Below are positions 1 through 64,000 of a stretch of 64,000 nucleotides of DNA, one piece after another; positions within the stretch are counted from its first letter, which is position 1; each line of letters starts with the position of its first letter. A program made the position numbers and the translations under genes. The notes under the pieces were generated by a model. It ran no database searches. It worked only from the letters and a program-made list of their open reading frames with translations, and had not been told where the DNA came from. The DNA is from Acidobacteriota bacterium (GTDB taxonomy: Bacteria > Acidobacteriota > Thermoanaerobaculia > Thermoanaerobaculales > Sulfomarinibacteraceae): contig JAJDNM010000090.1 of assembly GCA_022340665.1 (NCBI GenBank), forward strand, positions 1 to 64,000. Direction: 5' to 3'.

Positions 1-81
1 GCCGGTGGTGATCCAGTCAGAATACCTGCCCCATCCGCACTGTTGCAGAATAGACACCAAATTCTCCATGAGGAGGCAGAT

Positions 82-1068
82 ATGCAATCACGCACCCTGG
101 GCCGGGATGGCCTCGAAGTGTCAGCGGTCGGGCTCGGCTGCATGGGCATGTCGGAGTTCTACGGATCGGGCGACGACGCTGCATCGGTCGCCGTGCTGCA
201 CCACGCCATCGATATCGGTGTGAAATTCTGGGACACGGCGGATATGTACGGTTCTGGTGGCAACGAGCGACTTGTCGGCAAGGCCCTCGAAGGCCGTCGT
301 GACAAAGTCGTGTTGGCGACCAAATTCGCCGTTCTTCGTGGCGAGGACGGGGGCTTTCTCGGTGTGAGCGGCCGTCCGGAGTACGTGCGCGAGGCCTGCG
401 ACAACAGCCTTCAAAGGCTCGGCGTGGATCACATCGACCTCTATTATCAGCATCGAGTGGATCCGGCGGTACCGATTGAAGAAACCGTTGGTGCAATGGC
501 TGGGTTGGTGACCGCCGGCAAGGTGCGTCACCTCGGCCTGTCGGAAGCTGGAGCGAATACCCTTCGCCGCGCCAGCGAGGTCCACCCGATCGCGGCGTTA
601 CAGTCAGAGCTCTCGTTGTGGAGTCGTGATATCGAGGCCGAGATCATGCCCGTCTGTCGCGAGCTCGGCATCGGTGTCGTCGCCTACAGTCCCCTCGGTC
701 GGGGTTTCCTCAGCGGGGCCATCAAGAGCCTCGACGATTTGGATGAGGACGACTGGCGACGTTTCATGCCGCGCTTTCAGGGCGAAAACTTCGGCAAGAA
801 CCTCGAGCTCGTGGACCGAGTCGAGCAACTTGCGGCCGCCAAAGGATGCACGCCCGCACAGCTGGCCCTCGCCTGGGTTCTGGCGCAGGGGCCGGACGTG
901 GCACCGATCCCCGGCACTCGGAGCCGCAAGCGCCTCGAGGAGAATGCGGCCGCGGCTGAGATCACGCTGAGCGAGGAAGAGCTTGCGGAAATCGACCTGG
1001 TCATACCGAAAGATATGGCAGTCGGCACCCGATATCCAGAAGAGGCGATGCAGTTGCTGGATGGGTGA
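82..1068 (+). CDS. Aldo/keto reductase (AKR family)
   Basis: NAD(P)H-dependent carbonyl reductase of the aldo/keto reductase TIM-barrel family, 328 residues, probably cytosolic; substrate not predictable. The N-terminus carries the family pattern [13 protein letters not shown] (GLGCMGMS), then the catalytic Asp/Tyr segment [12 protein letters not shown], the [11 protein letters not shown] segment with the catalytic His, and the C-terminal cofactor motif [17 protein letters not shown]. The start was placed at 82 because AGGAGG lies just upstream; an in-frame start at 43 has no such site. Closest named relatives by motif are the AKR13/YajO-like oxidoreductases. It stands alone: the next gene starts 170 bases later. 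Confidence 0.93.
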
Positions 1069-1241
1069 GTTCCGGATCGGCCCCGGATACCTTCTAGATG
1101 GTATTGAGAAAATGCGTCCGCATCGGGGTCGGCTGCGCCAATGCTGCACCATTTGTGAGGCGCCATAAACGTCGAACAACGATACGTGGCGTCCGTGTTC
1201 CGGACAGGGTAGGCTGGTGGCAGGACGAGCGGGAGGTTGCA

Positions 1242-1805
1242 ATGGACATCCACGATCATCTCAAGCAACGGCGGACCGTACGTCGGTTCAAACCGGACGC
1301 CATCCCAGGAAACACTCTGGCCGCCATCTTCGAGGCCGCCATGTGGGCGCCGTCGCACGCCAATGCCCAGCCCTGGGAGTTCGTCGTCGTCGGCCCGGAG
1401 GCGCGGGCAAAACTACTCTCCATCTTCCGCGCGAAGGCCGAGGAGATGCTGGCGGACCCGGACCTGCCGGAGCCTAAGAGAAGGAGCATCTCCAATCTCA
1501 AAGAGGACTTCGGCGGTGCGCCGTTCATGGTGGCGGTCCTCTCGCGTCACGGGTCCGACGATCTCGAGAAGGTGGAAAATCCGCTGAGCACGGCGGTCGC
1601 TGTCCACAACATGTGCCTCGCGGCCTGGGACGAGGGCGTCGGCGCGGTCTGGCTGTCCCTGGGGGTGGCGCCGCCGGTGCGAGGCGTCCTCGGAGTCGAT
1701 GAAGGCGAAACCGTCGTTGCCCTGTTGGCGATGGGTTACCCCGCTGAGATACCGCCGGCACCGCCCCGAGACCCCTACTCGGACCACATGCGAGAGGTGC
1801 CCTAG
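1242..1805 (+). CDS. Nitroreductase family FMN-dependent oxidoreductase
   Basis: Small nitroreductase-fold flavoprotein, 187 residues, expected to bind FMN and reduce nitro compounds, quinones or similar acceptors with NAD(P)H. The opening RRTVRRFKPDAIP and the segment AAMWAPSHANAQPWEFVVV are the FMN-phosphate and ring-binding signatures; the late VGAVWLSLGVAP matches the second FMN segment. The ATG at 1242 is preceded by GGGAGG; upstream in-frame starts are less plausible because the extra N-terminus has no similarity to the fold. Length fits the short single-domain subgroup. Substrate unknown. Confidence 0.9.
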   Translation: MDIHDHLKQRRTVRRFKPDAIPGNTLAAIFEAAMWAPSHANAQPWEFVVVGPEARAKLLSIFRAKAEEMLADPDLPEPKRRSISNLKEDFGGAPFMVAVLSRHGSDDLEKVENPLSTAVAVHNMCLAAWDEGVGAVWLSLGVAPPVRGVLGVDEGETVVALLAMGYPAEIPPAPPRDPYSDHMREVP

Positions 1806-2183
1806 GGCCGCGGCTGGCGTGGCGCGTACGCGCCTCAGCGATGACTTGGCTCACCAAAAACACCGAGAGATGCTGCATTCTCTTGGAATGGGGCGACACC
1901 GTGATGCTGGGTTCTTCATTCTGAGCTTGTCTGCGTCGGCTCTTCCCGGCCCGTTTGGACTCTTCCGAACCACACCGACGCAGTGCTCGGATACGCTGTA
2001 GGAGGGTGTCGGAAAAAGACGAAATCTCAAAAAAATGCTGCATCTCAGAGGTGCTTTTTCGAAATCTCTGTAGTAGAATTTCGCCGTAGAATCATATTCA
2101 TCGTGAATCCTGGCCGCGTACCCTGGGGTGCTGAACCCGGGCCGCGCCCTCGTACTGAAATTTCGAAAGGGGAGGAAGAACCG
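1806..2183. other. 378-bp non-coding gap before the OmpW-like gene
   Basis: No convincing gene. It holds two copies of a direct repeat reading ATGCTGCATNCTC or a close variant (near 1871 and 2033) and two copies of CGAAATCTC (about 2019 and 2060). Around 2000 it contains GGGTGTCGGAAAAAG, which resembles ends of some insertion sequences, but no transposase or clear inverted partner is present. Two TAGAAT boxes near 2074 and 2086 could be promoter -10 elements of the downstream porin gene. Confidence 0.4.
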
Positions 2184-2831
2184 ATGAGGACAAAGGCACT
2201 GATCGTTGTAGTCGTCGCGTTGATCGCCATGCCGGTGGCGGCGAACGCGGGAGATGGAGACTGGATCCTGCGCGCCAGGGTCATCAACGTTTCGCCGAAC
2301 GAATCGAGCGGGCCGATTCTGAGCTTCGGCGGCGAGGTCGGGGTCGACTCGGCCACAACCCTCGAGGTGGATGTCACCTATATGTTCAGCAAACGCCTGG
2401 GTCTCGAGGTCATCGCCGCTACAACCGGACACGATCTTTCCGCCGCGGGCGGCGACCTCGCTGGAGCCTCTCTTGGGGACGTCAAGGTCCTGCCGCCGAC
2501 CGCGGTGCTTCAGTTCCATCCCCTTCCCGGTGGTCTCTTCGACCTCTATTTCGGGGGCGGAGTGAACTTCACCCTGTTCTATAGCTACGACCTCTCCGCC
2601 GATCTTGCGGGGCTCGGCGTCACCGATCTGGAGTTTGACGAGTCCTTCGGTCTCGCCGGAAACATCGGTATGAACTTCAACCTCGGGGACAACCTCTTGA
2701 TCAACGTCGACCTCAAGTACATCAAGATCGGAACGGACGTCGACGTCATGGCCGGAAGTGACGCCCTGGGAACGATCGGCGTCGACATCGACCCGTGGGT
2801 CTTTGGCGCCGGCGTAGGCTGGCGGTTCTAA
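2184..2831 (+). CDS. OmpW-family outer-membrane beta-barrel protein
   Basis: Probable eight-stranded outer-membrane barrel, 215 residues, similar to OmpW, which lets small hydrophobic molecules through the outer membrane. A signal peptide is clear: a basic start, a hydrophobic VVVVALIAMPVA stretch and an ANA-G cleavage site near residue 22. The mature part alternates polar and hydrophobic residues, has the family-like segment TYMFSKRLGLEVIAATTGH and KVLPPTAVLQFHP, and ends in Phe (GAGVGWRF), the usual C-terminal insertion signal. GGGGAGGAAG stands before the ATG. It is a single-gene unit with a terminator directly downstream. Confidence 0.88.
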   Translation: MRTKALIVVVVALIAMPVAANAGDGDWILRARVINVSPNESSGPILSFGGEVGVDSATTLEVDVTYMFSKRLGLEVIAATTGHDLSAAGGDLAGASLGDVKVLPPTAVLQFHPLPGGLFDLYFGGGVNFTLFYSYDLSADLAGLGVTDLEFDESFGLAGNIGMNFNLGDNLLINVDLKYIKIGTDVDVMAGSDALGTIGVDIDPWVFGAGVGWRF

Positions 2832-2845
2832 ACGATGGATTGACG

Positions 2846-2872
2846 AGGGTTACTCGTTGAGTAGCCCTTTTT
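2846..2872 (+). terminator. Rho-independent terminator after the OmpW-like gene
   Basis: AGGGTTACTC and GAGTAGCCCT pair (one G-T) around a 3-base loop GTT and are followed by a run of T. It starts 14 bases after the stop codon at 2831. Confidence 0.85.
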
Positions 2873-2968
2873 GGCAACCAGTCGGATTCGGTGGAATCGA
2901 CTCCTTTGAATCCGTAGTCCGGCTCGTTCGGGGATGCGTCCGGTTGCGTCGAGGGCCGTCGGAGGGAA

Positions 2969-3358
2969 TCAGTGATCCGAGAGCGCCTCGAGCGCCTCCT
3001 CGGCTTCTTCCGGCGTTGCCACGCGGATCGAGGTGTAACGGCTTCTGCCGGAAATCAGGGTCGATGAAAGCTGGACGGTGGAGAGCAGATCGGCCGGCAC
3101 GATGCGAATCACTCTGGATGCCTGGTACTGGTTAGTGATTTCGACGAGTTCCTTGGCCACTTCCATGGCCTCGTCCCCGTAGGGCTCGAGTTCGCGCTGA
3201 TCGTTGATGATTGCGAACCCCGGGCTGAGCTTGCCGACCTCGGCGAGAAATGCTCGCTTGAGATCCTCGAAATCGGCGGCTGTCGCGAGCCCCCGTTGTT
3301 CGATGTACATGACGTTCCGTCCGCCGTCCGCCCTGAGGGAAAATGTATAGGTGGACAT
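2969..3358 (-). CDS. Hypothetical protein, possible STAS/SpoIIAA-like fold
   Basis: 129-residue soluble protein without signal peptide. The pattern of strands and helices (an opening strand with FSLRADGGRNVMYIEQ, a helix after LATAADFEDLKRAF, the strand GFAIINDQRE, then helix EAMEVAKELVEI and strand RVIRIVP) resembles STAS-type proteins that act as anti-sigma antagonists or lipid-binding modules; this is inference from fold pattern only. The start at 3358 was chosen because GGGAG lies eight bases upstream and the longer frame is low-complexity. It is divergent from the aldehyde dehydrogenase gene, separated by 244 bases that probably hold both promoters. Confidence 0.6.
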   Translation of the reverse strand: MSTYTFSLRADGGRNVMYIEQRGLATAADFEDLKRAFLAEVGKLSPGFAIINDQRELEPYGDEAMEVAKELVEITNQYQASRVIRIVPADLLSTVQLSSTLISGRSRYTSIRVATPEEAEEALEALSDH

Positions 3359-3602
3359 TGTCCAGACTCCCGACCCCTCCATGTGACCCTGTAGCACGTA
3401 TTGTATGAGACGTCGATCGATTTCGACAATACCGAAGACTGAGCGACCCGCACGTGAGACGGCCATCCCTGCCTGCTGTATCCTCTCTGCAACAGAGTTC
3501 AGCAACGCGTATCGAATGGATGAACATGGCGCGCCGTTATGGATTGTCCGTGACTCCGGTCTGCCGGCCGGCTGTTCCGCGCCAATGTAAGGAGACGGGA
3601 CT

Positions 3603-5054
3603 ATGGACGAAGCCACCAATCCAACTTCATGGACAGCCGAATCGATGAAAGCACTTCTCGATCGCCAAAGAACGGCGTTTCTCGCCGAGTTGCCGGTGAC
3701 GCTGGCCACGAGAATCGACCGTATGGATCGCGCGATTGACTTGCTCTCCAGTAACGAGGGAAAAATCGCGGATGCCCTCTCCGAAGACTACGGTTGCCGC
3801 CCTCGCGACCTGTCCCGTTTCACCGAGGCGGCGGCGTGCATCGGTCCATTGAAATATGCGCGCAAGCGTGTGCGCCAGTGGATGCGGCCTGAGCGACGGA
3901 AACTGGACTTCCCGTTCGGTCCACTCGGCTGCAGGGCTCATGTTGAGTATGTACCCAAGGGCGTGATGGGAATTATCAGTCCGTGGAATTTCCCAGTGTT
4001 CCTGGTTTTTCTGCCTCTTTCGGGCGCACTTGCTGCCGGAAACCGCGCCATGATCAAGCCGTCGGAGCACACGCCGGTAACTGCCAAGCTCCTGGAAGAA
4101 CTGATCGGCCAAACCTTCGATGAGACCGAGGTCGCGGTGTGCACGGGAGGACCCGAGGTCGGGCAGGATTTCAGCGCTCTGCCCTTCGATCACCTGCTTT
4201 TCACCGGTGGAACATCTGTAGGTCGCCGCGTGATGCGGGCCGCCGCCGACAATCTCGTACCGGTAACCCTCGAACTGGGTGGAAAGTCACCGGTTATCGT
4301 GGGGCGATCGACCGATATCGGGCGTGCGGCGCTGCGGGTGACGATGGGCAAGCTACTCAACGCGGGTCAGGTTTGCATTGCTCCGGACTACGCATTCGTG
4401 CCCGCCGAGAGCGTGAATGACTTTGTTATGGCGGTCGAGGAACAGATCCGGTCGATGTACCCGTCGCTCAGGGACAACGCCGAGTACACGTCTGTCGTCA
4501 ACCAGAGCCACTATGCTCGCCTCAGGGAGGTCGTGGAAGAGGCGCGCGGCTCCGGAGCAGAAGTGAGGGAGATCAATCCGGCAAACGAAGAACTGGCGGA
4601 TGATCCGCTCCGCAAGCTCGCTCCAACGCTGGTGATCGAACCGGACGACAAGCTACAGCTGATGCGGGAGGAAATTTTCGGCCCGATTCTGCCAATCAAG
4701 AGCTATCGATCTATCGAAGAGGTCATCGCCTACATCAACGAGAGGCCGCGACCGCTGTGTCTCTATTACTTTGGTGATGACGCAGAGGAAAGAATCCGCG
4801 TGCTGTCGAGAACCACTTCCGGAGGTGTCACTGTCAACGATGTCCTCATCCATGCTCTGATCGAGCAGCTGCCCTTCGGGGGTATCGGCTCGAGCGGCAT
4901 GGGCGTGTACCGGGGAGTCGACGGCTTCAAGTCCTTCAGTCATCCGCGAGCCGTCTTCACGTCTCCACGACTCAATCTTTGGAAGCTCCTGGGCCTCCAG
5001 CCTCCCTATGGCAAGGCCCTCCAGCGGACCCTCGCCAGGGAGTTGAAGGCGTGA
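3603..5054 (+). CDS. Aldehyde dehydrogenase, coniferyl-aldehyde type
   Basis: NAD(P)-dependent oxidation of an aldehyde to the acid, 483 residues, cytosolic. The segment VMGIISPWNFPVFLVFLPL is the cofactor-side signature; the general base Glu sits in VTLELGGKSP and the catalytic Cys in NAGQVCIAPDYAFVP. Sequence style (MRPERRKLDFPFGPLGCRAHVEYVPKG, IAPDYAFV) matches the coniferyl aldehyde dehydrogenase subgroup, so aromatic or fatty aldehydes are likely substrates. AAGGAG precedes the ATG. It has no obvious operon partner; the lipoprotein hydrolase begins 125 bases further on. Confidence 0.93.
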   Translation: MDEATNPTSWTAESMKALLDRQRTAFLAELPVTLATRIDRMDRAIDLLSSNEGKIADALSEDYGCRPRDLSRFTEAAACIGPLKYARKRVRQWMRPERRKLDFPFGPLGCRAHVEYVPKGVMGIISPWNFPVFLVFLPLSGALAAGNRAMIKPSEHTPVTAKLLEELIGQTFDETEVAVCTGGPEVGQDFSALPFDHLLFTGGTSVGRRVMRAAADNLVPVTLELGGKSPVIVGRSTDIGRAALRVTMGKLLNAGQVCIAPDYAFVPAESVNDFVMAVEEQIRSMYPSLRDNAEYTSVVNQSHYARLREVVEEARGSGAEVREINPANEELADDPLRKLAPTLVIEPDDKLQLMREEIFGPILPIKSYRSIEEVIAYINERPRPLCLYYFGDDAEERIRVLSRTTSGGVTVNDVLIHALIEQLPFGGIGSSGMGVYRGVDGFKSFSHPRAVFTSPRLNLWKLLGLQPPYGKALQRTLARELKA

Positions 5055-5179
5055 CAGCCTCGACAAGCGAGGAGTCTGGGGATTTCTGGCCCGCAGATCA
5101 ATACACGGAGCAACATCCACTGCGTGTTCGTCGCCCGGGTGCCGCAATCAGCGTGCACGATGCTTCATCGAGGTGGATC

Positions 5180-5875
5180 ATGACGATTCGGAAAGCAGGC
5201 CCGATTCTGGCGTGTCTCGCGTTGCTGACATCCGCGTGTGCCGCGCAGGACCCGGCGATCGCAGCCAATCCGCGGATCTTCACTGATGTGCCGGCGGAGA
5301 ATGACCCCAACGCCCGGTACCTCATCTACCTCCACGGGGCGATCATCGAACATGAAGGAGAACGGCCCACCCATCCGCAGTACGGCGTTTACGAGTACAG
5401 AAAAATACTCGAGGTCTTTGCAGACAAGGGTTTCGTCGTGATTTCAGAGGCGCGGCCCGAGGGCACCGACGGGATGCTGTACGCAGCGCGGGTCGCCGAT
5501 CAGGTGCGCAAGCTCCTCGAGGCCGATGTGCCAGACGGCCATATCACGGTCGTCGGCTTCTCAAAGGGCGGCGGCATTGCCATTGCTGCCTCGTCGATGC
5601 TGGCGGAGGACGACGTCAATTTCGTCTTCATGGCTGCCTGTAGCCCTTGGCTCGATTCGCACCCCGAGATCGTCGCCCGGGGCCGGTTGCTGTCACTGCG
5701 CGAGTCTTCGGATGAGCTCGTCGGGTCCTGTGAAGGCCTGTTCGAGAGAAGTCCGAGTGGACACGACCACACCGAGATTTTGCTCGATCTCGGGGGAGGC
5801 CACGGTGCGTTCTACCGTCCGCAGCCGCAGTGGATTGACCCGGTCGTCATGTGGGCTATTCCTCCCGCGTCTTGA
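5180..5875 (+). CDS. Lipoprotein alpha/beta-hydrolase-like protein
   Basis: 231 residues with a lipoprotein signal peptide: hydrophobic AGPILACLALLTS and the lipobox LTSAC, so it should be anchored to a membrane facing the periplasm. The mature part looks like an alpha/beta hydrolase: RYLIYLHGAIIE (oxyanion His-Gly), a nucleophile elbow GFSKGGG near residue 130 and a late His in GGGHGAFYRP; an Asp in the ESSDELVG region could complete the triad. Substrate unknown. The start at 5180 was chosen because it gives an intact signal peptide. Its last 20 bases overlap the 3' end of the opposite-strand gene. Confidence 0.82.
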   Translation: MTIRKAGPILACLALLTSACAAQDPAIAANPRIFTDVPAENDPNARYLIYLHGAIIEHEGERPTHPQYGVYEYRKILEVFADKGFVVISEARPEGTDGMLYAARVADQVRKLLEADVPDGHITVVGFSKGGGIAIAASSMLAEDDVNFVFMAACSPWLDSHPEIVARGRLLSLRESSDELVGSCEGLFERSPSGHDHTEILLDLGGGHGAFYRPQPQWIDPVVMWAIPPAS

Positions 5876-7049
5876 GCGCGCGCAGGCCGAGATAGACGAC
5901 AAGCGCGAACCCCGCGAGGAAGATTCCGATGAGGAGCAGACCGCGAACGAAGATCTTGTTGAGTTCGCGGCTGAACGCGTCGTCGATCAGCGCGTCCAGG
6001 TCCTCGAAGATGACGGCCCGCTCCTCATGGAGCGCCTCGAGGACGATGGCCCGCTCTTCGGCGATCGCCTCGAACACCGCAATCCTCTCCTCTTCGATGG
6101 CGGCGAGGACCGCCTCGCGCTCGGCGCGAACATCCTCGTTCATCAGAATTTCCCGTTGCTGGTTGACGAAGCTCAGGGTTCTCGTCAGGGAGGCGTCGAG
6201 CGCCTCGAGCACGGCGACACGTTCGCTGGAGGCGAAATCCGGGAACGACTCGATGACGGGCGACAGCCTTTCGACCTCGGCCGCGAAAAACTCGACGTAC
6301 TGAAGATTCTCGAGGACCGTCTCTGCCGCAGCGTCGAATCCTGAATCCATCAGGAAGATCATCGCCTGCCAGCGGGCGATCTTGGGCAGGTATTCGGCGT
6401 TGAGATCGATGCGGATCGCGAGGTCTTCGACCGACTCGGTGACCGTCTCGAGGGATTTCATGGCACCCCAGCCGGACTGGGTCGTGAACTCGGCGAGATC
6501 CGCCGCCGATCCGCGGCGGGAAGCAAAGCTCGCGTTCACAGGGTGGTCTTTCGACTTCTCATACACCAGCTGCCGGCCGCGCTCGTAATTGGTGGCCGGC
6601 CCGGCGTTGTCGATAATCCGCTTGAGATCCGCCTCCATGTCATCGAGGACGCGATTTGCGAGCGCGAAGCTCCGCTTCGACATGCCGCCCTCCAAAGAAC
6701 GTTCGAAGTGGTCCCGTAGCTGGGCAATCAGGAACCAGGCGTCGAAGAGGGCGGCGAGAGGATCGGGCTGGAAGAGCGCCTGCTGCATCGCAGGTATGCC
6801 GTTGCTCAGCCAGAGGAGGACGTTGCGGCGTTCCTGCGGATCCATTTCGAATTGCAGCGCCTCTTCCCCGGCCTCCTCCATGAGACCGGAGAACCGAGGG
6901 GCCAACGATCGAACCTGGACCTTCAGTATTGCCGCCGAGATGGTGAGATCGCTCCGCTTCATCAGGTCTGTCTGGTGAAGACCACCGGTGGCGCAGGCCG
7001 CGAGTGTAGTCATCAAGACCACCGAGGCGATTCGGAATCGTTGCATCAT
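5856..7049 (-). CDS. Coiled-coil lipoprotein with C-terminal membrane helix
   Basis: 397 residues, family not recognised. The N-terminus is a lipoprotein signal (hydrophobic IASVVLMTTLAA followed by Cys), preceded by GGGAG. The middle is helical with no known motif. Near the C-terminus four tandem 11-residue units are visible, each of the form EER-x-A-V-x-E-A-x-x (encoded at about 5994-6127), predicting a hendecad, right-handed-type coiled coil. A transmembrane helix GLLLIGIFLAGFALVVYLGL and a short basic tail follow. A protein both lipidated at its start and membrane-inserted at its end could bridge a gap or form a membrane-proximal stalk. The downstream neighbour is convergent and overlaps it by 20 bases. 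Confidence 0.85.
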   Translation of the reverse strand: MMQRFRIASVVLMTTLAACATGGLHQTDLMKRSDLTISAAILKVQVRSLAPRFSGLMEEAGEEALQFEMDPQERRNVLLWLSNGIPAMQQALFQPDPLAALFDAWFLIAQLRDHFERSLEGGMSKRSFALANRVLDDMEADLKRIIDNAGPATNYERGRQLVYEKSKDHPVNASFASRRGSAADLAEFTTQSGWGAMKSLETVTESVEDLAIRIDLNAEYLPKIARWQAMIFLMDSGFDAAAETVLENLQYVEFFAAEVERLSPVIESFPDFASSERVAVLEALDASLTRTLSFVNQQREILMNEDVRAEREAVLAAIEEERIAVFEAIAEERAIVLEALHEERAVIFEDLDALIDDAFSRELNKIFVRGLLLIGIFLAGFALVVYLGLRALKTREE

Positions 7050-7099
7050 GAATCTCCCGTATCGAGTGAAACGGGGACATTCTACAGATATGTGGTGGA

Positions 7100-7342
7100 T
7101 CAGGCAGTAATTGGACGAGCGATGAGGACTCGATCTCCGGTGCGTGTCGCCATGACCCGCCATTCGGTGCCGCTATGGCAGAAGCGATCTCCGAGAGTCG
7201 CCGACTCCGGCAGCTCGAGAATTTCCACTCGCGGCCCGCTCTCGAGTTCGAAGATGACGACGCGGGGCCGGTCGGAGCCCGGATCTTCGGTTCCGAAAGC
7301 CAGCGTCCGCGACGGAGGTTCGAGGTGATCGTCCCGACTCAT
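7100..7342 (-). CDS. Small hypothetical protein
   Basis: 80-residue soluble protein, not recognised. The central segment PRVVIFELESGPRVEILELP and EWRVMATRTGDRVLIARP look like a compact beta-rich domain. It is 50 bases upstream of, and on the same strand as, the coiled-coil lipoprotein gene, so the two may be cotranscribed. Ribosome binding site is weak (AGAGACGA). Codon use looks like that of its neighbours, which supports a real gene. Confidence 0.6.
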   Translation of the reverse strand: MSRDDHLEPPSRTLAFGTEDPGSDRPRVVIFELESGPRVEILELPESATLGDRFCHSGTEWRVMATRTGDRVLIARPITA

Positions 7343-7651
7343 TGTTCGTCTCTGTCAAAAACAAAAAGCAAGAAACGTGCCCGGTGGCTTCGAGGTTTTT
7401 GCCCCGCAGTGGGCGTGGAACGGATCCTGTTTTAGGGAACCCGGATCCCGTAATCGGAATCCCGGATGACCCTCGGCTTGGCCTCGATAGGGGACGGGGC
7501 GTCATCCTGCGGTGTCAGGGGCTCTCGACGACGATGCCGCAGTCCCGCAAAAAATCAGGCCTTTATGTGGCCATCTGACGACGAGACCGGATTGCCGAAT
7601 CTCGGACCGGGAGAGCGATGACGTAGAATGCGGGCTGCGAGGTGCTGAAGC
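7343..7651. other. 309-bp gap before gmk
   Basis: No gene or RNA recognised. It separates a minus-strand gene from gmk and should carry both promoters. A TAGAAT box at 7624-7629 could be the -10 element for gmk, but no convincing -35 element is at the right distance. The stretch around 7436-7475 repeats CCCGGATCC/TCCCGGATG-like words. Confidence 0.35.
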
Positions 7652-8311
7652 ATGGGAACCCAGGAACGCGGAGTTCTATTCATCGTTTCGTCACCGTCGG
7701 GCGGCGGCAAGACGACCTTGATCCGCGAAACCATTGCCCGGTTGGCGGAGCACGGCATCGTCGGCCATTTTTCGATATCCCACACCACGAGGCCGCCCCG
7801 ACCGGCCGAGACCGATGGCGTGGACTATCACTTTGTGAATGACGCCACCTTCGAGCAGATGGTGCAGCGTGGGGAGTTCCTCGAGTGGGCGGAGTATGCA
7901 GGATACCGTTACGGCACCTCCCGTCGGGCGGTGGAGGAGCAGTTGTCGGCGGGCTGTGATGTCTTTCTCGACATCGAGGTACAGGGTGCCAACCAGGTCA
8001 AGACCCTGGTTCCGGAGGTGGTCAAGATCTTCGTCTACCCACCGTCATACGAGGTCCTCGAGGCCCGCCTCAAGGAACGCAGGCAGGACCCTCGGGAAGC
8101 CATCCGACGGCGCCTGCAATGGGCTCTGCGCGAGTTTCAGGTCGCCGGAGAGTTTGATTATGCTATTATCAACGACCGTCTCGCGGAGGCGGTGAACGCC
8201 CTGTTCGGAATCTGCATTGCCGAACACCAGAAACCGACCCGCATGAAAGCCGAACTGAACGCCATTCGCCAGGCGTTCCAGGAATCGCTCGAGAAGGACT
8301 TCGCCCAATGA
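7652..8311 (+). CDS. gmk: Guanylate kinase
   Basis: Phosphorylates GMP to GDP with ATP in purine nucleotide synthesis; cytosolic, 219 residues, usual length. The P-loop is SSPSGGGKTTLIRE near residue 11, followed by the GMP-binding segment SISHTTRPPRPAETDGVDYHFV and the FLEWAEYAGYRYGT segment. The lid and C-terminal helices with DPREAIRRRLQWALREF complete the family pattern. It overlaps rpoZ by the 4 bases ATGA, a common bacterial gene pair (gmk-rpoZ). Confidence 0.97.
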   Translation: MGTQERGVLFIVSSPSGGGKTTLIRETIARLAEHGIVGHFSISHTTRPPRPAETDGVDYHFVNDATFEQMVQRGEFLEWAEYAGYRYGTSRRAVEEQLSAGCDVFLDIEVQGANQVKTLVPEVVKIFVYPPSYEVLEARLKERRQDPREAIRRRLQWALREFQVAGEFDYAIINDRLAEAVNALFGICIAEHQKPTRMKAELNAIRQAFQESLEKDFAQ

Positions 8312-8766
8312 TCCAACTTCCGGAAGAGTTTGACTCAATATTTCGCTACATCGTGGTGGTATCCCAGCGCGCCGAGCAGCTCATCAACGGTGCCAAGCCG
8401 CGTTCCGAGAGCCGGCACCTGAAACCAACCCTGGTCGCGCGCGACGATGTCGAGGCGGGCGAGGTCACCTGGCGTGTGCTCACCCAGGAGGAGCTCGATG
8501 CCCACCGCCAGGCGCTGGTGGAACAGTTTCGCGCTGAAGTAGATGCCGCCAGCGAGCAGCCGACCGAGCCAATTCCCGATGTGTTGCCGACCGCCGACAC
8601 TCTCGAACCGGTGGAGGACGACGAAGAGCGAGATGACGAGCTCGAACGGCTGCAGCGCCTGCTCGGAATGGCCCGCACGCCAGGCTCGGCGGAGGATGAC
8701 GGATCGTCTGACGATGAGGAAGAACTTGCGGACGCGGACGATTCGGATGATGAGGAGGAGGACTGA
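8308..8766 (+). CDS. rpoZ: RNA polymerase omega subunit with acidic tail
   Basis: Omega subunit, which helps assemble beta-prime into RNA polymerase. The N-terminal segment FRYIVVVSQRAEQLINGAKPR is the conserved core, and the gmk-rpoZ order supports the call. At 152 residues it is clearly longer than the typical 70-100. The extra part is a highly acidic C-terminal tail from about residue 90, rich in Asp/Glu (runs such as SSDDEEELADADDSDDEEED). Such a tail is unusual; its role is unknown. The start codon overlaps the gmk stop by four bases, suggesting translational coupling. Confidence 0.88.
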   Translation: MIQLPEEFDSIFRYIVVVSQRAEQLINGAKPRSESRHLKPTLVARDDVEAGEVTWRVLTQEELDAHRQALVEQFRAEVDAASEQPTEPIPDVLPTADTLEPVEDDEERDDELERLQRLLGMARTPGSAEDDGSSDDEEELADADDSDDEEED

Positions 8767-8825
8767 TCCCCGACCCTCACGAGTGAAGATTGCTCGAACC
8801 AACAGGGTAGGCGAGGTGGCATGAT

Positions 8826-9491
8826 TTGCGGGCCAAGGACCTGAACCGCTATCTCGGTGATCTCGGCTGGCGACAGCCTCCTGTCCCCCCCCAAATGCAG
8901 GTGAAGGACTCCGGTGCGGCGAAAGCCGACAGCGAAACCCTGCAAGACCTCGCTGCCTCCGCAGCGGGGTGCACCCTGTGCCGGCTCAGCGATCATCGCC
9001 AATCGGTGGTTTTTGGTGAGGGAGACGAGAACGCCGCCGTGATGTTTGTCGGAGAGGGCCCGGGGGCCGAAGAGGACCGGACCGGCCGGCCATTTGTCGG
9101 CCAGGCGGGGAAGCTCCTCGATCGCATGATCTTCGCGATGGGGCTCGAGCGCGAAGAGGTCTATATCGCAAACGTCGTGAAGTGTCGGCCGCCCGGCAAC
9201 CGGGACCCCAAGGAAGACGAGGTCGCAGCTTGCGCGGCCTACCTCGACCGGCAGATCGATCTCATCCGTCCGAAGGTCCTGGTGGCCCTCGGCAAGCCTG
9301 CCTCCAGACGCCTGACCGGGACCGCCAAACCGATGGGCGCCCTGCGGGGGCGCTGGTCGTCCTACCGGGGCGTTCCCCTGATGCCGATGTTCCATCCCGC
9401 TTTCCTGCTCCGCAACCCGAAGGCGAAGAGGGACGTGTGGGAAGATCTCAAGCTCGTCATGCGCAGGCTCGAATCGACCTCGGAACAGTAA
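8826..9491 (+). CDS. Type-4 uracil-DNA glycosylase (Fe-S)
   Basis: Removes uracil from DNA as the first step of base-excision repair, 221 residues. The family signature is plain: [20 protein letters not shown] carries the active-site loop, and the FHPA motif follows near residue 195. Four Cys ligands for a 4Fe-4S cluster are present: CTLC, then one in [12 protein letters not shown] and one in AACAAYL. The likely start is TTG at 8826 behind GAGGTGGC; a nearby ATG at 8821 is out of frame. It lies 59 bases after rpoZ on the same strand and may be cotranscribed. Confidence 0.92.
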
Positions 9492-9524
9492 GCCCATCAG
9501 CAGAAGTACCGAGCGTCAGCAGAA

Positions 9525-9731
9525 GCTAGATGCTAGATCCTGGATTCTGGTACCGCTTTCCCACACGCACTAGGAATATTCCTCTTATGATTTTCGATCT
9601 TGGATCTGCAAGCCCATACCCGAGTGTCTGCAACGGTGGTTCGATCGGCTCACAGCATCCAACATCCAATATCTAATATCTAAGATCCAAAATCTACTCG
9701 TCCAGCATCCAGCATCCAGCATCCAGCATCG
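9525..9731. repeat. Heptad-repeat element H1 (CATCCAG type)
   Basis: A left array of TAGATGC/TGGATTC-like heptads at 9525-9550, a core containing CGATCTTGGATCTG and GGTTCGATCGGCTC at about 9595-9650, then a right array at 9653-9731 of degenerate heptads ending in four CATCCAG units. The left array is roughly the reverse complement of the right. A 12-bp palindrome AGGAATATTCCT is in the core. It fills the gap between the glycosylase and hflC genes, which converge on it. Confidence 0.85.
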
Positions 9732-9735
9732 AGCT

Positions 9736-10659
9736 CTAGCGGTCGCGTTCCAGGTATCGCAGGAACTCCCCATCAGTAGATAGCAACAAGATGGTGTCCT
9801 CGTCCATTGTCCGGGTGTAGACCTCCATCGTCTTCAGGAAGCGGTAGAAGTCGGGATCCCGGTTGTACGCCTGGGCATAAATGTCCGCCGCTTCGGCGTC
9901 GGCGAGACCCTTGATCTCCTGTGCTTCACGGTAGGCTTCCGAGTTGATCTGCTGGAGATCGCGGTCCTTGTCACCGAGGATTCGCGCCGCTTCACCGGCT
10001 CCTTCGGATCGGTACTCTTCCGCGATCCGTTTCCGTTCGGAGATCATGCGCTCATAGACTTTCGGACGGTCCACCTCCGAGTAGTTGGTCCGCTTGAACT
10101 GGAAGTCGAGGATCTCGATGCCGAGCACGTCGGTGCGCCTGGAAGCGTTATCGAGGACCTCCTTCTCGAGCGCCACGCGACCAGCGATGATCTGGTGGCT
10201 GCCCTCCTCGAGTGCGGAGGACACGACGAACTCACGATTGGTGGAACGAACGACTTCGATGAGATCATGCTTGGCTATCGTGTTGCGGGTCTCGCCGTCT
10301 AGGATATCGTCGAGACGGGACTGGGCACCGCGTTCGTCGCGCAGGCGCTGGAAGAAGAGAAGCGGGTCTGAAATTCGCCAGCGTGCGTAGGTGTCGACGT
10401 AGATGAAGCGCTTGTCCTTCGTCGGTACCTCGTTCGGCTTGCCGTCCCACTCGAGAAATCGCTTTTCGAAGTAGTTGGCCTTCTGGACGAACGGCATTTT
10501 CATTTTCAGCCCTGGCGTCGTGATGGGCTCGCCGACGGGCTTGCCGAACTGGGTGATGATGACCTGCTGGGCCTCGTTGACGATGAAGAACGCACCGCCG
10601 ATCGCGGCCACCGCGAGCAACGCGAGAACGGCTATCAGGATGAAGGAGAGCTGTTTCAT
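9736..10659 (-). CDS. hflC: HflC, membrane protease regulator
   Basis: SPFH/prohibitin-family protein that with HflK forms a periplasm-facing cage around the FtsH protease in the inner membrane. 307 residues: one N-terminal membrane helix (FILIAVLALLAVAAIGGAFF), then the SPFH domain (EAQQVIITQFGKPVGEPITTPGLKMKMPFVQ) and a helical region with GEAARILGDKDRDLQQINSEAYREAQEIKG, characteristic of HflC. It overlaps hflK by the 4 bases ATGA, so the two are coupled in the order hflK-hflC. Confidence 0.95.
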   Translation of the reverse strand: MKQLSFILIAVLALLAVAAIGGAFFIVNEAQQVIITQFGKPVGEPITTPGLKMKMPFVQKANYFEKRFLEWDGKPNEVPTKDKRFIYVDTYARWRISDPLLFFQRLRDERGAQSRLDDILDGETRNTIAKHDLIEVVRSTNREFVVSSALEEGSHQIIAGRVALEKEVLDNASRRTDVLGIEILDFQFKRTNYSEVDRPKVYERMISERKRIAEEYRSEGAGEAARILGDKDRDLQQINSEAYREAQEIKGLADAEAADIYAQAYNRDPDFYRFLKTMEVYTRTMDEDTILLLSTDGEFLRYLERDR

Positions 10660-11645
10660 TGCTTCACCTCCGGCCCGGTGAGCTGGAGGAGTGGAAGCAC
10701 TCCTTCGAGACCATTGTCGAGCAAGATCTTGCGCTCCATGGCCGGGTAGATCGATTCCATCGTCTCGAGGAATATGCGCCGTCTGGTGACCTCCGGTGCG
10801 CGTCGATACGCTGCATAAACCTCTTCGAAGAGTGCCGCGTCGCCCTGCGCGCTGTTGACCCGGTTGATCGCATAGCCGCGTGCCTGTTCGACAATCTGGG
10901 CCGCCTGGCCACGAGCCTTCGGGATGACGCGGTTGTACTCGCCCCGGGCGTCGTTGATCTCGCGTTCGCGATCTTGCTCGGCCTGGTTGACCTCGTTGAA
11001 CGAGGGTTTGACCGGATCGGGGGGTGTGACGTTTTGCAGGACGATCTGATCGACCACAATTCCCGTCTCATAGCGGTCACAGAGCTCCTGCAGCTTGAGC
11101 TTGGACTCATCCTCGACCTCGAGGCGGCCGACGGTGAGGACCTCGTCGACAGAGCGGTCACCGACCACCGCCCGCATGACTGCCTCGTTCATGTCACGGA
11201 ACGTCTTGTCGACGTTGCGAACTCTGAAGAGATATTTGTACGGATCGTCCACACGATACTGGGCGATCCACTCGACGTCGGCGACGTTGAGGTCACCGGT
11301 GAGCATCAGAGACTCGTAGTCGAAATCGCGATCCGAGTACCTCGTCTTGACTCCGGCCTCCACCGTCTGGAAACCAAACTCCTGCTTGAGCTGCCGTTGC
11401 ACCGGAACCTTGAGAACGCTTTCGACGGGTGCGGGCAGCTTGAAGTTGAGACCAGGGTCTGCGGTGCGCACGTATTTCCCGAAGCGGAGAACGATGCCGA
11501 CCTCCTCCGGCTGAATGGTGAACACGACGCTGAGCACGAGGACCAGACCGATCACGATGAGTGCTCCGGTGAGGATGACCCTGGTTGGGGGCCTCTTGGA
11601 TCGGAAGGAGCCGATGTCGATCACGCGAGGTTCTTCTGGTTCCAT
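10656..11645 (-). CDS. hflK: HflK, membrane protease regulator
   Basis: Partner of HflC in the FtsH-modulating complex, 329 residues. A membrane helix near residues 23-46 (VILTGALIVIGLVLVLSVVF) follows a short cytoplasmic start; the SPFH domain carries EEVGIVLRFGKYVRTADPGLNFKLPAPVE and the later ARGQAAQIVEQARGYAINRVN helix typical of HflK. The usual Gly/Pro-rich N-terminal extension of proteobacterial HflK is short here. It is the first gene of an hflKC pair transcribed away from clpB's 3' end. Confidence 0.95.
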   Translation of the reverse strand: MEPEEPRVIDIGSFRSKRPPTRVILTGALIVIGLVLVLSVVFTIQPEEVGIVLRFGKYVRTADPGLNFKLPAPVESVLKVPVQRQLKQEFGFQTVEAGVKTRYSDRDFDYESLMLTGDLNVADVEWIAQYRVDDPYKYLFRVRNVDKTFRDMNEAVMRAVVGDRSVDEVLTVGRLEVEDESKLKLQELCDRYETGIVVDQIVLQNVTPPDPVKPSFNEVNQAEQDREREINDARGEYNRVIPKARGQAAQIVEQARGYAINRVNSAQGDAALFEEVYAAYRRAPEVTRRRIFLETMESIYPAMERKILLDNGLEGVLPLLQLTGPEVKQ

Positions 11646-11707
11646 GTCTTTCCCCTTTCGAAGAGGTCTTCACTGTTCGAGAGACACTACGCCTGGGAGT
11701 GTAACTG

Positions 11708-11736
11708 ATTCGAATTCGGAATTCGGAATTCGGAAT
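11708..11736. repeat. Heptad array E1 (GAATTCG type)
   Basis: About four tandem units of GAATTCG/GGAATTC with 7-bp period directly upstream of hflK. Related in period and base content to the arrays near 42680 and 43960. Confidence 0.8.
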
Positions 11737-11811
11737 GGAGGTAGGATTCAATTTCTGAAAAAGATGAGCGCGATGGGAGTGGGAGGAAATATCTCATTCT
11801 CCGAGTCAGAA

Positions 11812-11836
11812 AATCCCCCGGCCGGGCCGGGGGATT
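11812..11836 (-). terminator. Terminator of clpB
   Basis: AATCCCCCGGC and GCCGGGGGATT form a perfect 11-bp GC-rich stem around a 3-base loop. Read on the minus strand it is followed by TTTTCT, and it lies 33 bases past the clpB stop codon. Confidence 0.9.
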
Positions 11837-11869
11837 GATGTTTCCTGGTTGCTCGGTTATTTCGCGCAG

Positions 11870-14488
<2,619 letters not shown>

Positions 14489-14528
14489 CGAGTTTTCCTC
14501 CTTGGAAAGGCCCGTGAGGCCTATAGAT

Positions 14529-14558
14529 AAGATAATATCTGAGTATTGATTTGTCAAG
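14529..14558 (-). promoter_or_regulatory. clpB promoter with HAIR-like operator
   Basis: On the minus strand TTGACA (14552-14557) and TATCTT (14529-14534) are 17 bases apart, a good housekeeping-type promoter in an AT-rich island unlike its surroundings. Overlapping the -35 box, CTTGACA-N7-ACTCAGA (14538-14558) matches the HspR target HAIR (CTTGAGT-N7-ACTCAAG) at five of seven bases in each half with the exact spacing. HspR control of clpB is known in other phyla; here it is inferred. Confidence 0.5.
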
Positions 14559-14778
14559 TATTTTTCTGACTTATTTGATAATATTATTATCATATCTTTG
14601 GGTGACGTGCTCTAACATTGGACAATTTCAAATGTGAAATCCACTGACACGAGGGGGTGGCGATGTCGGCCATTTGTTCGAATATGAAAGCACGCACGGG
14701 CTCGGGTTCGAGCCGCGAGCGGAGGCCTCACGCTCGGAGTACAATGCTGCCGAGGAAGAAGGAGTCCCGATAGCAGCA

Positions 14779-16692
14779 ATGGGCGAGCAGGACGTACGTG
14801 AGCAGTCGAAGGCCGAGGAGATACGGGTCTTTCTACGGCACCTCCTGAAAGATGTCCGCGCATTCGAAAGAATGCTCGAGGAGGGGCGGTTCGAAACCGG
14901 CGTGCGGCGAATCGGCGCCGAACAGGAGCTCTTTCTGGTCGACTCCCTCTGGCGGCCCGCGCCGATTGCAACCGAGGTTCTGGAGGCCGTGAAAGACCCT
15001 CACTTCACGACGGAACTGGCCCGGTTCAACCTCGAGTTCAACCTCGATCCACACGTGTTCGGTGGCTCCTGCCTGCGCGACATGGAGTGGCAGCTTGGAG
15101 AGCTGTTGGGCAGGGTGCGTGAGGCCGCGCGGAGCTGCGGTGGCGACGTCGTGATGACGGGCATCCTCCCGACCCTCAAGAAGACCGATCTCGAGTTCAT
15201 CAACATGACTCCCAACCCGCGCTACTACGCACTCAACGATGCGATGAACCGTCTCCGAGGGGGCGCCTACGAGTTCTACCTCCAGGGGCTTGACGAGCTT
15301 CACCTGCACCACGACTCGATCCTGGTCGAGGCCGCCAACACCAGCTTCCAGGTACATTTCCAGGTCTCGCCGGATGAGTTCGCGAAACTTTACAACGCCG
15401 CCCAGGCGGTTGCGGGCCCTCTGCTCGCGGCGTGCGCCAACTCGCCGATGCTGTTCGGCAAACGGCTTTGGGCCGAAACCCGCATCGGCCTCTTCCAGCA
15501 GTCGATCGACACCCGGCGAACCACGCCGCACCTGCGCGAGCAGACACCTCGCGTGAGCTTCGGCCGCCATTGGGTCGAGTCGTCGGCGCTGGAGATTTTT
15601 CAGGAGGACATCACCCGCTTCCGTGCCCTCATTTCGACGGACATCGAAGACGATCCGTTCGAGGAGCTCGAGAGCGGACGTGCGCCGAGCCTGAAGGCCC
15701 TGCGCCTGCACAACAGCACCGTCTATCGGTGGAACCGTGTTTGCTACGGCATATCGGACGGCAAGCCTCACCTGAGAATCGAAAACCGGATTTTGCCGGC
15801 CGGTCCCACGCCACGCGACGAAATTTCGAATGCAGCCTTTTGGTTCGGCCTCATCAGCGGCGTCCTCGAGCGCTACGGAAATATCTCTGAGCACATGTCG
15901 TTCGACGACGCCCGAAGCAATTTCCTGGCCGCCGCCAGGCACGGCATCGACTCTCAGTTGGCGTGGTGCGGCAGGGACCCTGCGCCGGTCGACGATCTGC
16001 TTCTCGAGGAGTTCCTGCCGATGGCCCGTGAAGGCCTCGAAACCGCGGGACTCGACTCCGAGAACATCGAGCTCTACCTCGGCGTGATCGAAGAGCGGGT
16101 CGGTGCGAGATGCACCGGCTCCCAGTGGCAGCTGCAATCGATGGCCGATCTTACCGATCAGGGGCCGATGGCGGAACGTCTGTCGGCGATCACTGCGGCG
16201 ATGGCGGATCGGCAGCGCGAGGGCAACCCGGTTCACACATGGGAGCTTGCTCGTCTCGAAGAGGGTGCGGGATGGAAGCAGAGCTATTCGACGGTCGAGC
16301 ACTGCATGGACACCGATATCGTCACCGTCAACCAACACGAGCCAGTCGATCTCGTCGCGAACCTCATGGTCTGGAAGAACATCCGTCACGTGATGGTAGA
16401 AGACGACGAAAATCGACTGGTCGGAATGGTCTCCCAGCGCAAGCTGCTGAGTCTGATCGGCACCTATCACCCGGAAGAGCGCGACGACCCGATGCCGGTG
16501 AGCGACATCATGCAACACGATCCGGTAACCGTAACCCCGGAAACGCCGACAGTGGATGCGATCGCCGTCATGCGCGAAAACGGTTGGGCGTGCATGCCGG
16601 TGGTCAAAGACGACCACCTGGTGGGCGTCCTGACCGAGAGCCAGCTGATGCGGATCGCGGGGGAGCTGTTGGAGCAGAAGCTGCGGGAGTAG
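14779..16692 (+). CDS. GCS2-type carboxylate-amine ligase fused to CBS pair
   Basis: 637 residues. Residues about 1-480 resemble the glutamate-cysteine ligase 2 family: GVRRIGAEQELFLVD near residue 44, TTELARFNLEFNLDP, the EAANTSFQVHFQVSP segment and RIENRILPAGPTPRDEI. These enzymes join an amine to a carboxylate using ATP. From about residue 500 two CBS domains follow (YSTVEHCMDTDIVTVNQHE and VSDIMQHDPVTVTPETPTV), which usually bind adenine nucleotides and tune activity. The actual substrate is unknown; a glutathione-like or other low-molecular-weight thiol or amide is possible. The start at 14779 is uncertain (AAGGAG lies 15 bases away); a TTG at 14674 is an alternative. Confidence 0.82.
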   Translation: MGEQDVREQSKAEEIRVFLRHLLKDVRAFERMLEEGRFETGVRRIGAEQELFLVDSLWRPAPIATEVLEAVKDPHFTTELARFNLEFNLDPHVFGGSCLRDMEWQLGELLGRVREAARSCGGDVVMTGILPTLKKTDLEFINMTPNPRYYALNDAMNRLRGGAYEFYLQGLDELHLHHDSILVEAANTSFQVHFQVSPDEFAKLYNAAQAVAGPLLAACANSPMLFGKRLWAETRIGLFQQSIDTRRTTPHLREQTPRVSFGRHWVESSALEIFQEDITRFRALISTDIEDDPFEELESGRAPSLKALRLHNSTVYRWNRVCYGISDGKPHLRIENRILPAGPTPRDEISNAAFWFGLISGVLERYGNISEHMSFDDARSNFLAAARHGIDSQLAWCGRDPAPVDDLLLEEFLPMAREGLETAGLDSENIELYLGVIEERVGARCTGSQWQLQSMADLTDQGPMAERLSAITAAMADRQREGNPVHTWELARLEEGAGWKQSYSTVEHCMDTDIVTVNQHEPVDLVANLMVWKNIRHVMVEDDENRLVGMVSQRKLLSLIGTYHPEERDDPMPVSDIMQHDPVTVTPETPTVDAIAVMRENGWACMPVVKDDHLVGVLTESQLMRIAGELLEQKLRE

Positions 16693-16710
16693 CGCCCCTT
16701 CCGTCCGCCC

Positions 16711-16888
16711 AATTCTCGATTCTAGATACTCGATCCGCCCACCCAGTGTCAGGATGTTCGATATTTGATTTTCGATATTGGATCTGGACGCCCATCTCTT
16801 GAATTCGTCACGGATGCTTCGATCGGCTCGCCGAATCCAACATCCAACATCCAACATCCAACATCCAGCATCCAGCATCTAGCATCTG
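16711..16888. repeat. Heptad-repeat element H2 (CATCCAG type)
   Basis: Left array TTCTCGATTCTAGATACTCG (16711 on), then CCGCCCACCC, a second array of TTCGATA/TTGGATC heptads (16751-16786), a core sharing GGATCTG-GCCCAT and TTCGATCGGCTC with element H1, and a right array 16835-16888 of CATCCAA x4, CATCCAG x2 and variants. It sits between the ligase and transporter genes. Confidence 0.85.
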
Positions 16889-16941
16889 GCGACGCGTATG
16901 GATAGGCTAGAATCATTGCGCTCAAAAATAGGGAGGCGCTA

Positions 16942-18912
16942 ATGGCGGAGAAGCCCTTCGTACCTTACGTCCCGGACGAATCGACCATGCCGGAGCTGAC
17001 CTTCAAGGCCTTGTTCCTCGGTGTTGTGATGGCGATTGTGCTCGGTGCCGCCAACGCTTACCTCGGCATGAAAGTGGGATTGACGGTGGCCGCCACCTTT
17101 CCGGCGGCGGTCGTGGCGATGGCTGCGTTGCGGATCTTCGGCGGCAACATCCTCGAGGAGAACCTGGCGCGAACCACCGCGTCGGTCGGTGAATCCCTGG
17201 TGGCGGGCGCCATCTTTACGATTCCCGCCTTCGTGATCTCCGGTGCCTGGCCCGAGTTCAACCTGCAGGACGCGATGATGATCATGGGTATCGGTGGGGT
17301 GCTCGGCGTTCTCTTCGTGATCCTCCTCCGTCGTCCGTTGGTGGTTGAGGCCGAGCTTCCTTTTCCTGAAAGCGTTGCCGCTGCCGAAATCGTGAAGGCT
17401 GGGCAGAAGGGCCAGACAGGTGCAGGCCTCGTCTTCGGCGCAATGGGAATTGCCGCTGTGTGGGAGTTCATCAAGAACGACGCCGGCGTGCAGCTGATTC
17501 AAGACAAGGCATCCCACTTCGTCCAGTTCGGTCGCTCGACCATCGATCTGCTCGGACGCAGGATCGAGTACACCGGGGGCATGCTGCTGTCGACACCGGA
17601 GGCATCGCCGATGGTCATGGGCGTCGGCTTCATCGTCGGCCTCAGGATCTCGGCAGTGCTCTTCTGCGGCGCCGTCATCGGATGGCTGGTGCTGGTGCCG
17701 CTGGCTCTCTTCCTCAATCCAGATCTCGCGGCTCTCGGTGCCGACACCGGGTATGCGGACCTTGCAGTGGAGGTCTGGTTCAAACAGATCAGGCCGCTCG
17801 CAGTGGGCACGATGATCGTCTCTGCGTTCTACACCCTCTACAGTTTGCGTGAGTCGCTGATGGACGGGATCCGAAAGGTCCTGGCCGTGTTCCGCAGCGG
17901 CGATGCTTCGGCTGAAGTCGATCGTACCGAGCGGGATCTCAACCTCAAGTGGGTCCTGGTGGCAATCGGCGTGATGGCAATCCCGATGTTCCTGCTCTAC
18001 CAATACTTTTCCGAGTCGACCGGCGGCGCCCTCGTGCTCACGGTCGTGATGCTGATCCTGGGAATCCTCTTCGCGGCGGTGGCCGGATACCTGGTCGGAT
18101 TGGTTGGCAATTCCAACAATCCCATCTCCGGTCTGACGCTGTCCGCGCTCGTCATTTCAGCGGTGCTCATGGTGCTGATGGGCGTCACCGGGATCGCTGG
18201 GGTGGCAGCAGTTCTCGGCGTTGCAGGCGTGGTGTGTTGTGCGGCTGGCGTTGCGGGCGACATGATGCAGGACTTCAAGGTCGGCCACATTCTCGGCGGC
18301 ACCCCATGGAAGATGCAGGTTGGTGAGATCGTCGGCGTGGTCGCGGCAGCCATTGCGTTGCCGGTGCTCCTGATGGTCCTCAACCAGGCGTATACCATCG
18401 GCTCCGCCGAGCTACCGGCGCCGCAGGCCGGGCTGATGGCCCTGATGGCTCAGGGCATCGTCGGCGGCGAAATGGCGTGGCCGCTGGTCATCGTCGGAAT
18501 GCTCCTCGGTGTGGCCCTCATCCTCATCAAGGCTCCGGCACCGATGCTGATCGCGGTCGGGATGTACCTGCCGTTTTCGACCACCTCGGCGGTGTTCGCC
18601 GGGGGTGTCATCCGTTCCATTCTCGACTGGTTCCTGAAGAAGAAGGATGCCACCGACGAACAACGGACCCGGGCCGAAAACTCGGGAATTCTGGTTTCTT
18701 CGGGACTGATCGCCGGCCAATCCCTGATGGCCGTTTTGCTTGCGTTCGTCGTCCTCTACGAACAGGCCAAGCTTGGCATGGCGGAGACCGAACACCTGCT
18801 GCCGCACCTCGCCAACAGCTTCTGGGGCGGCCTCCTGGTGTATCCCCTGCTTCTGGTTCTGTTGGTGTGGCTGCCGTTGAGCAGAATGGGCAGCGGCGGT
18901 AACGATGCTTAG
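16942..18912 (+). CDS. OPT-family oligopeptide transporter
   Basis: Inner-membrane transporter of 656 residues with roughly 14-16 hydrophobic helices; OPT proteins import peptides or metal chelates by proton coupling. The N-terminal LTFKALFLGVVMAIVLGAANAYLGMKVGLTVAATFPAAVV is the family's most conserved block, followed by NILEENLARTTASVGESLVAGAIFT and, late, ILIKAPAPMLIAVGMYLPFSTTSAVFAGGVIR. AGGGAGG precedes the ATG and a TAGAAT box lies about 35 bases upstream. The next gene (PqqD-like) overlaps the end by 8 bases, so they form one unit. Confidence 0.95.
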   Translation: MAEKPFVPYVPDESTMPELTFKALFLGVVMAIVLGAANAYLGMKVGLTVAATFPAAVVAMAALRIFGGNILEENLARTTASVGESLVAGAIFTIPAFVISGAWPEFNLQDAMMIMGIGGVLGVLFVILLRRPLVVEAELPFPESVAAAEIVKAGQKGQTGAGLVFGAMGIAAVWEFIKNDAGVQLIQDKASHFVQFGRSTIDLLGRRIEYTGGMLLSTPEASPMVMGVGFIVGLRISAVLFCGAVIGWLVLVPLALFLNPDLAALGADTGYADLAVEVWFKQIRPLAVGTMIVSAFYTLYSLRESLMDGIRKVLAVFRSGDASAEVDRTERDLNLKWVLVAIGVMAIPMFLLYQYFSESTGGALVLTVVMLILGILFAAVAGYLVGLVGNSNNPISGLTLSALVISAVLMVLMGVTGIAGVAAVLGVAGVVCCAAGVAGDMMQDFKVGHILGGTPWKMQVGEIVGVVAAAIALPVLLMVLNQAYTIGSAELPAPQAGLMALMAQGIVGGEMAWPLVIVGMLLGVALILIKAPAPMLIAVGMYLPFSTTSAVFAGGVIRSILDWFLKKKDATDEQRTRAENSGILVSSGLIAGQSLMAVLLAFVVLYEQAKLGMAETEHLLPHLANSFWGGLLVYPLLLVLLVWLPLSRMGSGGNDA

Positions 18913-19288
18913 ACCTGGGCGAAAGGCCAGGGTCACGCGGGCAATCGATCTGCTCGAGCTGGCGCCGGTCCGGTGCGCTGTCTGGCTCGAGCGTGAGGAC
19001 GGCCGGGTGATCATCGACCGTCCCCGACCGCCGATCGATGGACTCAACGGTATCTTCCGCCGGGTCAGCTGGATGATGGCCCCGCGGCGAATCAGGCTCG
19101 ACGAGATTGGCAGCTTCGCCTGGAGGCGGCTCGACGGCACGACCAAAATGAGGACCCTTGCTTTGGCGATGCGCGACGCCTTCCCGGACAGCTGCGATCA
19201 GCTCGAGGAACGACTCGGGGCGTATATTCGGTCCATGCGCCGGCTCCAGCTGATTTCTTTTCCGGAGCTGGACGCGCCAACCTCCTGA
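18905..19288 (+). CDS. PqqD-like protein
   Basis: 127 residues. The segment RRIRLDEIGSFAWRRLDGTTKMRTLALAM followed by a helix and LGAYIRSMRRLQLISF matches the PqqD-type peptide-binding fold (L-D-E-x-G-x-x-x-W-x-x-L-D-G). PqqD proteins deliver peptides to radical SAM maturases, but here the 8-base overlap ties it to an OPT transporter, so a role in transport or in handling its substrate is equally possible. A radical SAM/SPASM enzyme is encoded about 5 kb away (24459-25550); a link is speculative. No peptide precursor gene was seen. Confidence 0.72.
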   Translation: MLRPGRKARVTRAIDLLELAPVRCAVWLEREDGRVIIDRPRPPIDGLNGIFRRVSWMMAPRRIRLDEIGSFAWRRLDGTTKMRTLALAMRDAFPDSCDQLEERLGAYIRSMRRLQLISFPELDAPTS

Positions 19289-19316
19289 CCCCACTGTGGT
19301 AGGTTCCGTTCGAGAA

Positions 19317-20366
19317 ATGGACGTCTCGCTCGTCATTGTCTGCCATCGGTCATCCCGTGTGCTTCCGGGGTGTGTCGGAAGCTTTCGGCGCGAGGCAGCG
19401 ACGGCCGGCGTCGAGACGGAAATCATTGCGGTGGAGCACTCAGAGGATCCGGCCGAGCTCGACCGGGTCCGGGCTGCCGGGGTTGATCGTGTGCTCGAGC
19501 TGCCGAATCGTGGTTATGCCGCCGGATTGAACGCGGGCGCCCGGGCAGCCACGGGAGAAATGTTGCTGCTGGCCAACCCGGACATCAGCTTCTTCGAGGG
19601 AAGTCTTGCCGCCCTCCTCGACGCTCTCGGCTTGGGCTACGACGTCGTTGGTCCGCAATTCGTCTGGGACGAGGACGGTGAGGTCCTGTTGCCGGCGGCT
19701 GAAGACCCGGCGCCTCACGCCGAGCTCGTGCGCGCCGTCCGACGGCGCTCGCCGCGAGCGTGGTTGGCCGGTCTGCCGCTTTCACTCGACCGGGAGTGGC
19801 GGCTGTGGACGGCTGATGGTGCACGAGACGTCGCCTGCCTGCGCGGCGCACTGCTTGCGGTCACCCGGGAGACGCTCGACCGTTTCGGACCATTCGATGA
19901 GGGTTATTTTCTTTACTACGAGGAGACGGAGTGGTTGTGGAGGGCACGTCGCCGCGGTGCGCGGCTGGCACTGGTCGGCACCTCCAGGGTCCAACATCGT
20001 TGGGGCCACGCCACCGGGCAAAACAATGGAGAAGTCGGACAGGAGGAACGCTCGCGCCGGCGTTTCGTGGAGCGAAACTACAGCCCCGTGTGGCGGCGAG
20101 TTCTGGGGTCCGGCGGCCGTCACCACCGGAGTCCGTTGAAGCCCATTCGGCTCGTCCAGGGCGGCTCACCCCCCGAAATCGAGAACGACCTCTGGCTGGC
20201 CTCGCCGAACCCCCACCTGATGCCTGCTCTCGGGGTCGTCAGATCACCGTCGCTGCCGCCAGATTTCGTCGATTTCTGTCGGGCCTGGCGCTGGGTGGTC
20301 GCTACAGCGTCGCGCCCCGGAGGACGGTGGAAGATCGACCGCGCGTGGACGTGGAAACCTTCATGA
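19317..20366 (+). CDS. Family 2 glycosyltransferase (rhamnosyltransferase-like)
   Basis: 349 residues, cytosolic or membrane-associated GT-A enzyme that transfers a sugar from an NDP-sugar. Opens with MDVSLVIVCHRSSRVLPGCV; the nucleotide-binding region includes NRGYAAGLNAGARAATGEMLLLANPDI, with NPD as the metal-binding DxD equivalent. The block RGALLAVTRETLDRFGPFDEGYFLYYEETEWLWRARRRG is the GT2 acceptor-site signature seen in WbbL-like rhamnosyltransferases. The start at 19317 is 28 bases after the PqqD-like gene. Its stop overlaps the next start (ATGA), so it leads a coupled glycan operon. Confidence 0.9.
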   Translation: MDVSLVIVCHRSSRVLPGCVGSFRREAATAGVETEIIAVEHSEDPAELDRVRAAGVDRVLELPNRGYAAGLNAGARAATGEMLLLANPDISFFEGSLAALLDALGLGYDVVGPQFVWDEDGEVLLPAAEDPAPHAELVRAVRRRSPRAWLAGLPLSLDREWRLWTADGARDVACLRGALLAVTRETLDRFGPFDEGYFLYYEETEWLWRARRRGARLALVGTSRVQHRWGHATGQNNGEVGQEERSRRRFVERNYSPVWRRVLGSGGRHHRSPLKPIRLVQGGSPPEIENDLWLASPNPHLMPALGVVRSPSLPPDFVDFCRAWRWVVATASRPGGRWKIDRAWTWKPS

Positions 20367-21316
20367 GCTTCGAGAATCTTCAGTTCCGCCCCTACCGGGA
20401 AGGGGACGAGGCCTCGATCCTCGAACTCCTGAACGAGCAGGGCAGCATCCGCTGCACACTCGATGAGTGGGCCTGGCTCCATCCGTACGAGGAACCCGGC
20501 CGCAGCATCGTGGTGGGCGAGGAAGCCGGTGAAGTGACAGCCGTGTGCGGTGGAGCGCGGCTGCAGGTCGAGATCAACGGCCGAGAGTGGCCGGCGATAG
20601 AGATTCGGCATCTTGTCGCGGAAACCGATGAGGTGGCCGGCAAGGCGGTCGATTGCTTGGTCAAGGTGTTTGGCACGGATGGTCGATGCGCCCTGGTTGT
20701 TTCGTCGCATTTTCCCGATATTGCACACATCCCCGGGTTCGTGAGCCGATCCGATCGATGCTCGCAGGCGTTTGTTCGTGAGCGTTTCGTACCAGCATCA
20801 CGCATTCACCTGAGATATCGGGCGGAGCCCGCCCGGGACTGGGAGCCGCGGCTCGACGAGCTCTGGCGGCGAGCGCGAGGTTCGTATCCGAACGCGGCGG
20901 TACGCGACGCGGAGTACGCTCTGCGGAGATTCGCGGGTCATCCGACGGTCCGCCACCATCGATTCATCGTGTGCCCGAGATTCTCCAGCCACGCTGTCGC
21001 CTTCGGCGTCCTCGCCGGTGAACGGTCCCGCTGTCGCTGGGTGGATCTCGTGTGGGACCATGACCACCCGGGTGCTCTGGAGCTGCTGGCGAATCTCTCC
21101 GGCCGCCTGGCCGGACAGCTGGGAGCCAATCACGAGGAGGTGTGGATGGTGGGTGACGCCGAGGGCCTTGCCTTGTTGGCGAAGCGAGGATTCGCAGGCG
21201 ACGACTCGCTGCCGGTTCCAATCGTTTCGGCCAGGTCGATCGCGCCGGATGTCGACGTCTCCGCATTTGTCGAGGGGGCCTACCTGACTCTGGCGGATGT
21301 CGGGAGGCGTATCTGA
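20363..21316 (+). CDS. GNAT-like acyltransferase, first of tandem pair
   Basis: 317 residues. The opening LQFRPYREGDEASILELLNEQ is typical of GNAT N-acyltransferases, and the second half looks like a repeat of the fold. It is a paralogue of the next gene: both contain GHPTVR-x-HRFIV-x-PR-x-SS near residues 190-205 and WVDLVWD/WVELVWD further on. Likely acylates an amino sugar or similar group in the glycan pathway. Overlaps the upstream glycosyltransferase by 4 bases and the downstream paralogue by 1. Confidence 0.72.
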   Translation: MSFENLQFRPYREGDEASILELLNEQGSIRCTLDEWAWLHPYEEPGRSIVVGEEAGEVTAVCGGARLQVEINGREWPAIEIRHLVAETDEVAGKAVDCLVKVFGTDGRCALVVSSHFPDIAHIPGFVSRSDRCSQAFVRERFVPASRIHLRYRAEPARDWEPRLDELWRRARGSYPNAAVRDAEYALRRFAGHPTVRHHRFIVCPRFSSHAVAFGVLAGERSRCRWVDLVWDHDHPGALELLANLSGRLAGQLGANHEEVWMVGDAEGLALLAKRGFAGDDSLPVPIVSARSIAPDVDVSAFVEGAYLTLADVGRRI

Positions 21317-22296
21317 TGAAGCCGGTGGTCCGCCTTTACCGCGATGGTGACGAGCAGGCCATCAATGACGGATTCAACCGAGCGTTCGGCAAGCAAAGGA
21401 GCGTCCAGGAGTGGGCGTGGAAGTACCGGGCAGGCGATCCCCCGTACCCGATCGTGGCTGCGTGGGACGGTCAACAGTTGGCCGCCCACAACGGTGGCGT
21501 TGCTGCTGATTACCAGGTCTATGGCCAGCAAACTCTGGCGATCCAGGGTGCCGATACCTTCTCTCTGGCAGCCGCCGAGCGGAACCCCGAGTGGCGTGGA
21601 GCGTGGCAGCAGGTGATGGAACGGTTCGCTGAGTTAGCCGCCGACGAATTCGGTGCGTCACTGCTCTACGGATTCACCGGGGGGCGTGCCATCAGTCACA
21701 TGGTTGCCCGGGCGCAATGGGATTCGGTGTCGCCTCGGAGGATCCCGCTGCTCACCCGGCATCGCCGCCCGGCCGGCAGGTCGGCGGCCTCGAGGCTCTT
21801 CAGCGCGCGGCTCGTCGGGGAGCACTACTCGATCGTCGACAGGCTGTGGGCGCGTGCGAGCAACCGCTACCCGGTGTCGGTGGTGCGCGACGGCAATCAC
21901 GTGAGGCGACGTCTCACGGGGCATCCGACGGTGCGCTACCATCGGTTCATTGTGCGGCCCCGATGGTCGTCCGCCCCGGCCGCATTCGTTGCCTTTCGAG
22001 CCGACGGAGGCGTCATTCGATGGGTCGAGCTGGTGTGGGACGGCCGGCCGGGGTCCCTCGAGCTGGTCGACCTTCTTTCTCGCGGGCTTGCGGAGCAGAC
22101 CGGCGCCGAACGCGAAGAACTGTGGCTGGACGGAGATCCGGAAGCGGCGCGGTGGCTCGAGGTATTCGGATTCGAGAGCAGGCCAGACCCGAGTGGAGTC
22201 GTGCGAGTCGTGAAGTTTTTGAGCGAAGACCTCAAGGCGGAATCCTTCGCTCCAGGAGGGGTGTACACCACGATGGCGGACGCGGATCTGGTGTGA
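21316..22296 (+). CDS. GNAT-like acyltransferase, second of tandem pair
   Basis: 326 residues, paralogue of the preceding gene. Opens with VVRLYRDGDEQAINDGFNRAF and shares GHPTVRYHRFIVRPRWSS and the WVELVWD block. In GNAT-like proteins of this kind the N-terminal half binds acyl-CoA, but no perfect Q/R-x-x-G-x-G/A loop is visible, so the acyl donor is unclear. Stop and start share one base with the upstream gene (TGATG). The methyltransferase begins 5 bases after its stop. Confidence 0.7.
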   Translation: MKPVVRLYRDGDEQAINDGFNRAFGKQRSVQEWAWKYRAGDPPYPIVAAWDGQQLAAHNGGVAADYQVYGQQTLAIQGADTFSLAAAERNPEWRGAWQQVMERFAELAADEFGASLLYGFTGGRAISHMVARAQWDSVSPRRIPLLTRHRRPAGRSAASRLFSARLVGEHYSIVDRLWARASNRYPVSVVRDGNHVRRRLTGHPTVRYHRFIVRPRWSSAPAAFVAFRADGGVIRWVELVWDGRPGSLELVDLLSRGLAEQTGAEREELWLDGDPEAARWLEVFGFESRPDPSGVVRVVKFLSEDLKAESFAPGGVYTTMADADLV

Positions 22297-22300
22297 CGCA

Positions 22301-23413
22301 ATGAAAACGAGTTCTCGTATCGTGCTGGCCATCGACTGGAGCCCCGAATTCAGGGAAGCGCCCGAGTTTCGATGGCTCCAGGGGTGGGTGAGAGCACAGG
22401 CCGAACAGGTCTGGGACGAAGTCGAGACGGTCGATGATCTGTTTTCGCTCGGTGCGGAAGCCCCACTTCTGATCGTCGGTGAGCGTAGCCTGGTAGGTCG
22501 ACGAACGCTGGGGGCGATGCGTCAGGCTATCGAGGCCGGGGTTACTGCCGTCGTTCCGCATCGACTCGCGGAGTCCGGTCTGCCGGATCTCCACCGGATC
22601 AGAACCCTTAGAGGAATCGAAAGAGCGGAAGAAGCCGCTCTTTCGCGCGCCCGGAATCTGGAGGCTGCAAAAGCGCCGTACCCGGCGATGCTCGTCTCGC
22701 AGCCAGTCGTTTCCCGGTTGGATCACCCGTCACCGGCGTCGATACTGAGTGGCGATGATCTTCCGGTTGAACCTGTGGTGGCGGGGCTCTGCCACGAGTT
22801 CATCGATTACTACGGCGAGGTTCGAGATGACATACTGCCGCTCCTGGGCAAAGATTGCCGTGACGTCCTCGAGGTGGGCTGTGGGCGGGGTTCCACGGGT
22901 GCATTCATCCAAGAACAGATCGGTTGCAGAGTCACAGGAATCGAGCTCAATCCAGTGGTGGCTCGAGCTGCCGCGGAACGCCTACACCGAGTGATTGTCG
23001 GCGATGTGCTCAGAATTGATCCGGGAGAAAATTTTGACGTGGTCGTGGCCTGCGAGCTTTTCGAGCACCTGACTGAAGGCGAAGTCTTCTTCGAACGCCT
23101 TCGGCGGTGGATTCGACCGGGCGGGCGTGCCGTTCTGTCGGTGCCGAACGTTGGCCACCATTCGATTGTCGAGGACCTGCTTGCCGGGCGCTGGGACTAT
23201 TTGCCGGTCGGTCTTCTGTGTTCGACTCACTACCGGTTCTTCACGCGTCGTACCCTCGAGGACATGCTCCACGCTGCGGGGCTGCACGATTTTGAGATCA
23301 TCCCACAATCAACCGAACCGCCCGAATGGCTGGACGGGCTGCCGGATAGCGTCGAGATCGACGCCGAGAGCCTGTCGACGCACGGTTTCTACCTCGTGAT
23401 TCACATTTCGTGA
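22301..23413 (+). CDS. SAM-dependent methyltransferase with N-terminal extension
   Basis: 370 residues. The class I methyltransferase core starts near residue 185: DVLEVGCGRGSTGAFIQ (SAM-binding loop), VTGIELNPVVARAAAERL, then FDVVVACELFEHLTEGEVFFERLRRWIRPGGRAVLSVPN, typical of methyltransferase type 11/12 proteins. The first 180 residues are a separate region not recognised; it includes RTLGAMRQAIEAGVTAVVPHRLAE and could bind a glycan or nucleotide-sugar. Last gene of the coupled plus-strand unit; it converges on the minus-strand glycosyltransferase with 4 bases between. Confidence 0.85.
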   Translation: MKTSSRIVLAIDWSPEFREAPEFRWLQGWVRAQAEQVWDEVETVDDLFSLGAEAPLLIVGERSLVGRRTLGAMRQAIEAGVTAVVPHRLAESGLPDLHRIRTLRGIERAEEAALSRARNLEAAKAPYPAMLVSQPVVSRLDHPSPASILSGDDLPVEPVVAGLCHEFIDYYGEVRDDILPLLGKDCRDVLEVGCGRGSTGAFIQEQIGCRVTGIELNPVVARAAAERLHRVIVGDVLRIDPGENFDVVVACELFEHLTEGEVFFERLRRWIRPGGRAVLSVPNVGHHSIVEDLLAGRWDYLPVGLLCSTHYRFFTRRTLEDMLHAAGLHDFEIIPQSTEPPEWLDGLPDSVEIDAESLSTHGFYLVIHIS

Positions 23414-23417
23414 GTTT

Positions 23418-24449
23418 TTATTCGTTCCGCCACGCTCCGGTGGCAACCCATCGAAGCGCTTCCTCCGCGGACTCGACGGCCCGCTGCGGAGAGTACCGTG
23501 CCGCCACCTGCAATCCCGCGATTCTGCGGCGCTGCCATAGCGCCGGATCGTCGAGAATCGCCGAGCCGGCATTCGCGAACGCTTCGGCTGCGTGAGCCGG
23601 TACGAGCGTTGCTGCCTCCGAAGCAAAAGATTGGAAACAAGAGATATCGGAGGCTACGACCGGAATGCCCGAGGCGAACGCTTCGAGAACCGGAAGGCCG
23701 AATCCCTCCTGTTCCCACGATGGGGCAAGCAACAGATCACATCCGGCGACCAATGAAGCGGCTTCTTCGGGCGCGAGGTGGTGGTGATATTCGTCCGCGA
23801 GCAGGCGCGAATGTTCCTCGTCGGTAATCGGGTACTGAGAGAGGCGGACCAGGCGGAGATCCCGCCCGGCTCGGCGCATGTGGCCGAAGGCGTCGAGCGC
23901 GGTCGCCACACCCTTCCAGTCCCCCTCCCAGGGTCCGACGACAAGAATCCGTGGAATGGCGGCAGGCTGTCGTTTGGACTTCGAGGCGACCCTCCAGAAA
24001 GATTCCAGTGGCTGCAGAACGAGGCGTGAGGGCCGGTCGAACATTTCCTCGAGCAGCTGGCCGAGGTGGGGCGAGACCACGAACGCGGGAATCGGATGGT
24101 GGTAGGCGTCGATGATCGCCGGGTGGTCAGCGGTGTTGTGAGTGTACGTGGCCTCGAAACCTTGACAGTAGTGAGCGACCTCTCCTCTCGCGATCTTCAT
24201 CGCTGGAGCGATTGTGGTCCAGTAGGTGGCTACAGTGACGTCGGCGTGAACCGTTCCGAGTTGGTCGAAATCTCCGACCTGCTGGAAATCGGCATTGATC
24301 GTCATCCAATCCGGCGCCGGTCCGAGCGATATCACCGCGACTCGATGTCCGCGTTCGGCCAACAGGTTGGCCTGGTTGAGGATGACCTTGACGCCTCCGA
24401 AGAGCACGGTGTCTTCGAGGAGGTAAGCCACGGATAGAGGCGTCGTCAT
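23418..24449 (-). CDS. Glycosyltransferase, GT4-like
   Basis: 343 residues, GT-B fold retaining glycosyltransferase. The N-terminal domain opens with LSVAYLLEDTVLFGGVKVILNQANLLAERGHRV (GG donor/acceptor loop). The C-terminal domain holds the nucleotide-sugar site: SLVAGCDLLLAPSWEQEGFGLPVLEAFASGIPVVAS, with the EGFGLPxLE signature (EX7E). It is the last gene of the minus-strand exporter operon, 9 bases after the radical SAM gene. Confidence 0.9.
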   Translation of the reverse strand: MTTPLSVAYLLEDTVLFGGVKVILNQANLLAERGHRVAVISLGPAPDWMTINADFQQVGDFDQLGTVHADVTVATYWTTIAPAMKIARGEVAHYCQGFEATYTHNTADHPAIIDAYHHPIPAFVVSPHLGQLLEEMFDRPSRLVLQPLESFWRVASKSKRQPAAIPRILVVGPWEGDWKGVATALDAFGHMRRAGRDLRLVRLSQYPITDEEHSRLLADEYHHHLAPEEAASLVAGCDLLLAPSWEQEGFGLPVLEAFASGIPVVASDISCFQSFASEAATLVPAHAAEAFANAGSAILDDPALWQRRRIAGLQVAARYSPQRAVESAEEALRWVATGAWRNE

Positions 24450-24458
24450 CGGGTCGCC

Positions 24459-25550
24459 TCAACGCCGAAGAGCGTACCTGCAGTTGTCGCAGATGAAGTC
24501 CTCAGGTGGGGCTTCAATCCCGTACACCTGGCGACGCGCCCGGGCGAATGCTTCGCCGTCGAGGATTTCGCGCAGGCTCTGATTCTTCAGGTTACCGAGG
24601 ACCCAGCTCTCCTCGTAGTCCTGGCAACAGAGGACGATGTTCGCCGCTGCCGTAATATGGACATGTTCGATCGGCCGCGAGCCCATGTAATCACATCCGC
24701 GAACCATCAGGTCGCGTCCCTCTGCCGCGAGTCCGACGTCGAGGTATCCCGCACGATCGTTTGCCTCGAAATCTTGAACGACGAAGTTCGAGCCCGCGAA
24801 TCGTTCTGTGATTTCCTTGAAGTCCCGGGCGTGCTGCTCTTCATCGACTCCGAGAACTACAATGACCATCTCGTCCGCGATCCTCTTATCCTTGGCATAG
24901 TCCAGATTCGCAAGCACCCGTTCGAGGTGATTGCGGCCCCGGTCCCTGGCGTAACGCTCCGGATCCAGGGTCGACAGGTTGACCGAGAAGTACGACAAAC
25001 CGCCGATTTCGACCAGTGCATCGACCTTGTCGGGCGTCAGCCCCGATCCATTCGAAAGTACGGCTGGCGGTAGCCCGGCATCCTTGATGGTCTTTACCTG
25101 GCTCACGAATCGACGATCGAGTGTCGGCTCGTTGTATTGGATCATTGCCACGACCTCGATCGGTTGGTCGAGGTCGGCGATCTCAGCGATGATCCGCTCG
25201 TAGAGTTCTGTGGGCATGAAATATTGTTCGCGAGGCGCCACCGACACCGGGCAGAAAAAGCAGCGTTGGTTGCAGACGGAGTGGGCCTCCAGCGAGACCC
25301 AGCGAATACGGTAGGCACGAGAGAGATCCTCGTTCTCCGGCACCAACCATCCCTCATTGGCCAGTTGTTTCTGAGTCGGATCGAGGTCTGCGATGAGCTC
25401 ACCGCTCAATGCGAATTGGCGCAGCCCGGCGTACCGCGGGTCCTCGGCGGGGATGCCGCGTCCGGTGTGAGGGTTGTACAAACCGCCGCTCGCCACGTGG
25501 ATGAAGGGACTCGCCCTCCACCGATCGCCATACTTTTGATCACCGGTCAT
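24459..25550 (-). CDS. Radical SAM/SPASM-type enzyme in glycan cluster
   Basis: 363 residues. The radical SAM cluster motif is CNQRCFFCP (Cys at about 93, 97, 100), followed by SAM-fold segments such as VAMIQYNEPTLDRRFVSQVKTIKDAG and LPPAVLSNGSGLTPDKV. The C-terminus has Cys-rich SPASM-like sites (LCCQDYEESWVLGNLKN and FICDNCRY at the very end), suggesting an auxiliary Fe-S cluster. It lies between an ABC-exporter ATPase gene (4-base overlap) and a glycosyltransferase, so its substrate is probably a sugar, lipid or peptide of the exported glycan. The true reaction cannot be told from sequence. Confidence 0.88.
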   Translation of the reverse strand: MTGDQKYGDRWRASPFIHVASGGLYNPHTGRGIPAEDPRYAGLRQFALSGELIADLDPTQKQLANEGWLVPENEDLSRAYRIRWVSLEAHSVCNQRCFFCPVSVAPREQYFMPTELYERIIAEIADLDQPIEVVAMIQYNEPTLDRRFVSQVKTIKDAGLPPAVLSNGSGLTPDKVDALVEIGGLSYFSVNLSTLDPERYARDRGRNHLERVLANLDYAKDKRIADEMVIVVLGVDEEQHARDFKEITERFAGSNFVVQDFEANDRAGYLDVGLAAEGRDLMVRGCDYMGSRPIEHVHITAAANIVLCCQDYEESWVLGNLKNQSLREILDGEAFARARRQVYGIEAPPEDFICDNCRYALRR

Positions 25551-26728
25551 CGCTCATCCCTGGGGCCCCAGCTATGCCGTATTTTGCATATTCCGAAGGG
25601 GTATTCGTCATAGGATACCGCGAAGGCGTCCTCGATGATGCGGGTGTCATATATGTGAAGCCCGTCCTCTGCGAGCAGGAAGATATAGAGCTTGAAGGTG
25701 CCCTTGACAAGCGGCAGCTCTGGAATTTCGAGCCGCACCGAGTGTCGTGTGCTTCCGGTCCAGGGTTCGACACCGTCCCGGTGCGAGAGAAACGAGGCCA
25801 CCTCCACTTCGTCCGGTCGGTTGAGACCGACACAGACGTGGAATTCCAGACTCGGATCCTCGGTCTGCCAGTCGATCTCGAGTTCCAATGGATCCCCCTG
25901 TCGATACTCGGCTCCGGTCGAGAGTCGGACATCGGTGATTCGCGCCGGCGATTCAGGAGTCGCTTCGACGACCTCTCTGCCCTCCTCGGCTCGACTGCTT
26001 TTGGCATCCAGGAACGCTTCGTAACGGGGAACGACGTCCTGAGTCGGTCCAAGGGCCTCGATCCGCCCCCCATTGAGCCACAGAGCCCGTCGGCAGAAGG
26101 CGGAAATGTAGTACATCGCGTGCGAGCAGATCAGGAGCGTGCCGCCGCCCTCGACATAGCTCTTGAGATGGACCATGCATTTCTTCTGGAAGTAGCCGTC
26201 GCCCACCGACAGCGCCTCGTCGATAATCAAAACGTCCGGACTCACCTGGATGGCGATCGCGAACCCGAGGCGCATCACCATGCCGGTGGAGTAGGTCTTG
26301 ATGGGCTGGTCGACGAATTGGCCGAGCTCGGAAAACTCGATGATTCCCGGAGTGTGCTCGATGACCTGTTGACGGTCGAGGCCGAACATGGCCGCGTTGA
26401 GAGCGATGTTCTGCCGTCCGGTAAGCTCTCCGTGAAAGGCGGATCCGAGCTCGAGAATCGATGCCACCGACCCTCCAAGGTGGCACGATCCGGAGGTCGG
26501 CGCCGTGATGCCGGCGAGTATCTTGAGCAGCGTGCTCTTGCCGGCACCGTTCTCGCCGATGATGCCGAGGCCTTCGCCCCGGTCGACCTCAAAGTCAATA
26601 CCCCGAAGTGCCTGGAACGGTGCGTGCCGGGTCTGGCGGGTCATGCCTTCGATCAATCGATCCACTGGCCGGGCGTAGACCTTGTAGGTCTTCGTGAGGT
26701 CGCGGGCAGAGACGATCGGTCTGCTCAC
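25547..26728 (-). CDS. wzt: Polysaccharide ABC exporter, ATPase (Wzt-like)
   Basis: 393 residues, ATPase partner of the membrane protein encoded just upstream. Walker A GENGAGKSTLLKILAG near residue 58, a signature-type segment KTYSTGMVMRLGFAIAI and Walker B DVLIIDEALSVGDGYFQKK. The C-terminal third (from about residue 260) is a beta-rich domain with DVRLSTGAEYRQGDPLELEIDWQ, like the Wzt carbohydrate-binding domain that recognises the end of the polysaccharide. The GTG at 26728 is preferred: GAGGGTG precedes it and it lies 7 bases after the permease stop. Confidence 0.92.
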   Translation of the reverse strand: MSRPIVSARDLTKTYKVYARPVDRLIEGMTRQTRHAPFQALRGIDFEVDRGEGLGIIGENGAGKSTLLKILAGITAPTSGSCHLGGSVASILELGSAFHGELTGRQNIALNAAMFGLDRQQVIEHTPGIIEFSELGQFVDQPIKTYSTGMVMRLGFAIAIQVSPDVLIIDEALSVGDGYFQKKCMVHLKSYVEGGGTLLICSHAMYYISAFCRRALWLNGGRIEALGPTQDVVPRYEAFLDAKSSRAEEGREVVEATPESPARITDVRLSTGAEYRQGDPLELEIDWQTEDPSLEFHVCVGLNRPDEVEVASFLSHRDGVEPWTGSTRHSVRLEIPELPLVKGTFKLYIFLLAEDGLHIYDTRIIEDAFAVSYDEYPFGICKIRHSWGPRDER

Positions 26729-26735
26729 GGCACCC

Positions 26736-27512
26736 TCAGATCTCGTCCGCGAACACCGGTTTGAGCCGGCGAAACACCCAGGTGCCGACCACCAGGGCAA
26801 AAACCGAGGCGATGACCAGTGGTGTCAGCGTCGCCAGTGGCGGCATCGAGCCGCCGAGCAGGGCCTGGCGGTACAGGTCGGCCAGCGGTGTGAGCGGATT
26901 GAGGGCCAGGTAGAACTGGTACCGCTCGGGGACCAGTCCGATCGGGTAGACGATCGGCGTCAGGTAGAACCAGCCTTGCAGCAACAGATTCGCAATCTGC
27001 GCCGTGTCCCGGAAGAAAACGTTGATGGCGGCCGAGAAAAAACCGATGCCCGCCGTTAGCGCGACCTGCAGCGGAACTGCGATGATGAGGATCCAGATTC
27101 CCGAAAGCGAAAGCTCTCCAGAAATTCCAAGCACAATCACGAAGAGAGCGAGCGCAATCGCCTCATGCAACAGCGCGGCCAGAACGACCGCCCACACCAG
27201 GAGCGCCGACGGGAACGACATCTTCTTGACCAGTGCCGCGTTTTCGGTGATCGCCGTCGTAGCGCGAGTGATGCCTTCCTGCACCGCCATCCAGGGCAGC
27301 AGGCCGCAGAAGAGAAAGACCGCAAAGCTGTCGGTCAGCTCCAGAGTTCCTCGCGGGATTCGCATGACGACCGAAAAAACGAATGTGAACAGTGCCAGCA
27401 TCCACAACGGCTGCACGAAGGACCAGAGAAAGCCCATCACCGAGCCGGCGTAACGGCCCTTGAAATCGCGGCGGGTGAACTCGCCGAGCAGGAAGAGTGA
27501 GTGTCGCAACAT
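26736..27512 (-). CDS. wzm: Polysaccharide ABC exporter, permease (Wzm-like)
   Basis: 258 residues with six hydrophobic helices, ABC-2-type membrane subunit that moves lipid-linked polysaccharide across the inner membrane. The start MLRHSLFLLGEFTRRDFKGRYAGSVMGFLWSFVQPLWML is the Wzm/TagG signature. Other helices include FAVFLFCGLLPWMAVQEGITRAT and the C-terminal SVFALVVGTWVFRRL. It is the first gene of the minus-strand operon (permease, ATPase, radical SAM, GT4) and diverges from the YfhO-like gene. Confidence 0.93.
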   Translation of the reverse strand: MLRHSLFLLGEFTRRDFKGRYAGSVMGFLWSFVQPLWMLALFTFVFSVVMRIPRGTLELTDSFAVFLFCGLLPWMAVQEGITRATTAITENAALVKKMSFPSALLVWAVVLAALLHEAIALALFVIVLGISGELSLSGIWILIIAVPLQVALTAGIGFFSAAINVFFRDTAQIANLLLQGWFYLTPIVYPIGLVPERYQFYLALNPLTPLADLYRQALLGGSMPPLATLTPLVIASVFALVVGTWVFRRLKPVFADEI

Positions 27513-27601
27513 CTCTACGTCGTGCGAGTTTAATACGGATCGCGAGCAACACCCGTTGACAAGGCTTGACGGGTCACGGCGACCCGACCACACTCTGTCA
27601 G

Positions 27602-29809
27602 ATGTCCCTTTTCGGCTGGACCCTGTTTCCGCTGATCATCCTCCACCTATGGCTGTTTCGGCGGCACAGGGCGACCTTCCGTTTTCAGCTCCTGCTCGAT
27701 GTGATTGTGGCGACGATCGTTGGCCCGGCTCTGCTGGTCGGCGGTGACCTCAACCCGGTCACGACGATCAAGGGTTCGCCACCGTTTCGCCATGTGGAGT
27801 GGTCGAGGACTGCGGGCTTTCAGCCCACTCAGGGAGACCTCGTCTACCAGTTCCACCCGTGGTGGGACGAAACGGGCCGCCAGATGCGTCGAGGAGAGTT
27901 CCCCTCGATCCAGCCCGGCGTTGGCGGTGGGTTGCCGCTGATGGCCAACGGCCAGACGGGCATCTGGGCGCCGATGATGGTGCCGGTATGGCTTCACGGT
28001 CCGGAGCGCGGCACGACCATCATGGCTTTCTGGAAGATCGAGTTGGCGGGCCTGGGCGCATTCCTATTCTTCGCCACGGCGTTGCGCCTTCGGTGGCGGG
28101 CAGCCGCGGTCGGTGGCGTGGCCTGGGCCGGTGCTCCCTATCTCGTCGGTTGGTTGCTGGTGCCGTTGGCGTGGGCGGTGGCTGCGTTGCCGTGGACGTG
28201 GTGGGCGGTCTGGTGGGTTAGCCGCCGGCAGGGTTCGTTCAGGGGTGCGGTCCTAGTAGGACTGGGTTTCGGATGGCTGATGGGGGCGGGTCTTCATCCG
28301 GAATCCGCCGCCGTCGTCTGCGGCTCAGCCCTGTTGGCGCTGCTCTGCTGCCACCCGCGTCGTTGGTGGAAGGCGGTAGCGGTGGCCGGAATTGCCGGCC
28401 TCACGGCGCTCGCACTGGCGTGGCCGACGGTGGGCTACATCCAGGCCTCGTCGAGACATGCTTTGGGTGCCGATGGCGAGGCCAACCGGGAGGGGTTGCC
28501 GCCATCCATACAGAGCGATTTGGCTCGGCAAATGATTCTGCCGGCCTCCATGGGCCACCCCGGACGCGGAGACTGGCGGCCGGAGTACCCGCACGCGCCC
28601 GGCGCGGTCGGGGTGGGAGGCGTCGTACTGGCCCTGCTCGCGAGTGGCCGGCCACGAAACCGGTATCGACGGTGGGTTTTTGCGGCCGGCGCCTCGGCCT
28701 TGCTCGGCCTGACTCTTCTCCTGCGCATTCCGCCGATCGAATCGTTGCTCGTGCGCATCCCGCCGCTCGATCAGATGACGCTCCCACGGTTCGGCGTTCT
28801 CATTCCGTGGGGTGTCATCGTGCTCGCGGTACTCGCGTTGGACGGGGCGATGTGGGGCAGAGCGCGTTTGCTTCCTGTCCGGCTTCTCCCGGCCGTCGGA
28901 TTGGCGATTGCGGCGACGTGGGCAGCGCCCGGTTCTCTCGCTCCGGTTGATGCGGCGCTGGTGGTGTTGTCGGTCGGTATGGCTGGAGTCGTCGGGATTT
29001 TCGGGCGAGGTTCGCTTGCACCGGTGTTGGTGACGATCGAGCTCGCCCTGCTGGCGGTGGGGATCAACCCGGTTGCGAGCACTTCTGATCGGCTGCCGAC
29101 GCCTCCGCTGGTCGAGCGGCTGGTCGAGCTCGAGGCCGAAGAGCCAACTCGAATCGTCGGCCTCGGTCGTGCTTTTTCGCCAAACCTCGCCAGTCGCTAC
29201 GGACTCCGCGACCTGCGCGCCTTCGGTCCTCTCAGACCGTCCACCTTTGTCCGTCTGACGGGGGTTCTCGGCGAGCCGGCAACGATTCTCGGAGGACCCC
29301 TGGAACGCCTGCCGGCGGGGCTGTGTGGGGCCTGGGGGGTGGGCCTTGCGGTGACCCCGCCCGGCCGGGAGCTCGAGGGTTGGCGGCCGGAGTACCGCGA
29401 CCGCGATGGCGCCATCTGGTCGAATCCTCGGGTCCTCCCTGAAGTACGCGTTGTGGGCCGCGTCGTCGAGGAGCCCGAAAACACTTCGCGTCTTCTCGAG
29501 CTTGTAGAAGCCATCGATTTCGAGACCACTGCCCTCGTGAGTGGCGAAGAAGGGGTGGGTGCGGACGTCTTTGCTTGCGAGCTCTGGCGACGGACGCCGA
29601 CATCGATCGAGGCGACGGCGGAGTGCGACGGGCCCTGCCTGGTGGTCGCCGCTCAGGCGTGGGCGCCAGGCTGGCGGGCCTCGGTCGACGGCGAACCCGA
29701 GGGACTGGTGCGGACGAACATCGCCGGCATCGGCGTTGTCGTACCGGCCGGTCGCCACACGGTTGCCTTCGAGTACCGTCCCTGGTCGTGGCGTTTTGCG
29801 CTACCCTGA
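27602..29809 (+). CDS. YfhO-like multi-span membrane protein
   Basis: 735 residues with about 12 hydrophobic helices and a soluble C-terminal part. Many such YfhO-type proteins are thought to be lipid-linked glycosyltransferases of GT-C type or partners for them. Supporting features are an N-terminal extracytoplasmic loop with Asp/Trp residues (QFHPWWDETGRQM), repeated helices, and a C-terminal beta-sandwich ending in AWAPGWRASVDGEPEGLVRTN plus AGRHTVAFEYRPWSW, characteristic of YfhO. The start at 27602 is uncertain, as no clear ribosome site is present. Its stop overlaps the next start by one base. Confidence 0.78.
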   Translation: MSLFGWTLFPLIILHLWLFRRHRATFRFQLLLDVIVATIVGPALLVGGDLNPVTTIKGSPPFRHVEWSRTAGFQPTQGDLVYQFHPWWDETGRQMRRGEFPSIQPGVGGGLPLMANGQTGIWAPMMVPVWLHGPERGTTIMAFWKIELAGLGAFLFFATALRLRWRAAAVGGVAWAGAPYLVGWLLVPLAWAVAALPWTWWAVWWVSRRQGSFRGAVLVGLGFGWLMGAGLHPESAAVVCGSALLALLCCHPRRWWKAVAVAGIAGLTALALAWPTVGYIQASSRHALGADGEANREGLPPSIQSDLARQMILPASMGHPGRGDWRPEYPHAPGAVGVGGVVLALLASGRPRNRYRRWVFAAGASALLGLTLLLRIPPIESLLVRIPPLDQMTLPRFGVLIPWGVIVLAVLALDGAMWGRARLLPVRLLPAVGLAIAATWAAPGSLAPVDAALVVLSVGMAGVVGIFGRGSLAPVLVTIELALLAVGINPVASTSDRLPTPPLVERLVELEAEEPTRIVGLGRAFSPNLASRYGLRDLRAFGPLRPSTFVRLTGVLGEPATILGGPLERLPAGLCGAWGVGLAVTPPGRELEGWRPEYRDRDGAIWSNPRVLPEVRVVGRVVEEPENTSRLLELVEAIDFETTALVSGEEGVGADVFACELWRRTPTSIEATAECDGPCLVVAAQAWAPGWRASVDGEPEGLVRTNIAGIGVVVPAGRHTVAFEYRPWSWRFALP

Positions 29810-30546
29810 TGGGCATGACGACCAACTCCGATGATCGGCCGGACCTGTCGATCGTGGTTCCGATCTACAACGAGAGGGACAATGTCGACGCCCTGGTCGA
29901 CCGTGTGCGCTCGACCTTGGACGGCGCCGGACGATCGTGGGAGATGCTTGCGGTAGACGACGGCTCGAATGACGGATCTGGCGAGCGGCTCGATGAGCTG
30001 GCTGCCGGTGAAGAGCGGCTGAAGGTCCTGCATTTTAAAGAAAACTGCGGCCAGTCTGCGGGGCTCGACGCGGGGTTCGAGCATGCTCGCGGGCGGTTGG
30101 TTGCCCTCCTCGATGCCGACCTCCAGACATACCCCGAAGATCTGCCGCAACTGATTGACCTGCTCGAAAACGAGGGCGTCGACGCTGTAGTGGGGATCCG
30201 TGCCGAACGTCACGATAGCGGCTGGAAAAGGTTCAGCTCCAGCTTTGCCAACGGTGTCCGAAACTGGCTCACCCGCGAGGACATTCAGGATACCGGCTGC
30301 CCGATCAAGGTCTTCCGGGCCGACGCGATCAGACAGGTGAAGATCTTCACCGGGATGCACCGATTCCTGCCCACGCTGTTGCGGATGGAGGGCTACACCG
30401 TCACGCAGATACCGGTGCGCCACACCGAGCGCACCGCCGGGAAGAGCAAGTATGGCACCTGGGACCGCGCCTTCTCAGGCCTGCGCGACGCTCTCGCCGT
30501 GCGCTGGATGCAGGATCGTCGAATGAAGTGGCGCCTCCGCGATTGA
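29809..30546 (+). CDS. Family 2 glycosyltransferase, dolichyl-phosphate-mannose-synthase-like
   Basis: 245 residues. Opens with DLSIVVPIYNERDNVDALVDRV, the DDGSNDGSGE segment and LLDADLQTYPEDLPQLI (DxD metal site), hallmarks of polyprenyl-phosphate-sugar synthases. The C-terminal segment RTAGKSKYG is the conserved R-x-x-G-x-S-K-Y. These enzymes make lipid-phosphate sugars such as undecaprenyl-phosphate glucose or mannose, consistent with a donor for the YfhO-like protein. No membrane helices follow, so it is the soluble type. The ATG at 29809 is coupled to the preceding stop; 29815 is an alternative start. Confidence 0.9.
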   Translation: MGMTTNSDDRPDLSIVVPIYNERDNVDALVDRVRSTLDGAGRSWEMLAVDDGSNDGSGERLDELAAGEERLKVLHFKENCGQSAGLDAGFEHARGRLVALLDADLQTYPEDLPQLIDLLENEGVDAVVGIRAERHDSGWKRFSSSFANGVRNWLTREDIQDTGCPIKVFRADAIRQVKIFTGMHRFLPTLLRMEGYTVTQIPVRHTERTAGKSKYGTWDRAFSGLRDALAVRWMQDRRMKWRLRD

Positions 30547-30706
30547 TCCCGCTACCTCGCCGCCCGCCCGCCGCTCGCTGACGCTCGCAACCAAACGGCA
30601 GGACCGCCAAACGACGGTACGGTTTTCCCCGACCAGCTAACCGTACGACAATTCCGCAGGCGGAGGGAAAGACGCCGACGCGAGACGGGAACGTGGTGCC
30701 CCTTAG

Positions 30707-30776
30707 CCGTCGAGCCGTGTAACCGTCGGGCCGTATTTCCGTCCAGCCGTCTTACCGTCTTACCGTCGAGCCGCTG
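30707..30776. repeat. 8-bp tandem array CCGTNNNN
   Basis: Eight or nine tandem units of the form CCGT plus four variable bases (e.g. CGAG, GTAA, CGGG, CTTA), 8-bp period, in the gap between the glycosyltransferase and the metallopeptidase gene. The fixed CCGT with changing 4-base parts differs from the heptad families in this window. Confidence 0.75.
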
Positions 30777-30813
30777 CACCCGTGACGGAACGGCGCTGCG
30801 CTACCATTTGCCG

Positions 30814-31314
30814 ATGCTGGACGACCCCATGGCGCCCGATTTCGCAGAACGTCTCTCGGCCTACCACGAGGCGGGGCACGCAGTCATGGCACAGCTCTGC
30901 GGCCGGCACGTGACCGAGGTTGAGATCATCGGCGACCGCGAGCATACCGGCAGCGTTCAGTCGCTGGCGTATCTCCCCGACCCTGCGGAGTTCGACCGCC
31001 CCGAGGACGAGGCCGAGGAGGTGGTGCGTCGTCTCAAGGTCATTCTCGCGGGCATCGTTGCCGAAGGAATCATCTCGGGTCGTGAGCAATGGGACGATTC
31101 GAACCAGGATCTCGACACGGCGGTCCGTCTCGCCATGCGCCTGGTCGACGATTGCGAGGACGTGATGCCGTTGCTCGAGGAGACTCGCGCCGAAATGGAA
31201 AGAGAACTCCGGCGACACTGGTCTGCGGTCGAGATGCTCGCTGGTGAGCTGTTGGTTCACAAAGTGCTCACCGGGTCCGAGGTGAGGAGGTTGGTGACAC
31301 CACACCTCTCGTGA
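30814..31314 (+). CDS. M41-like zinc metallopeptidase (FtsH protease domain-like), short
   Basis: 166 residues. AYHEAGHAVMAQLCG near residue 14 is the zinc-binding HEAGH of the FtsH-type peptidase fold, and LKVILAGIVAEGIISG corresponds to the helix that follows the second metal region. There is no AAA ATPase domain, so this is a free-standing M41-like domain. The distal metal ligand may be an Asp in DSNQDLDTAVRLA. Start at 30814 is the first ATG; a ribosome site is not obvious. Function unknown. Confidence 0.7.
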   Translation: MLDDPMAPDFAERLSAYHEAGHAVMAQLCGRHVTEVEIIGDREHTGSVQSLAYLPDPAEFDRPEDEAEEVVRRLKVILAGIVAEGIISGREQWDDSNQDLDTAVRLAMRLVDDCEDVMPLLEETRAEMERELRRHWSAVEMLAGELLVHKVLTGSEVRRLVTPHLS

Positions 31315-31447
31315 CTCGCGCGAGATGATGGGGTGAACCGCGACACGGCCTCGATGCCTTTTTTTGCCCGAGCCAGACCAAGGATCTGCCTCGCTGTTGC
31401 CATCGTCGGGGTCTCTTATGGTGTCAACGGTATTTCGGGAGGTCGAG

Positions 31448-32770
31448 ATGCGCCCCCTTTCCAGCGACTCCATGTTGACCCTCAAGCTCATCGTGATCGG
31501 GATCCTCGGTGTCGCTCTGTGGATCCCGACGTCGATGGTTGGCTTCGTAGTCAAAGATCGTGCCGATCGACGGGACGACATTGTCGGTGAGGTTTCCGCT
31601 ACCTGGGGCCGGGCTCAGGTCGTGCAGGGGCCGGTGCTCTCGGTCCCCGTGACCAGATGGAGCGAGGACGCCGACCGGAATCCAGTGGAGAAAACCGTGT
31701 GGATTCACCAACTCCCGGAGTCGCTGATGATCGAGGGACAGCTCGAGCCCGAGGTCCGCTACCGGGCGATATATGAGATCGTCCTCTACCGAGGTCAATT
31801 GCGCCTCAGCGGCCGCTTTCCACCTCTCGATCCGTCTCGATGGGGGGTGGAGCCGATCGATGTCCGCTGGGATCGAGCGGTGCTCACCTTCGGGGTCTCG
31901 GATCCCAAAGGTCTCAGGGAGGTCCCGCAGATCAAGCTGAGCAAGGCGCCGCTCTCACCCGAGCCGGGGGAGGGGCGGGGGCCGTTCCCGGAAGGGCTCG
32001 GAGCAAAGGTGGACCTCCAGCCTTACAGTCAGGGACGGTACGAGGAGTTGCCGTTCGAGATCGAGGTCGAGCTGGCGGGGAGTGAAAGCCTGCATTTCTT
32101 GCCGATGGCGCGCGAGACCGAGGTTCAGCTCGGCGCGTCGTGGCCCGACCCGAGCTTTGACGGCGCGTTCCTGCCTGACGTGAGAACCATAGACGATACG
32201 GGCTTCAGGTCGTCTTGGAGGGTCCTTTCGCTCCACCGCGAAGTGCCTCAACATTGGCTCTCCGAGGATGATCCAGGCAGTTGTCACGGCGATACTCTTA
32301 TGAGCTCGTCATTCGGCGTGCGCCTGCTCTTCCCGGTCGACGCGTATCAACGGACCACGAGGACGGTGAAGTACTCGATCCTCTTCTCCCTGCTGACGCT
32401 CCTCGGTTTCTTCGCTGTCGAGGTCGGAGGAGAGACCTCGATTCACGCGTTGCAATACGTGGTGATCGGGTTTGCCCTGTGCATCTTCTACATGTTGCTG
32501 CTCTCGTTGTCAGAGCTCGTCGGCTTCAACCCGGCATACGCGGTTGCCAGCTTCGTCATCATTGCGATGGTGTCTGCTTACATACACGCTATCGTCAGGT
32601 CGCCCGCTTTGACCGTGCTCTGCGGAGCTGTGCTGGCGGCGGTCTATGGAAGCCTGTTCATCATGCTCCAGTTCGAAGAGATGGCATTGTTGATGGGCAC
32701 CGTCCTGCTCCTCGTCTTGTGCGCGGTGGTGATGCTGCTCACCCGCCGGCTGAATCGGACCGAAATTTGA
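31448..32770 (+). CDS. creD: CreD-family inner membrane protein
   Basis: 440 residues with one N-terminal helix (LTLKLIVIGILGVALWIPTSMV), a large extracytoplasmic domain, then five helices at the C-terminus. Markers are QVVQGPVLSVPVTRW, the FRSSWRVLSLHREVPQHW block and FGVRLLFPVDAYQRTTRTVKYSILFSLLTLLGFF, all typical of CreD. CreD is linked to envelope stress (colicin and beta-lactam responses) in other bacteria, but its mechanism is not known. GGGAGG precedes the ATG at 31448. Its last 32 bases overlap the 3' end of the opposite-strand aminotransferase gene. Confidence 0.92.
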   Translation: MRPLSSDSMLTLKLIVIGILGVALWIPTSMVGFVVKDRADRRDDIVGEVSATWGRAQVVQGPVLSVPVTRWSEDADRNPVEKTVWIHQLPESLMIEGQLEPEVRYRAIYEIVLYRGQLRLSGRFPPLDPSRWGVEPIDVRWDRAVLTFGVSDPKGLREVPQIKLSKAPLSPEPGEGRGPFPEGLGAKVDLQPYSQGRYEELPFEIEVELAGSESLHFLPMARETEVQLGASWPDPSFDGAFLPDVRTIDDTGFRSSWRVLSLHREVPQHWLSEDDPGSCHGDTLMSSSFGVRLLFPVDAYQRTTRTVKYSILFSLLTLLGFFAVEVGGETSIHALQYVVIGFALCIFYMLLLSLSELVGFNPAYAVASFVIIAMVSAYIHAIVRSPALTVLCGAVLAAVYGSLFIMLQFEEMALLMGTVLLLVLCAVVMLLTRRLNRTEI

Positions 32771-33932
32771 CAGTATCGGCAATCGCGTCGAACAGAAGCC
32801 ACACGCCACGGTGAAAGACCTCGGGCGGCAGGAGCAGGCTGAGAACCAGCCAGCCGTCGCGCGCGAAACCGAAGAAACCGCCGGGATGGACGGCGACGCC
32901 GCGCTCGAGCAGCAGCTTCACGCACAGGTCCTCCTCGTCGATCACCGAAGGCACCCTGACCGGGGCGCTCCAGCCGCCACCGATGGGACCGACGTCGATC
33001 TCCGGGTGGACGCTGGCAAGGCGACGCAGGGCGTCGAGGTTCGCCTGACATCGGGTGGCAATTTCTTCTCGAATCAGGACTGCATCGGCGAGGATCTGGG
33101 GCGAGGCGAGGGCAACGGGTGTCGAGACCGAAAGATAGGCATCGGCGACGTAGTCGAGTCCTTCGAGGACCGGTTCGACGAGCTCCGAAGGGCCGGTTAC
33201 AACAATCCACGAGAGCTTGAGCTGCGGCAGCCCGACACTCTTGGACAGACCACCGAGTGTGCAACACAGACAATCATCGACTGATGCGAAGCTCTGGTCG
33301 GAGCCGGGGCCTCCATCGAGCGGGAAAAGGAGGAACACCTCGTCCGCGATCAGGGCCCAACCGCGATGGCGACACAGATCGACCAGGCGCTGGCGATCGT
33401 CGGGATGGATGAATGAGCCGGTGGGATTGTTGGGTTGGACGACAATTACCGCTCTGGCTTCCTCGGATCCGTCCTCGAGAGCCGAGAAGTCGATTCTCCA
33501 GTTTGCCTCCGGGTCGAGAGCATAAGATGTCGCGTTGATGCCGTCGAGCTTTGCGAGATGATCGAAGAGAGGGTAGGAGGGCGATGGCACCAACACCTGT
33601 TCGCCCGGGTTGCAGAAGAGGCGGAAGAGAAAGGAGTAGGCCTCACTCGTCGAGGCGGTGAGAAGGACATGCTGCGCGTCGGCACCAACGCCCCATCGCG
33701 CGTACTCCCCGGCCACCGCAGCGCGGGCAACCATTGGCCCTCGGGCATCGGGTTCGTAGACCAACCCGCGACGAGCGGCCAGCGGCGAAAGGAGGGTTTC
33801 CGGATACGAGAACCCACACGCCGTCGGGTTGCTGACCGTGAGGTCGTACGGGATCTCGCCGATCCTCTGCCTCGCCTCAGCCAGGCGGTTGAGGGACAGG
33901 TCAACCGGGATCCTCCGCGATCGTTGAATCAT
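32739..33932 (-). CDS. PLP-dependent aminotransferase, class I/II
   Basis: 397 residues. Fold-type I aminotransferase: LTVSNPTACGF and the SYPLFDHLAKLDG region, the PNNPTGSFIHPDD motif, ALIADEVFLLFPL and the lysine in GGLSKSVGLPQLKLSW that forms the Schiff base. Gene content gives no substrate hint; alanine- or aspartate-type activity is possible. It has a single-gene layout, and its start is 29 bases from the heptad array H3. Confidence 0.9.
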   Translation of the reverse strand: MIQRSRRIPVDLSLNRLAEARQRIGEIPYDLTVSNPTACGFSYPETLLSPLAARRGLVYEPDARGPMVARAAVAGEYARWGVGADAQHVLLTASTSEAYSFLFRLFCNPGEQVLVPSPSYPLFDHLAKLDGINATSYALDPEANWRIDFSALEDGSEEARAVIVVQPNNPTGSFIHPDDRQRLVDLCRHRGWALIADEVFLLFPLDGGPGSDQSFASVDDCLCCTLGGLSKSVGLPQLKLSWIVVTGPSELVEPVLEGLDYVADAYLSVSTPVALASPQILADAVLIREEIATRCQANLDALRRLASVHPEIDVGPIGGGWSAPVRVPSVIDEEDLCVKLLLERGVAVHPGGFFGFARDGWLVLSLLLPPEVFHRGVWLLFDAIADTVKFRSDSAGG

Positions 33933-33962
33933 GGCGTGATTGTAACGTTCGACCGCTCACAC

Positions 33963-34182
33963 GCTAGATACTCGTCTCTCGATACTTGTTTCTCGATACA
34001 GCCGCCCACCCGGCTTCGCCCACAGGCTTCGCCGTGGCGAGCCCCTTGCCAATGCAGCGAGACGACTTATGGATTTGTTGCATCCAGCATCCAGCATCCA
34101 GCATCCAGCATCCAGCATCCAGCATCCAGCATCCAGCATCCAGCATCCAAGTTCCAACATCCAACATCCAACATCCAACATC
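33963..34182. repeat. Heptad-repeat element H3 (CATCCAG type)
   Basis: Left array at 33963-33998 of TACTCGT/CTCGATA-like heptads, then CCGCCCACCCGG at 34002-34013 and repeats of CTTCGCC, then a long right array at 34081-34182: nine CATCCAG, one CATCCAA, GTTCCAA, three CATCCAA and a partial unit. It lies between the aminotransferase and the FAD/Fe-S gene, about 20 bases before the latter's start. Confidence 0.9.
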
Positions 34183-34203
34183 CCGCACGGATAGAATGAC
34201 TGC

Positions 34204-37041
34204 ATGGCCGAACTGACAGACCTCCAACGACAGGCGCTCGTAACCTCCGGTTGCGAAGTGCGCACCGACATGCTCACCCGATGCCTCTACGCAGTCGATG
34301 CCTCGATCTACCGGGTCGAGCCGGCGGCGGTCGCCTTTCCACGTTCGGCAGTCGAGGCAGCGACCGTGCTGCGTGCCGCGGCGGATGGCGGTGTCGAGAT
34401 CACCCCTCGCGGCGCCGGGACAGGACTCGCCGGTGGAGCGCTGGGCAGGGGTTTGGTGGTCGATTTCGCGCGCCACAACCGACGTATCTCCGACTACGAC
34501 GCTGAAAGTCGAACCGTTCGGGTCGGGGCGGGCGTGGTGCTCGATCAGCTCAACGCCGAGCTCGCGCAACACGGGATGTGGTTCGGGCCCGACGTGGCCA
34601 CATCGTCACGGGCCACTCTCGGAGGGATGATCGCCAACAACTCCTCCGGAGCGCACGCCCCGGTCTACGGCACGACTGCAGATCATGTGGTCGCGCTGGA
34701 GGTCGTGCTGGCCGACGGGACGGTGGCGGTTGTCGGCCCAGACGATGACGGTCTTCCCGCCATCCGACAACGTGCGGATGTCATCGTTGAACGGTACGCA
34801 GAGGCAATCGCTGAACGACTGCCCGAAGGTCTGATGAAACGGTGGCCCGGATACGGGTTCGACCGCGCGCTCCGCTCTCCCGGCGATCTCACTCAGCTGG
34901 TGGCGGGAAGTGAGGGTACGCTGGCGGGCATCGCCTCGGCGGTCTTGGGAGTGGTGCCCAGGCCCGAGACGCGGTATCTCGGGGTCGTGTTCTTCGGATC
35001 GGTCATGGATGCGTTGCGATCGTCGGTCGAGTTCGCCGAACTCGGTGCGGCCGCGATCGAACATTTGGACCGCGCAGCACTCGATCAGACGGTGGGGAAT
35101 CGCGCCTTCGCCGCCGCACGCTCCCTTCTGCGCCTCGATGAAGAGCCGTGCGAGGCGATGTTGCTGGTCGAGTTCTTTGACGACGATTCTGGGCTTGCAG
35201 AGCTCGATCGCCGGGCCCCGGGGCGACGCCGTCAGCTGTTGCGCGATCCCGGTGAGCAGGAACTGGTGTGGGGATTGCGCCGCGCCGGGCTTTCATTGTT
35301 GACCAGCCGTGCTGGCCCGGCAAAGCCGTGGGGCTTCATCGAAGATGTCTGCGTACGTCCGGAACGGCTGCCGGAGTACGTCGAGGGCTTGCGGGAGATC
35401 CTCGATCCACTCGGCTTGGAGGCCTCGTTTTACGGCCACGCCGCGTCGGGAGAGCTCCACGTCCGTCCGGTGCTTGACCTGCATCGCACCGAGGACATTT
35501 CGAAGTTACGGCGAGTGGCGGAGCAGGTCGCGGATCTGTGCAGGCGTTTCAGCGGCTCTCTCACCGCCGAGCACGGCGTTGGTCTCGCGCGGACGGAATT
35601 CGTCGAGGCGCAGATTGGAACGGACCTGATTGACGCGGCAGGTCAGATCAAGCGGTTGTTCGACCCCACCGGGGTCATGAACCCGGGGAAGATCATCGAT
35701 GACGGGCGATATCGCATCGATGGCGACCTCCGCCTCGGGGAAGGCTCGGAGATTGTCCTGCCGTTCGGGCAGACGTATGCCTGGATCGGACGAGACGATG
35801 GTTTCGTTGCTAACTTGGAGCAGTGCAACGGCTGTGGCGGCTGCCTCAAGGCGGCGCCAACCATGTGCCCGACGTTCTTGGCCACAGGCGACGAGGCCTT
35901 GTCGACCCGCGGGCGCGCCAACACGATCCGTGCCGCCCTCGAAGGCCGTTTCGAAGGCTCATCAGGTGTCGTGTCTACAGAGCTTTCGGAGGTCCTGTCG
36001 AGTTGTCTCTCGTGCAAGGCATGTGTCGTGGAATGTCCCTCGAATGTGGACATGGCGCACCTCAAGGCGGAACTGGTGCACGCCCGGCACCGCGAACGCA
36101 GCGCGGGCCTGATCGATCGCTTGATAGCGAACGCTGATCTGCTCGGCCGTCTCGGAACACTGACACCTGGAATCGCGAATGCCCTGCTAGGCTGGCGGCC
36201 GTTTCGCGAGCTCATGGAGAAGGGCCTGGGTGTTGACGTCGGCGCCCCCCTGCCCCCGTTCGCCCGCCAAAGGTTCGATCGGTGGTTTCGACGAAAGGTT
36301 CCTGTAGGTGCAGGGAGCAGGAGCCGGGTGCTTCTCTGGGACGACACCTGGGTGCGTTATCACGAACCATCGATCGGACGCGCGGCGGTCGCGGTGCTGG
36401 AGGCGGCCGGGTTCGAGGTGGCCCTGGTCGAGGATCGGGTCTGTTGCGGCCGGCCGGCCGCGAGCCGCGGAATGCTGGACGAGCTGCGTCGGGCAGCTGA
36501 GCACAACATCCCTCTGCTCCGCGACACCATCGAGCCGATTGTCTTCCTCGAGCCCTCGTGTTGGTCGGTCTTCGTGGACGAGTACCTCCAGCTCGGAGTC
36601 GAAGGGGTTGAAGGCGTAGCGGATCGTTGCCTCCTGTTCGAGGAGTTTGTCGCAGGCCTCTTCGATGAGGGAGCTTTGACGGCGGCAATGTTTGAAGCTG
36701 GCGGTGAGGTGGCGTTGCACACCCATTGCCACGCGGACGCCCTGGCCGACTCGAAAACAGTCCTGGATCTGCTGGAGCGGATTCCCGATTCGGTGCCGCG
36801 GCTCCTCGATGTGGGTTGCTGCGGCATGGCGGGTGCGTTCGGCATGGAGAGTGGACACAGGGAGTTGTCGCACAAGGTTGCGGAACCATTGGTGGCAGCG
36901 ATCAGAGGTTTGCCGGAGGACACCGCGGTTGTCGCCTCGGGAACCAGCTGCCGGCACCAGGTTGCCGACCTCACCGATGCCCGTCCTCTCCATCTCGCCG
37001 AATTTCTGGCGAGCCGTCTACGAAGAGCTGACGAGCCTTGA
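34204..37041 (+). CDS. FAD/Fe-S oxidoreductase fusion (D-lactate/glycolate dehydrogenase type)
   Basis: 945 residues, fused oxidase and electron-transfer protein. The N-terminal half is an FAD-binding PCMH domain (TPRGAGTGLAGGALGRGLVVDF near residue 65) plus a C-terminal FAD-oxidase cap with FYGHAASGELHVRPVLD and LTAEHGVGLARTEF. The second half has two 4Fe-4S motifs, CNGCGGCLKAAPTMCP near 541 and CLSCKACVVECPS near 602, and two CCG-type domains (VCCGRPAASRG and VGCCGMAGAFGMES near 875). The layout matches D-lactate or 2-hydroxyglutarate-type dehydrogenases that feed electrons to the quinone pool. Translation may begin within about 20 bases of the H3 array. Confidence 0.9.
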   Translation: MAELTDLQRQALVTSGCEVRTDMLTRCLYAVDASIYRVEPAAVAFPRSAVEAATVLRAAADGGVEITPRGAGTGLAGGALGRGLVVDFARHNRRISDYDAESRTVRVGAGVVLDQLNAELAQHGMWFGPDVATSSRATLGGMIANNSSGAHAPVYGTTADHVVALEVVLADGTVAVVGPDDDGLPAIRQRADVIVERYAEAIAERLPEGLMKRWPGYGFDRALRSPGDLTQLVAGSEGTLAGIASAVLGVVPRPETRYLGVVFFGSVMDALRSSVEFAELGAAAIEHLDRAALDQTVGNRAFAAARSLLRLDEEPCEAMLLVEFFDDDSGLAELDRRAPGRRRQLLRDPGEQELVWGLRRAGLSLLTSRAGPAKPWGFIEDVCVRPERLPEYVEGLREILDPLGLEASFYGHAASGELHVRPVLDLHRTEDISKLRRVAEQVADLCRRFSGSLTAEHGVGLARTEFVEAQIGTDLIDAAGQIKRLFDPTGVMNPGKIIDDGRYRIDGDLRLGEGSEIVLPFGQTYAWIGRDDGFVANLEQCNGCGGCLKAAPTMCPTFLATGDEALSTRGRANTIRAALEGRFEGSSGVVSTELSEVLSSCLSCKACVVECPSNVDMAHLKAELVHARHRERSAGLIDRLIANADLLGRLGTLTPGIANALLGWRPFRELMEKGLGVDVGAPLPPFARQRFDRWFRRKVPVGAGSRSRVLLWDDTWVRYHEPSIGRAAVAVLEAAGFEVALVEDRVCCGRPAASRGMLDELRRAAEHNIPLLRDTIEPIVFLEPSCWSVFVDEYLQLGVEGVEGVADRCLLFEEFVAGLFDEGALTAAMFEAGGEVALHTHCHADALADSKTVLDLLERIPDSVPRLLDVGCCGMAGAFGMESGHRELSHKVAEPLVAAIRGLPEDTAVVASGTSCRHQVADLTDARPLHLAEFLASRLRRADEP

Positions 37042-37073
37042 ACAATAGCTACCGAGGCGGCTGCGACCATGTG

Positions 37074-37147
37074 GAAAAGGAGAAAAGGGGAAAAGTGGCG
37101 GAGGTAAAGCCACGGTCCTCCTTTTCCCCCTGCCCTTTTCTCCTTTT
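37074..37147 (+). terminator. Purine-rich inverted repeat P1
   Basis: AAAAGGAGAAAAGGGGAAAAG (7-8-bp period) on the left and CCTTTTCCCCC-TGCCCTTTTCTCC on the right form a long imperfect hairpin ending in TTTTT. It starts about 30 bases past the stop of the FAD/Fe-S gene. It could act as a terminator, but its left arm also resembles the heptad-like purine array near 41350. Confidence 0.6.
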
Positions 37148-37315
37148 TGAGGGTCGGGCTGGTTTTGACACGGCGTTGACACCTTCTGAGAACCCAATCA
37201 TGTTCTTTCCCGTTTGAAGGGTTGAACGGCGCCCCAGAGGCGCGGTTGACGACTGGATCGGACCCGCCGGCGGTTGGCTCCGGCTACAATCGGTGGGACG
37301 CCGACTGGAGGACTG

Positions 37316-38236
37316 ATGAGGATTGCGTACTTCGAACCGCTGACTCGAGCCTGGGAAAGGATGAAGCTCATCCTGTGGCGCCCGTTCGATCTCGCGAAGT
37401 GGCTCGTGCTCGGCTTCTCGTGCTGGCTCGCCGGTCTGGCCGACGGTGCCGGAGGCGGGGGTTGGAAGTGGATTGTTGACGAGGAAGACTTTCCAGGCCG
37501 ATTTGGGCGCTGTAACGGGTGGATGTCCCACGAGGAGATCGGGAACGCCTTGGTCTGGCTGCCGCTGGCCTTTATCCTGATCATGGCGATCGCCGCGATT
37601 CTCGTGCTGGTTTTGTGGGTGTCTTCACGGGCGAAATTCATCTACCTGGACAACGTCGTGCACAACCGCGCAGAGATCGTCGAACCCTGGAATCGGTTGC
37701 GGACCCTCGGGAACTCGCTCTTTCTGTGGAGAATTGGCTTCATCGTCGTCTGCGGACTGGTGGCGATGGTGCTTTTATTGGTCTTCTTCGCGCCCGCTGC
37801 GACGTTTTCCTTCACCGACGCGCTGGCGGGGTTGTCGTACGCCGCCATGATCTTCGGCGTGATCGTCCTGATCTGTTTCGGAATCATTGCCGGATTCGTG
37901 GCGCTCATGCTCGAGGCTTTCGTGATCCCGATCATGTACAAGTTCGACCTCAAGGCGACGGAGGCGTGGAACTACCTCCTGCCATGGCTGAAATACCGCC
38001 CGGGGCATTTCGTCCTCTACGCCCTGCTGGTTCTGGGACTGGTCTTCGTCTTTGCCGCGATTTTCGCGGTCGTGTGCATGCTCACCTGTTGTGTGGTCGC
38101 GTTGCCGTACGTCGGAACCGTCATTCTGCTTCCGTTGTGGGTCACTTACCGCATATGGAGCGTCGAGTTCCTGACCCAATTCGATCCCGAGTTCGATCTT
38201 TTCACGATGGCGGAGCTGCCCGCGGCGGCCGAGTAG
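37316..38236 (+). CDS. Multi-pass membrane protein, unknown
   Basis: 306 residues with about six hydrophobic helices. The N-terminus (MRIAYFEPLTRAWERMKLILWRPFDLAKWLVLGF) and the central SLFLWRIGFIVVCGLVAMVLLLVFFA suggest a membrane protein of the kind annotated as DUF-type integral membrane proteins in several phyla; I do not recognise the family precisely. GGAG lies just before the ATG at 37316. The last 35 bases overlap the opposite-strand VanZ-like gene. Confidence 0.75.
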   Translation: MRIAYFEPLTRAWERMKLILWRPFDLAKWLVLGFSCWLAGLADGAGGGGWKWIVDEEDFPGRFGRCNGWMSHEEIGNALVWLPLAFILIMAIAAILVLVLWVSSRAKFIYLDNVVHNRAEIVEPWNRLRTLGNSLFLWRIGFIVVCGLVAMVLLLVFFAPAATFSFTDALAGLSYAAMIFGVIVLICFGIIAGFVALMLEAFVIPIMYKFDLKATEAWNYLLPWLKYRPGHFVLYALLVLGLVFVFAAIFAVVCMLTCCVVALPYVGTVILLPLWVTYRIWSVEFLTQFDPEFDLFTMAELPAAAE

Positions 38237-39446
38237 CGATCGAGAGATCGCAGACGACGAAAACGGCGAGCAGGGTCAGCATCAGTGCCCGCAGCTGAGC
38301 TTCGCTGAAGGTCGTGACGAGATGGCCGCCGACGCGGCTGACGAATTGCTGGTCCGGGTCCTGCTCCGCCTCGACCGATCTTCGCCTGTCCGGGCCCCAT
38401 CGGCGGGCGGCCCGCGTCAGGGTCCGGCCGAAGGAGGTCTCGAGGATCAGATTCTCGCGCCAGGCAATCGTCATTCGCCGACGGTAGATCTCAGAGGCCT
38501 GGTCTGCCGTCCGCGCCCTGTTGAAATTCCGATTTCTGGCAAACAGGTGAACCCGGAATTCGTAGAGGAATGGGTCAGTGACCGGCGAAGCAGTCTCGCG
38601 CGGCGATCCATCGGCAGGTCTGGGCGGGTCGAGGTAGTGGATGATATCGGTCGATCGTTGCCGGTCAGACGTCGCGAGGTCTTGCGCTGAAAGGCGTGAG
38701 CGGAAGGCGGTCAACTCGTCCACCACATGAAAAAAACCGTATTCGCAGATGGCCTCGTGGCCCAGCGCCAGCCGGTTCGGAATCGGAAGGAATTCCGCGA
38801 TGCGGGCCACACGCTGTGGCGTCGCCGACAGGCAGAGAAGAAGCAGCAAAACCTCGGCCGCGGCAAGGCGGCACGCGAGTCGCATGGATGACCTGTTCAC
38901 CGACACGGGCCGAGGCGGGGCCAGCCGCCAGATCGCGACCTGGATCAGGGCCACCGCACCCCCGTTGAGGAAGATGTCGCGGAGGTCCCAGAACCTGCTT
39001 GGCACGAGCCACTGGATCAGCTCATCCACCGTACCGACGAGGAGCCCGACCAGCGTCACGACCACGTAGACCGTGGCGTCCTTCACCGGTCCAGAGAGGG
39101 CGCGGAAGAGAAGGATACCGAGCACACCGTACTCGATGAAGTGAACCGCTTCCTCAGGTTGACCCATCAGACGTCGGGTCCATAGGACGACAACAGCCGC
39201 GACAGCGATCAGCCACATGACGTCGGCTGGAGCCACCCGCGACTGCTGCCGCCCGAGCAGGATGAGAGCTGTGGCTACAGCGCATACCACGACGACCATC
39301 ACCGTGTAAGCGATGAACTCAGCCGGCCAGTGGGCGACGAATAACTCCCGAAGCTTCCTTACGAATGGAATTGCGAGGTAGATCAGTCCGACCCAGAGGA
39401 CAACGGCGAGCCAGGGACCGAGGTGTCTGAAGCGCACGGAGGTCAT
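38202..39446 (-). CDS. VanZ-like membrane protein
   Basis: 414 residues. The middle carries the VanZ-like pattern: EEAVHFIEYGVLGILLFRALS and LVGTVDELIQWLVPSRFWDLRDIFLNGGAVALIQ (VDELxQ and R-x-x-D-x-x-x-N-x-x-G). There are seven or so helices, then an extracytoplasmic domain of about 150 residues and one last helix (RALMLTLLAVFVVCDLSI). VanZ proteins affect cell-envelope target accessibility, but this large tail is not typical of short VanZ. Convergent overlap of 35 bases with the neighbour is shown by the stop codon positions. Confidence 0.82.
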   Translation of the reverse strand: MTSVRFRHLGPWLAVVLWVGLIYLAIPFVRKLRELFVAHWPAEFIAYTVMVVVVCAVATALILLGRQQSRVAPADVMWLIAVAAVVVLWTRRLMGQPEEAVHFIEYGVLGILLFRALSGPVKDATVYVVVTLVGLLVGTVDELIQWLVPSRFWDLRDIFLNGGAVALIQVAIWRLAPPRPVSVNRSSMRLACRLAAAEVLLLLLCLSATPQRVARIAEFLPIPNRLALGHEAICEYGFFHVVDELTAFRSRLSAQDLATSDRQRSTDIIHYLDPPRPADGSPRETASPVTDPFLYEFRVHLFARNRNFNRARTADQASEIYRRRMTIAWRENLILETSFGRTLTRAARRWGPDRRRSVEAEQDPDQQFVSRVGGHLVTTFSEAQLRALMLTLLAVFVVCDLSIATRPPRAAPPS

Positions 39447-39501
39447 CGTACCGCGGTTCGCAGCACAGCTGCGCCGCCCATTTCGGGTATAGTCCGAATC
39501 C

Positions 39502-40608
39502 ATGCTGGAAGTCGTTCACATCGACACCTCCAGAAGCTGGCGGGGCGGTCAGCTCCAGGTCTTCCTCCTACATCGGGAGCTTCTCCGCGTGGGCGTCGCG
39601 AGTCGACTCTTCGCGCGTTCCGGGGGTGCCCTGCATCGTCGCTGTGAAACGGCCGGTCTGCCGGTCGAACCGATCCCGCTCCTGAATGCCTGGTTCCCGT
39701 CTGGCGCCGCCGCGGCCGCCCTCAAGACTCGCACCGCGGATATCGTCCACGCCCATGATTCGCACGCCCTGAGTCTGGCTGCATTGGCGCGATTGGTGCA
39801 CGCGCATCTCAAGGTCGTCTGTCACCGCCGCGTTGCATACCCCCTGCACGGTGTTTCCGGCCAGCGATGGAAATACCGTTGCGTCGATCGGTGGATCGCT
39901 GTCAGCTCCGAAATCGGCGGAATGCTGCGCCGCGCAGGCGTGGAGGACTGCCACATCGTGCCGTCGGCAGTCGATCTCGATGATCTGCGGAACAGCGAGT
40001 CCGCCGAGGCCAAGGCGTTCGTCAAGGCGAAATTCGCAATCGAACCAGAGGCGCCGGTTGTCGGATTGGTCGGTGCACTGGTGCGTCAGAAAGGACAGCG
40101 AACACTGATCGACGCGACGCCGAGAATTCTCGCCTCCACGCCCAACGCAATCGTTCTCTTCGTTGGTGAGGGCCGGGCACGGCGCCGCCTCGAGCACAAG
40201 GTGCGAAGGGCCGGGTTGGAGCTGTCGGTCCGATTCACGGGTTTTCAGAGTGATGTTCCAGCCCTGATGCAGGCATGCACGGTTCTCGTCGCACCGAGTG
40301 TTGACGGGGAAGGGTCGAGTGCGGTCATCAAGGAAGCCATGGCCCTCGGAACGCCGGTTGTCGCGTCCGATCTTCCGGGCAACTCGGAGGTGCTCGGTAA
40401 TGCCGGGCTGTCCGTCGGGGCGACGGATGTCGAAGCCCTGGCGGAGGCGGTGGTGAGCTTGCTACGAGATCCGCGCGCACGGCGCGAACTCCGAGAGCTC
40501 GGACGTCAGCGCGTTGCCAGGTGGACTCCTGGAGCGATGACAGCTGGAGTCCTTTCCGCGTACGAGGGTGTGATCCGCCGGGCGGGGACCGCGCTGGAGC
40601 CCGCGTGA
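39502..40608 (+). CDS. Glycosyltransferase family 4
   Basis: 368 residues, GT-B fold. N-terminal domain opens MLEVVHIDTSRSWRGGQLQVFLL; the segment IVHAHDSHALSLAALARL and VCHRRVAY line the acceptor site. The donor site in the second domain is PVVGLVGALVRQKGQRTLIDA and VLVAPSVDGEGSSAVIKEAMALGTPVVAS. A glycosyl transfer to a lipid or glycan on the cytoplasmic face is likely. It overlaps the next gene by GTGA (4 bases), so the two form a translationally coupled pair. Confidence 0.9.
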   Translation: MLEVVHIDTSRSWRGGQLQVFLLHRELLRVGVASRLFARSGGALHRRCETAGLPVEPIPLLNAWFPSGAAAAALKTRTADIVHAHDSHALSLAALARLVHAHLKVVCHRRVAYPLHGVSGQRWKYRCVDRWIAVSSEIGGMLRRAGVEDCHIVPSAVDLDDLRNSESAEAKAFVKAKFAIEPEAPVVGLVGALVRQKGQRTLIDATPRILASTPNAIVLFVGEGRARRRLEHKVRRAGLELSVRFTGFQSDVPALMQACTVLVAPSVDGEGSSAVIKEAMALGTPVVASDLPGNSEVLGNAGLSVGATDVEALAEAVVSLLRDPRARRELRELGRQRVARWTPGAMTAGVLSAYEGVIRRAGTALEPA

Positions 40609-41390
40609 GCTCTTTGCCACCACTGACGGGAGTGGTGATCACACGGAACGCCGAAGAGTATCTCGACAGGGTGCTGGCCGCCCTCCATTGCTGCGGCGAA
40701 ATCCTCGTTCTGGACTCCGGTTCGACTGATGGCACTCGCCAGATCGCGGATAATCACGGTGCGAGCTGGTTCGAACGGCCGTTCAATGGGTACGGGTCGC
40801 AGAAGCGACACGCAGTGGTTCGGGCCGCCCACGACTGGATTCTGTCTGTCGATGCCGACGAAGTGCTCGATCACGAGGCCGCTTCGGCCATTGAGACCAT
40901 CGACTGGTGCGATCAGGATCCGTCGGTGTGTTGGCGGATCAGGCGGCGGCCCTTTATCGGGCGGCGGGAGATCCGCCACGGCCACTGGAATCCGGATTGG
41001 GTGGTACGACTGTTTCACCGAGGGCACCACGACTTTTCGGCTGCAGCGGTTCACGAGACGGTGTCGCCAAAAGGGACTGTGAGGACCCTTCCAGGGAGCC
41101 TGCACCACTACAGCTACCGGGACCTCGGTGAGGTTATTCGCATGGACTACCACCGAATCAAGGCCAGGCGTTATCGCGACGAGGGCCGCCGTTCTTCGGG
41201 TCCGGTTCTTGCCGCGCGCGCCTCCTGGGCGTTTGCGTACTCGTACCTCATCCGCCGCGGCTTTCGAGATGGACCGGCAGGTGTAGTCATTGCCCTTGCC
41301 GGAGCGGTCAATTCAGTCATGGGGCTTGCGATCGCCACCGAGGGCGGTGACGAAAAAGGGAAAACGGGAAAAGAAGAAAAGGAGAGGTAA
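40605..41390 (+). CDS. Family 2 glycosyltransferase (WaaE/KdtX-like)
   Basis: 261 residues. Opens with LPPLTGVVITRNAEEYLDRVL and has the ILVLDSGSTDGTRQIADNHGA and WILSVDADEVLD (DxD) motifs, then GHWNPDWVVRLFHRG, which is typical of the WaaE/KdtX subgroup that adds sugars to lipopolysaccharide core. The GTG at 40605 overlaps the upstream stop. The last 15 or so residues (DEKGKTGKEEKER) are encoded by the purine-rich array P2, so the native C-terminus has probably been extended by repeat invasion. Confidence 0.87.
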   Translation: MSSLPPLTGVVITRNAEEYLDRVLAALHCCGEILVLDSGSTDGTRQIADNHGASWFERPFNGYGSQKRHAVVRAAHDWILSVDADEVLDHEAASAIETIDWCDQDPSVCWRIRRRPFIGRREIRHGHWNPDWVVRLFHRGHHDFSAAAVHETVSPKGTVRTLPGSLHHYSYRDLGEVIRMDYHRIKARRYRDEGRRSSGPVLAARASWAFAYSYLIRRGFRDGPAGVVIALAGAVNSVMGLAIATEGGDEKGKTGKEEKER

Positions 41391-41391
41391 A
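41349..41391. repeat. Purine-rich heptad-like array P2
   Basis: Units such as AAAAGGG, AAAACGGG, AAAAGAAG with 7-8-bp spacing. It codes for the last residues of the upstream glycosyltransferase and is similar to the left arm of P1 near 37080. Confidence 0.6.
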
Positions 41392-41482
41392 TGGACCGCC
41401 CCCTCTGCTCCTCTGCGCTCTCGAGTGATCGCGTCTCAGTCCCCGCTTTGTTATGCTGGGGCACTTCTTGAGGAGGCGAAAG

Positions 41483-42661
41483 ATGGGCGAGAAAAAGGGC
41501 TCCGGCATTGGAATCATCGGCTACGACACCTACGAGTTCGTGGTTGCAGACCTGGAACGAAGCCGGCGGTTCTACAGCGAAATGATAGATGTGCCCGAGA
41601 TTGCCAGCCTCGATGAGCATGAGGCGGCGCTCCGGGGCGAGGACGCCGTGATGTTTGCTGCCGGCAAGGCACAATGTGTCTGTGTCACGCCGCGAGAGAG
41701 GGACTCGGCGTCCGATCGCTGGCTCAATCGGCACCCCGATGGCGTCAGAGTTGTCGGCTTCAGAGTGCGAAACGTCAACGCGACGAGGGCGATCCTCGCC
41801 GAGCGGAACGCAACCTTCGTATCTGATGTGATTGACGCGACCGACGGGGAGGATCGACCGTATCGCTTCTTCGACATCGCCACCCCGTTGGGGGACGTCC
41901 GTTTCCGGTTCGTTGAACGCGCGTCGGACGCACTTCCACCCGGCTTTTCTCTGAACAGCACTGCTTCGGAGCAGAACTCGAACGGCTTTCAGGTCATCGA
42001 TCACATCACGTCCAACTTCCTGACCCTCGAGCCTCACGTGACCTGGCTTCGAGATGTGATGGGTTTCGAAGAATACTGGCGAGTTCACTTCCACACCGCG
42101 GACATCAACCCCGACACAGGGGGGTCGGGACTCGCGTCCACCGTCATGTGGGATCCTGAGTCTGGCATCAAGCTCGCCAACAACGAACCGGTGACGCCTT
42201 GTTACGAAGCGAGCCAGATCTACACCTTTGTCGAGGCCAACCAGGGTCCCGGGGTACAGCACGTCGCGTTCCACGTGCCGGCCATCTCGACCGCGGTCGA
42301 TCAGCTGAGGAGCGCTGGCATCCAGTTTCTCGACACCCCGGGAACCTACTACGACATGCTTCCCGAGCGTCTGGTTCGCCAAAAGGTGCACAACTTCGAC
42401 CATGACGTGGATGAACTGAGGCGCCTCGGTCTCCTGGCGGACGGTAGCGACGACCGGTACCTTCTTCAGATCTTTATGGTCGAGGGTGGATTGCTCTACG
42501 ATGATTACATCGCAGGTCCTTTCTTCTACGAGGTGATTCAGCGGTTCGGTGCTCGGGGTTTCGGCGAGGGGAATTTTCGCGCGCTCTTCGAATCGATCGA
42601 GCGCGACCAGGTCGAACGTGAAGCGGCTCAGAAACAGCTCGATGCGGGAGCAGGATCATGA
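41483..42661 (+). CDS. hpd: 4-hydroxyphenylpyruvate dioxygenase
   Basis: Fe(II)-dependent enzyme converting 4-hydroxyphenylpyruvate to homogentisate in tyrosine breakdown, 392 residues. Vicinal-oxygen-chelate fold in two halves: YDTYEFVVADLERSRRFYSEMIDVPE and FQVIDHITSNFLTLEPHVTWLRDVMGFEE. Metal ligands fit His in VIDHITSN, His in GVQHVAFHVP and Glu in FYEVIQRFG near the end. AGGAGG precedes the ATG at 41483. The next gene (homogentisate dioxygenase) continues the pathway; a repeat array lies between them. Confidence 0.95.
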   Translation: MGEKKGSGIGIIGYDTYEFVVADLERSRRFYSEMIDVPEIASLDEHEAALRGEDAVMFAAGKAQCVCVTPRERDSASDRWLNRHPDGVRVVGFRVRNVNATRAILAERNATFVSDVIDATDGEDRPYRFFDIATPLGDVRFRFVERASDALPPGFSLNSTASEQNSNGFQVIDHITSNFLTLEPHVTWLRDVMGFEEYWRVHFHTADINPDTGGSGLASTVMWDPESGIKLANNEPVTPCYEASQIYTFVEANQGPGVQHVAFHVPAISTAVDQLRSAGIQFLDTPGTYYDMLPERLVRQKVHNFDHDVDELRRLGLLADGSDDRYLLQIFMVEGGLLYDDYIAGPFFYEVIQRFGARGFGEGNFRALFESIERDQVEREAAQKQLDAGAGS

Positions 42662-42664
42662 AGA

Positions 42665-42755
42665 CGGAATTTCGGATTTCGAATTTCGGATTTCGGATTT
42701 GGGGCCCAACCGCCCGTCACCCGGGCGGGGAGGGTGGTGAAAATCCAAAATCGGG
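42665..42755. repeat. Heptad array E2 (CGGATTT type)
   Basis: Tandem CGGATTT/CGAATTT units (42665-42700), then a GC hairpin CCGCCCG-TCAC-CGGGCGG-like core, then AAAATCC/AAAATCGG (42738-42755), which is inverse to the first array. It lies in the gap between two genes of one pathway. Related arrays are at 11708 and 43939. Confidence 0.8.
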
Positions 42756-42770
42756 AAGTGGTGATAACAA

Positions 42771-43931
42771 ATGATCCACAGGCTCACACGTGGCGATGTC
42801 CCGAGGAAGCCTCACACCGTGTTCGAGGTCGAAGGCAAGCTCACCTACGAACACTGTTTCACCCGTGCCGGGTTCGAATCGATCTACACGATGCTCTGGC
42901 ACCGGAGCCCCCCACACTGGGTGGAGACGGAGGAAGACCTCGGACGTCATCCAGGCTGGGCCGAGGGTATCCGCACCGGACCCTTGCGCCGAAGTCACTA
43001 CCTGGGCGAGAAGGGCGGCGGGGGCGGAAGCCCGCTGCTCTCACGCCAGCTCTTTTTTTCGAATTCCGACATCGGCGTGTGGTTGAGTCGGCCGACGGAA
43101 AGCGAGCCGACTCTGGTCGCCAATGCCGACGGAGATGAACTGACCTTCGTGCATCGTGGCTCCGGTCGGATCGAGTGCGCGCTCGGCGTGGTGCCTTTTA
43201 CGGAGAAGGACTACGTCTACGTGCCGCACGGCCTGCCGCACCGTTGGCTGCTTGACGGGGCGGCGACACTCCTGACAATCGAGGCGCGCTCACCCTTGCG
43301 CGTGCCCACGCAGTATCGGGCGCCGGAGGGGCAGCTTTCGATGTATGCGCCGTTCACCCACCACGACTTCGTAGAGCCCGAATGGCCGGACGGGGGTATG
43401 GAGAAGCGCGAGGCCCCGCGCAGGCTCATTGTCCAGAACGGTGGCGTGCTGACTGCCTTCGAGATGTCCCATCATCCGTTCGACGTCGTTGGGTGGGACG
43501 GGCAGGTCTGGCCATTTGCCTTTCCTATTCTCGCCTTCCAACCCAAGACAGGAGCCATCCACCTGCCACCGACGGTCCACACCACATTTGCTGGCAACGG
43601 GTACGTCGTCTGCTCGTTCGTACCGCGGGTGGTGGATTTTGCGGAGGGTGCGATCCCGTGTCCCTACCCCCACTCCTCGCCGGATTGCGATGAGGTCATA
43701 TTCTACGTCGATGGAAACTTTACCTCGCGAAAAGGAGTGGGACCTGCGTCGCTGACTCTGCATCCGCGAGGCCTTCCGCACGGCCCACATCCAGGCACCT
43801 ACGAGGCTTCGATCGGAAGGGAGCGCACCGATGAGCTGGCGGTCATGATCGACACATTCAAGCCCCTGTTGCCGACACCGTTCGCAGATGCGGTGGAGGA
43901 CATCAATTACAACCAGAGTTGGGTGAGGTGA
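42771..43931 (+). CDS. hmgA: Homogentisate 1,2-dioxygenase
   Basis: Opens the ring of homogentisate to maleylacetoacetate, 386 residues, the short bacterial form of the family. Key parts: VEGKLTYEHCFTRAGFESIYTMLWH and YVYVPHGLPHRWLLDGAATLLTIEARSPLRVP in the cupin N-half; PYPHSSPDCDEVIFYVDGNF holds metal-binding His and Glu and LTLHPRGLPHGPHPG gives the distal His. Follows hpd (110 bases away) on the same strand. Maleylacetoacetate isomerase and fumarylacetoacetase genes are not in this window. Confidence 0.94.
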   Translation: MIHRLTRGDVPRKPHTVFEVEGKLTYEHCFTRAGFESIYTMLWHRSPPHWVETEEDLGRHPGWAEGIRTGPLRRSHYLGEKGGGGGSPLLSRQLFFSNSDIGVWLSRPTESEPTLVANADGDELTFVHRGSGRIECALGVVPFTEKDYVYVPHGLPHRWLLDGAATLLTIEARSPLRVPTQYRAPEGQLSMYAPFTHHDFVEPEWPDGGMEKREAPRRLIVQNGGVLTAFEMSHHPFDVVGWDGQVWPFAFPILAFQPKTGAIHLPPTVHTTFAGNGYVVCSFVPRVVDFAEGAIPCPYPHSSPDCDEVIFYVDGNFTSRKGVGPASLTLHPRGLPHGPHPGTYEASIGRERTDELAVMIDTFKPLLPTPFADAVEDINYNQSWVR

Positions 43932-43938
43932 CGTCGCC

Positions 43939-43990
43939 GAATTCTGATTTCGGATTGCGAATTTCGAATTTCGGATTTTCGAACTCGGAA
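43939..43990. repeat. Heptad array E3 (CGGATTT type)
   Basis: CGAATTC, TGATTTC, GGATTGC, GAATTTC-like units with 7-bp period at 43939-43990, directly after the homogentisate dioxygenase stop. Related to E2. Confidence 0.75.
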
Positions 43991-44025
43991 CTGAAATCGA
44001 TCAAACGAGCGGGCGTGGCCTCCGG

Positions 44026-44541
44026 ATGATCTCGATACGGCGTGAAGAACCGGGGGATTTCGAGGCGGTTCATGACCTCAATCTGGCGGCATTCGAGGGC
44101 GGTCCCGAAGCGGCGTTGGTCGACTCCTTGAGAGCCTCCTGCCCGGACTACCTTTCTCTGGTGGCCGAAGACGAGGGACGAGTCGTCGGCCACATCCTCT
44201 TCACACCGGTCGTCATTCAGAGCGGGGAGGGCGATGTCGAGGGGGTGGGTCTGGCGCCAATGGCCGTCCTGCCCGACCTCCAGGGAAACGGCATCGGCTC
44301 GGATCTCGTGAATCATGGTCTCGAGATGCTCCGTTCTCGATCATGTCCCTTCGTGATTGTCCTCGGACATCCGGACTATTACCCGCGTTTCGGTTTCGAG
44401 AGAGCGTCGCGGTACGACCTCACCAGTCAATGGGAAGGCGTCCCGGATGAAGCCTTCATGATCCTCGTACTCCAGCCGGGCGTACTGCCCGCCGCCGGCG
44501 GTGTGGCGAGGTATCGAGGCGAGTTCGATGCGGTCATGTGA
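44026..44541 (+). CDS. GNAT N-acetyltransferase
   Basis: 171 residues. Classical GNAT: SIRREEPGDFEAVHDLNLAAF, acetyl-CoA loop VLPDLQGNGIGSDLVNHGL (Q/R-x-x-G-x-G/A) near residue 88, and VLGHPDYYPRFGFERA. The layout (PMAVLPDLQGNGIG, HPDYYPRFGF) is that of YhbS-type acetyltransferases. Substrate unknown. The preceding repeat E3 sits about 35 bases upstream. Confidence 0.88.
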   Translation: MISIRREEPGDFEAVHDLNLAAFEGGPEAALVDSLRASCPDYLSLVAEDEGRVVGHILFTPVVIQSGEGDVEGVGLAPMAVLPDLQGNGIGSDLVNHGLEMLRSRSCPFVIVLGHPDYYPRFGFERASRYDLTSQWEGVPDEAFMILVLQPGVLPAAGGVARYRGEFDAVM

Positions 44542-44602
44542 TGGAACCTTTTTCCGGCGGCACGGTCTCAAAGCTTGAAAGAGATCATGCGGAGGCCGCG
44601 AC

Positions 44603-45055
44603 GTGAAAAGCGAGATCCGAATTCTGTTCCTGGTGTTCGTAACGCTCATCCACTCCCTTTCGGCCGAAGCCGGTACACGGGATCTATCATCTGCCCTTGC
44701 GACGGACGACGCCGAGGTCGTCCACGTCGACCTCTACCCTCGGGATTCTCATCCCGGATTCGAAACCGACATCGATGGCGATGACCCGCGGTTGGAATCA
44801 CTGGTGGCGGTCATCATAGGGGCCGAGCCGGGATGCGGCCACAAGTGCCCCAATCGAGGGATGGTGCGATTCCGGATGGTTGGAGGTCGGGTGATTTCTG
44901 TCGGTCTCCTGCCAAGCCACGAGGAAGATGTTTTCGGGTTGCGTCTATACGATGGGGACCGCCTGCAGGGTGTCCTCTGCGTTCAGCGAGCGACGTTGGT
45001 GGCTGCCTTTGAACGCCTTGCTGTGCCGGTGGATGGACCAGCTTTTCGGGATTGA
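44603..45055 (+). CDS. Secreted hypothetical protein
   Basis: 150 residues. A signal peptide is plain: IRILFLVFVTLIHSLSAEAG with cleavage near residue 23. The mature part has three Cys (ACGHKC-like pair EPGCGHKCPNRG and LCVQRA), so a disulfide is likely. No family recognised. GTG start, with GGAGG upstream. Same strand as, but separate from, the PDZ-SpoIIE gene. Confidence 0.65.
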   Translation: MKSEIRILFLVFVTLIHSLSAEAGTRDLSSALATDDAEVVHVDLYPRDSHPGFETDIDGDDPRLESLVAVIIGAEPGCGHKCPNRGMVRFRMVGGRVISVGLLPSHEEDVFGLRLYDGDRLQGVLCVQRATLVAAFERLAVPVDGPAFRD

Positions 45056-45096
45056 GGCACAACTGAAATCAAACTGAGACAGTAGCTGTAGGCATA

Positions 45097-45108
45097 TCAC
45101 AGATGTGA
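45097..45108. promoter_or_regulatory. Possible dyad operator
   Basis: TCACAGATGTGA is a perfect 12-bp palindrome 64 bases before the start at 45173. Such dyads are often regulator sites, but the half-sites are in the reverse arrangement of the CRP consensus. Confidence 0.25.
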
Positions 45109-45172
45109 GAATGTTGAAAAAATTGAGACGTCGTCGCGAACAAGATTGCCTCTGCGAGCGTATGATGTTGTG

Positions 45173-47713
45173 ATGCAGCGATCGCAACGGCGTCTGACCT
45201 TGACGTTGGCGCCAGGGATTCTCGCCTTCCTCATCGCCGCTCTGTCGGTTGCGGACATGTTCCTTCCGCACCCGTATGACGGCGTCATCCTGGAGGCGGA
45301 TGTCCCCGGTGCGCGGGTGGTGAGGGCAGTGGTGCCCGGATCGGGCGCTGACCGCGCGGGGATACGTCCCGCCGACGTGATAGTTGGCATCGACCGAAAC
45401 TTTCTCGACTCGGATATCCACGCTCAGGAGATCCTCAACGAACACGAAATCGGCGATACGGTTTCGTACCTCGTTCGATCGGGGGGGAGCATTTTTGAGG
45501 TCGATGTCGAGCTTGGCCGTCGCCGAATCGGTGATACGAGCTACCTCTACGCCGCCCTGCTCGGTTTTCTCTTCTTCGGCATCGGCACGTTTGTCGTCCT
45601 TCGGCAACCCCGGATGCCGGCGGCGCGGGTCTTTTTCACGATGTGCGCCCTCTTCATGCTATTCCTGGTGTGCCGCCTGCGTCCGGCCTCCTACTCGTGG
45701 GTTGATGATTTCGTCATCACGGCCGGCACCATGGCCCTGCTGTTTCTGCCGGCGGCATTTCTTCATTTCTTCCTGATCTTCCCCCGTCCGATCTGGGAGT
45801 GGAGACGAGATCCGATCGCGGACTTCCTCGGAAAGATCTACCGGATCAGCAGCCGGATGCTGCCGCTCTATCTGGTGCCGCCGCTGGTCTACCTGGGGAC
45901 AGTTCTGTGGGCCAGATTCACGGGCAACTCGCTGGCTTTGATCAGCGGTGCGCCGATGACCAACTGGTGGGTGATGGTTGGCTACATGATTCTGGGCCTT
46001 GGTGCGCTCTACCTTTCGGCGAGACATCTGCCGGACGCAGCCCAGCGTCGGGGCGCCGGTCTGGTCTTCCTCGGAACCCTCTTCGGGGTCGCGCCGTTCA
46101 TCGTGCTGGCGGTAGGGTTCCCAACGCTTTTGAACACTGAGCGTTATCTCTTCTACGGTGTCGTTCCCTTGATCCTGGTGCCGATTACCTTCGCCTACGC
46201 CATCATCCGATTCGGTTTCCTCGACATCAGGGTGATACTGCGAAAAAGTCTGCTCTACACCGTGACCACCGCCATGGTGACTGCGGTCTACGCCCTCGGG
46301 ATCGCCTCATTCAATCTCATTTTCAGCGGTACAAAGCTCGCAGCGTCCCCATATTTTCCGGTCATCTTTGCCCTCGCGATCGTGCTGCTCTTCGAACCGC
46401 TCCGGCAACGACTCCAAGGTCCGGTGGATCGGTTCTTCTTCGCAGAGAGGCTGCGGCTGCAACGGGCGATGGTCGAGATGGGGGAAGCGTTCACCCGGGA
46501 GGTGGAGATCGGCCCGGTCGTGACCCAGCTCGTTGATCGGCTCCCGGAGCTCCTGCGCCTGCACTTCTCGGCCCTCTATTTGGTATCAGAGGGGAAGCTG
46601 GTTCGCCAGGCGGGACCGGAAACCCTGCCGGAGGAGCTGCCGATCATCGGTATTCTCCACGACCAGCTCAAACGCCAGGGATCATTGGTGAGGGTCGATG
46701 AACTCGCACCCCTTCGCCTTCTCTCGCCCGAGGTCGAGGATCTTGCGTCGAGCCTCGGTGCCTCCGGAGTAGAGCTGACCGGGTTGCTGGCAACCACCCG
46801 CAGATCGGTGGGAGTGATTCTGCTCGCCGGAAAAACCGGGCAAACGGCGTTCGAAAACGAGGAGTTGCAGCTGCTGCGGGGTCTGCTCAATCAGGCCTCG
46901 ATCGCTCTCGAGACCAGCATTCTGCTCGACGAGCGTACGCGCCGTGCAGAGCTCGAAAGGGAACTCAAGATTGCCGCATCTATCCAGGAATCATTGTTGC
47001 CGGACAAACTCCGCACGGCCGACGGCTGGCAACTGGCGGCGGTATGCCGCCCGGCGCAGGAAGTGGGTGGCGATTTTTTCACCGAGCTGCCGGGGCGGAT
47101 CGACGAAGAGCATGTAGTCGTCTACGGTGACGTCTCGGGGAAATCGATCTCGGGAGCACTGATGATGATGGCTGCTCACGAGGTGTTAAACTCCGTGGCG
47201 CTCGCGAATCCCGAGCCCGAAAAGCTCCTACGCCTGGCCAACGAACGACTCTACATTCTTCGCGGCGCGAGAGAACGGACCGAAATCCGAGGCGGGAGCT
47301 TCGTTGCTCTCGGATATCTCGGATTCCGTCCCGGTACGGGCAGCTTCTCCTACACCCTGGCGGGGCAACCGCCTCCAATCGTGCGTCGGAGATCCGGAAA
47401 GGTCGAGTGTCTCGTCATGCCGAAACATCGGGTACCGCTGGGAGCTCTGAGAATTGGCGGCCACCAGATACTGGAGGGCAGGCTGGACCCGGGAGATCTG
47501 ATTGTTGCCTATTCGGACGGTCTGGTCGAAGCTCAATCGCCGCAGGGAGAGTTCTTCGGTGAAGACCGCCTGTTACGGGTTGTTGCGGAGTCGCCCTCGG
47601 ATCCGGATCGAGCGATCAGCTACCTGCTGGAAGAGGTCGAGGCCTTCACCGATGGGCACACACCTTACGACGACGTCACGCTGCTCGCCGCCTCCTGGCA
47701 ACCCGAAAACTGA
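45173..47713 (+). CDS. PDZ-membrane-GAF-SpoIIE phosphatase
   Basis: 846 residues, a stress-regulator phosphatase. Order: N-terminal helix, a periplasmic PDZ domain (VVRAVVPGSGADRAGIRPADVIVGID, about residues 45-110), seven or so helices, a GAF-like domain (about 440-590), and at the C-terminus a SpoIIE/RsbU phosphatase with IAASIQESLLPDKL, EVGGDFFTELPG, GDVSGKSISGALMMMAAHE and YSDGLVEAQSPQGEFFGEDRL. It should dephosphorylate an anti-sigma antagonist in response to a periplasmic signal. No STAS partner gene is adjacent in this window (a STAS-like gene lies far away at 2969). Confidence 0.9.
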   Translation: MQRSQRRLTLTLAPGILAFLIAALSVADMFLPHPYDGVILEADVPGARVVRAVVPGSGADRAGIRPADVIVGIDRNFLDSDIHAQEILNEHEIGDTVSYLVRSGGSIFEVDVELGRRRIGDTSYLYAALLGFLFFGIGTFVVLRQPRMPAARVFFTMCALFMLFLVCRLRPASYSWVDDFVITAGTMALLFLPAAFLHFFLIFPRPIWEWRRDPIADFLGKIYRISSRMLPLYLVPPLVYLGTVLWARFTGNSLALISGAPMTNWWVMVGYMILGLGALYLSARHLPDAAQRRGAGLVFLGTLFGVAPFIVLAVGFPTLLNTERYLFYGVVPLILVPITFAYAIIRFGFLDIRVILRKSLLYTVTTAMVTAVYALGIASFNLIFSGTKLAASPYFPVIFALAIVLLFEPLRQRLQGPVDRFFFAERLRLQRAMVEMGEAFTREVEIGPVVTQLVDRLPELLRLHFSALYLVSEGKLVRQAGPETLPEELPIIGILHDQLKRQGSLVRVDELAPLRLLSPEVEDLASSLGASGVELTGLLATTRRSVGVILLAGKTGQTAFENEELQLLRGLLNQASIALETSILLDERTRRAELERELKIAASIQESLLPDKLRTADGWQLAAVCRPAQEVGGDFFTELPGRIDEEHVVVYGDVSGKSISGALMMMAAHEVLNSVALANPEPEKLLRLANERLYILRGARERTEIRGGSFVALGYLGFRPGTGSFSYTLAGQPPPIVRRRSGKVECLVMPKHRVPLGALRIGGHQILEGRLDPGDLIVAYSDGLVEAQSPQGEFFGEDRLLRVVAESPSDPDRAISYLLEEVEAFTDGHTPYDDVTLLAASWQPEN

Positions 47714-47717
47714 ATAA

Positions 47718-47734
47718 CGGGGGCTAGCGCCCCG
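47718..47734. terminator. Short hairpin between convergent genes
   Basis: CGGGG and CCCCG pair around a 7-base GC-rich loop; it overlaps the stop codon of the minus-strand gene. No T tract, so termination is uncertain. Confidence 0.3.
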
Positions 47735-48455
47735 CCTGCATCTGCTGCATGAAATCGAAGGGCTTTTCGGTGTAACCGGCAGGCGGATCATAGGTGCCGG
47801 AGGGCGCATCGACGGTTTCAATGGAAATCGTCTTTTCCGCAGTGCCGACGTCGTTACCCATCATGGTCATGACAGAGGTCTGTTCGACGACGAGGCCGTC
47901 GATCTTGCGCATCTGGTTGACCGCATCGGCCATCCCGGGCTGCAGGCTATTGAGGTGAGAGTACATCGAGTAGTACTGCTCCGCGTCATAACCGTCGACC
48001 TTGGCAACCCACAACGTGGACTTCATGGTGAACATCTGCGACGACATGGTCATGTCGAAACGCGTCGTGTTCCACTCGCCAATCTTCTGGTGTTCGTCGG
48101 TCGGAGTTACCGTCACCTCGAACTGCATCATTGCCAGCATCGGCTGCATCTCGGGCGGAACCAAGGTCGAGAGGTCGATCGGAAGATCGAGTACGTGATA
48201 CGTCTGGGTGTCGTGATCAATCACGTACAGCTTCATAGTGTCAAGCCGAACGATGGTTGCGCGTTCGCCCTGATCCATGTGCATCCGGTCGCTACCGATC
48301 CAGGTCGTCTGTTCCCTGTCCTCGGGCGGCTGGGTCTGGCCCATTATGGTGAATCCGTCCTGGTGGGTCTGTTTCACGATCTTCATGTCGGCGACCGCGA
48401 TTCCTGTGGTCAGAAGGGCCGCGACGGTGATGACGAGGATTCTGCGAATGAGCAT
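47724..48455 (-). CDS. Secreted DUF4412-like protein
   Basis: 243 residues with signal peptide (LVITVAALLTTGIAVA, cleavage near ADM). The segment TTWIGSDRMHMDQGERATIVRLDTMKLYVIDHDTQTYHVLDLP has the pattern of the DUF4412 family of periplasmic lipid-binding-like proteins, Met-rich near the middle. Role unknown. GGAGG precedes the start at 48455. The 20-bp signature (copy D) lies upstream. Confidence 0.7.
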   Translation of the reverse strand: MLIRRILVITVAALLTTGIAVADMKIVKQTHQDGFTIMGQTQPPEDREQTTWIGSDRMHMDQGERATIVRLDTMKLYVIDHDTQTYHVLDLPIDLSTLVPPEMQPMLAMMQFEVTVTPTDEHQKIGEWNTTRFDMTMSSQMFTMKSTLWVAKVDGYDAEQYYSMYSHLNSLQPGMADAVNQMRKIDGLVVEQTSVMTMMGNDVGTAEKTISIETVDAPSGTYDPPAGYTEKPFDFMQQMQAGR

Positions 48456-48492
48456 CAGGGCCTCCAATTCACTCTGCACGTTGACCGGGGAT

Positions 48493-48515
48493 TTTAGCCC
48501 GCATTATTCATGAAG
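48493..48515 (-). promoter_or_regulatory. 20-bp signature, copy D (inverted)
   Basis: On the minus strand CTTCATGAATAATGCGGGCTA, ending 38 bases before the start at 48455. Faces copy A at 49226 across the FMN reductase gene; the two pair as inverted repeats with 21 of 24 bases matching. Confidence 0.75.
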
Positions 48516-48557
48516 TCACTACTGCGAGCCGGCCTGGGCTCCGGATCCGGTCCAGAA

Positions 48558-49106
48558 TTATTCCGTGTCGCGACACAATTGCCTGCAGAATAGGGCAAAA
48601 TCCAGGGTCGTTTCGCGAAGCCGATCGGCTATCTCCGGATCGGTGATTTTCCCGGAGCCATCGAGAATTTGGCCGATGGAAGGGATGAAACAACGTTTCC
48701 CGAACAGGTGAGCTCGGCGGTAATGGAAGACCAGCTCGAGCTGCTCGACGGCTCGCACACCGCCCCAACGGCCCGCTGAGATGCCGATGAATGCTGCGGG
48801 TTTGTCGTTCAGGCTATCCGGGAAGCTGAGCATGTCGATAAAGTATTTGACGACACCAGGGAATGAGCCGTTGTACTCGGGGACCACCATCAGCAGACCG
48901 TCGGTCTCAAGCATTTTCGACTGAAAAGTAGCGAAAGAGCGCGGAACCGATGCGTAGCTGGTGCTCTCGAACACTTCGAGTGGCAGTTCGGCGAGGTCGA
49001 GCAGGGCGGTGCTTTCTCCGGCCTCGTTGAGCATCTCGCATAACAATGCGGCGACCTTTCGGGAGTTCGAAGCTGGCCGATTGGTGCCTGATATGACGGT
49101 AATCAT
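48558..49106 (-). CDS. NAD(P)H-dependent FMN reductase
   Basis: 182 residues. Flavodoxin-like reductase: MITVISGTNRPASNSRKVAAL is the FMN-phosphate loop, VVPEYNGSFPGVVKYFIDML the dimer/FMN segment, and KPAAFIGISAGRWGGVRAVEQL the third. It belongs to the chromate/azo-reductase family. GGAG lies upstream of the ATG at 49106. It is bracketed by inverted copies of the 20-bp signature (48493-48515 and 49226-49248), so it may be a mobile or moved unit. Confidence 0.9.
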   Translation of the reverse strand: MITVISGTNRPASNSRKVAALLCEMLNEAGESTALLDLAELPLEVFESTSYASVPRSFATFQSKMLETDGLLMVVPEYNGSFPGVVKYFIDMLSFPDSLNDKPAAFIGISAGRWGGVRAVEQLELVFHYRRAHLFGKRCFIPSIGQILDGSGKITDPEIADRLRETTLDFALFCRQLCRDTE

Positions 49107-49225
49107 GGGTGTCTCCAATGCTGTGGTCGCCACCACAGGTTACGCGATCTTCGCACATCAGATCGAAATCGGATCTCCAGCGTGACCCTCGAGCTCAGCT
49201 CCCACCGTTGAATCACATGAGTCCG

Positions 49226-49248
49226 CTTCATGAATGATGCGGGTTAGA
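49226..49248 (+). promoter_or_regulatory. 20-bp signature, copy A
   Basis: CTTCATGAATGATGCGGGTTA, 20 bases before the M1/M28 peptidase start at 49268. Confidence 0.75.
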
Positions 49249-49267
49249 ATGACCGCCGGGGGGAGCC

Positions 49268-52200
49268 ATGATGATCAGCTTGAATCGTCTTTCGATCCTG
49301 TTCGCGATGCTCTGCGCGTTTTGCACTACCGCCGCAGCAGCTACGGTACATCACGACATCAAGGTTCGTATCGAGCCCACCGAGCGCCTCCTTCAGGTCG
49401 TCGATCGGGTCAGCTTCGCCGAAGCCGTGGTGGCGGACGATGCAGGGGCCTTTCGGTTCGTGCTGCACGCCGGACTCGAACCGAAAGTGGCGACCCCGGG
49501 ATGGCAGCTGGAAAAACAGGACGGGCCGGTCGAGGCCAATTTTCTGGGCATCAACGCGACCACCGACACCGTTTCTGAAAACGTTCCGTTGGAGGCCTTT
49601 CTCCTGATTCCCGAGGGTGAGGCTTCTGGATCCGTGGTTCTCCACTACGGGGGCGAGATCCACCACCCGCTCTCCACCCAGGGAGAGGAGTACCAGCGCA
49701 GCTTCTCGGAGACACCGGGGATCATCGATCAGCGGGGGGTGTTCCTTGCCGGAGCGAGCTTCTGGGTGCCGACGTTCGGTGACGGGCTTCTGACCTTCGA
49801 TCTCGAGGTCGGCGGGCTGCACCCGCCGTGGGACGTGGTCTCGCAGGGACGGCGCACCAGTCACGAGACGGACTCGGAAGGAATCAGGACGACGGAATGG
49901 CGGCTCGCGCACCCGACCGAGGAGATCTACCTCATAGCGGGTCCCTGGTACGAGTACGGACGTGTCGCCGGCAAGGTCGAGGCCTATGCATTCCTTCGTG
50001 AGGATGACGCGGCCCTCGCCCAGCGATATCTCGACGCTACGGCGCGCTATCTCGATCTCTACGAGCACATGCTGCCGCCGTACCCGTACGCCTCTTTTGC
50101 CCTGGTCGAGAACTTCTGGGAGACCGGCTACGGCATGCCAGGGTTCACTCTCCTCGGTCCCCAGGTGATCCGCTTCCCGTGGATCTTGACGTCTTCCTAT
50201 CCCCACGAGCTGCTGCACAACTGGTGGGGAAACTCGGTCTACGTGGACTTCGCGCATGGCAACTGGTGCGAGGGTCTAACCGCGTACATGGCGGATCACC
50301 TTTTTGCCGAGCAGCGTGGTGAAGGGGCGACCTATCGCCGCGCGACTCTCAAGAAGTTCTCGGATATGGTCTCGGCGGGTGAGGACTTCCCACTGGCCGA
50401 GTTCGGTTCCCGCCAGTCGGCGGCGTCGGAAGCGGTCGGTTACGGAAAGAGCTTGATGCTCTTCCACATGGCACGTCGCGCGGTTGGAGACGAGGCGTTC
50501 CTGGCGGCGCTCGCACAATTCGACCGTTCGCACCGTTTCAGCCGCGCTGCCTTTGCCGACATCGCAAACGCCTTCACCGACGAGACCGGAGGTGACTGGG
50601 GCCCGTTCATCGAGGAATGGGTCAAGCGCAAAGGGGCTCCAAGCTTCGAAATCCGGGAAGCGCGGGTCGAGGAGGGTGCCCCGGGTGAAGCACCGTGGCG
50701 GGTCGCCGTCCATCTCCGCCAGGTGCAGGACGATGATCCGTATCCGGTGTCCGTACCGGTTGCGGTCACCGTCGAGGGCCAGGAGGAGTCGGTCTGGAGC
50801 GAAGCCGCCAACTGCGGAAGGGACTGCATCGTCGAGATACCGTGCCTGTCGCGCCCGCTGCGGGTCGATGTCGATCCGGCATTCGACGTCATGCGTCGGC
50901 TCGACCCCCTCGAGGTGCCGCCAGCCCTCTCGACGGTTTTCGGTGCCGAGGATCCGCTGTTTGTTCTGCCCGCGGCTGCTTCGGACGAGGAGGAAGAGGC
51001 GTGGCGCCAGCTGGCAGCCGATTGGGCGAAACCGGATCAACCACGCATCGTGCTCGATTCGGAGCTCGGCAAGCTACCCGACTCTCCGGCGTGGGTGCTC
51101 GGCTGGAGCAACCGTTTTGGCACCGAGATTGCCGGCCGACTGATCGACCAAGGTATCTCGGTCGACGCCACCTCGGTCAAACTGGTGGGTGATCGGCTGG
51201 AGCGAGCCGATCATTCACTGGTCCTGGTTGCTCGTGTCACCGGCGATCCGGCATCTGCAGTCGGGTGGATTTCGGCGGCACCAACGAATGCGATCCCGGG
51301 CCTCGCCCGCAAGCTGCCCCACTACACCAGGTACTCCTATCTCGGATTTCACGGATCCGAGCCCGACAACGTGGCCAAAGGAATGTGGCAGCCACTGTCC
51401 TCTCCTCTGGTGCGCAACCTCTCGGACGATGAGATGCCGGAGTTGGTTTTGCCGCCGAGAACACCACTGGCGGAGTTGCCGCCCGCCTACGACTCGGAGG
51501 TTCTGAGGCGGACAGTGACGATCCTCGCGGATCCGTCGCTCGAAGGGCGCGGCCTGGGCTCAGAAGGACTCGTGAAGGCGACCGCGCTGGTCGAATCGAT
51601 GCTCGAATCTTCCGGCCTTCGTCCGGCTGGTGATGATGGCTTCCGTCAGAGCTGGTCGTGGACCGGAGGTGAGCAGGAGAGCCAGATGGAGCTCGTCAAC
51701 CTCGTCGCTCGCATCCCTGGCCGCGATCCGACGCTCCGCGATCAGCCGGTTATGGTGCTGGCGCACATCGATCACCTCGGGAAGGGCTGGCCAGACGTGC
51801 GCGAAGGCAACCAGGGCCGGGTTCATCCCGGGGCCGACGACAACGCCTCCGGGGTGGCGGTGCTGCTCGAGCTCGCTCGGACGATGGCAGCGGAGCCTCC
51901 GCGCCCACGGCCCGTTATCTTCGCGGTGGTTACCGGCGAGGAGGCCGGCCTGCTCGGATCCAGGCATCTGGTAGGTTCGCTGCCGGAGGATGTGAAACCT
52001 TTTGCCTGCGTCAATCTCGATACGGTCGGCCGGCTGGCGGACGGCAAGCTCTACGTGCTCAACACCGACACCGCACGTGAGTGGAGGTTCATCTTCATGG
52101 GAGTGGGCTACACCACTGGAGCACCAGTAGCGGTGGTATCCGAGCCGCTCGACGCCTCCGACCAGGTGGCTTGCATTGAAAAAGGAATTCCGGCAGTCCA

Positions 52201-52660
52201 ACTCTTCACCGGGCCGACCCCCGACTACCACCGGCCGTCGGATCGTGCCGAAATCATCGATGCCGAGGGCATGGTAGTGGTGACCACTGCAGCACATGAA
52301 GCGGTGGGCTATCTCGCGGAGCGCACCGATCCAATGACAGTGACCATCGCGGCAGCTCGAGGAGGTGGCGTACCTCCTCCGGATCAACAAGCGAAGCGAC
52401 GAGCCAGCCTGGGCACCATGCCTGACTTTGCCTTCGAGGGCCCGGGAGTGCGGGTTCATCAGGTGATGCCGGGCTCGGCAGCTGACGACGCCGGCATCAC
52501 CATGGGAGACGTGATCGTGGCAGTGGACGGCGAGCCGGTCACCGATCTTCGCTCCTACTCGGAGTTGCTCAAGGCTCGGGCTCCCGGCGATGCGGTGGAG
52601 GTGACGGTTCTAAGAGCGGGTGAGCAGCAGATCATCGAGGCGGTGCTCGGCGCGCGATAG
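49268..52660 (+). CDS. M1 + M28 + PDZ fused metallopeptidase
   Basis: 1130 residues, secreted. A signal-like N-terminus (LSILFAMLCAFCTTAAAA) is followed by an M1-type aminopeptidase domain with HELLHNWWGN (residues 313-317) and the Glu of NWCEGLTAY at 335, one residue closer than in standard M1 enzymes. A middle linker follows. From about residue 745 an M28 aminopeptidase domain has all five metal ligands: AHIDHLG, HPGADDNASG, GEEAGLLGS, NLDTVGR and the His of PDYHRPSD. A C-terminal PDZ domain (RVHQVMPGSAADDAGITMGD) completes it. Two different catalytic zinc sites in one chain suggest stepwise protein degradation in the periplasm or outside. Confidence 0.93.
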   Translation: MMISLNRLSILFAMLCAFCTTAAAATVHHDIKVRIEPTERLLQVVDRVSFAEAVVADDAGAFRFVLHAGLEPKVATPGWQLEKQDGPVEANFLGINATTDTVSENVPLEAFLLIPEGEASGSVVLHYGGEIHHPLSTQGEEYQRSFSETPGIIDQRGVFLAGASFWVPTFGDGLLTFDLEVGGLHPPWDVVSQGRRTSHETDSEGIRTTEWRLAHPTEEIYLIAGPWYEYGRVAGKVEAYAFLREDDAALAQRYLDATARYLDLYEHMLPPYPYASFALVENFWETGYGMPGFTLLGPQVIRFPWILTSSYPHELLHNWWGNSVYVDFAHGNWCEGLTAYMADHLFAEQRGEGATYRRATLKKFSDMVSAGEDFPLAEFGSRQSAASEAVGYGKSLMLFHMARRAVGDEAFLAALAQFDRSHRFSRAAFADIANAFTDETGGDWGPFIEEWVKRKGAPSFEIREARVEEGAPGEAPWRVAVHLRQVQDDDPYPVSVPVAVTVEGQEESVWSEAANCGRDCIVEIPCLSRPLRVDVDPAFDVMRRLDPLEVPPALSTVFGAEDPLFVLPAAASDEEEEAWRQLAADWAKPDQPRIVLDSELGKLPDSPAWVLGWSNRFGTEIAGRLIDQGISVDATSVKLVGDRLERADHSLVLVARVTGDPASAVGWISAAPTNAIPGLARKLPHYTRYSYLGFHGSEPDNVAKGMWQPLSSPLVRNLSDDEMPELVLPPRTPLAELPPAYDSEVLRRTVTILADPSLEGRGLGSEGLVKATALVESMLESSGLRPAGDDGFRQSWSWTGGEQESQMELVNLVARIPGRDPTLRDQPVMVLAHIDHLGKGWPDVREGNQGRVHPGADDNASGVAVLLELARTMAAEPPRPRPVIFAVVTGEEAGLLGSRHLVGSLPEDVKPFACVNLDTVGRLADGKLYVLNTDTAREWRFIFMGVGYTTGAPVAVVSEPLDASDQVACIEKGIPAVQLFTGPTPDYHRPSDRAEIIDAEGMVVVTTAAHEAVGYLAERTDPMTVTIAAARGGGVPPPDQQAKRRASLGTMPDFAFEGPGVRVHQVMPGSAADDAGITMGDVIVAVDGEPVTDLRSYSELLKARAPGDAVEVTVLRAGEQQIIEAVLGAR

Positions 52661-52715
52661 GCGAGAAACCGTCTGGTAGGATGGGTGCGCTGCCTCGTGG
52701 CCGTCGGCCTGCATC

Positions 52716-52738
52716 ATTCATGAATATTGCGGGCTAGA
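52716..52738 (+). promoter_or_regulatory. 20-bp signature, copy B
   Basis: ATTCATGAATATTGCGGGCTA, 14-15 bases before the NfuA start at 52751. Confidence 0.75.
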
Positions 52739-52750
52739 AAGGGGTAAGAA

Positions 52751-53323
52751 ATGATCACATTCACCGATACCGCACAGAAGAAAGTGCGTGAGTACATGGA
52801 CATGAGTGAGGCCGCGAGCCTTGGTGTGAGAGTGGTTGCGCATCGCTTCGGACGCCACCAATTTCGCTACGAGCTGGCTCTGGTCGCGGAGGGCGAGAGC
52901 TCCGAGAACGATGTCGTCGTAGATGTGGGCGAATTCAAGGTGTTCATCGATCCCCAAAGTGCCGAGTTTTTGGATGGGACGTCGGTTGATTTCGTGTCCG
53001 ACACGACTGGCACGGGTTTCATGTTCACCAATCCTCAGGCCGAGGTGCACTGGGACGATCCACTCGCGCAGAAGGTCCAGAAGGTGATCGACGAACGCAT
53101 CGCACCGTCGCTTGCCGGTCACGGCGGTTGGGTGGAGCTTCTGAAGGTCGATGGTGAGACTGCGACGATTCAGTTCGGTGGTGGGTGCCAGGGATGTGGC
53201 ATGTCGCAGGTCACCCTCAAGGATGGCATCGAGGCGGCGATTCTGCAGGAGGTGCCGGAGATCAAGCAGGTGCTTGACGATACCGATCACGAGTCGGGCG
53301 CCAACCCGTACTACTCACGATGA
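52751..53323 (+). CDS. nfuA: Fe-S carrier NfuA
   Basis: 190 residues, close to E. coli NfuA in length. The first 100 residues are an IscA-like fold without the cluster Cys, and the C-terminal Nfu domain has GGGCQGCGMSQVTLKDGIE with the cluster-binding Cys at 146 and 149. It delivers 4Fe-4S clusters to target enzymes, notably under stress or oxidative damage. The 20-bp signature precedes the start. Confidence 0.95.
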   Translation: MITFTDTAQKKVREYMDMSEAASLGVRVVAHRFGRHQFRYELALVAEGESSENDVVVDVGEFKVFIDPQSAEFLDGTSVDFVSDTTGTGFMFTNPQAEVHWDDPLAQKVQKVIDERIAPSLAGHGGWVELLKVDGETATIQFGGGCQGCGMSQVTLKDGIEAAILQEVPEIKQVLDDTDHESGANPYYSR

Positions 53324-53427
53324 GCTGAATACCGCTCTGGCCGCAACTTCGCGTGCGCCGGTTGTGATGTTCGTGACACTCCCGACGGGTGTTCCGATTT
53401 CCTCATTCCGGATTCAAGCAGGACGGC

Positions 53428-54399
53428 TCAAATACCGCCGCCGTTTTCGAATATTTCGGTCTTCGGCCGTGACTGGGAAATGGTGGCGCCCGGTGGCACG
53501 TCGCGAGTCAACCAGACGTTGCCACCGATGACCGCCCCCTTGCCGATGGTCACTCTCCCGAGAATGGTGGCCCCGGAGTAGATCGTCACGTCGTCCTTAA
53601 TGATCGGGTGGCGGTCGATGCCCTTGATCGGATTTCCGTCCTCATCGAGAGGAAAACTCTTCGCGCCCAGAGTGACTCCCTGATAAATGCGGACCCGATC
53701 GCCGATGATCGCCGTCTCTCCGATCACCACACCTGTACCGTGATCGATGAAGATCTTCTCGCCGATATGGGCCCCCGGATGGATGTCGATGCCGGTCTTG
53801 CTGTGAGCATGCTCGGCGATGATGCGCGGTATGAGCGGTACCCCGGAAGAATAGAGGATGTGTGCGATGCGGTGGCAGGTCAGCGCGAGGACTCCCGGGT
53901 AGCAGAAGATCGCCTCGGACGGGCTCGAGGCCGCCGGGTCGCCCTCGTATGCAGCGACAGCGTCAAGAGCCAGCCTGCGCCGGATTTCCGGAAGCTCGCG
54001 AAGAAAGGCAACCGTGGTCCGGCGGGCCCGCTCGAGGCAGGCAGCCGGGCTTCGGTCGCTTTCGCCCAGCTGGCAGGCGAAGCACAAACCGCGGTGGATC
54101 TCATCGACCATGATGAGGGACGCCTGGTGCAGATTCGAACCCATGTGGTAACCGAGGCTCTCCTCGGTCACGTCACGATTTCCGATGTAACCGGGGAAGA
54201 TCACCGACTGCAGGAGCTCCACCATTTTCTCGACCTCACCGCGCGACGGGAGAGGGTGGCCGGAAAAGGTCTTCTTTAACGGGGTCGCCAGACTGTCGGC
54301 CTGGTCCTGCATCTGGTCCACCACCTCTGTGAGTGCGGTATCGATCGCGCTCCCGCCGTGGTCGTGTCCCTCGGGCTCGAAGACTTGAAGTTTTGCCAT
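53428..54399 (-). CDS. cysE: Serine O-acetyltransferase
   Basis: 323 residues. First step of cysteine synthesis (serine plus acetyl-CoA). N-terminal helical region, then the left-handed beta-helix hexapeptide repeats: GIDIHPGAHIGEKIFIDHGTGVVIGETAIIGDRVRIYQGVTLG and later TIYSGATILGRVTIGKGAVIGGNVWL. The catalytic His/Asp lie in IDHGTGVVIGE. The long N-terminal domain is like the EpsC/SAT longer forms. GGGGGAG precedes the ATG. The last residues include ENGGGI, the C-terminal tail that may bind the partner sulfhydrylase. Confidence 0.92.
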   Translation of the reverse strand: MAKLQVFEPEGHDHGGSAIDTALTEVVDQMQDQADSLATPLKKTFSGHPLPSRGEVEKMVELLQSVIFPGYIGNRDVTEESLGYHMGSNLHQASLIMVDEIHRGLCFACQLGESDRSPAACLERARRTTVAFLRELPEIRRRLALDAVAAYEGDPAASSPSEAIFCYPGVLALTCHRIAHILYSSGVPLIPRIIAEHAHSKTGIDIHPGAHIGEKIFIDHGTGVVIGETAIIGDRVRIYQGVTLGAKSFPLDEDGNPIKGIDRHPIIKDDVTIYSGATILGRVTIGKGAVIGGNVWLTRDVPPGATISQSRPKTEIFENGGGI

Positions 54400-54543
54400 T
54401 CTGTGCTCCCCCCCGTGCAACACTTGATATACGGCTCTTAGTCCCAATTGATGTGTGCGTTGGGGCGGTTCACGCCGAGGAACTGAAACGCACCTTCCCC
54501 TGAACGTGTATTCGAAAAGAGTTGCGCGGGTTGACTCTGAAGA

Positions 54544-54738
54544 CTAGAACATTCCGCCGTTGCGGGGCCCCCCCGCGGCGGTGCGTTCTGCCGAACGCTT
54601 GCGGTCGTCCGTGGCGAGGTGGCACGCCTTGTACTTCTTGCCCGATCCGCACCAGCATCGGTCGTTGCGACCGAGCACGGGAATCGCCTGCTGCTCAGGC
54701 CCGAGAACAAGTCGTTTGAGACTTCTACGAAGATTCAT
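54544..54738 (-). CDS. Small SEC-C-motif protein
   Basis: 64 residues. The segment [18 protein letters not shown] is a SEC-C zinc-binding motif (C-x-C-x8-C-H) as at the C-terminus of SecA. It is free-standing here, between the acetyltransferase and alkaline phosphatase genes. The rest is basic and helical. Function unknown; possibly a SecA- or ribosome-related accessory. Confidence 0.75.
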
Positions 54739-54807
54739 GCTGCCATCTCCTCTGCGGACGGGATGCCGCGTAAAGCGCCGGAAGTTTATCAGAAAGGGCG
54801 AATTCGG

Positions 54808-56079
54808 TCAATTGGCTACAGATTCGGCCACATGGGGGAAAGGACGCAGATTGAGCGTCTGCGCGATCCGGATTGCGACCTCGGTGTTGTCGATGACTCC
54901 GACGAACGCCCCGGCTCCCGGGCCGAAGGCGAAGAGCGGCACCCACTCCAAGGTGTGCTCTCTGGTCGACCAACGGACGGTGGCGGCTCCATCGTCGTAA
55001 TCTCCGTCGACCAGCGAAAGGCCGCCCGTGTCATGATCCGCGGTCACCAACACGAGAGTATCGCCTCGCGCGGAAACCAGAGCGAGGACTTCGCCGACCG
55101 CCTCATCCAGCTCTCGCATCCCTGCCATCGTCTTCTCGATGTCGTTTTCGTGGGCTGTCCCGTCGATCACCTCGGACTCGATGAGGAGCAGGAATCGATT
55201 CCCCTTCTGGAGCAACAGCTCGACGACGTGGCGTGCGCTGACGTCCAGTGGCGGTCCGTGCTGCTCGGCATAGCCGGTGCGGGGAGGAAACAGGGCCAGG
55301 ATGGGAAGAGGCGCCGAGATCAAGGCGTCGGAATTGCGGACAACGTGGTAGCCACGCGCCGCACCCAGCTCTTCCGCGCGCGATTCCATCTCGCTATATC
55401 GCCGGTTGCGCTTCGCCTTGTCGTTGTTGGACCAGTCGCCGCCGATCAGTACGGATGTTCCAGAGTCGAGCATCTGTTCGAGAATCTGGTCGTGGTGGTC
55501 GCGATCGGGGACGTGGGCAGAAAAACAGGCCGGTGTGGCGTCGACCAGACCGGAAGTCGTGATCACACCGGTTGTCAGACCCTGATTTTGCGCCGCCTCG
55601 AAGAGAGAAACGGGAACCGAACCGTCCGGAAGTACGCTGACGATCTTCTTGTCGGTCTTGAAACCGGTCGCGAGGGCCGTACCGGAGGCGGCCGAGTCAG
55701 TGACGAGGGTGTTGGCCGCCCAGGTCCTGACGAGGCCGATGAACGATGTTTCCATCATGTTGAGAACGCTGCCGGGCCGATCGAGAAGGGTAGACGCTGC
55801 GCTGACGGTACCGACCCCCATGCCGTCACCGATGAAAATAACGACATTGCTGACCTGGGGAGCGTCGCTGTCTACCGCGGGCAGCGACGATCGATGCGGA
55901 CGGAGAATCGAACTCGACGGCGCCTCGAGAGGATACGAGATGCCTTTCTGGGTGCGTAGTACGAGATCGCCGAAGGCTATGTCACCGTTGCCAAACCGCG
56001 AGTAGAAGAGAAGTGCGATGGCCAGCATGCCGAGAGTGATCGATGCGTGGAGCAGAAACCGGCCGGGTCGTGAACTCAT
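54808..56079 (-). CDS. Alkaline phosphatase
   Basis: 423 residues, exported phosphomonoesterase. N-terminal membrane/signal helix (FLLHASITLGMLAIALLFY). The metal-binding motif FIGDGMGVG, the nucleophile Ser in TDSAASGTALATG and the metal-binding segments IESEVIDGTAHEND and TADHDTGG are all in place. It probably releases phosphate from extracellular phosphomonoesters. GGAGG precedes the ATG at 56079. Divergent from the YugP gene, with about 126 bases between. Confidence 0.93.
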   Translation of the reverse strand: MSSRPGRFLLHASITLGMLAIALLFYSRFGNGDIAFGDLVLRTQKGISYPLEAPSSSILRPHRSSLPAVDSDAPQVSNVVIFIGDGMGVGTVSAASTLLDRPGSVLNMMETSFIGLVRTWAANTLVTDSAASGTALATGFKTDKKIVSVLPDGSVPVSLFEAAQNQGLTTGVITTSGLVDATPACFSAHVPDRDHHDQILEQMLDSGTSVLIGGDWSNNDKAKRNRRYSEMESRAEELGAARGYHVVRNSDALISAPLPILALFPPRTGYAEQHGPPLDVSARHVVELLLQKGNRFLLLIESEVIDGTAHENDIEKTMAGMRELDEAVGEVLALVSARGDTLVLVTADHDTGGLSLVDGDYDDGAATVRWSTREHTLEWVPLFAFGPGAGAFVGVIDNTEVAIRIAQTLNLRPFPHVAESVAN

Positions 56080-56205
56080 ATTGCCTCCAGGCTGGGATGG
56101 TAGCCTCGCCGAACGCGTCATGCGAGGAATATCCCGGCACGAAAAACGGTATTATGTGGTGCGAATCGACGGTCCTGGACGTCGATCGCCAATGGAGGAA
56201 ATCGA

Positions 56206-56898
56206 ATGTACTTCGATCCGATGTACTTTCTGTTCATCTTGCCTGCGTTTGTCTTCTCGCTCTGGGCGAGCTGGCGCACTAAGGCCAATTTCAAGACCTA
56301 TTCCAAGGTGCCGGTGTCGTCCGGCATGAGCGGCGCAGAGGCGGCCGAGAGAGTGTTACAAAGCTCTGGTATCACAGATGTTGCGATCAGCCGCTCACGT
56401 GGCTTGTTGAGTGACCACTACAACCCCGCCAGCAAGACCCTCGCGCTGTCGGACGGCGTCTTCGATTCACGATCGCTGGCCGCTGTGGGCATCGCCGCCC
56501 ACGAAGCGGGGCATGCGATCCAACACTCGAAGGGCTACGGCCCGCTCAAGCTTCGTTCGATGCTCGTGCCGACTGCGAGCATCGGATCCAACCTGGGATA
56601 TATCGTGATGCTGCTGGGCCTCTTTCTCGCCTCGCAGAACATGGTGATGGTCGGCGCAGTTCTCTTCTCGGCGGTGCTGGTATTCCAGATCGTAACGCTG
56701 CCGGTCGAGTTCGACGCGTCGAATCGGGCCAAGGCTCTGGTTGTCGAGAACGGGATCGTTGCTGCGGCCGAACGGCGGGGCATGGATAAGGTTCTCAACG
56801 CCGCGGCCATGACCTATGTAGCGGCGGTCGCGTCATCACTGACCACGCTCCTCTATTTCCTGGTCCGTTCAGGCCTCCTGGGGGGCAGCAGGGATTGA
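56206..56898 (+). CDS. YugP-like zinc metallopeptidase
   Basis: 230 residues. HEAGHAIQHSKGY near residue 98 (HEAGH) inside a membrane protein with three or so helices; family of putative neutral zinc metallopeptidases (Zn_peptidase_2). The C-terminal part has EFDASNRAKALVVENGIV, as in the family. Probably acts on membrane or periplasmic substrates, none known. Confidence 0.9.
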   Translation: MYFDPMYFLFILPAFVFSLWASWRTKANFKTYSKVPVSSGMSGAEAAERVLQSSGITDVAISRSRGLLSDHYNPASKTLALSDGVFDSRSLAAVGIAAHEAGHAIQHSKGYGPLKLRSMLVPTASIGSNLGYIVMLLGLFLASQNMVMVGAVLFSAVLVFQIVTLPVEFDASNRAKALVVENGIVAAAERRGMDKVLNAAAMTYVAAVASSLTTLLYFLVRSGLLGGSRD

Positions 56899-56912
56899 CC
56901 AACCGCGCATCC

Positions 56913-57108
56913 GATACTGGATGCTGGATACTGGATCCGGCCATCGGGCTTCGCCTTCGGACATACCGGGACGAGTCGCCGTTTGACAATGGCGGAGAAA
57001 TCTTCAGGCTCCGGGTGCATCCAGCATCCAGCATCCAGCATCCAGCATCCAGCATCCAGCATCCAGCATCCAGCATCCAGTATCCAGTATCCAGCATCTT
57101 GTATCTGG
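56913..57108. repeat. Heptad-repeat element H4 (CATCCAG type)
   Basis: Left array GATACTGGATGCTGGATACT at 56913-56938, a 79-base core with ATCGGGCTTCGCC, then a right array at 57018-57108 with exactly nine CATCCAG, two TATCCAG, CATCTTG and TATCTGG. The left array pairs with the right array over about 17 bases, so a stem is possible. The best-preserved copy in the window. Confidence 0.92.
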
Positions 57109-57115
57109 CCAGGGC

Positions 57116-57928
57116 TCAATCAAAGAGGGCCGCTTCCTCGCCGAACTCGGCGATCCGGCGATCCGCGAGCTCGAGGACGAGGTTGCGTCGAACCCACAGC
57201 GCTTCGACCTGGTCGTTTGACAACCACGGCCGGAGATGTTCTTTCAGTTGCTCCTTCGAGAGCCTTCGAAGCGAGTCGAGCACGGAGCGCGAGAATCTGG
57301 TGAGGGATGCCTCACGACGCAGGCATTTGTGGGTTCGAAATGCACGGGACGAATCGATCTTGTAGATCTTCCAGTCCGGCGTCACTAACAGATTGTTGGT
57401 GTTTCGGTAGTCAGTGTCGTAGATCAGCTGCTGGAAAAGCCGAACGGTGAACATCTGGTGGTTCCATTGCCCTAGGTCCGGAGGATGGACGTTCCGCACC
57501 CTGTGACGCTCCCATTCGGTGATCGCGTCCTCGATCCAGAGGCTGAGCGAGCCGACCTCTCGGCTGATGCGCCGCTCGACGGTTGGAGGAACGATGCCGA
57601 GGTCGAGCAACTTGTCCAGCTCGTAAGCGGCAATCTCGTACGTGTACCGGTCGGAAAATCGGAGCTCGTTGCTCCCGTTCGCGAATCTCTTTACGGATGC
57701 ACGCTCATCGATCGTCTTGAATAACGCGAAGCAGGTTCGATGACCGTCGGTGAGCTCGACTTTCTTGGGTTTGGTGACCGCGAGAGAGTCGAAGTCTCCG
57801 ACGGCGACAATCTGCGAGTTTTTCAGAAACCGTTCTGCAGCCGCACCTCGGAAAGAACATGCCGCGACCTTTGGTTGCTGGGAGGCCGCAACTTGAAGAA
57901 CGGTCGCGAAAATCAGGGCGACGTGCAT
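57116..57928 (-). CDS. Secreted kinase-like protein (HipA/PI3K-like fold)
   Basis: 270 residues. An N-terminal signal peptide (LIFATVLQVAA) predicts export. The pattern AYELDKLLDLGIVPPTVER, IYDTDYRNTNNLL and IYKIDSSRAF resembles the catalytic loop and metal-binding Asp of atypical kinases (HipA, FAM20-like). No glycine-rich loop is obvious. If it is active, it would phosphorylate something outside the cytoplasm; the sequence does not prove activity. It ends 8 bases from array H4. Confidence 0.6.
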   Translation of the reverse strand: MHVALIFATVLQVAASQQPKVAACSFRGAAAERFLKNSQIVAVGDFDSLAVTKPKKVELTDGHRTCFALFKTIDERASVKRFANGSNELRFSDRYTYEIAAYELDKLLDLGIVPPTVERRISREVGSLSLWIEDAITEWERHRVRNVHPPDLGQWNHQMFTVRLFQQLIYDTDYRNTNNLLVTPDWKIYKIDSSRAFRTHKCLRREASLTRFSRSVLDSLRRLSKEQLKEHLRPWLSNDQVEALWVRRNLVLELADRRIAEFGEEAALFD

Positions 57929-57977
57929 TTCTTCGTGGCCTTTTCATCTGATACGAATATCCGGATCGCGAGTTTGG

Positions 57978-59867
57978 CTATTGTCTCGCGGCCAGCAACT
58001 GCGACAGACGATAGGCAGGCCGGCGGAGCTCTCGTTCGGCGACCCGTTGCGCGTTGAGATGGGTGTACTCGGTCCGGATCCTCACTGGTTGAGCCAGGAC
58101 CGCTCCATCCTGGATGTCGATCGGAACGATCACCAGCCGAGCCTGGTATGCGACGTCCCTCTGGCCCATGTACACCAGCGGGCGTTCGCCAAGGTGTTCG
58201 ACCCGGATCAGAATCAGCTGGGATGCAAATGGAGTCAATAACCGCCGGACCTCGCCCGGTTCCGGTACGGTGCCCGAGCCGATCAGGGCCGCAAGTGCGG
58301 GGACTCCGTGTTCATCGACCAGCGGTATTCCGGCTCGCGCCAGGGCGGTCTCGATAAAGGTTTCCGCCTCACCCGCGAGCACCGGCTCGCCGACCGCGAT
58401 CACGACGGTGCCTTCGGGAGGAAGCTGCACCGGTGGAGGAGGGAGCGGATCCTGCACCGGTTCGCGCCGAGGTTGGTCGGACGCGGTGACCTGGCCCACT
58501 ACGGGCTCAACCGCCGAGGCCTCGTGCTCGCCGGGAGCATCCGCGACGGGTTCGGCCGATGCGGTCGGCCTTGCGGACACCGATCCAGCCTGTTCATCGT
58601 CCGAAACTCCTGCGGCGGGACCCGGATCCTCGGCCTCGCCTGCAGGTTCAGGCAAAGCGACGGTTCTCTCGGTGATTGTCCGAGACCCGGGATCGGCAGC
58701 GACGGAAGTCTCCAGCGGACCCGTATCAGCCTGGAAGATTCCGTTGCGCCAAGCGACGAACGCCGCGCCGACGATGACGACGAATCCGAAGAGAACAATC
58801 AGGACCGCCACCAATGCCAGACGATTGCCGGAACCGTTTATCGGCTCTTCGGCGGCCGAAGTTTCGAGCACCGGCGCCTCGGTCTCGACCGCCGGTGCGG
58901 TCACTTGCCTCGCCCCGGCAGCGATGGCATCGCTCGGTACCTTTTCGGTGGGCAGAAAGTCGAGCTCGTGATCGGTTGCTGGAGCCGAATCCTGCGAGGC
59001 AGGAATGGCGGCGCCGGCGGCAACCCTCTCCACGAGGCTTCCGGATGCCCCTTTGCTCTCGAGGAAGGCCTGCAATTCGCCGATCAGCTCCGCGCAGCTC
59101 GAGGTCCGGTGCTCGCGATCCTTGGCCATCATGCGGGTGACGATCGATCGCAGTGCGGGGTCAAGGTCGGGATTCAGTTCGCCGAGGTTTGGGGGATCGA
59201 CTTCGACGATCTGGCGCAGAAGGGCGAGGGGGCTGTCGGCCGTGAACGGAGCCTTGCCGCACAATGCCTCGTAAAGAGTGACTCCGAGCGAGTAGATGTC
59301 GGTGCGATGGTCCGGATTCTGGTCCAGGCACTGCTCGGGCGAGAGGTAGCCCGGGGTCCCCATGAACATCCCAGTTGCCGTGAGCCGGGAAACGCCACTG
59401 GACGCCAGGGCGAGACCGAAGTCGGCGATCTTGACCAGACCTCTTTCATCGATAAGAAGGTTGGCCGGCTTGACGTCACGGTGGATGATGCCCTGGTCGT
59501 GGGCCGCTCGGAGCCCGGAAGCGGTCTGGATGGCGATGCGTGCGACCTGGATCGGCTCGAGCGGGCCCGAAGATTTGAGAATCTGCTGCAGGCTCCGACC
59601 GGGGACGTACTCCATGGCGAAAAAATGGCGGCCGCCGTCCTCGCTGACTGCATAGATCTGGACGATGTTCGGATGGTTGAGACTGGCGGCGCTGCGCGCT
59701 TCGCGAAGGAACCGCTCGACGTGGGCGGGGTCCTCTGTCAGATGCTCGCCGAGGACCTTGATGGCGACGTAGCGATTGAGAGATTCTTCGTGCGCCTTGT
59801 AGACGATGCCCATGCCGCCTCGGCCGAGCTCGGCGACGATTTTGTAATGGCCGATGCGATCCATCAT
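57978..59867 (-). CDS. Ser/Thr protein kinase with extracytoplasmic tail
   Basis: 629 residues. Kinase domain at residues about 8-265: AELGRGGMGIVYKAHEE (glycine loop), VAIKVLGEHL, IIHRDVKPANLLI, VKIADFGLA and GTPGYLSPEQ. A linker rich in Pro/Ala leads to a membrane helix (about 350-372, LALVAVLIVLFGFVVIVGAAF). The outer part is disordered, rich in Pro/Glu/Ala, then a folded domain of about 130 residues (VVIAVGEPVLAGEAETFIE onward). Two-component-like sensing of an outside signal is likely. AAGGAG lies before the ATGATG start. Confidence 0.93.
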   Translation of the reverse strand: MMDRIGHYKIVAELGRGGMGIVYKAHEESLNRYVAIKVLGEHLTEDPAHVERFLREARSAASLNHPNIVQIYAVSEDGGRHFFAMEYVPGRSLQQILKSSGPLEPIQVARIAIQTASGLRAAHDQGIIHRDVKPANLLIDERGLVKIADFGLALASSGVSRLTATGMFMGTPGYLSPEQCLDQNPDHRTDIYSLGVTLYEALCGKAPFTADSPLALLRQIVEVDPPNLGELNPDLDPALRSIVTRMMAKDREHRTSSCAELIGELQAFLESKGASGSLVERVAAGAAIPASQDSAPATDHELDFLPTEKVPSDAIAAGARQVTAPAVETEAPVLETSAAEEPINGSGNRLALVAVLIVLFGFVVIVGAAFVAWRNGIFQADTGPLETSVAADPGSRTITERTVALPEPAGEAEDPGPAAGVSDDEQAGSVSARPTASAEPVADAPGEHEASAVEPVVGQVTASDQPRREPVQDPLPPPPVQLPPEGTVVIAVGEPVLAGEAETFIETALARAGIPLVDEHGVPALAALIGSGTVPEPGEVRRLLTPFASQLILIRVEHLGERPLVYMGQRDVAYQARLVIVPIDIQDGAVLAQPVRIRTEYTHLNAQRVAERELRRPAYRLSQLLAARQ

Positions 59868-60014
59868 CCCGGGCTCCTTCGGTAGCCGACAAGAAATTCT
59901 GACCTTATTGGATGCTAGCACGAGGGGTGCGGCCGGCTAAACGCCGTCGGAGGGCGATCCGTAGACGAAGATGAGATCGGGGATTTTGATTTTCCTTTGA
60001 CTCACCTCCTTCCT

Positions 60015-60049
60015 CACCAACCCCGCTGGCCCTCCGGCGGGGTTTGGTG
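60015..60049. terminator. Hairpin upstream of nadE
   Basis: CACCAACCCCGC and GCGGGGTTTGGTG pair (one bulged base) around a 10-base loop. There is no T tract in either direction. It could be a terminator remnant or a regulatory leader for nadE. The 257-base gap around it otherwise has no gene. Confidence 0.4.
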
Positions 60050-60124
60050 TATCCGCTGTTCTTGGTGGCCGTTGTTTGTCGACAATTGCGGTCGTTATAT
60101 CCTGTCTTCCCGGGAGGATTGCTG

Positions 60125-61792
60125 ATGCGGATAGCCGTTGCCCAACTCGACTACACGATTGGAGCCTTCGACGCCAATCTCGAAGTGATGACGGTCGCGG
60201 TCGAGCGGGCGCGCCGTAAATCCTCGGATCTCGTGATTTTTACCGAGCTCGCGACGACCGGCTATCCACCGGGCGATCTCCTGGAACGACCTGACTTCGT
60301 CGATCAAAACCTCGCCCAGCTCGATGCCATAGCGAGGCTTTCGGATTCCGGCCTCGGGATCCTCGTCGGTTTTGTCGACCGCAACGACTCGGGCGCCGGG
60401 AAGGGCCTCCACAACGCTGTCGCTTTGTGCCACGAGGGAAAGGTCGTCAATCGTTATCGCAAATGTCTCCTGCCCACGTATGACGTGTTCGATGAGGCGC
60501 GGTATTTCGAGCCCGGGGTTGACGTGCGTCCCGTCGAGTTCAAGGGTGTTCGCATCGGGGTTTCGGTCTGTGAGGACGTGTGGGCCGACCCCGACCTGGA
60601 CGGAAGCAGCATCTACCACCGTGACCCGGTGCTCGAATTGATCCATCGTGGGGCGCAGCTCCTGGTCAATCTATCGGCAAGTCCGTTCGAACTCGGCAAG
60701 GCGAGTGAGCGTCGCGACCTGATGCGGCGATACGCCGAGGATTCCGGCCGATTCTTCATATATGCCAATCAGGTCGGCGGTAACGACGATCTGGTTTTCG
60801 ACGGCCATTCGATGGTCTTCGATGGCAAAGGACGGGTGGTGGCTCGAGCGAAGGATTTCGAGGAAGATTTGCTCCTTTACGAGATTCCTGAAGAGGCACT
60901 TGGGGAGACGAAAGGCGCCGAAGGGCCGACGGGAGAGATTCGGCCGGTTGCAGATTCTCGAAATGCCGAGGCCCTGGCGGCTCTCGAGCTCGGGCTTCGG
61001 GACTACGTTCAGAAATGCGGCTTCGACAAGGTGCTCCTCGGGCTCTCCGGCGGAATTGATTCCGCACTGACGGCTGTGATCGCCGCGCGGGCACTCGGGC
61101 CCGACAAGGTGCTCGGAGTGGCGATGCCGACACGCTACTCGTCGGAAGGCAGCGTGTCCGATGCCGAGGCGCTGGCTGGCAACCTCGGGATCGGGTTCTT
61201 GACGGCGCCGATCGACGACATATTTCAGGCCTATCTGGATGAGCTTGCGCCGCATTTCGAAGGCTGTGAAGAGGATGTCACGGAGGAAAATATCCAGGCA
61301 CGTGTCCGTGCCGGGGTGCTGATGGCATTCTCGAACAAGTTAGGCCACATGCTGCTCGCGACCGGCAACAAATCCGAGCTGGCGGTCGGATATTGCACTC
61401 TCTACGGCGACATGGCCGGGGGACTGGCGGTTATTTCCGACGTACCCAAGACCCTGGTTTACGACCTCGCTCGCTATCTCAACTCCGACAACGAGATCAT
61501 CCCGGAGGCAACCCTCACCAAACCACCGTCGGCCGAGCTGCGTCCCGGACAGGCCGATCAGGATTCGCTGCCGGCCTATGAGGTGCTCGATCGAATCGTC
61601 GAAGCATGGGTGGAGGAACACCGCTCGGTGGACGAGATCGTTGATGAGGGGATCGATGAAGCAGTGGTGCGTAAAGTCGTCGGCTTGATCGCGAAAAACG
61701 AGTATAAGCGTCGGCAGGCCGCTCCAGGGATCAAAATCACCGCAAAAGCCTTCGGCGTCGGCCGGCGTTACCCCATCGCCGCGAAATACTGA
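60125..61792 (+). CDS. nadE: Glutamine-dependent NAD synthetase
   Basis: 555 residues, last step of NAD synthesis (deamido-NAD plus glutamine plus ATP). N-terminal glutaminase of the nitrilase fold: MRIAVAQLDYTIGAFDAN, the Glu of FTELATTGYPPGDLL, Lys of YRKCLLPTYDVFDEARYF and Cys of VSVCEDVWAD. The C-terminal synthetase has the SGGIDSALTAVIAARALG P-loop and the KLGHMLLATGNKSELAVGYCTLYGD block. GGGAGG precedes the ATG at 60125, which removes a spurious N-terminal extension. Confidence 0.97.
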   Translation: MRIAVAQLDYTIGAFDANLEVMTVAVERARRKSSDLVIFTELATTGYPPGDLLERPDFVDQNLAQLDAIARLSDSGLGILVGFVDRNDSGAGKGLHNAVALCHEGKVVNRYRKCLLPTYDVFDEARYFEPGVDVRPVEFKGVRIGVSVCEDVWADPDLDGSSIYHRDPVLELIHRGAQLLVNLSASPFELGKASERRDLMRRYAEDSGRFFIYANQVGGNDDLVFDGHSMVFDGKGRVVARAKDFEEDLLLYEIPEEALGETKGAEGPTGEIRPVADSRNAEALAALELGLRDYVQKCGFDKVLLGLSGGIDSALTAVIAARALGPDKVLGVAMPTRYSSEGSVSDAEALAGNLGIGFLTAPIDDIFQAYLDELAPHFEGCEEDVTEENIQARVRAGVLMAFSNKLGHMLLATGNKSELAVGYCTLYGDMAGGLAVISDVPKTLVYDLARYLNSDNEIIPEATLTKPPSAELRPGQADQDSLPAYEVLDRIVEAWVEEHRSVDEIVDEGIDEAVVRKVVGLIAKNEYKRRQAAPGIKITAKAFGVGRRYPIAAKY

Positions 61793-61836
61793 AGCATGCT
61801 CGTTCTCCCCTGCTCCTTTTCACCTCCGCACCTCTG

Positions 61837-62652
61837 CTATTCGGGCGGATCGTTGTCGTGCAGATCGTGCTCTCGAAGTGGGTCTATCTGGAGGTAATCT
61901 CTGAGGTAGTGAACCCCGATGTAGAACGGAATGGTGTCGAGCGCGGCAATGATGAATTTGAAGGCATAGCCAGTGAGGATGAACAGGGCGAGTTGTCGCC
62001 CTATGGGGTGAGCGGGATCCACCGGCAGGGCGTGGGCATAGTAGTGGGTGATGAGGATGACCGCCGTCGTGTCGACAAGCTGGCTGATCATCGTCGAACC
62101 ATTGTTCCGTACCCACAAGAGACGCCCCTTGGTGACACGCTTCCAAAAGTGGAAGACCCAGACATCGCAGAACTGCGCTGCCAGGTAGGCGATCATCGAT
62201 GCCGTCACGGCGCCGAAGGTCAGGGCGCGGATTTCGAAAAATACCGGTAATCGCCCGGCGGCGTCGCGGATGATTTCGCCGGTCGCAGGGTCGATTTGCT
62301 CGAAACCGGGCAATACTCCACCGAGCCACATGATCACGACCACCCAGATGTTCAGCAGGAGGCCGACGAAGACGACGAAGTTGGCGCGACGGCGACCGTA
62401 GAATTCGCTGATGAAATCGGTGCAGAGAAAGGTCATCGGGTAAGGCAGAACGCCGACTGCGATGGCGAATATCAGCGGTGTTCCTCCAGCGGTCTGGATC
62501 TCGTAGAGTTTTATGAATCGGCTGATGCCGAGGATGTTGAGCATTGCCAGGGTGCCAAGGAAGATCCCGGCGAAAATCAGGAAGACGCGTTCGCGCCGAG
62601 CCTGGAGGTGAGAGGCCTCGATAGGGTGAAGTGTGTCGTTTCCGGATGCCAT
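61837..62652 (-). CDS. yhhQ: Queuosine precursor transporter (YhhQ/DUF165)
   Basis: 271 residues, six-helix inner-membrane transporter for 7-deazaguanine precursors of queuosine. Helices IFAGIFLGTLAMLNILGISRFI, MTFLCTDFISEFYGRRRANFVVFVGLLLN and MIAYLAAQFCDVWVFHFWKRVTKGRLLWVRNNGSTMISQLVDT (the DUF165 signature). The start at 62652 is the first ATG; a TTG at 62676 is an alternative. It is transcribed away from nadE's 3' end. Confidence 0.9.
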   Translation of the reverse strand: MASGNDTLHPIEASHLQARRERVFLIFAGIFLGTLAMLNILGISRFIKLYEIQTAGGTPLIFAIAVGVLPYPMTFLCTDFISEFYGRRRANFVVFVGLLLNIWVVVIMWLGGVLPGFEQIDPATGEIIRDAAGRLPVFFEIRALTFGAVTASMIAYLAAQFCDVWVFHFWKRVTKGRLLWVRNNGSTMISQLVDTTAVILITHYYAHALPVDPAHPIGRQLALFILTGYAFKFIIAALDTIPFYIGVHYLRDYLQIDPLREHDLHDNDPPE

Positions 62653-62691
62653 CGAGGGAAGGATACCGAACTCCAACGAACGCGAGGCCCG

Positions 62692-62873
62692 TTACTCGAT
62701 GCTCGTTGCTCGATCCGCCCGCCCACCCGATGTTGGATATTGGATCTTAGATCTTGTTTGTATGTCCGAAACCGGCAGATCAGGAACCTGGAAAGCTATC
62801 GTGAAAGTCGACCTCGGTTCGCTCGAATAGCGCGCGCCAACATCCATAATCGAATATCTAACATCAGAAATTC
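62692..62873. repeat. Heptad-repeat element H5 (CATCCAG type, degenerate)
   Basis: Left array TACTCGA-TGCTCGT-TGCTCGA at 62693-62713, then CCGCCCGCCCACCCG, mid array GATGTTGGATATTGGATC (62729 onward), a unique core, and a right array CATCCATAATCGAATATC near 62840-62873. Much more degenerate than H3 or H4. Its end reaches the stop codon of the zincin gene. Confidence 0.7.
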
Positions 62874-63276
62874 AATCAACCTCGTCATCCACAAGACCCG
62901 CGAACTCGTGCTCCCACGCATCCATCTCTTCCTCTGAGAAGCCGAAGTGGTGGCCGATCTCGTGCAAAAGGGTGAGCTGTATCTGCCTGACGAGAGCGGA
63001 CCGGTCCGAGCATGCCCGCAGCAGCGGCCGGCGGTACAGGATGATGACGTCCGGTAGGACGTTACCGTACCAGCCGCCGCGCTCATCGAGGGGGACCCCG
63101 GTGTAGAGGCCGAAGAGGGTGTGATGTCGCGGGTCGAGGCCCACTCTTTCGATCGAGGCAATGTCCGGCTCCTCACGCACCTGGACGGTGATGTTGGACA
63201 TCAACTCGGAGAACTCGGGCGGCAGGCTGTCGAGCGCGTCGGCAACGACAGACTCGAACTGGTCGCGGTCCATCAT
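62872..63276 (-). CDS. Small zincin-like metallopeptidase
   Basis: 134 residues. LTLLHEIGHHFGFSEEEMDAWE has the HEXXH zinc motif of the zincin family (PF06262-like). Preceded by GVPLDERGGWYGNVLPDVIILYRRPL. Cytosolic, substrate unknown. Start at 63276 or at the next codon 63273 (two adjacent Met). Confidence 0.88.
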   Translation of the reverse strand: MMDRDQFESVVADALDSLPPEFSELMSNITVQVREEPDIASIERVGLDPRHHTLFGLYTGVPLDERGGWYGNVLPDVIILYRRPLLRACSDRSALVRQIQLTLLHEIGHHFGFSEEEMDAWEHEFAGLVDDEVD

Positions 63277-63316
63277 AGGTGTGCGCGACTGTCGCCCGCC
63301 CGGTCCAATTCCTGGC

Positions 63317-63499
63317 TCACTTCTGCGCGCGTCCCTTGAAGAAGTCCGGAATGTTCCAACCGACGAACGCGCCGATCACCCCACCGACCAGAGCTCCGGT
63401 GAGGTCCCAGTACTTGAAGCCGGCAGCTGCTCCCACAAAGAAACCGACGGCTGCGATGATGATCCTCAGAGTGCGTACAGTTTCGAAGTCCAGTGCCAT
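63317..63499 (-). CDS. Small two-helix membrane protein
   Basis: 60 residues. Hydrophobic, Gly-rich: IIIAAVGFFVGAAAGF and ALVGGVIGAFVGW, two helices, basic tail. GAGGGGGG precedes the start. Function unknown; similar small proteins are common. Confidence 0.65.
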   Translation of the reverse strand: MALDFETVRTLRIIIAAVGFFVGAAAGFKYWDLTGALVGGVIGAFVGWNIPDFFKGRAQK

Positions 63500-63593
63500 G
63501 GCTGAGCTCACCCCCCTCGGCTGATCCATGAACAAGGGCATTATAACGATTTCTCAGGGGTTAAAGGCACAACGGTCGGTGTAAAGTGTCACC

Positions 63594-63777
63594 GAGTCCG
63601 GACTATTTATGGGGTCTCGTGGCGAGGGCGGCGAGGTACTGTGGCCAGTGGGGTTTGCGACCCGAGGGGCGCGGAGGCGTACTTGAAGGTACGCTGAGCA
63701 CCCCGAGGCGAGCAAACACCGCTGGGTGGGGTGCATCGCCGACCGCAGCAGAGGCTTCATGAATAGTCCGGGCTAGG
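63594..63777. repeat. Imperfect palindromic element ending in the 20-bp signature
   Basis: Two 89-base arms (63594-63682 and 63689-63777) are imperfect reverse complements around a 6-base loop TTGAAG; the inner 6 bp GCGTAC/GTACGC are perfect. The outer right end is TTCATGAATAGTCCGGGCTA (copy C of the signature), the outer left end its degenerate inverse. No open reading frame fits. It precedes the nucleoside transporter gene by 12 bases. Confidence 0.85.
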
Positions 63778-63788
63778 GAGGTTCCTCC

Positions 63789-64000
63789 ATGCGGTTCATT
63801 GGTGTCCTCGGCGTGATGGTCCTGCTCGGTCTGGCATGGGCGATGTCGTATCACAAACGAGACGTGCGGCCGCGTGTCGTTTTGTGGGGTCTCGGTCTTC
63901 AATTCCTGTTTGCACTGATCATCCTGCGCAACGATTATTGGAGTTTTGTCGGAATGGGCGTTCTCGGCGTTCTCGTGGCGGTGTACGTGTTGCGTCGCGA
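63789..64000 (+). CDS. Concentrative nucleoside transporter, partial
   Basis: N-terminal 70 residues only; the gene runs past the window's end. Opens RFIGVLGVMVLLGLAWAMSYHKR, then VVLWGLGLQFLFALIIL, the pattern of the Na+/H+-coupled CNT (NupC) family's first helices. GGGAGG precedes the ATG, just after the palindromic element. Confidence 0.8.
   Translation, partial: MRFIGVLGVMVLLGLAWAMSYHKRDVRPRVVLWGLGLQFLFALIILRNDYWSFVGMGVLGVLVAVYVLRR

Follow-up and report, generated by a model that had tools for sequence, protein, structure and literature searches.

A hairpin-forming, gene-less element with IS1380-type ends: insertion at stop codons, exchange of ends and strand-biased pair changes

The stretch of DNA analyzed here (the window) comprises 64,000 nucleotides of contig JAJDNM010000090.1 from an Acidobacteriota bacterium of the family Sulfomarinibacteraceae. 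At its right edge begins the gene for a Na+-dependent nucleoside transporter, and a hairpin-forming element separates the ribosome-binding site of this gene from a promoter-like box upstream. The features of the site are as follows.

63580-63587, + strand: promoter-like box TGTAAAGT, putative -10 region; the same in siblings G016 and G018, one change in G019
63593-63596, no strand: left target copy CGAG, decayed, one change from CTAG; site empty in 3/3 siblings examined
63597-63611, + strand: left IS1380-type end TCCGGACTATTTATG (consensus CCCGGACTATTCATG)
63612-63752, + strand: hairpin core, 141 bp, from covariance model and fold energies
63677-63694, + strand: apical stem-loop GCGTAC-TTGAAG-GTACGC, the most conserved part across phyla
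63753-63772, + strand: right IS1380-type end, ending in TTCATGAATAGTCCGGG
63773-63776, no strand: right target copy CTAG (YTAR)
63789-64000, + strand: start of the Na+-dependent nucleoside transporter gene (Pfam PF01773, PF07670, and PF07662 on L001:1696-2826)

The original prediction described positions 63594 to 63777 as one long imperfect palindrome, and the hairpin proved to be real and far beyond chance. The interval folds end to end, with a z score of -6.8 as DNA; the + strand of the element folded as RNA gave -119.8 kcal/mol (z = -12.1), and in neither case was any of 200 shuffles as good. The predicted TTGAAG apex loop lies at 63683-63688. Folding of the - strand as RNA gave -83.0 kcal/mol (z = -6.7), and a covariance model trained on 39 copies scored the core at 156.7 bits on the + strand and 51.2 bits on the - strand; these models mark the + strand as the low-energy, RNA-like strand of the hairpin core. 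The element proper, at 63597-63772, is 176 bp long and contains no transposase gene. No Rfam family reached its gathering score in the window, and in 10 loci the only matches, at E values of 0.05 to 0.4, were to microRNA and snoRNA models far below gathering scores; these few were treated as chance, and a known Rfam RNA family was rejected for the element.

In the source genome (G000; 3.95 Mb, 153 contigs), a BLAST search returned 52 rows, some of which are opposite-strand rows of the same copy, and the covariance model returned 75 rows at an E value of ≤0.01, a figure that again counts some copies on both strands. The element is not a lone sequence without relatives; these counts indicate a gene-less mobile element present in dozens of copies, of which this is one, and the end signature that the copies had been said to share is likewise genuine (61 genome matches with ≤2 mismatches, versus 0 for a reversed control). 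The region around 63593-63776 is collinear in the three siblings examined (G016, G018, and G019), each of which lacks the element and reads GTGTC-N6-GGAGG; removal of the element from the window, leaving one target copy, likewise leaves 6 nt between GTGTC and GGAGG. With many copies, relatives, and empty sites, the reading as a repeated mobile element was right.

The TGTAAAGT box is predicted to act as a -10 region, and the copy is probably transcribed in the leader of the transporter gene, which it might, if it acts at all, affect. Its place downstream of a conserved promoter-like box and upstream of the ribosome-binding site would suit a role as a regulatory leader or terminator that the host has domesticated to serve the transporter gene. 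We regard such domestication as very unlikely, however, since the element is missing from this site in all three siblings examined and is carried at dozens of unrelated sites.

Three further sites in the window, at 48493, 49226, and 52716, had been proposed as solo relatives of the element. All three are relatives, but their solo status did not hold: the first two are the two ends of a single 746-bp unit, and the third consists of two fused ends without a core.

48494-49247, no strand: related unit of 746 bp with inward-facing ends, identical TTAG duplications (48494-48497 and 49244-49247), and an FMN-reductase ORF inside
48558-49136, - strand: ORF for an NADPH-dependent FMN reductase, within the 746-bp unit
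52708-52737, no strand: core-less remnant followed by CTAG; left and right ends joined (52708-52733)

The remnant has its ends fused at a shared TTCATGAA palindrome, and in both the remnant and the 746-bp unit CCCGCAT/CCTGCAT, a sister variant of the end, replaces CCCGGACT. The unit around the FMN-reductase gene resembles a passenger-gene cassette; G019 has an FMN-reductase gene beside end motifs at the matching place, and the matching intervals in G017 and G018 are too short to hold the gene. A conserved host operator was considered for the 49226 end and rejected: the motifs in G019 are of two nested types and that in G018 is of another, so that repeated insertion is the simpler reading. A separate repeat, CATCCAGCATCCAGCAT, occurs in tandem at 57014-57098 (also 56912-57098 and 33980-34161), with an inverted partner near 56910; it gave about 20 rows in the source genome, mostly 84 to 100% identical, and further rows in G018 and G019.

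Copies of the element end in CCCGGACTATTCATGA-, CCCGCATTATTCATGA-, or CCTGCATATCTCACC-like repeats. Among 111 paired elements, YTAR flanked both sides in 72, and the flanking 4-mers were identical in 53, versus 39 expected (2 of 10,000 permutations were as high); YTAR on one side was a requirement of the pattern by which many of the 111 had been found, and part of the YTAR excess therefore reflects selection, which affects the identity much less. CTAG/CTAG accounted for 45 of the 53 identical pairs. A scan of GTDB genomes with the end pattern found at least 119 stretches in many phyla, and among the matches listed was a complete 1,655-bp IS1380 from Sphingobium (L160) with the same ends, TTAG/TTAG flanks, and a transposase matching NF033539 (6.4e-130) and PF13701 (1.1e-168); it is the only end pair more than 1 kb apart in the 149 loci scanned. 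The target of IS701 is YTAR as well. IS701 was dropped as a helper, as L160 is an IS1380 and the IS701 model gave only 20.9 bits, below its cutoff.

Within the class of the source genome, Thermoanaerobaculia, 33 of 148 genomes had IS1380 matches. Matching end pairs were found at 3 of the 23 class IS1380 loci scanned, L238 (flanks CTAG/CTAG), L240 (TTAA/TTAA), and L241 (CTAG/TTAG); the other 20 had no acceptable matching pair, L242 and L256 being dropped as partners because their end pairs were loose. The ends of L238, GGTGAGAAATCCGGGCTAG, are of the GGTGAGA type and those of L241, TCATGAATAATGCAGGCTAG, match the TCATGAAT type, so that by sequence both main end types have a matching IS1380. PF13701 and NF033539 gave no match in the source genome assembly; an IS1380 helper is absent from the source genome or unassembled, which lowers the chance that the element is currently mobile there and leaves the end type unaffected. 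The only strong IS1380 at the level of the bacterial family, L253 in G012, has no such end pair, so no helper was seen beside its MITE. The element is short and multicopy, lacks a transposase gene, and has terminal inverted repeats, a target duplication, and an empty site; its assignment as an IS1380-type miniature inverted-repeat transposable element (MITE) is well supported, and we infer that an IS1380 transposase would mobilize it in trans.

A link to REP sequences and their associated transposase had also been suggested. REP/BIME sequences are short extragenic palindromic repeats in many copies, a likeness to the present element, but they are not known to have terminal inverted repeats or a target duplication. 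The source genome does hold five Y1_Tnp loci, and the one-strand bias described below would suit the single-stranded DNA substrate of such an enzyme (RAYT). The end motif was found near none of the five, however, and the inverted ends with 4-bp YTAR duplications match IS1380 elements and point to their DDE transposase instead. The link was rejected, and movement of a REP/BIME-type element by a RAYT is highly improbable.

The core and the ends have separate histories. The 141-bp core is about 73 to 91% identical in dozens of rows from sibling genomes, and the ends differ where read. The core model matches 19 of the 20 genomes of the bacterial family, G017 being the exception; the TTCATGAAT end, with one mismatch allowed, occurs in 8 of the 20. 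Twenty copies sampled from eight family genomes have ends such as CACTTCTCACC, GATATCTCACC, GACCTTCTCACC, and GAGTATTCACGA, nearly all within YTAR-CCCG-like tips. These comparisons indicate that the core persists while transposon ends are swapped between species; the cleavage tip would be fixed, and the inner, transposase-binding part would vary with the transposase. Single copies have been rearranged in other ways. The 5' half of one (L044/L017, G000:C13 near 34750) has been replaced by a segment that presumably represents the start of an IS481-type transposase ORF. Identical stretches in L071 (G017:C277) and L082 (G010:C102) belong to metagenome-assembled genomes (MAGs) assigned to different genera, and one of the two MAGs is therefore probably contaminated.

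Positions of insertion were compared with reading frames by scoring frames of ≥110 codons that end at an element boundary, with boundaries shifted outward as controls; copies with short flanks were left out (4 of 90 from Nitrospira, 5 of 40 from siblings). In Nitrospira, frames ended at 58 of 172 boundaries (86 copies) versus 17 of 688 controls (Fisher P = 8e-30). The corresponding figures were 14 of 40 boundaries (20 copies) versus 7 of 160 in the source genome (P = 8e-7) and 15 of 70 (35 copies) versus 8 of 280 in the siblings (P = 1e-6). The frame usually ends exactly in a target TAA or TAG. Insertions are strongly enriched exactly at stop codons: TAA or TAG is part of the YTAR target, and duplicating the target rebuilds the stop. 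YTAR targeting thus offers a simple explanation of how an element can insert in high copy number without harm. With orientation scored against the gene that ends at the boundary, insertions in Nitrospira were antisense in 40 cases and sense in 18 (P = 0.005), and in the source genome the ratio was 10:4; a general orientation bias is not claimed, however, given 7:8 in the siblings. The five Nitrospira genomes searched held 4 to 50 matches each, with at most 40 first-look candidates scored per genome, which suggests that such elements shape many gene 3' ends.

Changes within the hairpin were examined in alignment A2, made from 47 core matches with 8 omitted as truncated, interrupted, assembly-damaged, or duplicate (L014, L016, L017, L026, L027, L075, L087, and L223). 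Both sides had changed in 14 of 34 pairs, in 54 cells versus 12.8 in shuffles. The direction of change was counted as parsimony events at strand-symmetric Watson-Crick pairs, taken from the consensus aligned against its own reverse complement rather than from RNAalifold, because RNAalifold chooses its pairs with G-U allowed; related copies are not fully independent here, and the parsimony count only reduces the effect of kinship. Changes from Watson-Crick to G-U outnumbered those to A-C by 133 to 40 in Sulfomarinibacter and relatives (75 of 78 sequences; P = 7e-13) and by 74 to 41 in Nitrospira (85 of 90 sequences; P = 0.003). At unpaired sites the matching transition classes were reversed, at 77:125 and 35:51, respectively (Fisher P for paired versus unpaired, 1e-8 and 0.006). 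A first Nitrospira subset of 30 copies gave 32:22, which was not significant (P = 0.22), and A>G versus T>C alone was not significant either (P = 0.27). The bias was stronger on internal branches (50:10) than on terminal ones (157:71; Fisher P = 0.035), as expected if the copies under selection are those that go on transposing.

An ordinary decaying IS1380 MITE could produce some of this, with the hairpin a by-product of its inverted-repeat origin and the arms kept similar by template switching or interarm gene conversion rather than by selection on RNA. Deleted and fused forms occur among the copies, and one copy (L079 1501-1682, in G011) has its central apex segment inverted relative to its relatives, which implies that the hairpin arms do recombine. 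Hairpins are, moreover, common among bacterial MITEs according to PMC2229807. Neither arm homogenization nor neutral decay favors one strand, whereas both sets show more changes to G-U than to A-C on one strand, the one bearing shared motifs in two phyla, and the opposite trend at unpaired sites. We therefore consider simple decay unlikely. The core seems instead to be selected as a folded RNA or as one strand of single-stranded DNA, mainly in lineages that still transpose. G-T is milder than A-C in DNA too, so single-stranded DNA is also compatible with the bias; RNA is the most likely candidate for the selected molecule.

The motifs referred to above were compared in 55 paired elements of 100 to 300 bp from the GTDB scan. 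Among the matches listed, the low-energy strand carried the 5' motif TCGTCGCGA (two changes allowed) in 29 of the 55, the 3' motif GCAGCAGA in 18, and the apex GGC-stem-loop-stem-GTCGA(G/C) in 16; the opposite strand carried them in 3, 3, and 0, respectively. The apex stems differ in a compensated manner (GTAC, ATAC, ATCC, GACC, AACC, and GTAG). The core model from the element's own class matched 22 of 37 loci at an E value of ≤0.01 (23 rows), loci that were picked for holding paired ends, so that the fraction is no survey frequency. The matches include Nitrospira, Planctomycetota (L145, L174, and L184), Gammaproteobacteria (L221), Krumholzibacteriia (L227), and Desulfobacteraceae (L203). A bolder reading, which we hold only tentatively, is that the core is a cross-phylum mobile RNA or single-stranded DNA fold that rides successive IS1380s by changing its ends and needs its folded strand for propagation; the core would then be recognizable in Acidobacteriota, Nitrospirota, Planctomycetota, Desulfobacterota, Krumholzibacteriota, and Gammaproteobacteria.

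The explanation that we favor, and consider probable as a whole, joins a MITE with IS1380 ends moved in trans, YTAR and stop-codon targeting, a strand-specific selected hairpin, and a core that swaps its ends. Cleavage at the CCCG.../...CGGG tips would come from an IS1380 DDE transposase supplied in trans, and the element would insert into a palindromic YTAR target, mostly CTAG, with duplication of 4 bp. A large share of the surviving copies would lie exactly in stop codons restored by the duplication. The one-strand-specific core hairpin would be selected for folding, most likely as RNA or else as one strand of DNA, above all where transposition in the lineage continues, and the core would outlast individual transposases by taking on new end types. 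The repeat family, its ends, its target duplications, and its empty sites are evident from comparison of the copies, and so, by the same comparison, are the exchange of ends around a persisting core, insertion in stop codons, and strand-biased pair changes; the last three appear to go beyond an ordinary MITE.

We found no description of the element in the literature on IS1380 MITEs, Nitrospira MITEs, structured RNA, and stop-codon insertion (subscription journals aside), and term counts in the accessible text of a 2024 MITE review (PMC10969869) gave no mention of IS1380, Nitrospira, or stop codons. Compared with the IS1380 family (PF13701 and NF033539), the element has the same terminal inverted repeats and 4-bp YTAR duplications as four complete IS1380 elements; it differs in having no transposase gene, a length of 176 bp rather than about 1.65 to 1.75 kb, and a hairpin core. 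For IS1247, of the same family, PMC3281130 gives a duplication of 5 bp. ERIC/IRU, as described in the available text of PMC2229807 and PMC10969869, is likewise an intergenic hairpin MITE, of about 127 bp, with a reported orientation-dependent effect on transcripts; its ends are different, with 5'TA3' termini, it is reported from Enterobacteriaceae and Vibrionaceae, and an IS1380 link goes unmentioned in those portions. BOX and RUP of Streptococcus pneumoniae, in the portion of PMC3049150 available, are also small hairpin repeats with proposed movement in trans by resident IS elements, and 36 BOX copies supply the stop codon of a gene; they differ in being modular or AT-rich, in their proposed helpers (ISSpn2 and IS630-Spn1), and in being confined to one species group. 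The usual view of a bacterial MITE is that of an inert remnant left by a single transposon within a single lineage. Here, the core structure appears conserved across phyla, the transposon ends swapped, and selection on pairs strand specific, which raises a testable question: does a gene-less transposon depend on its RNA or single-strand fold?
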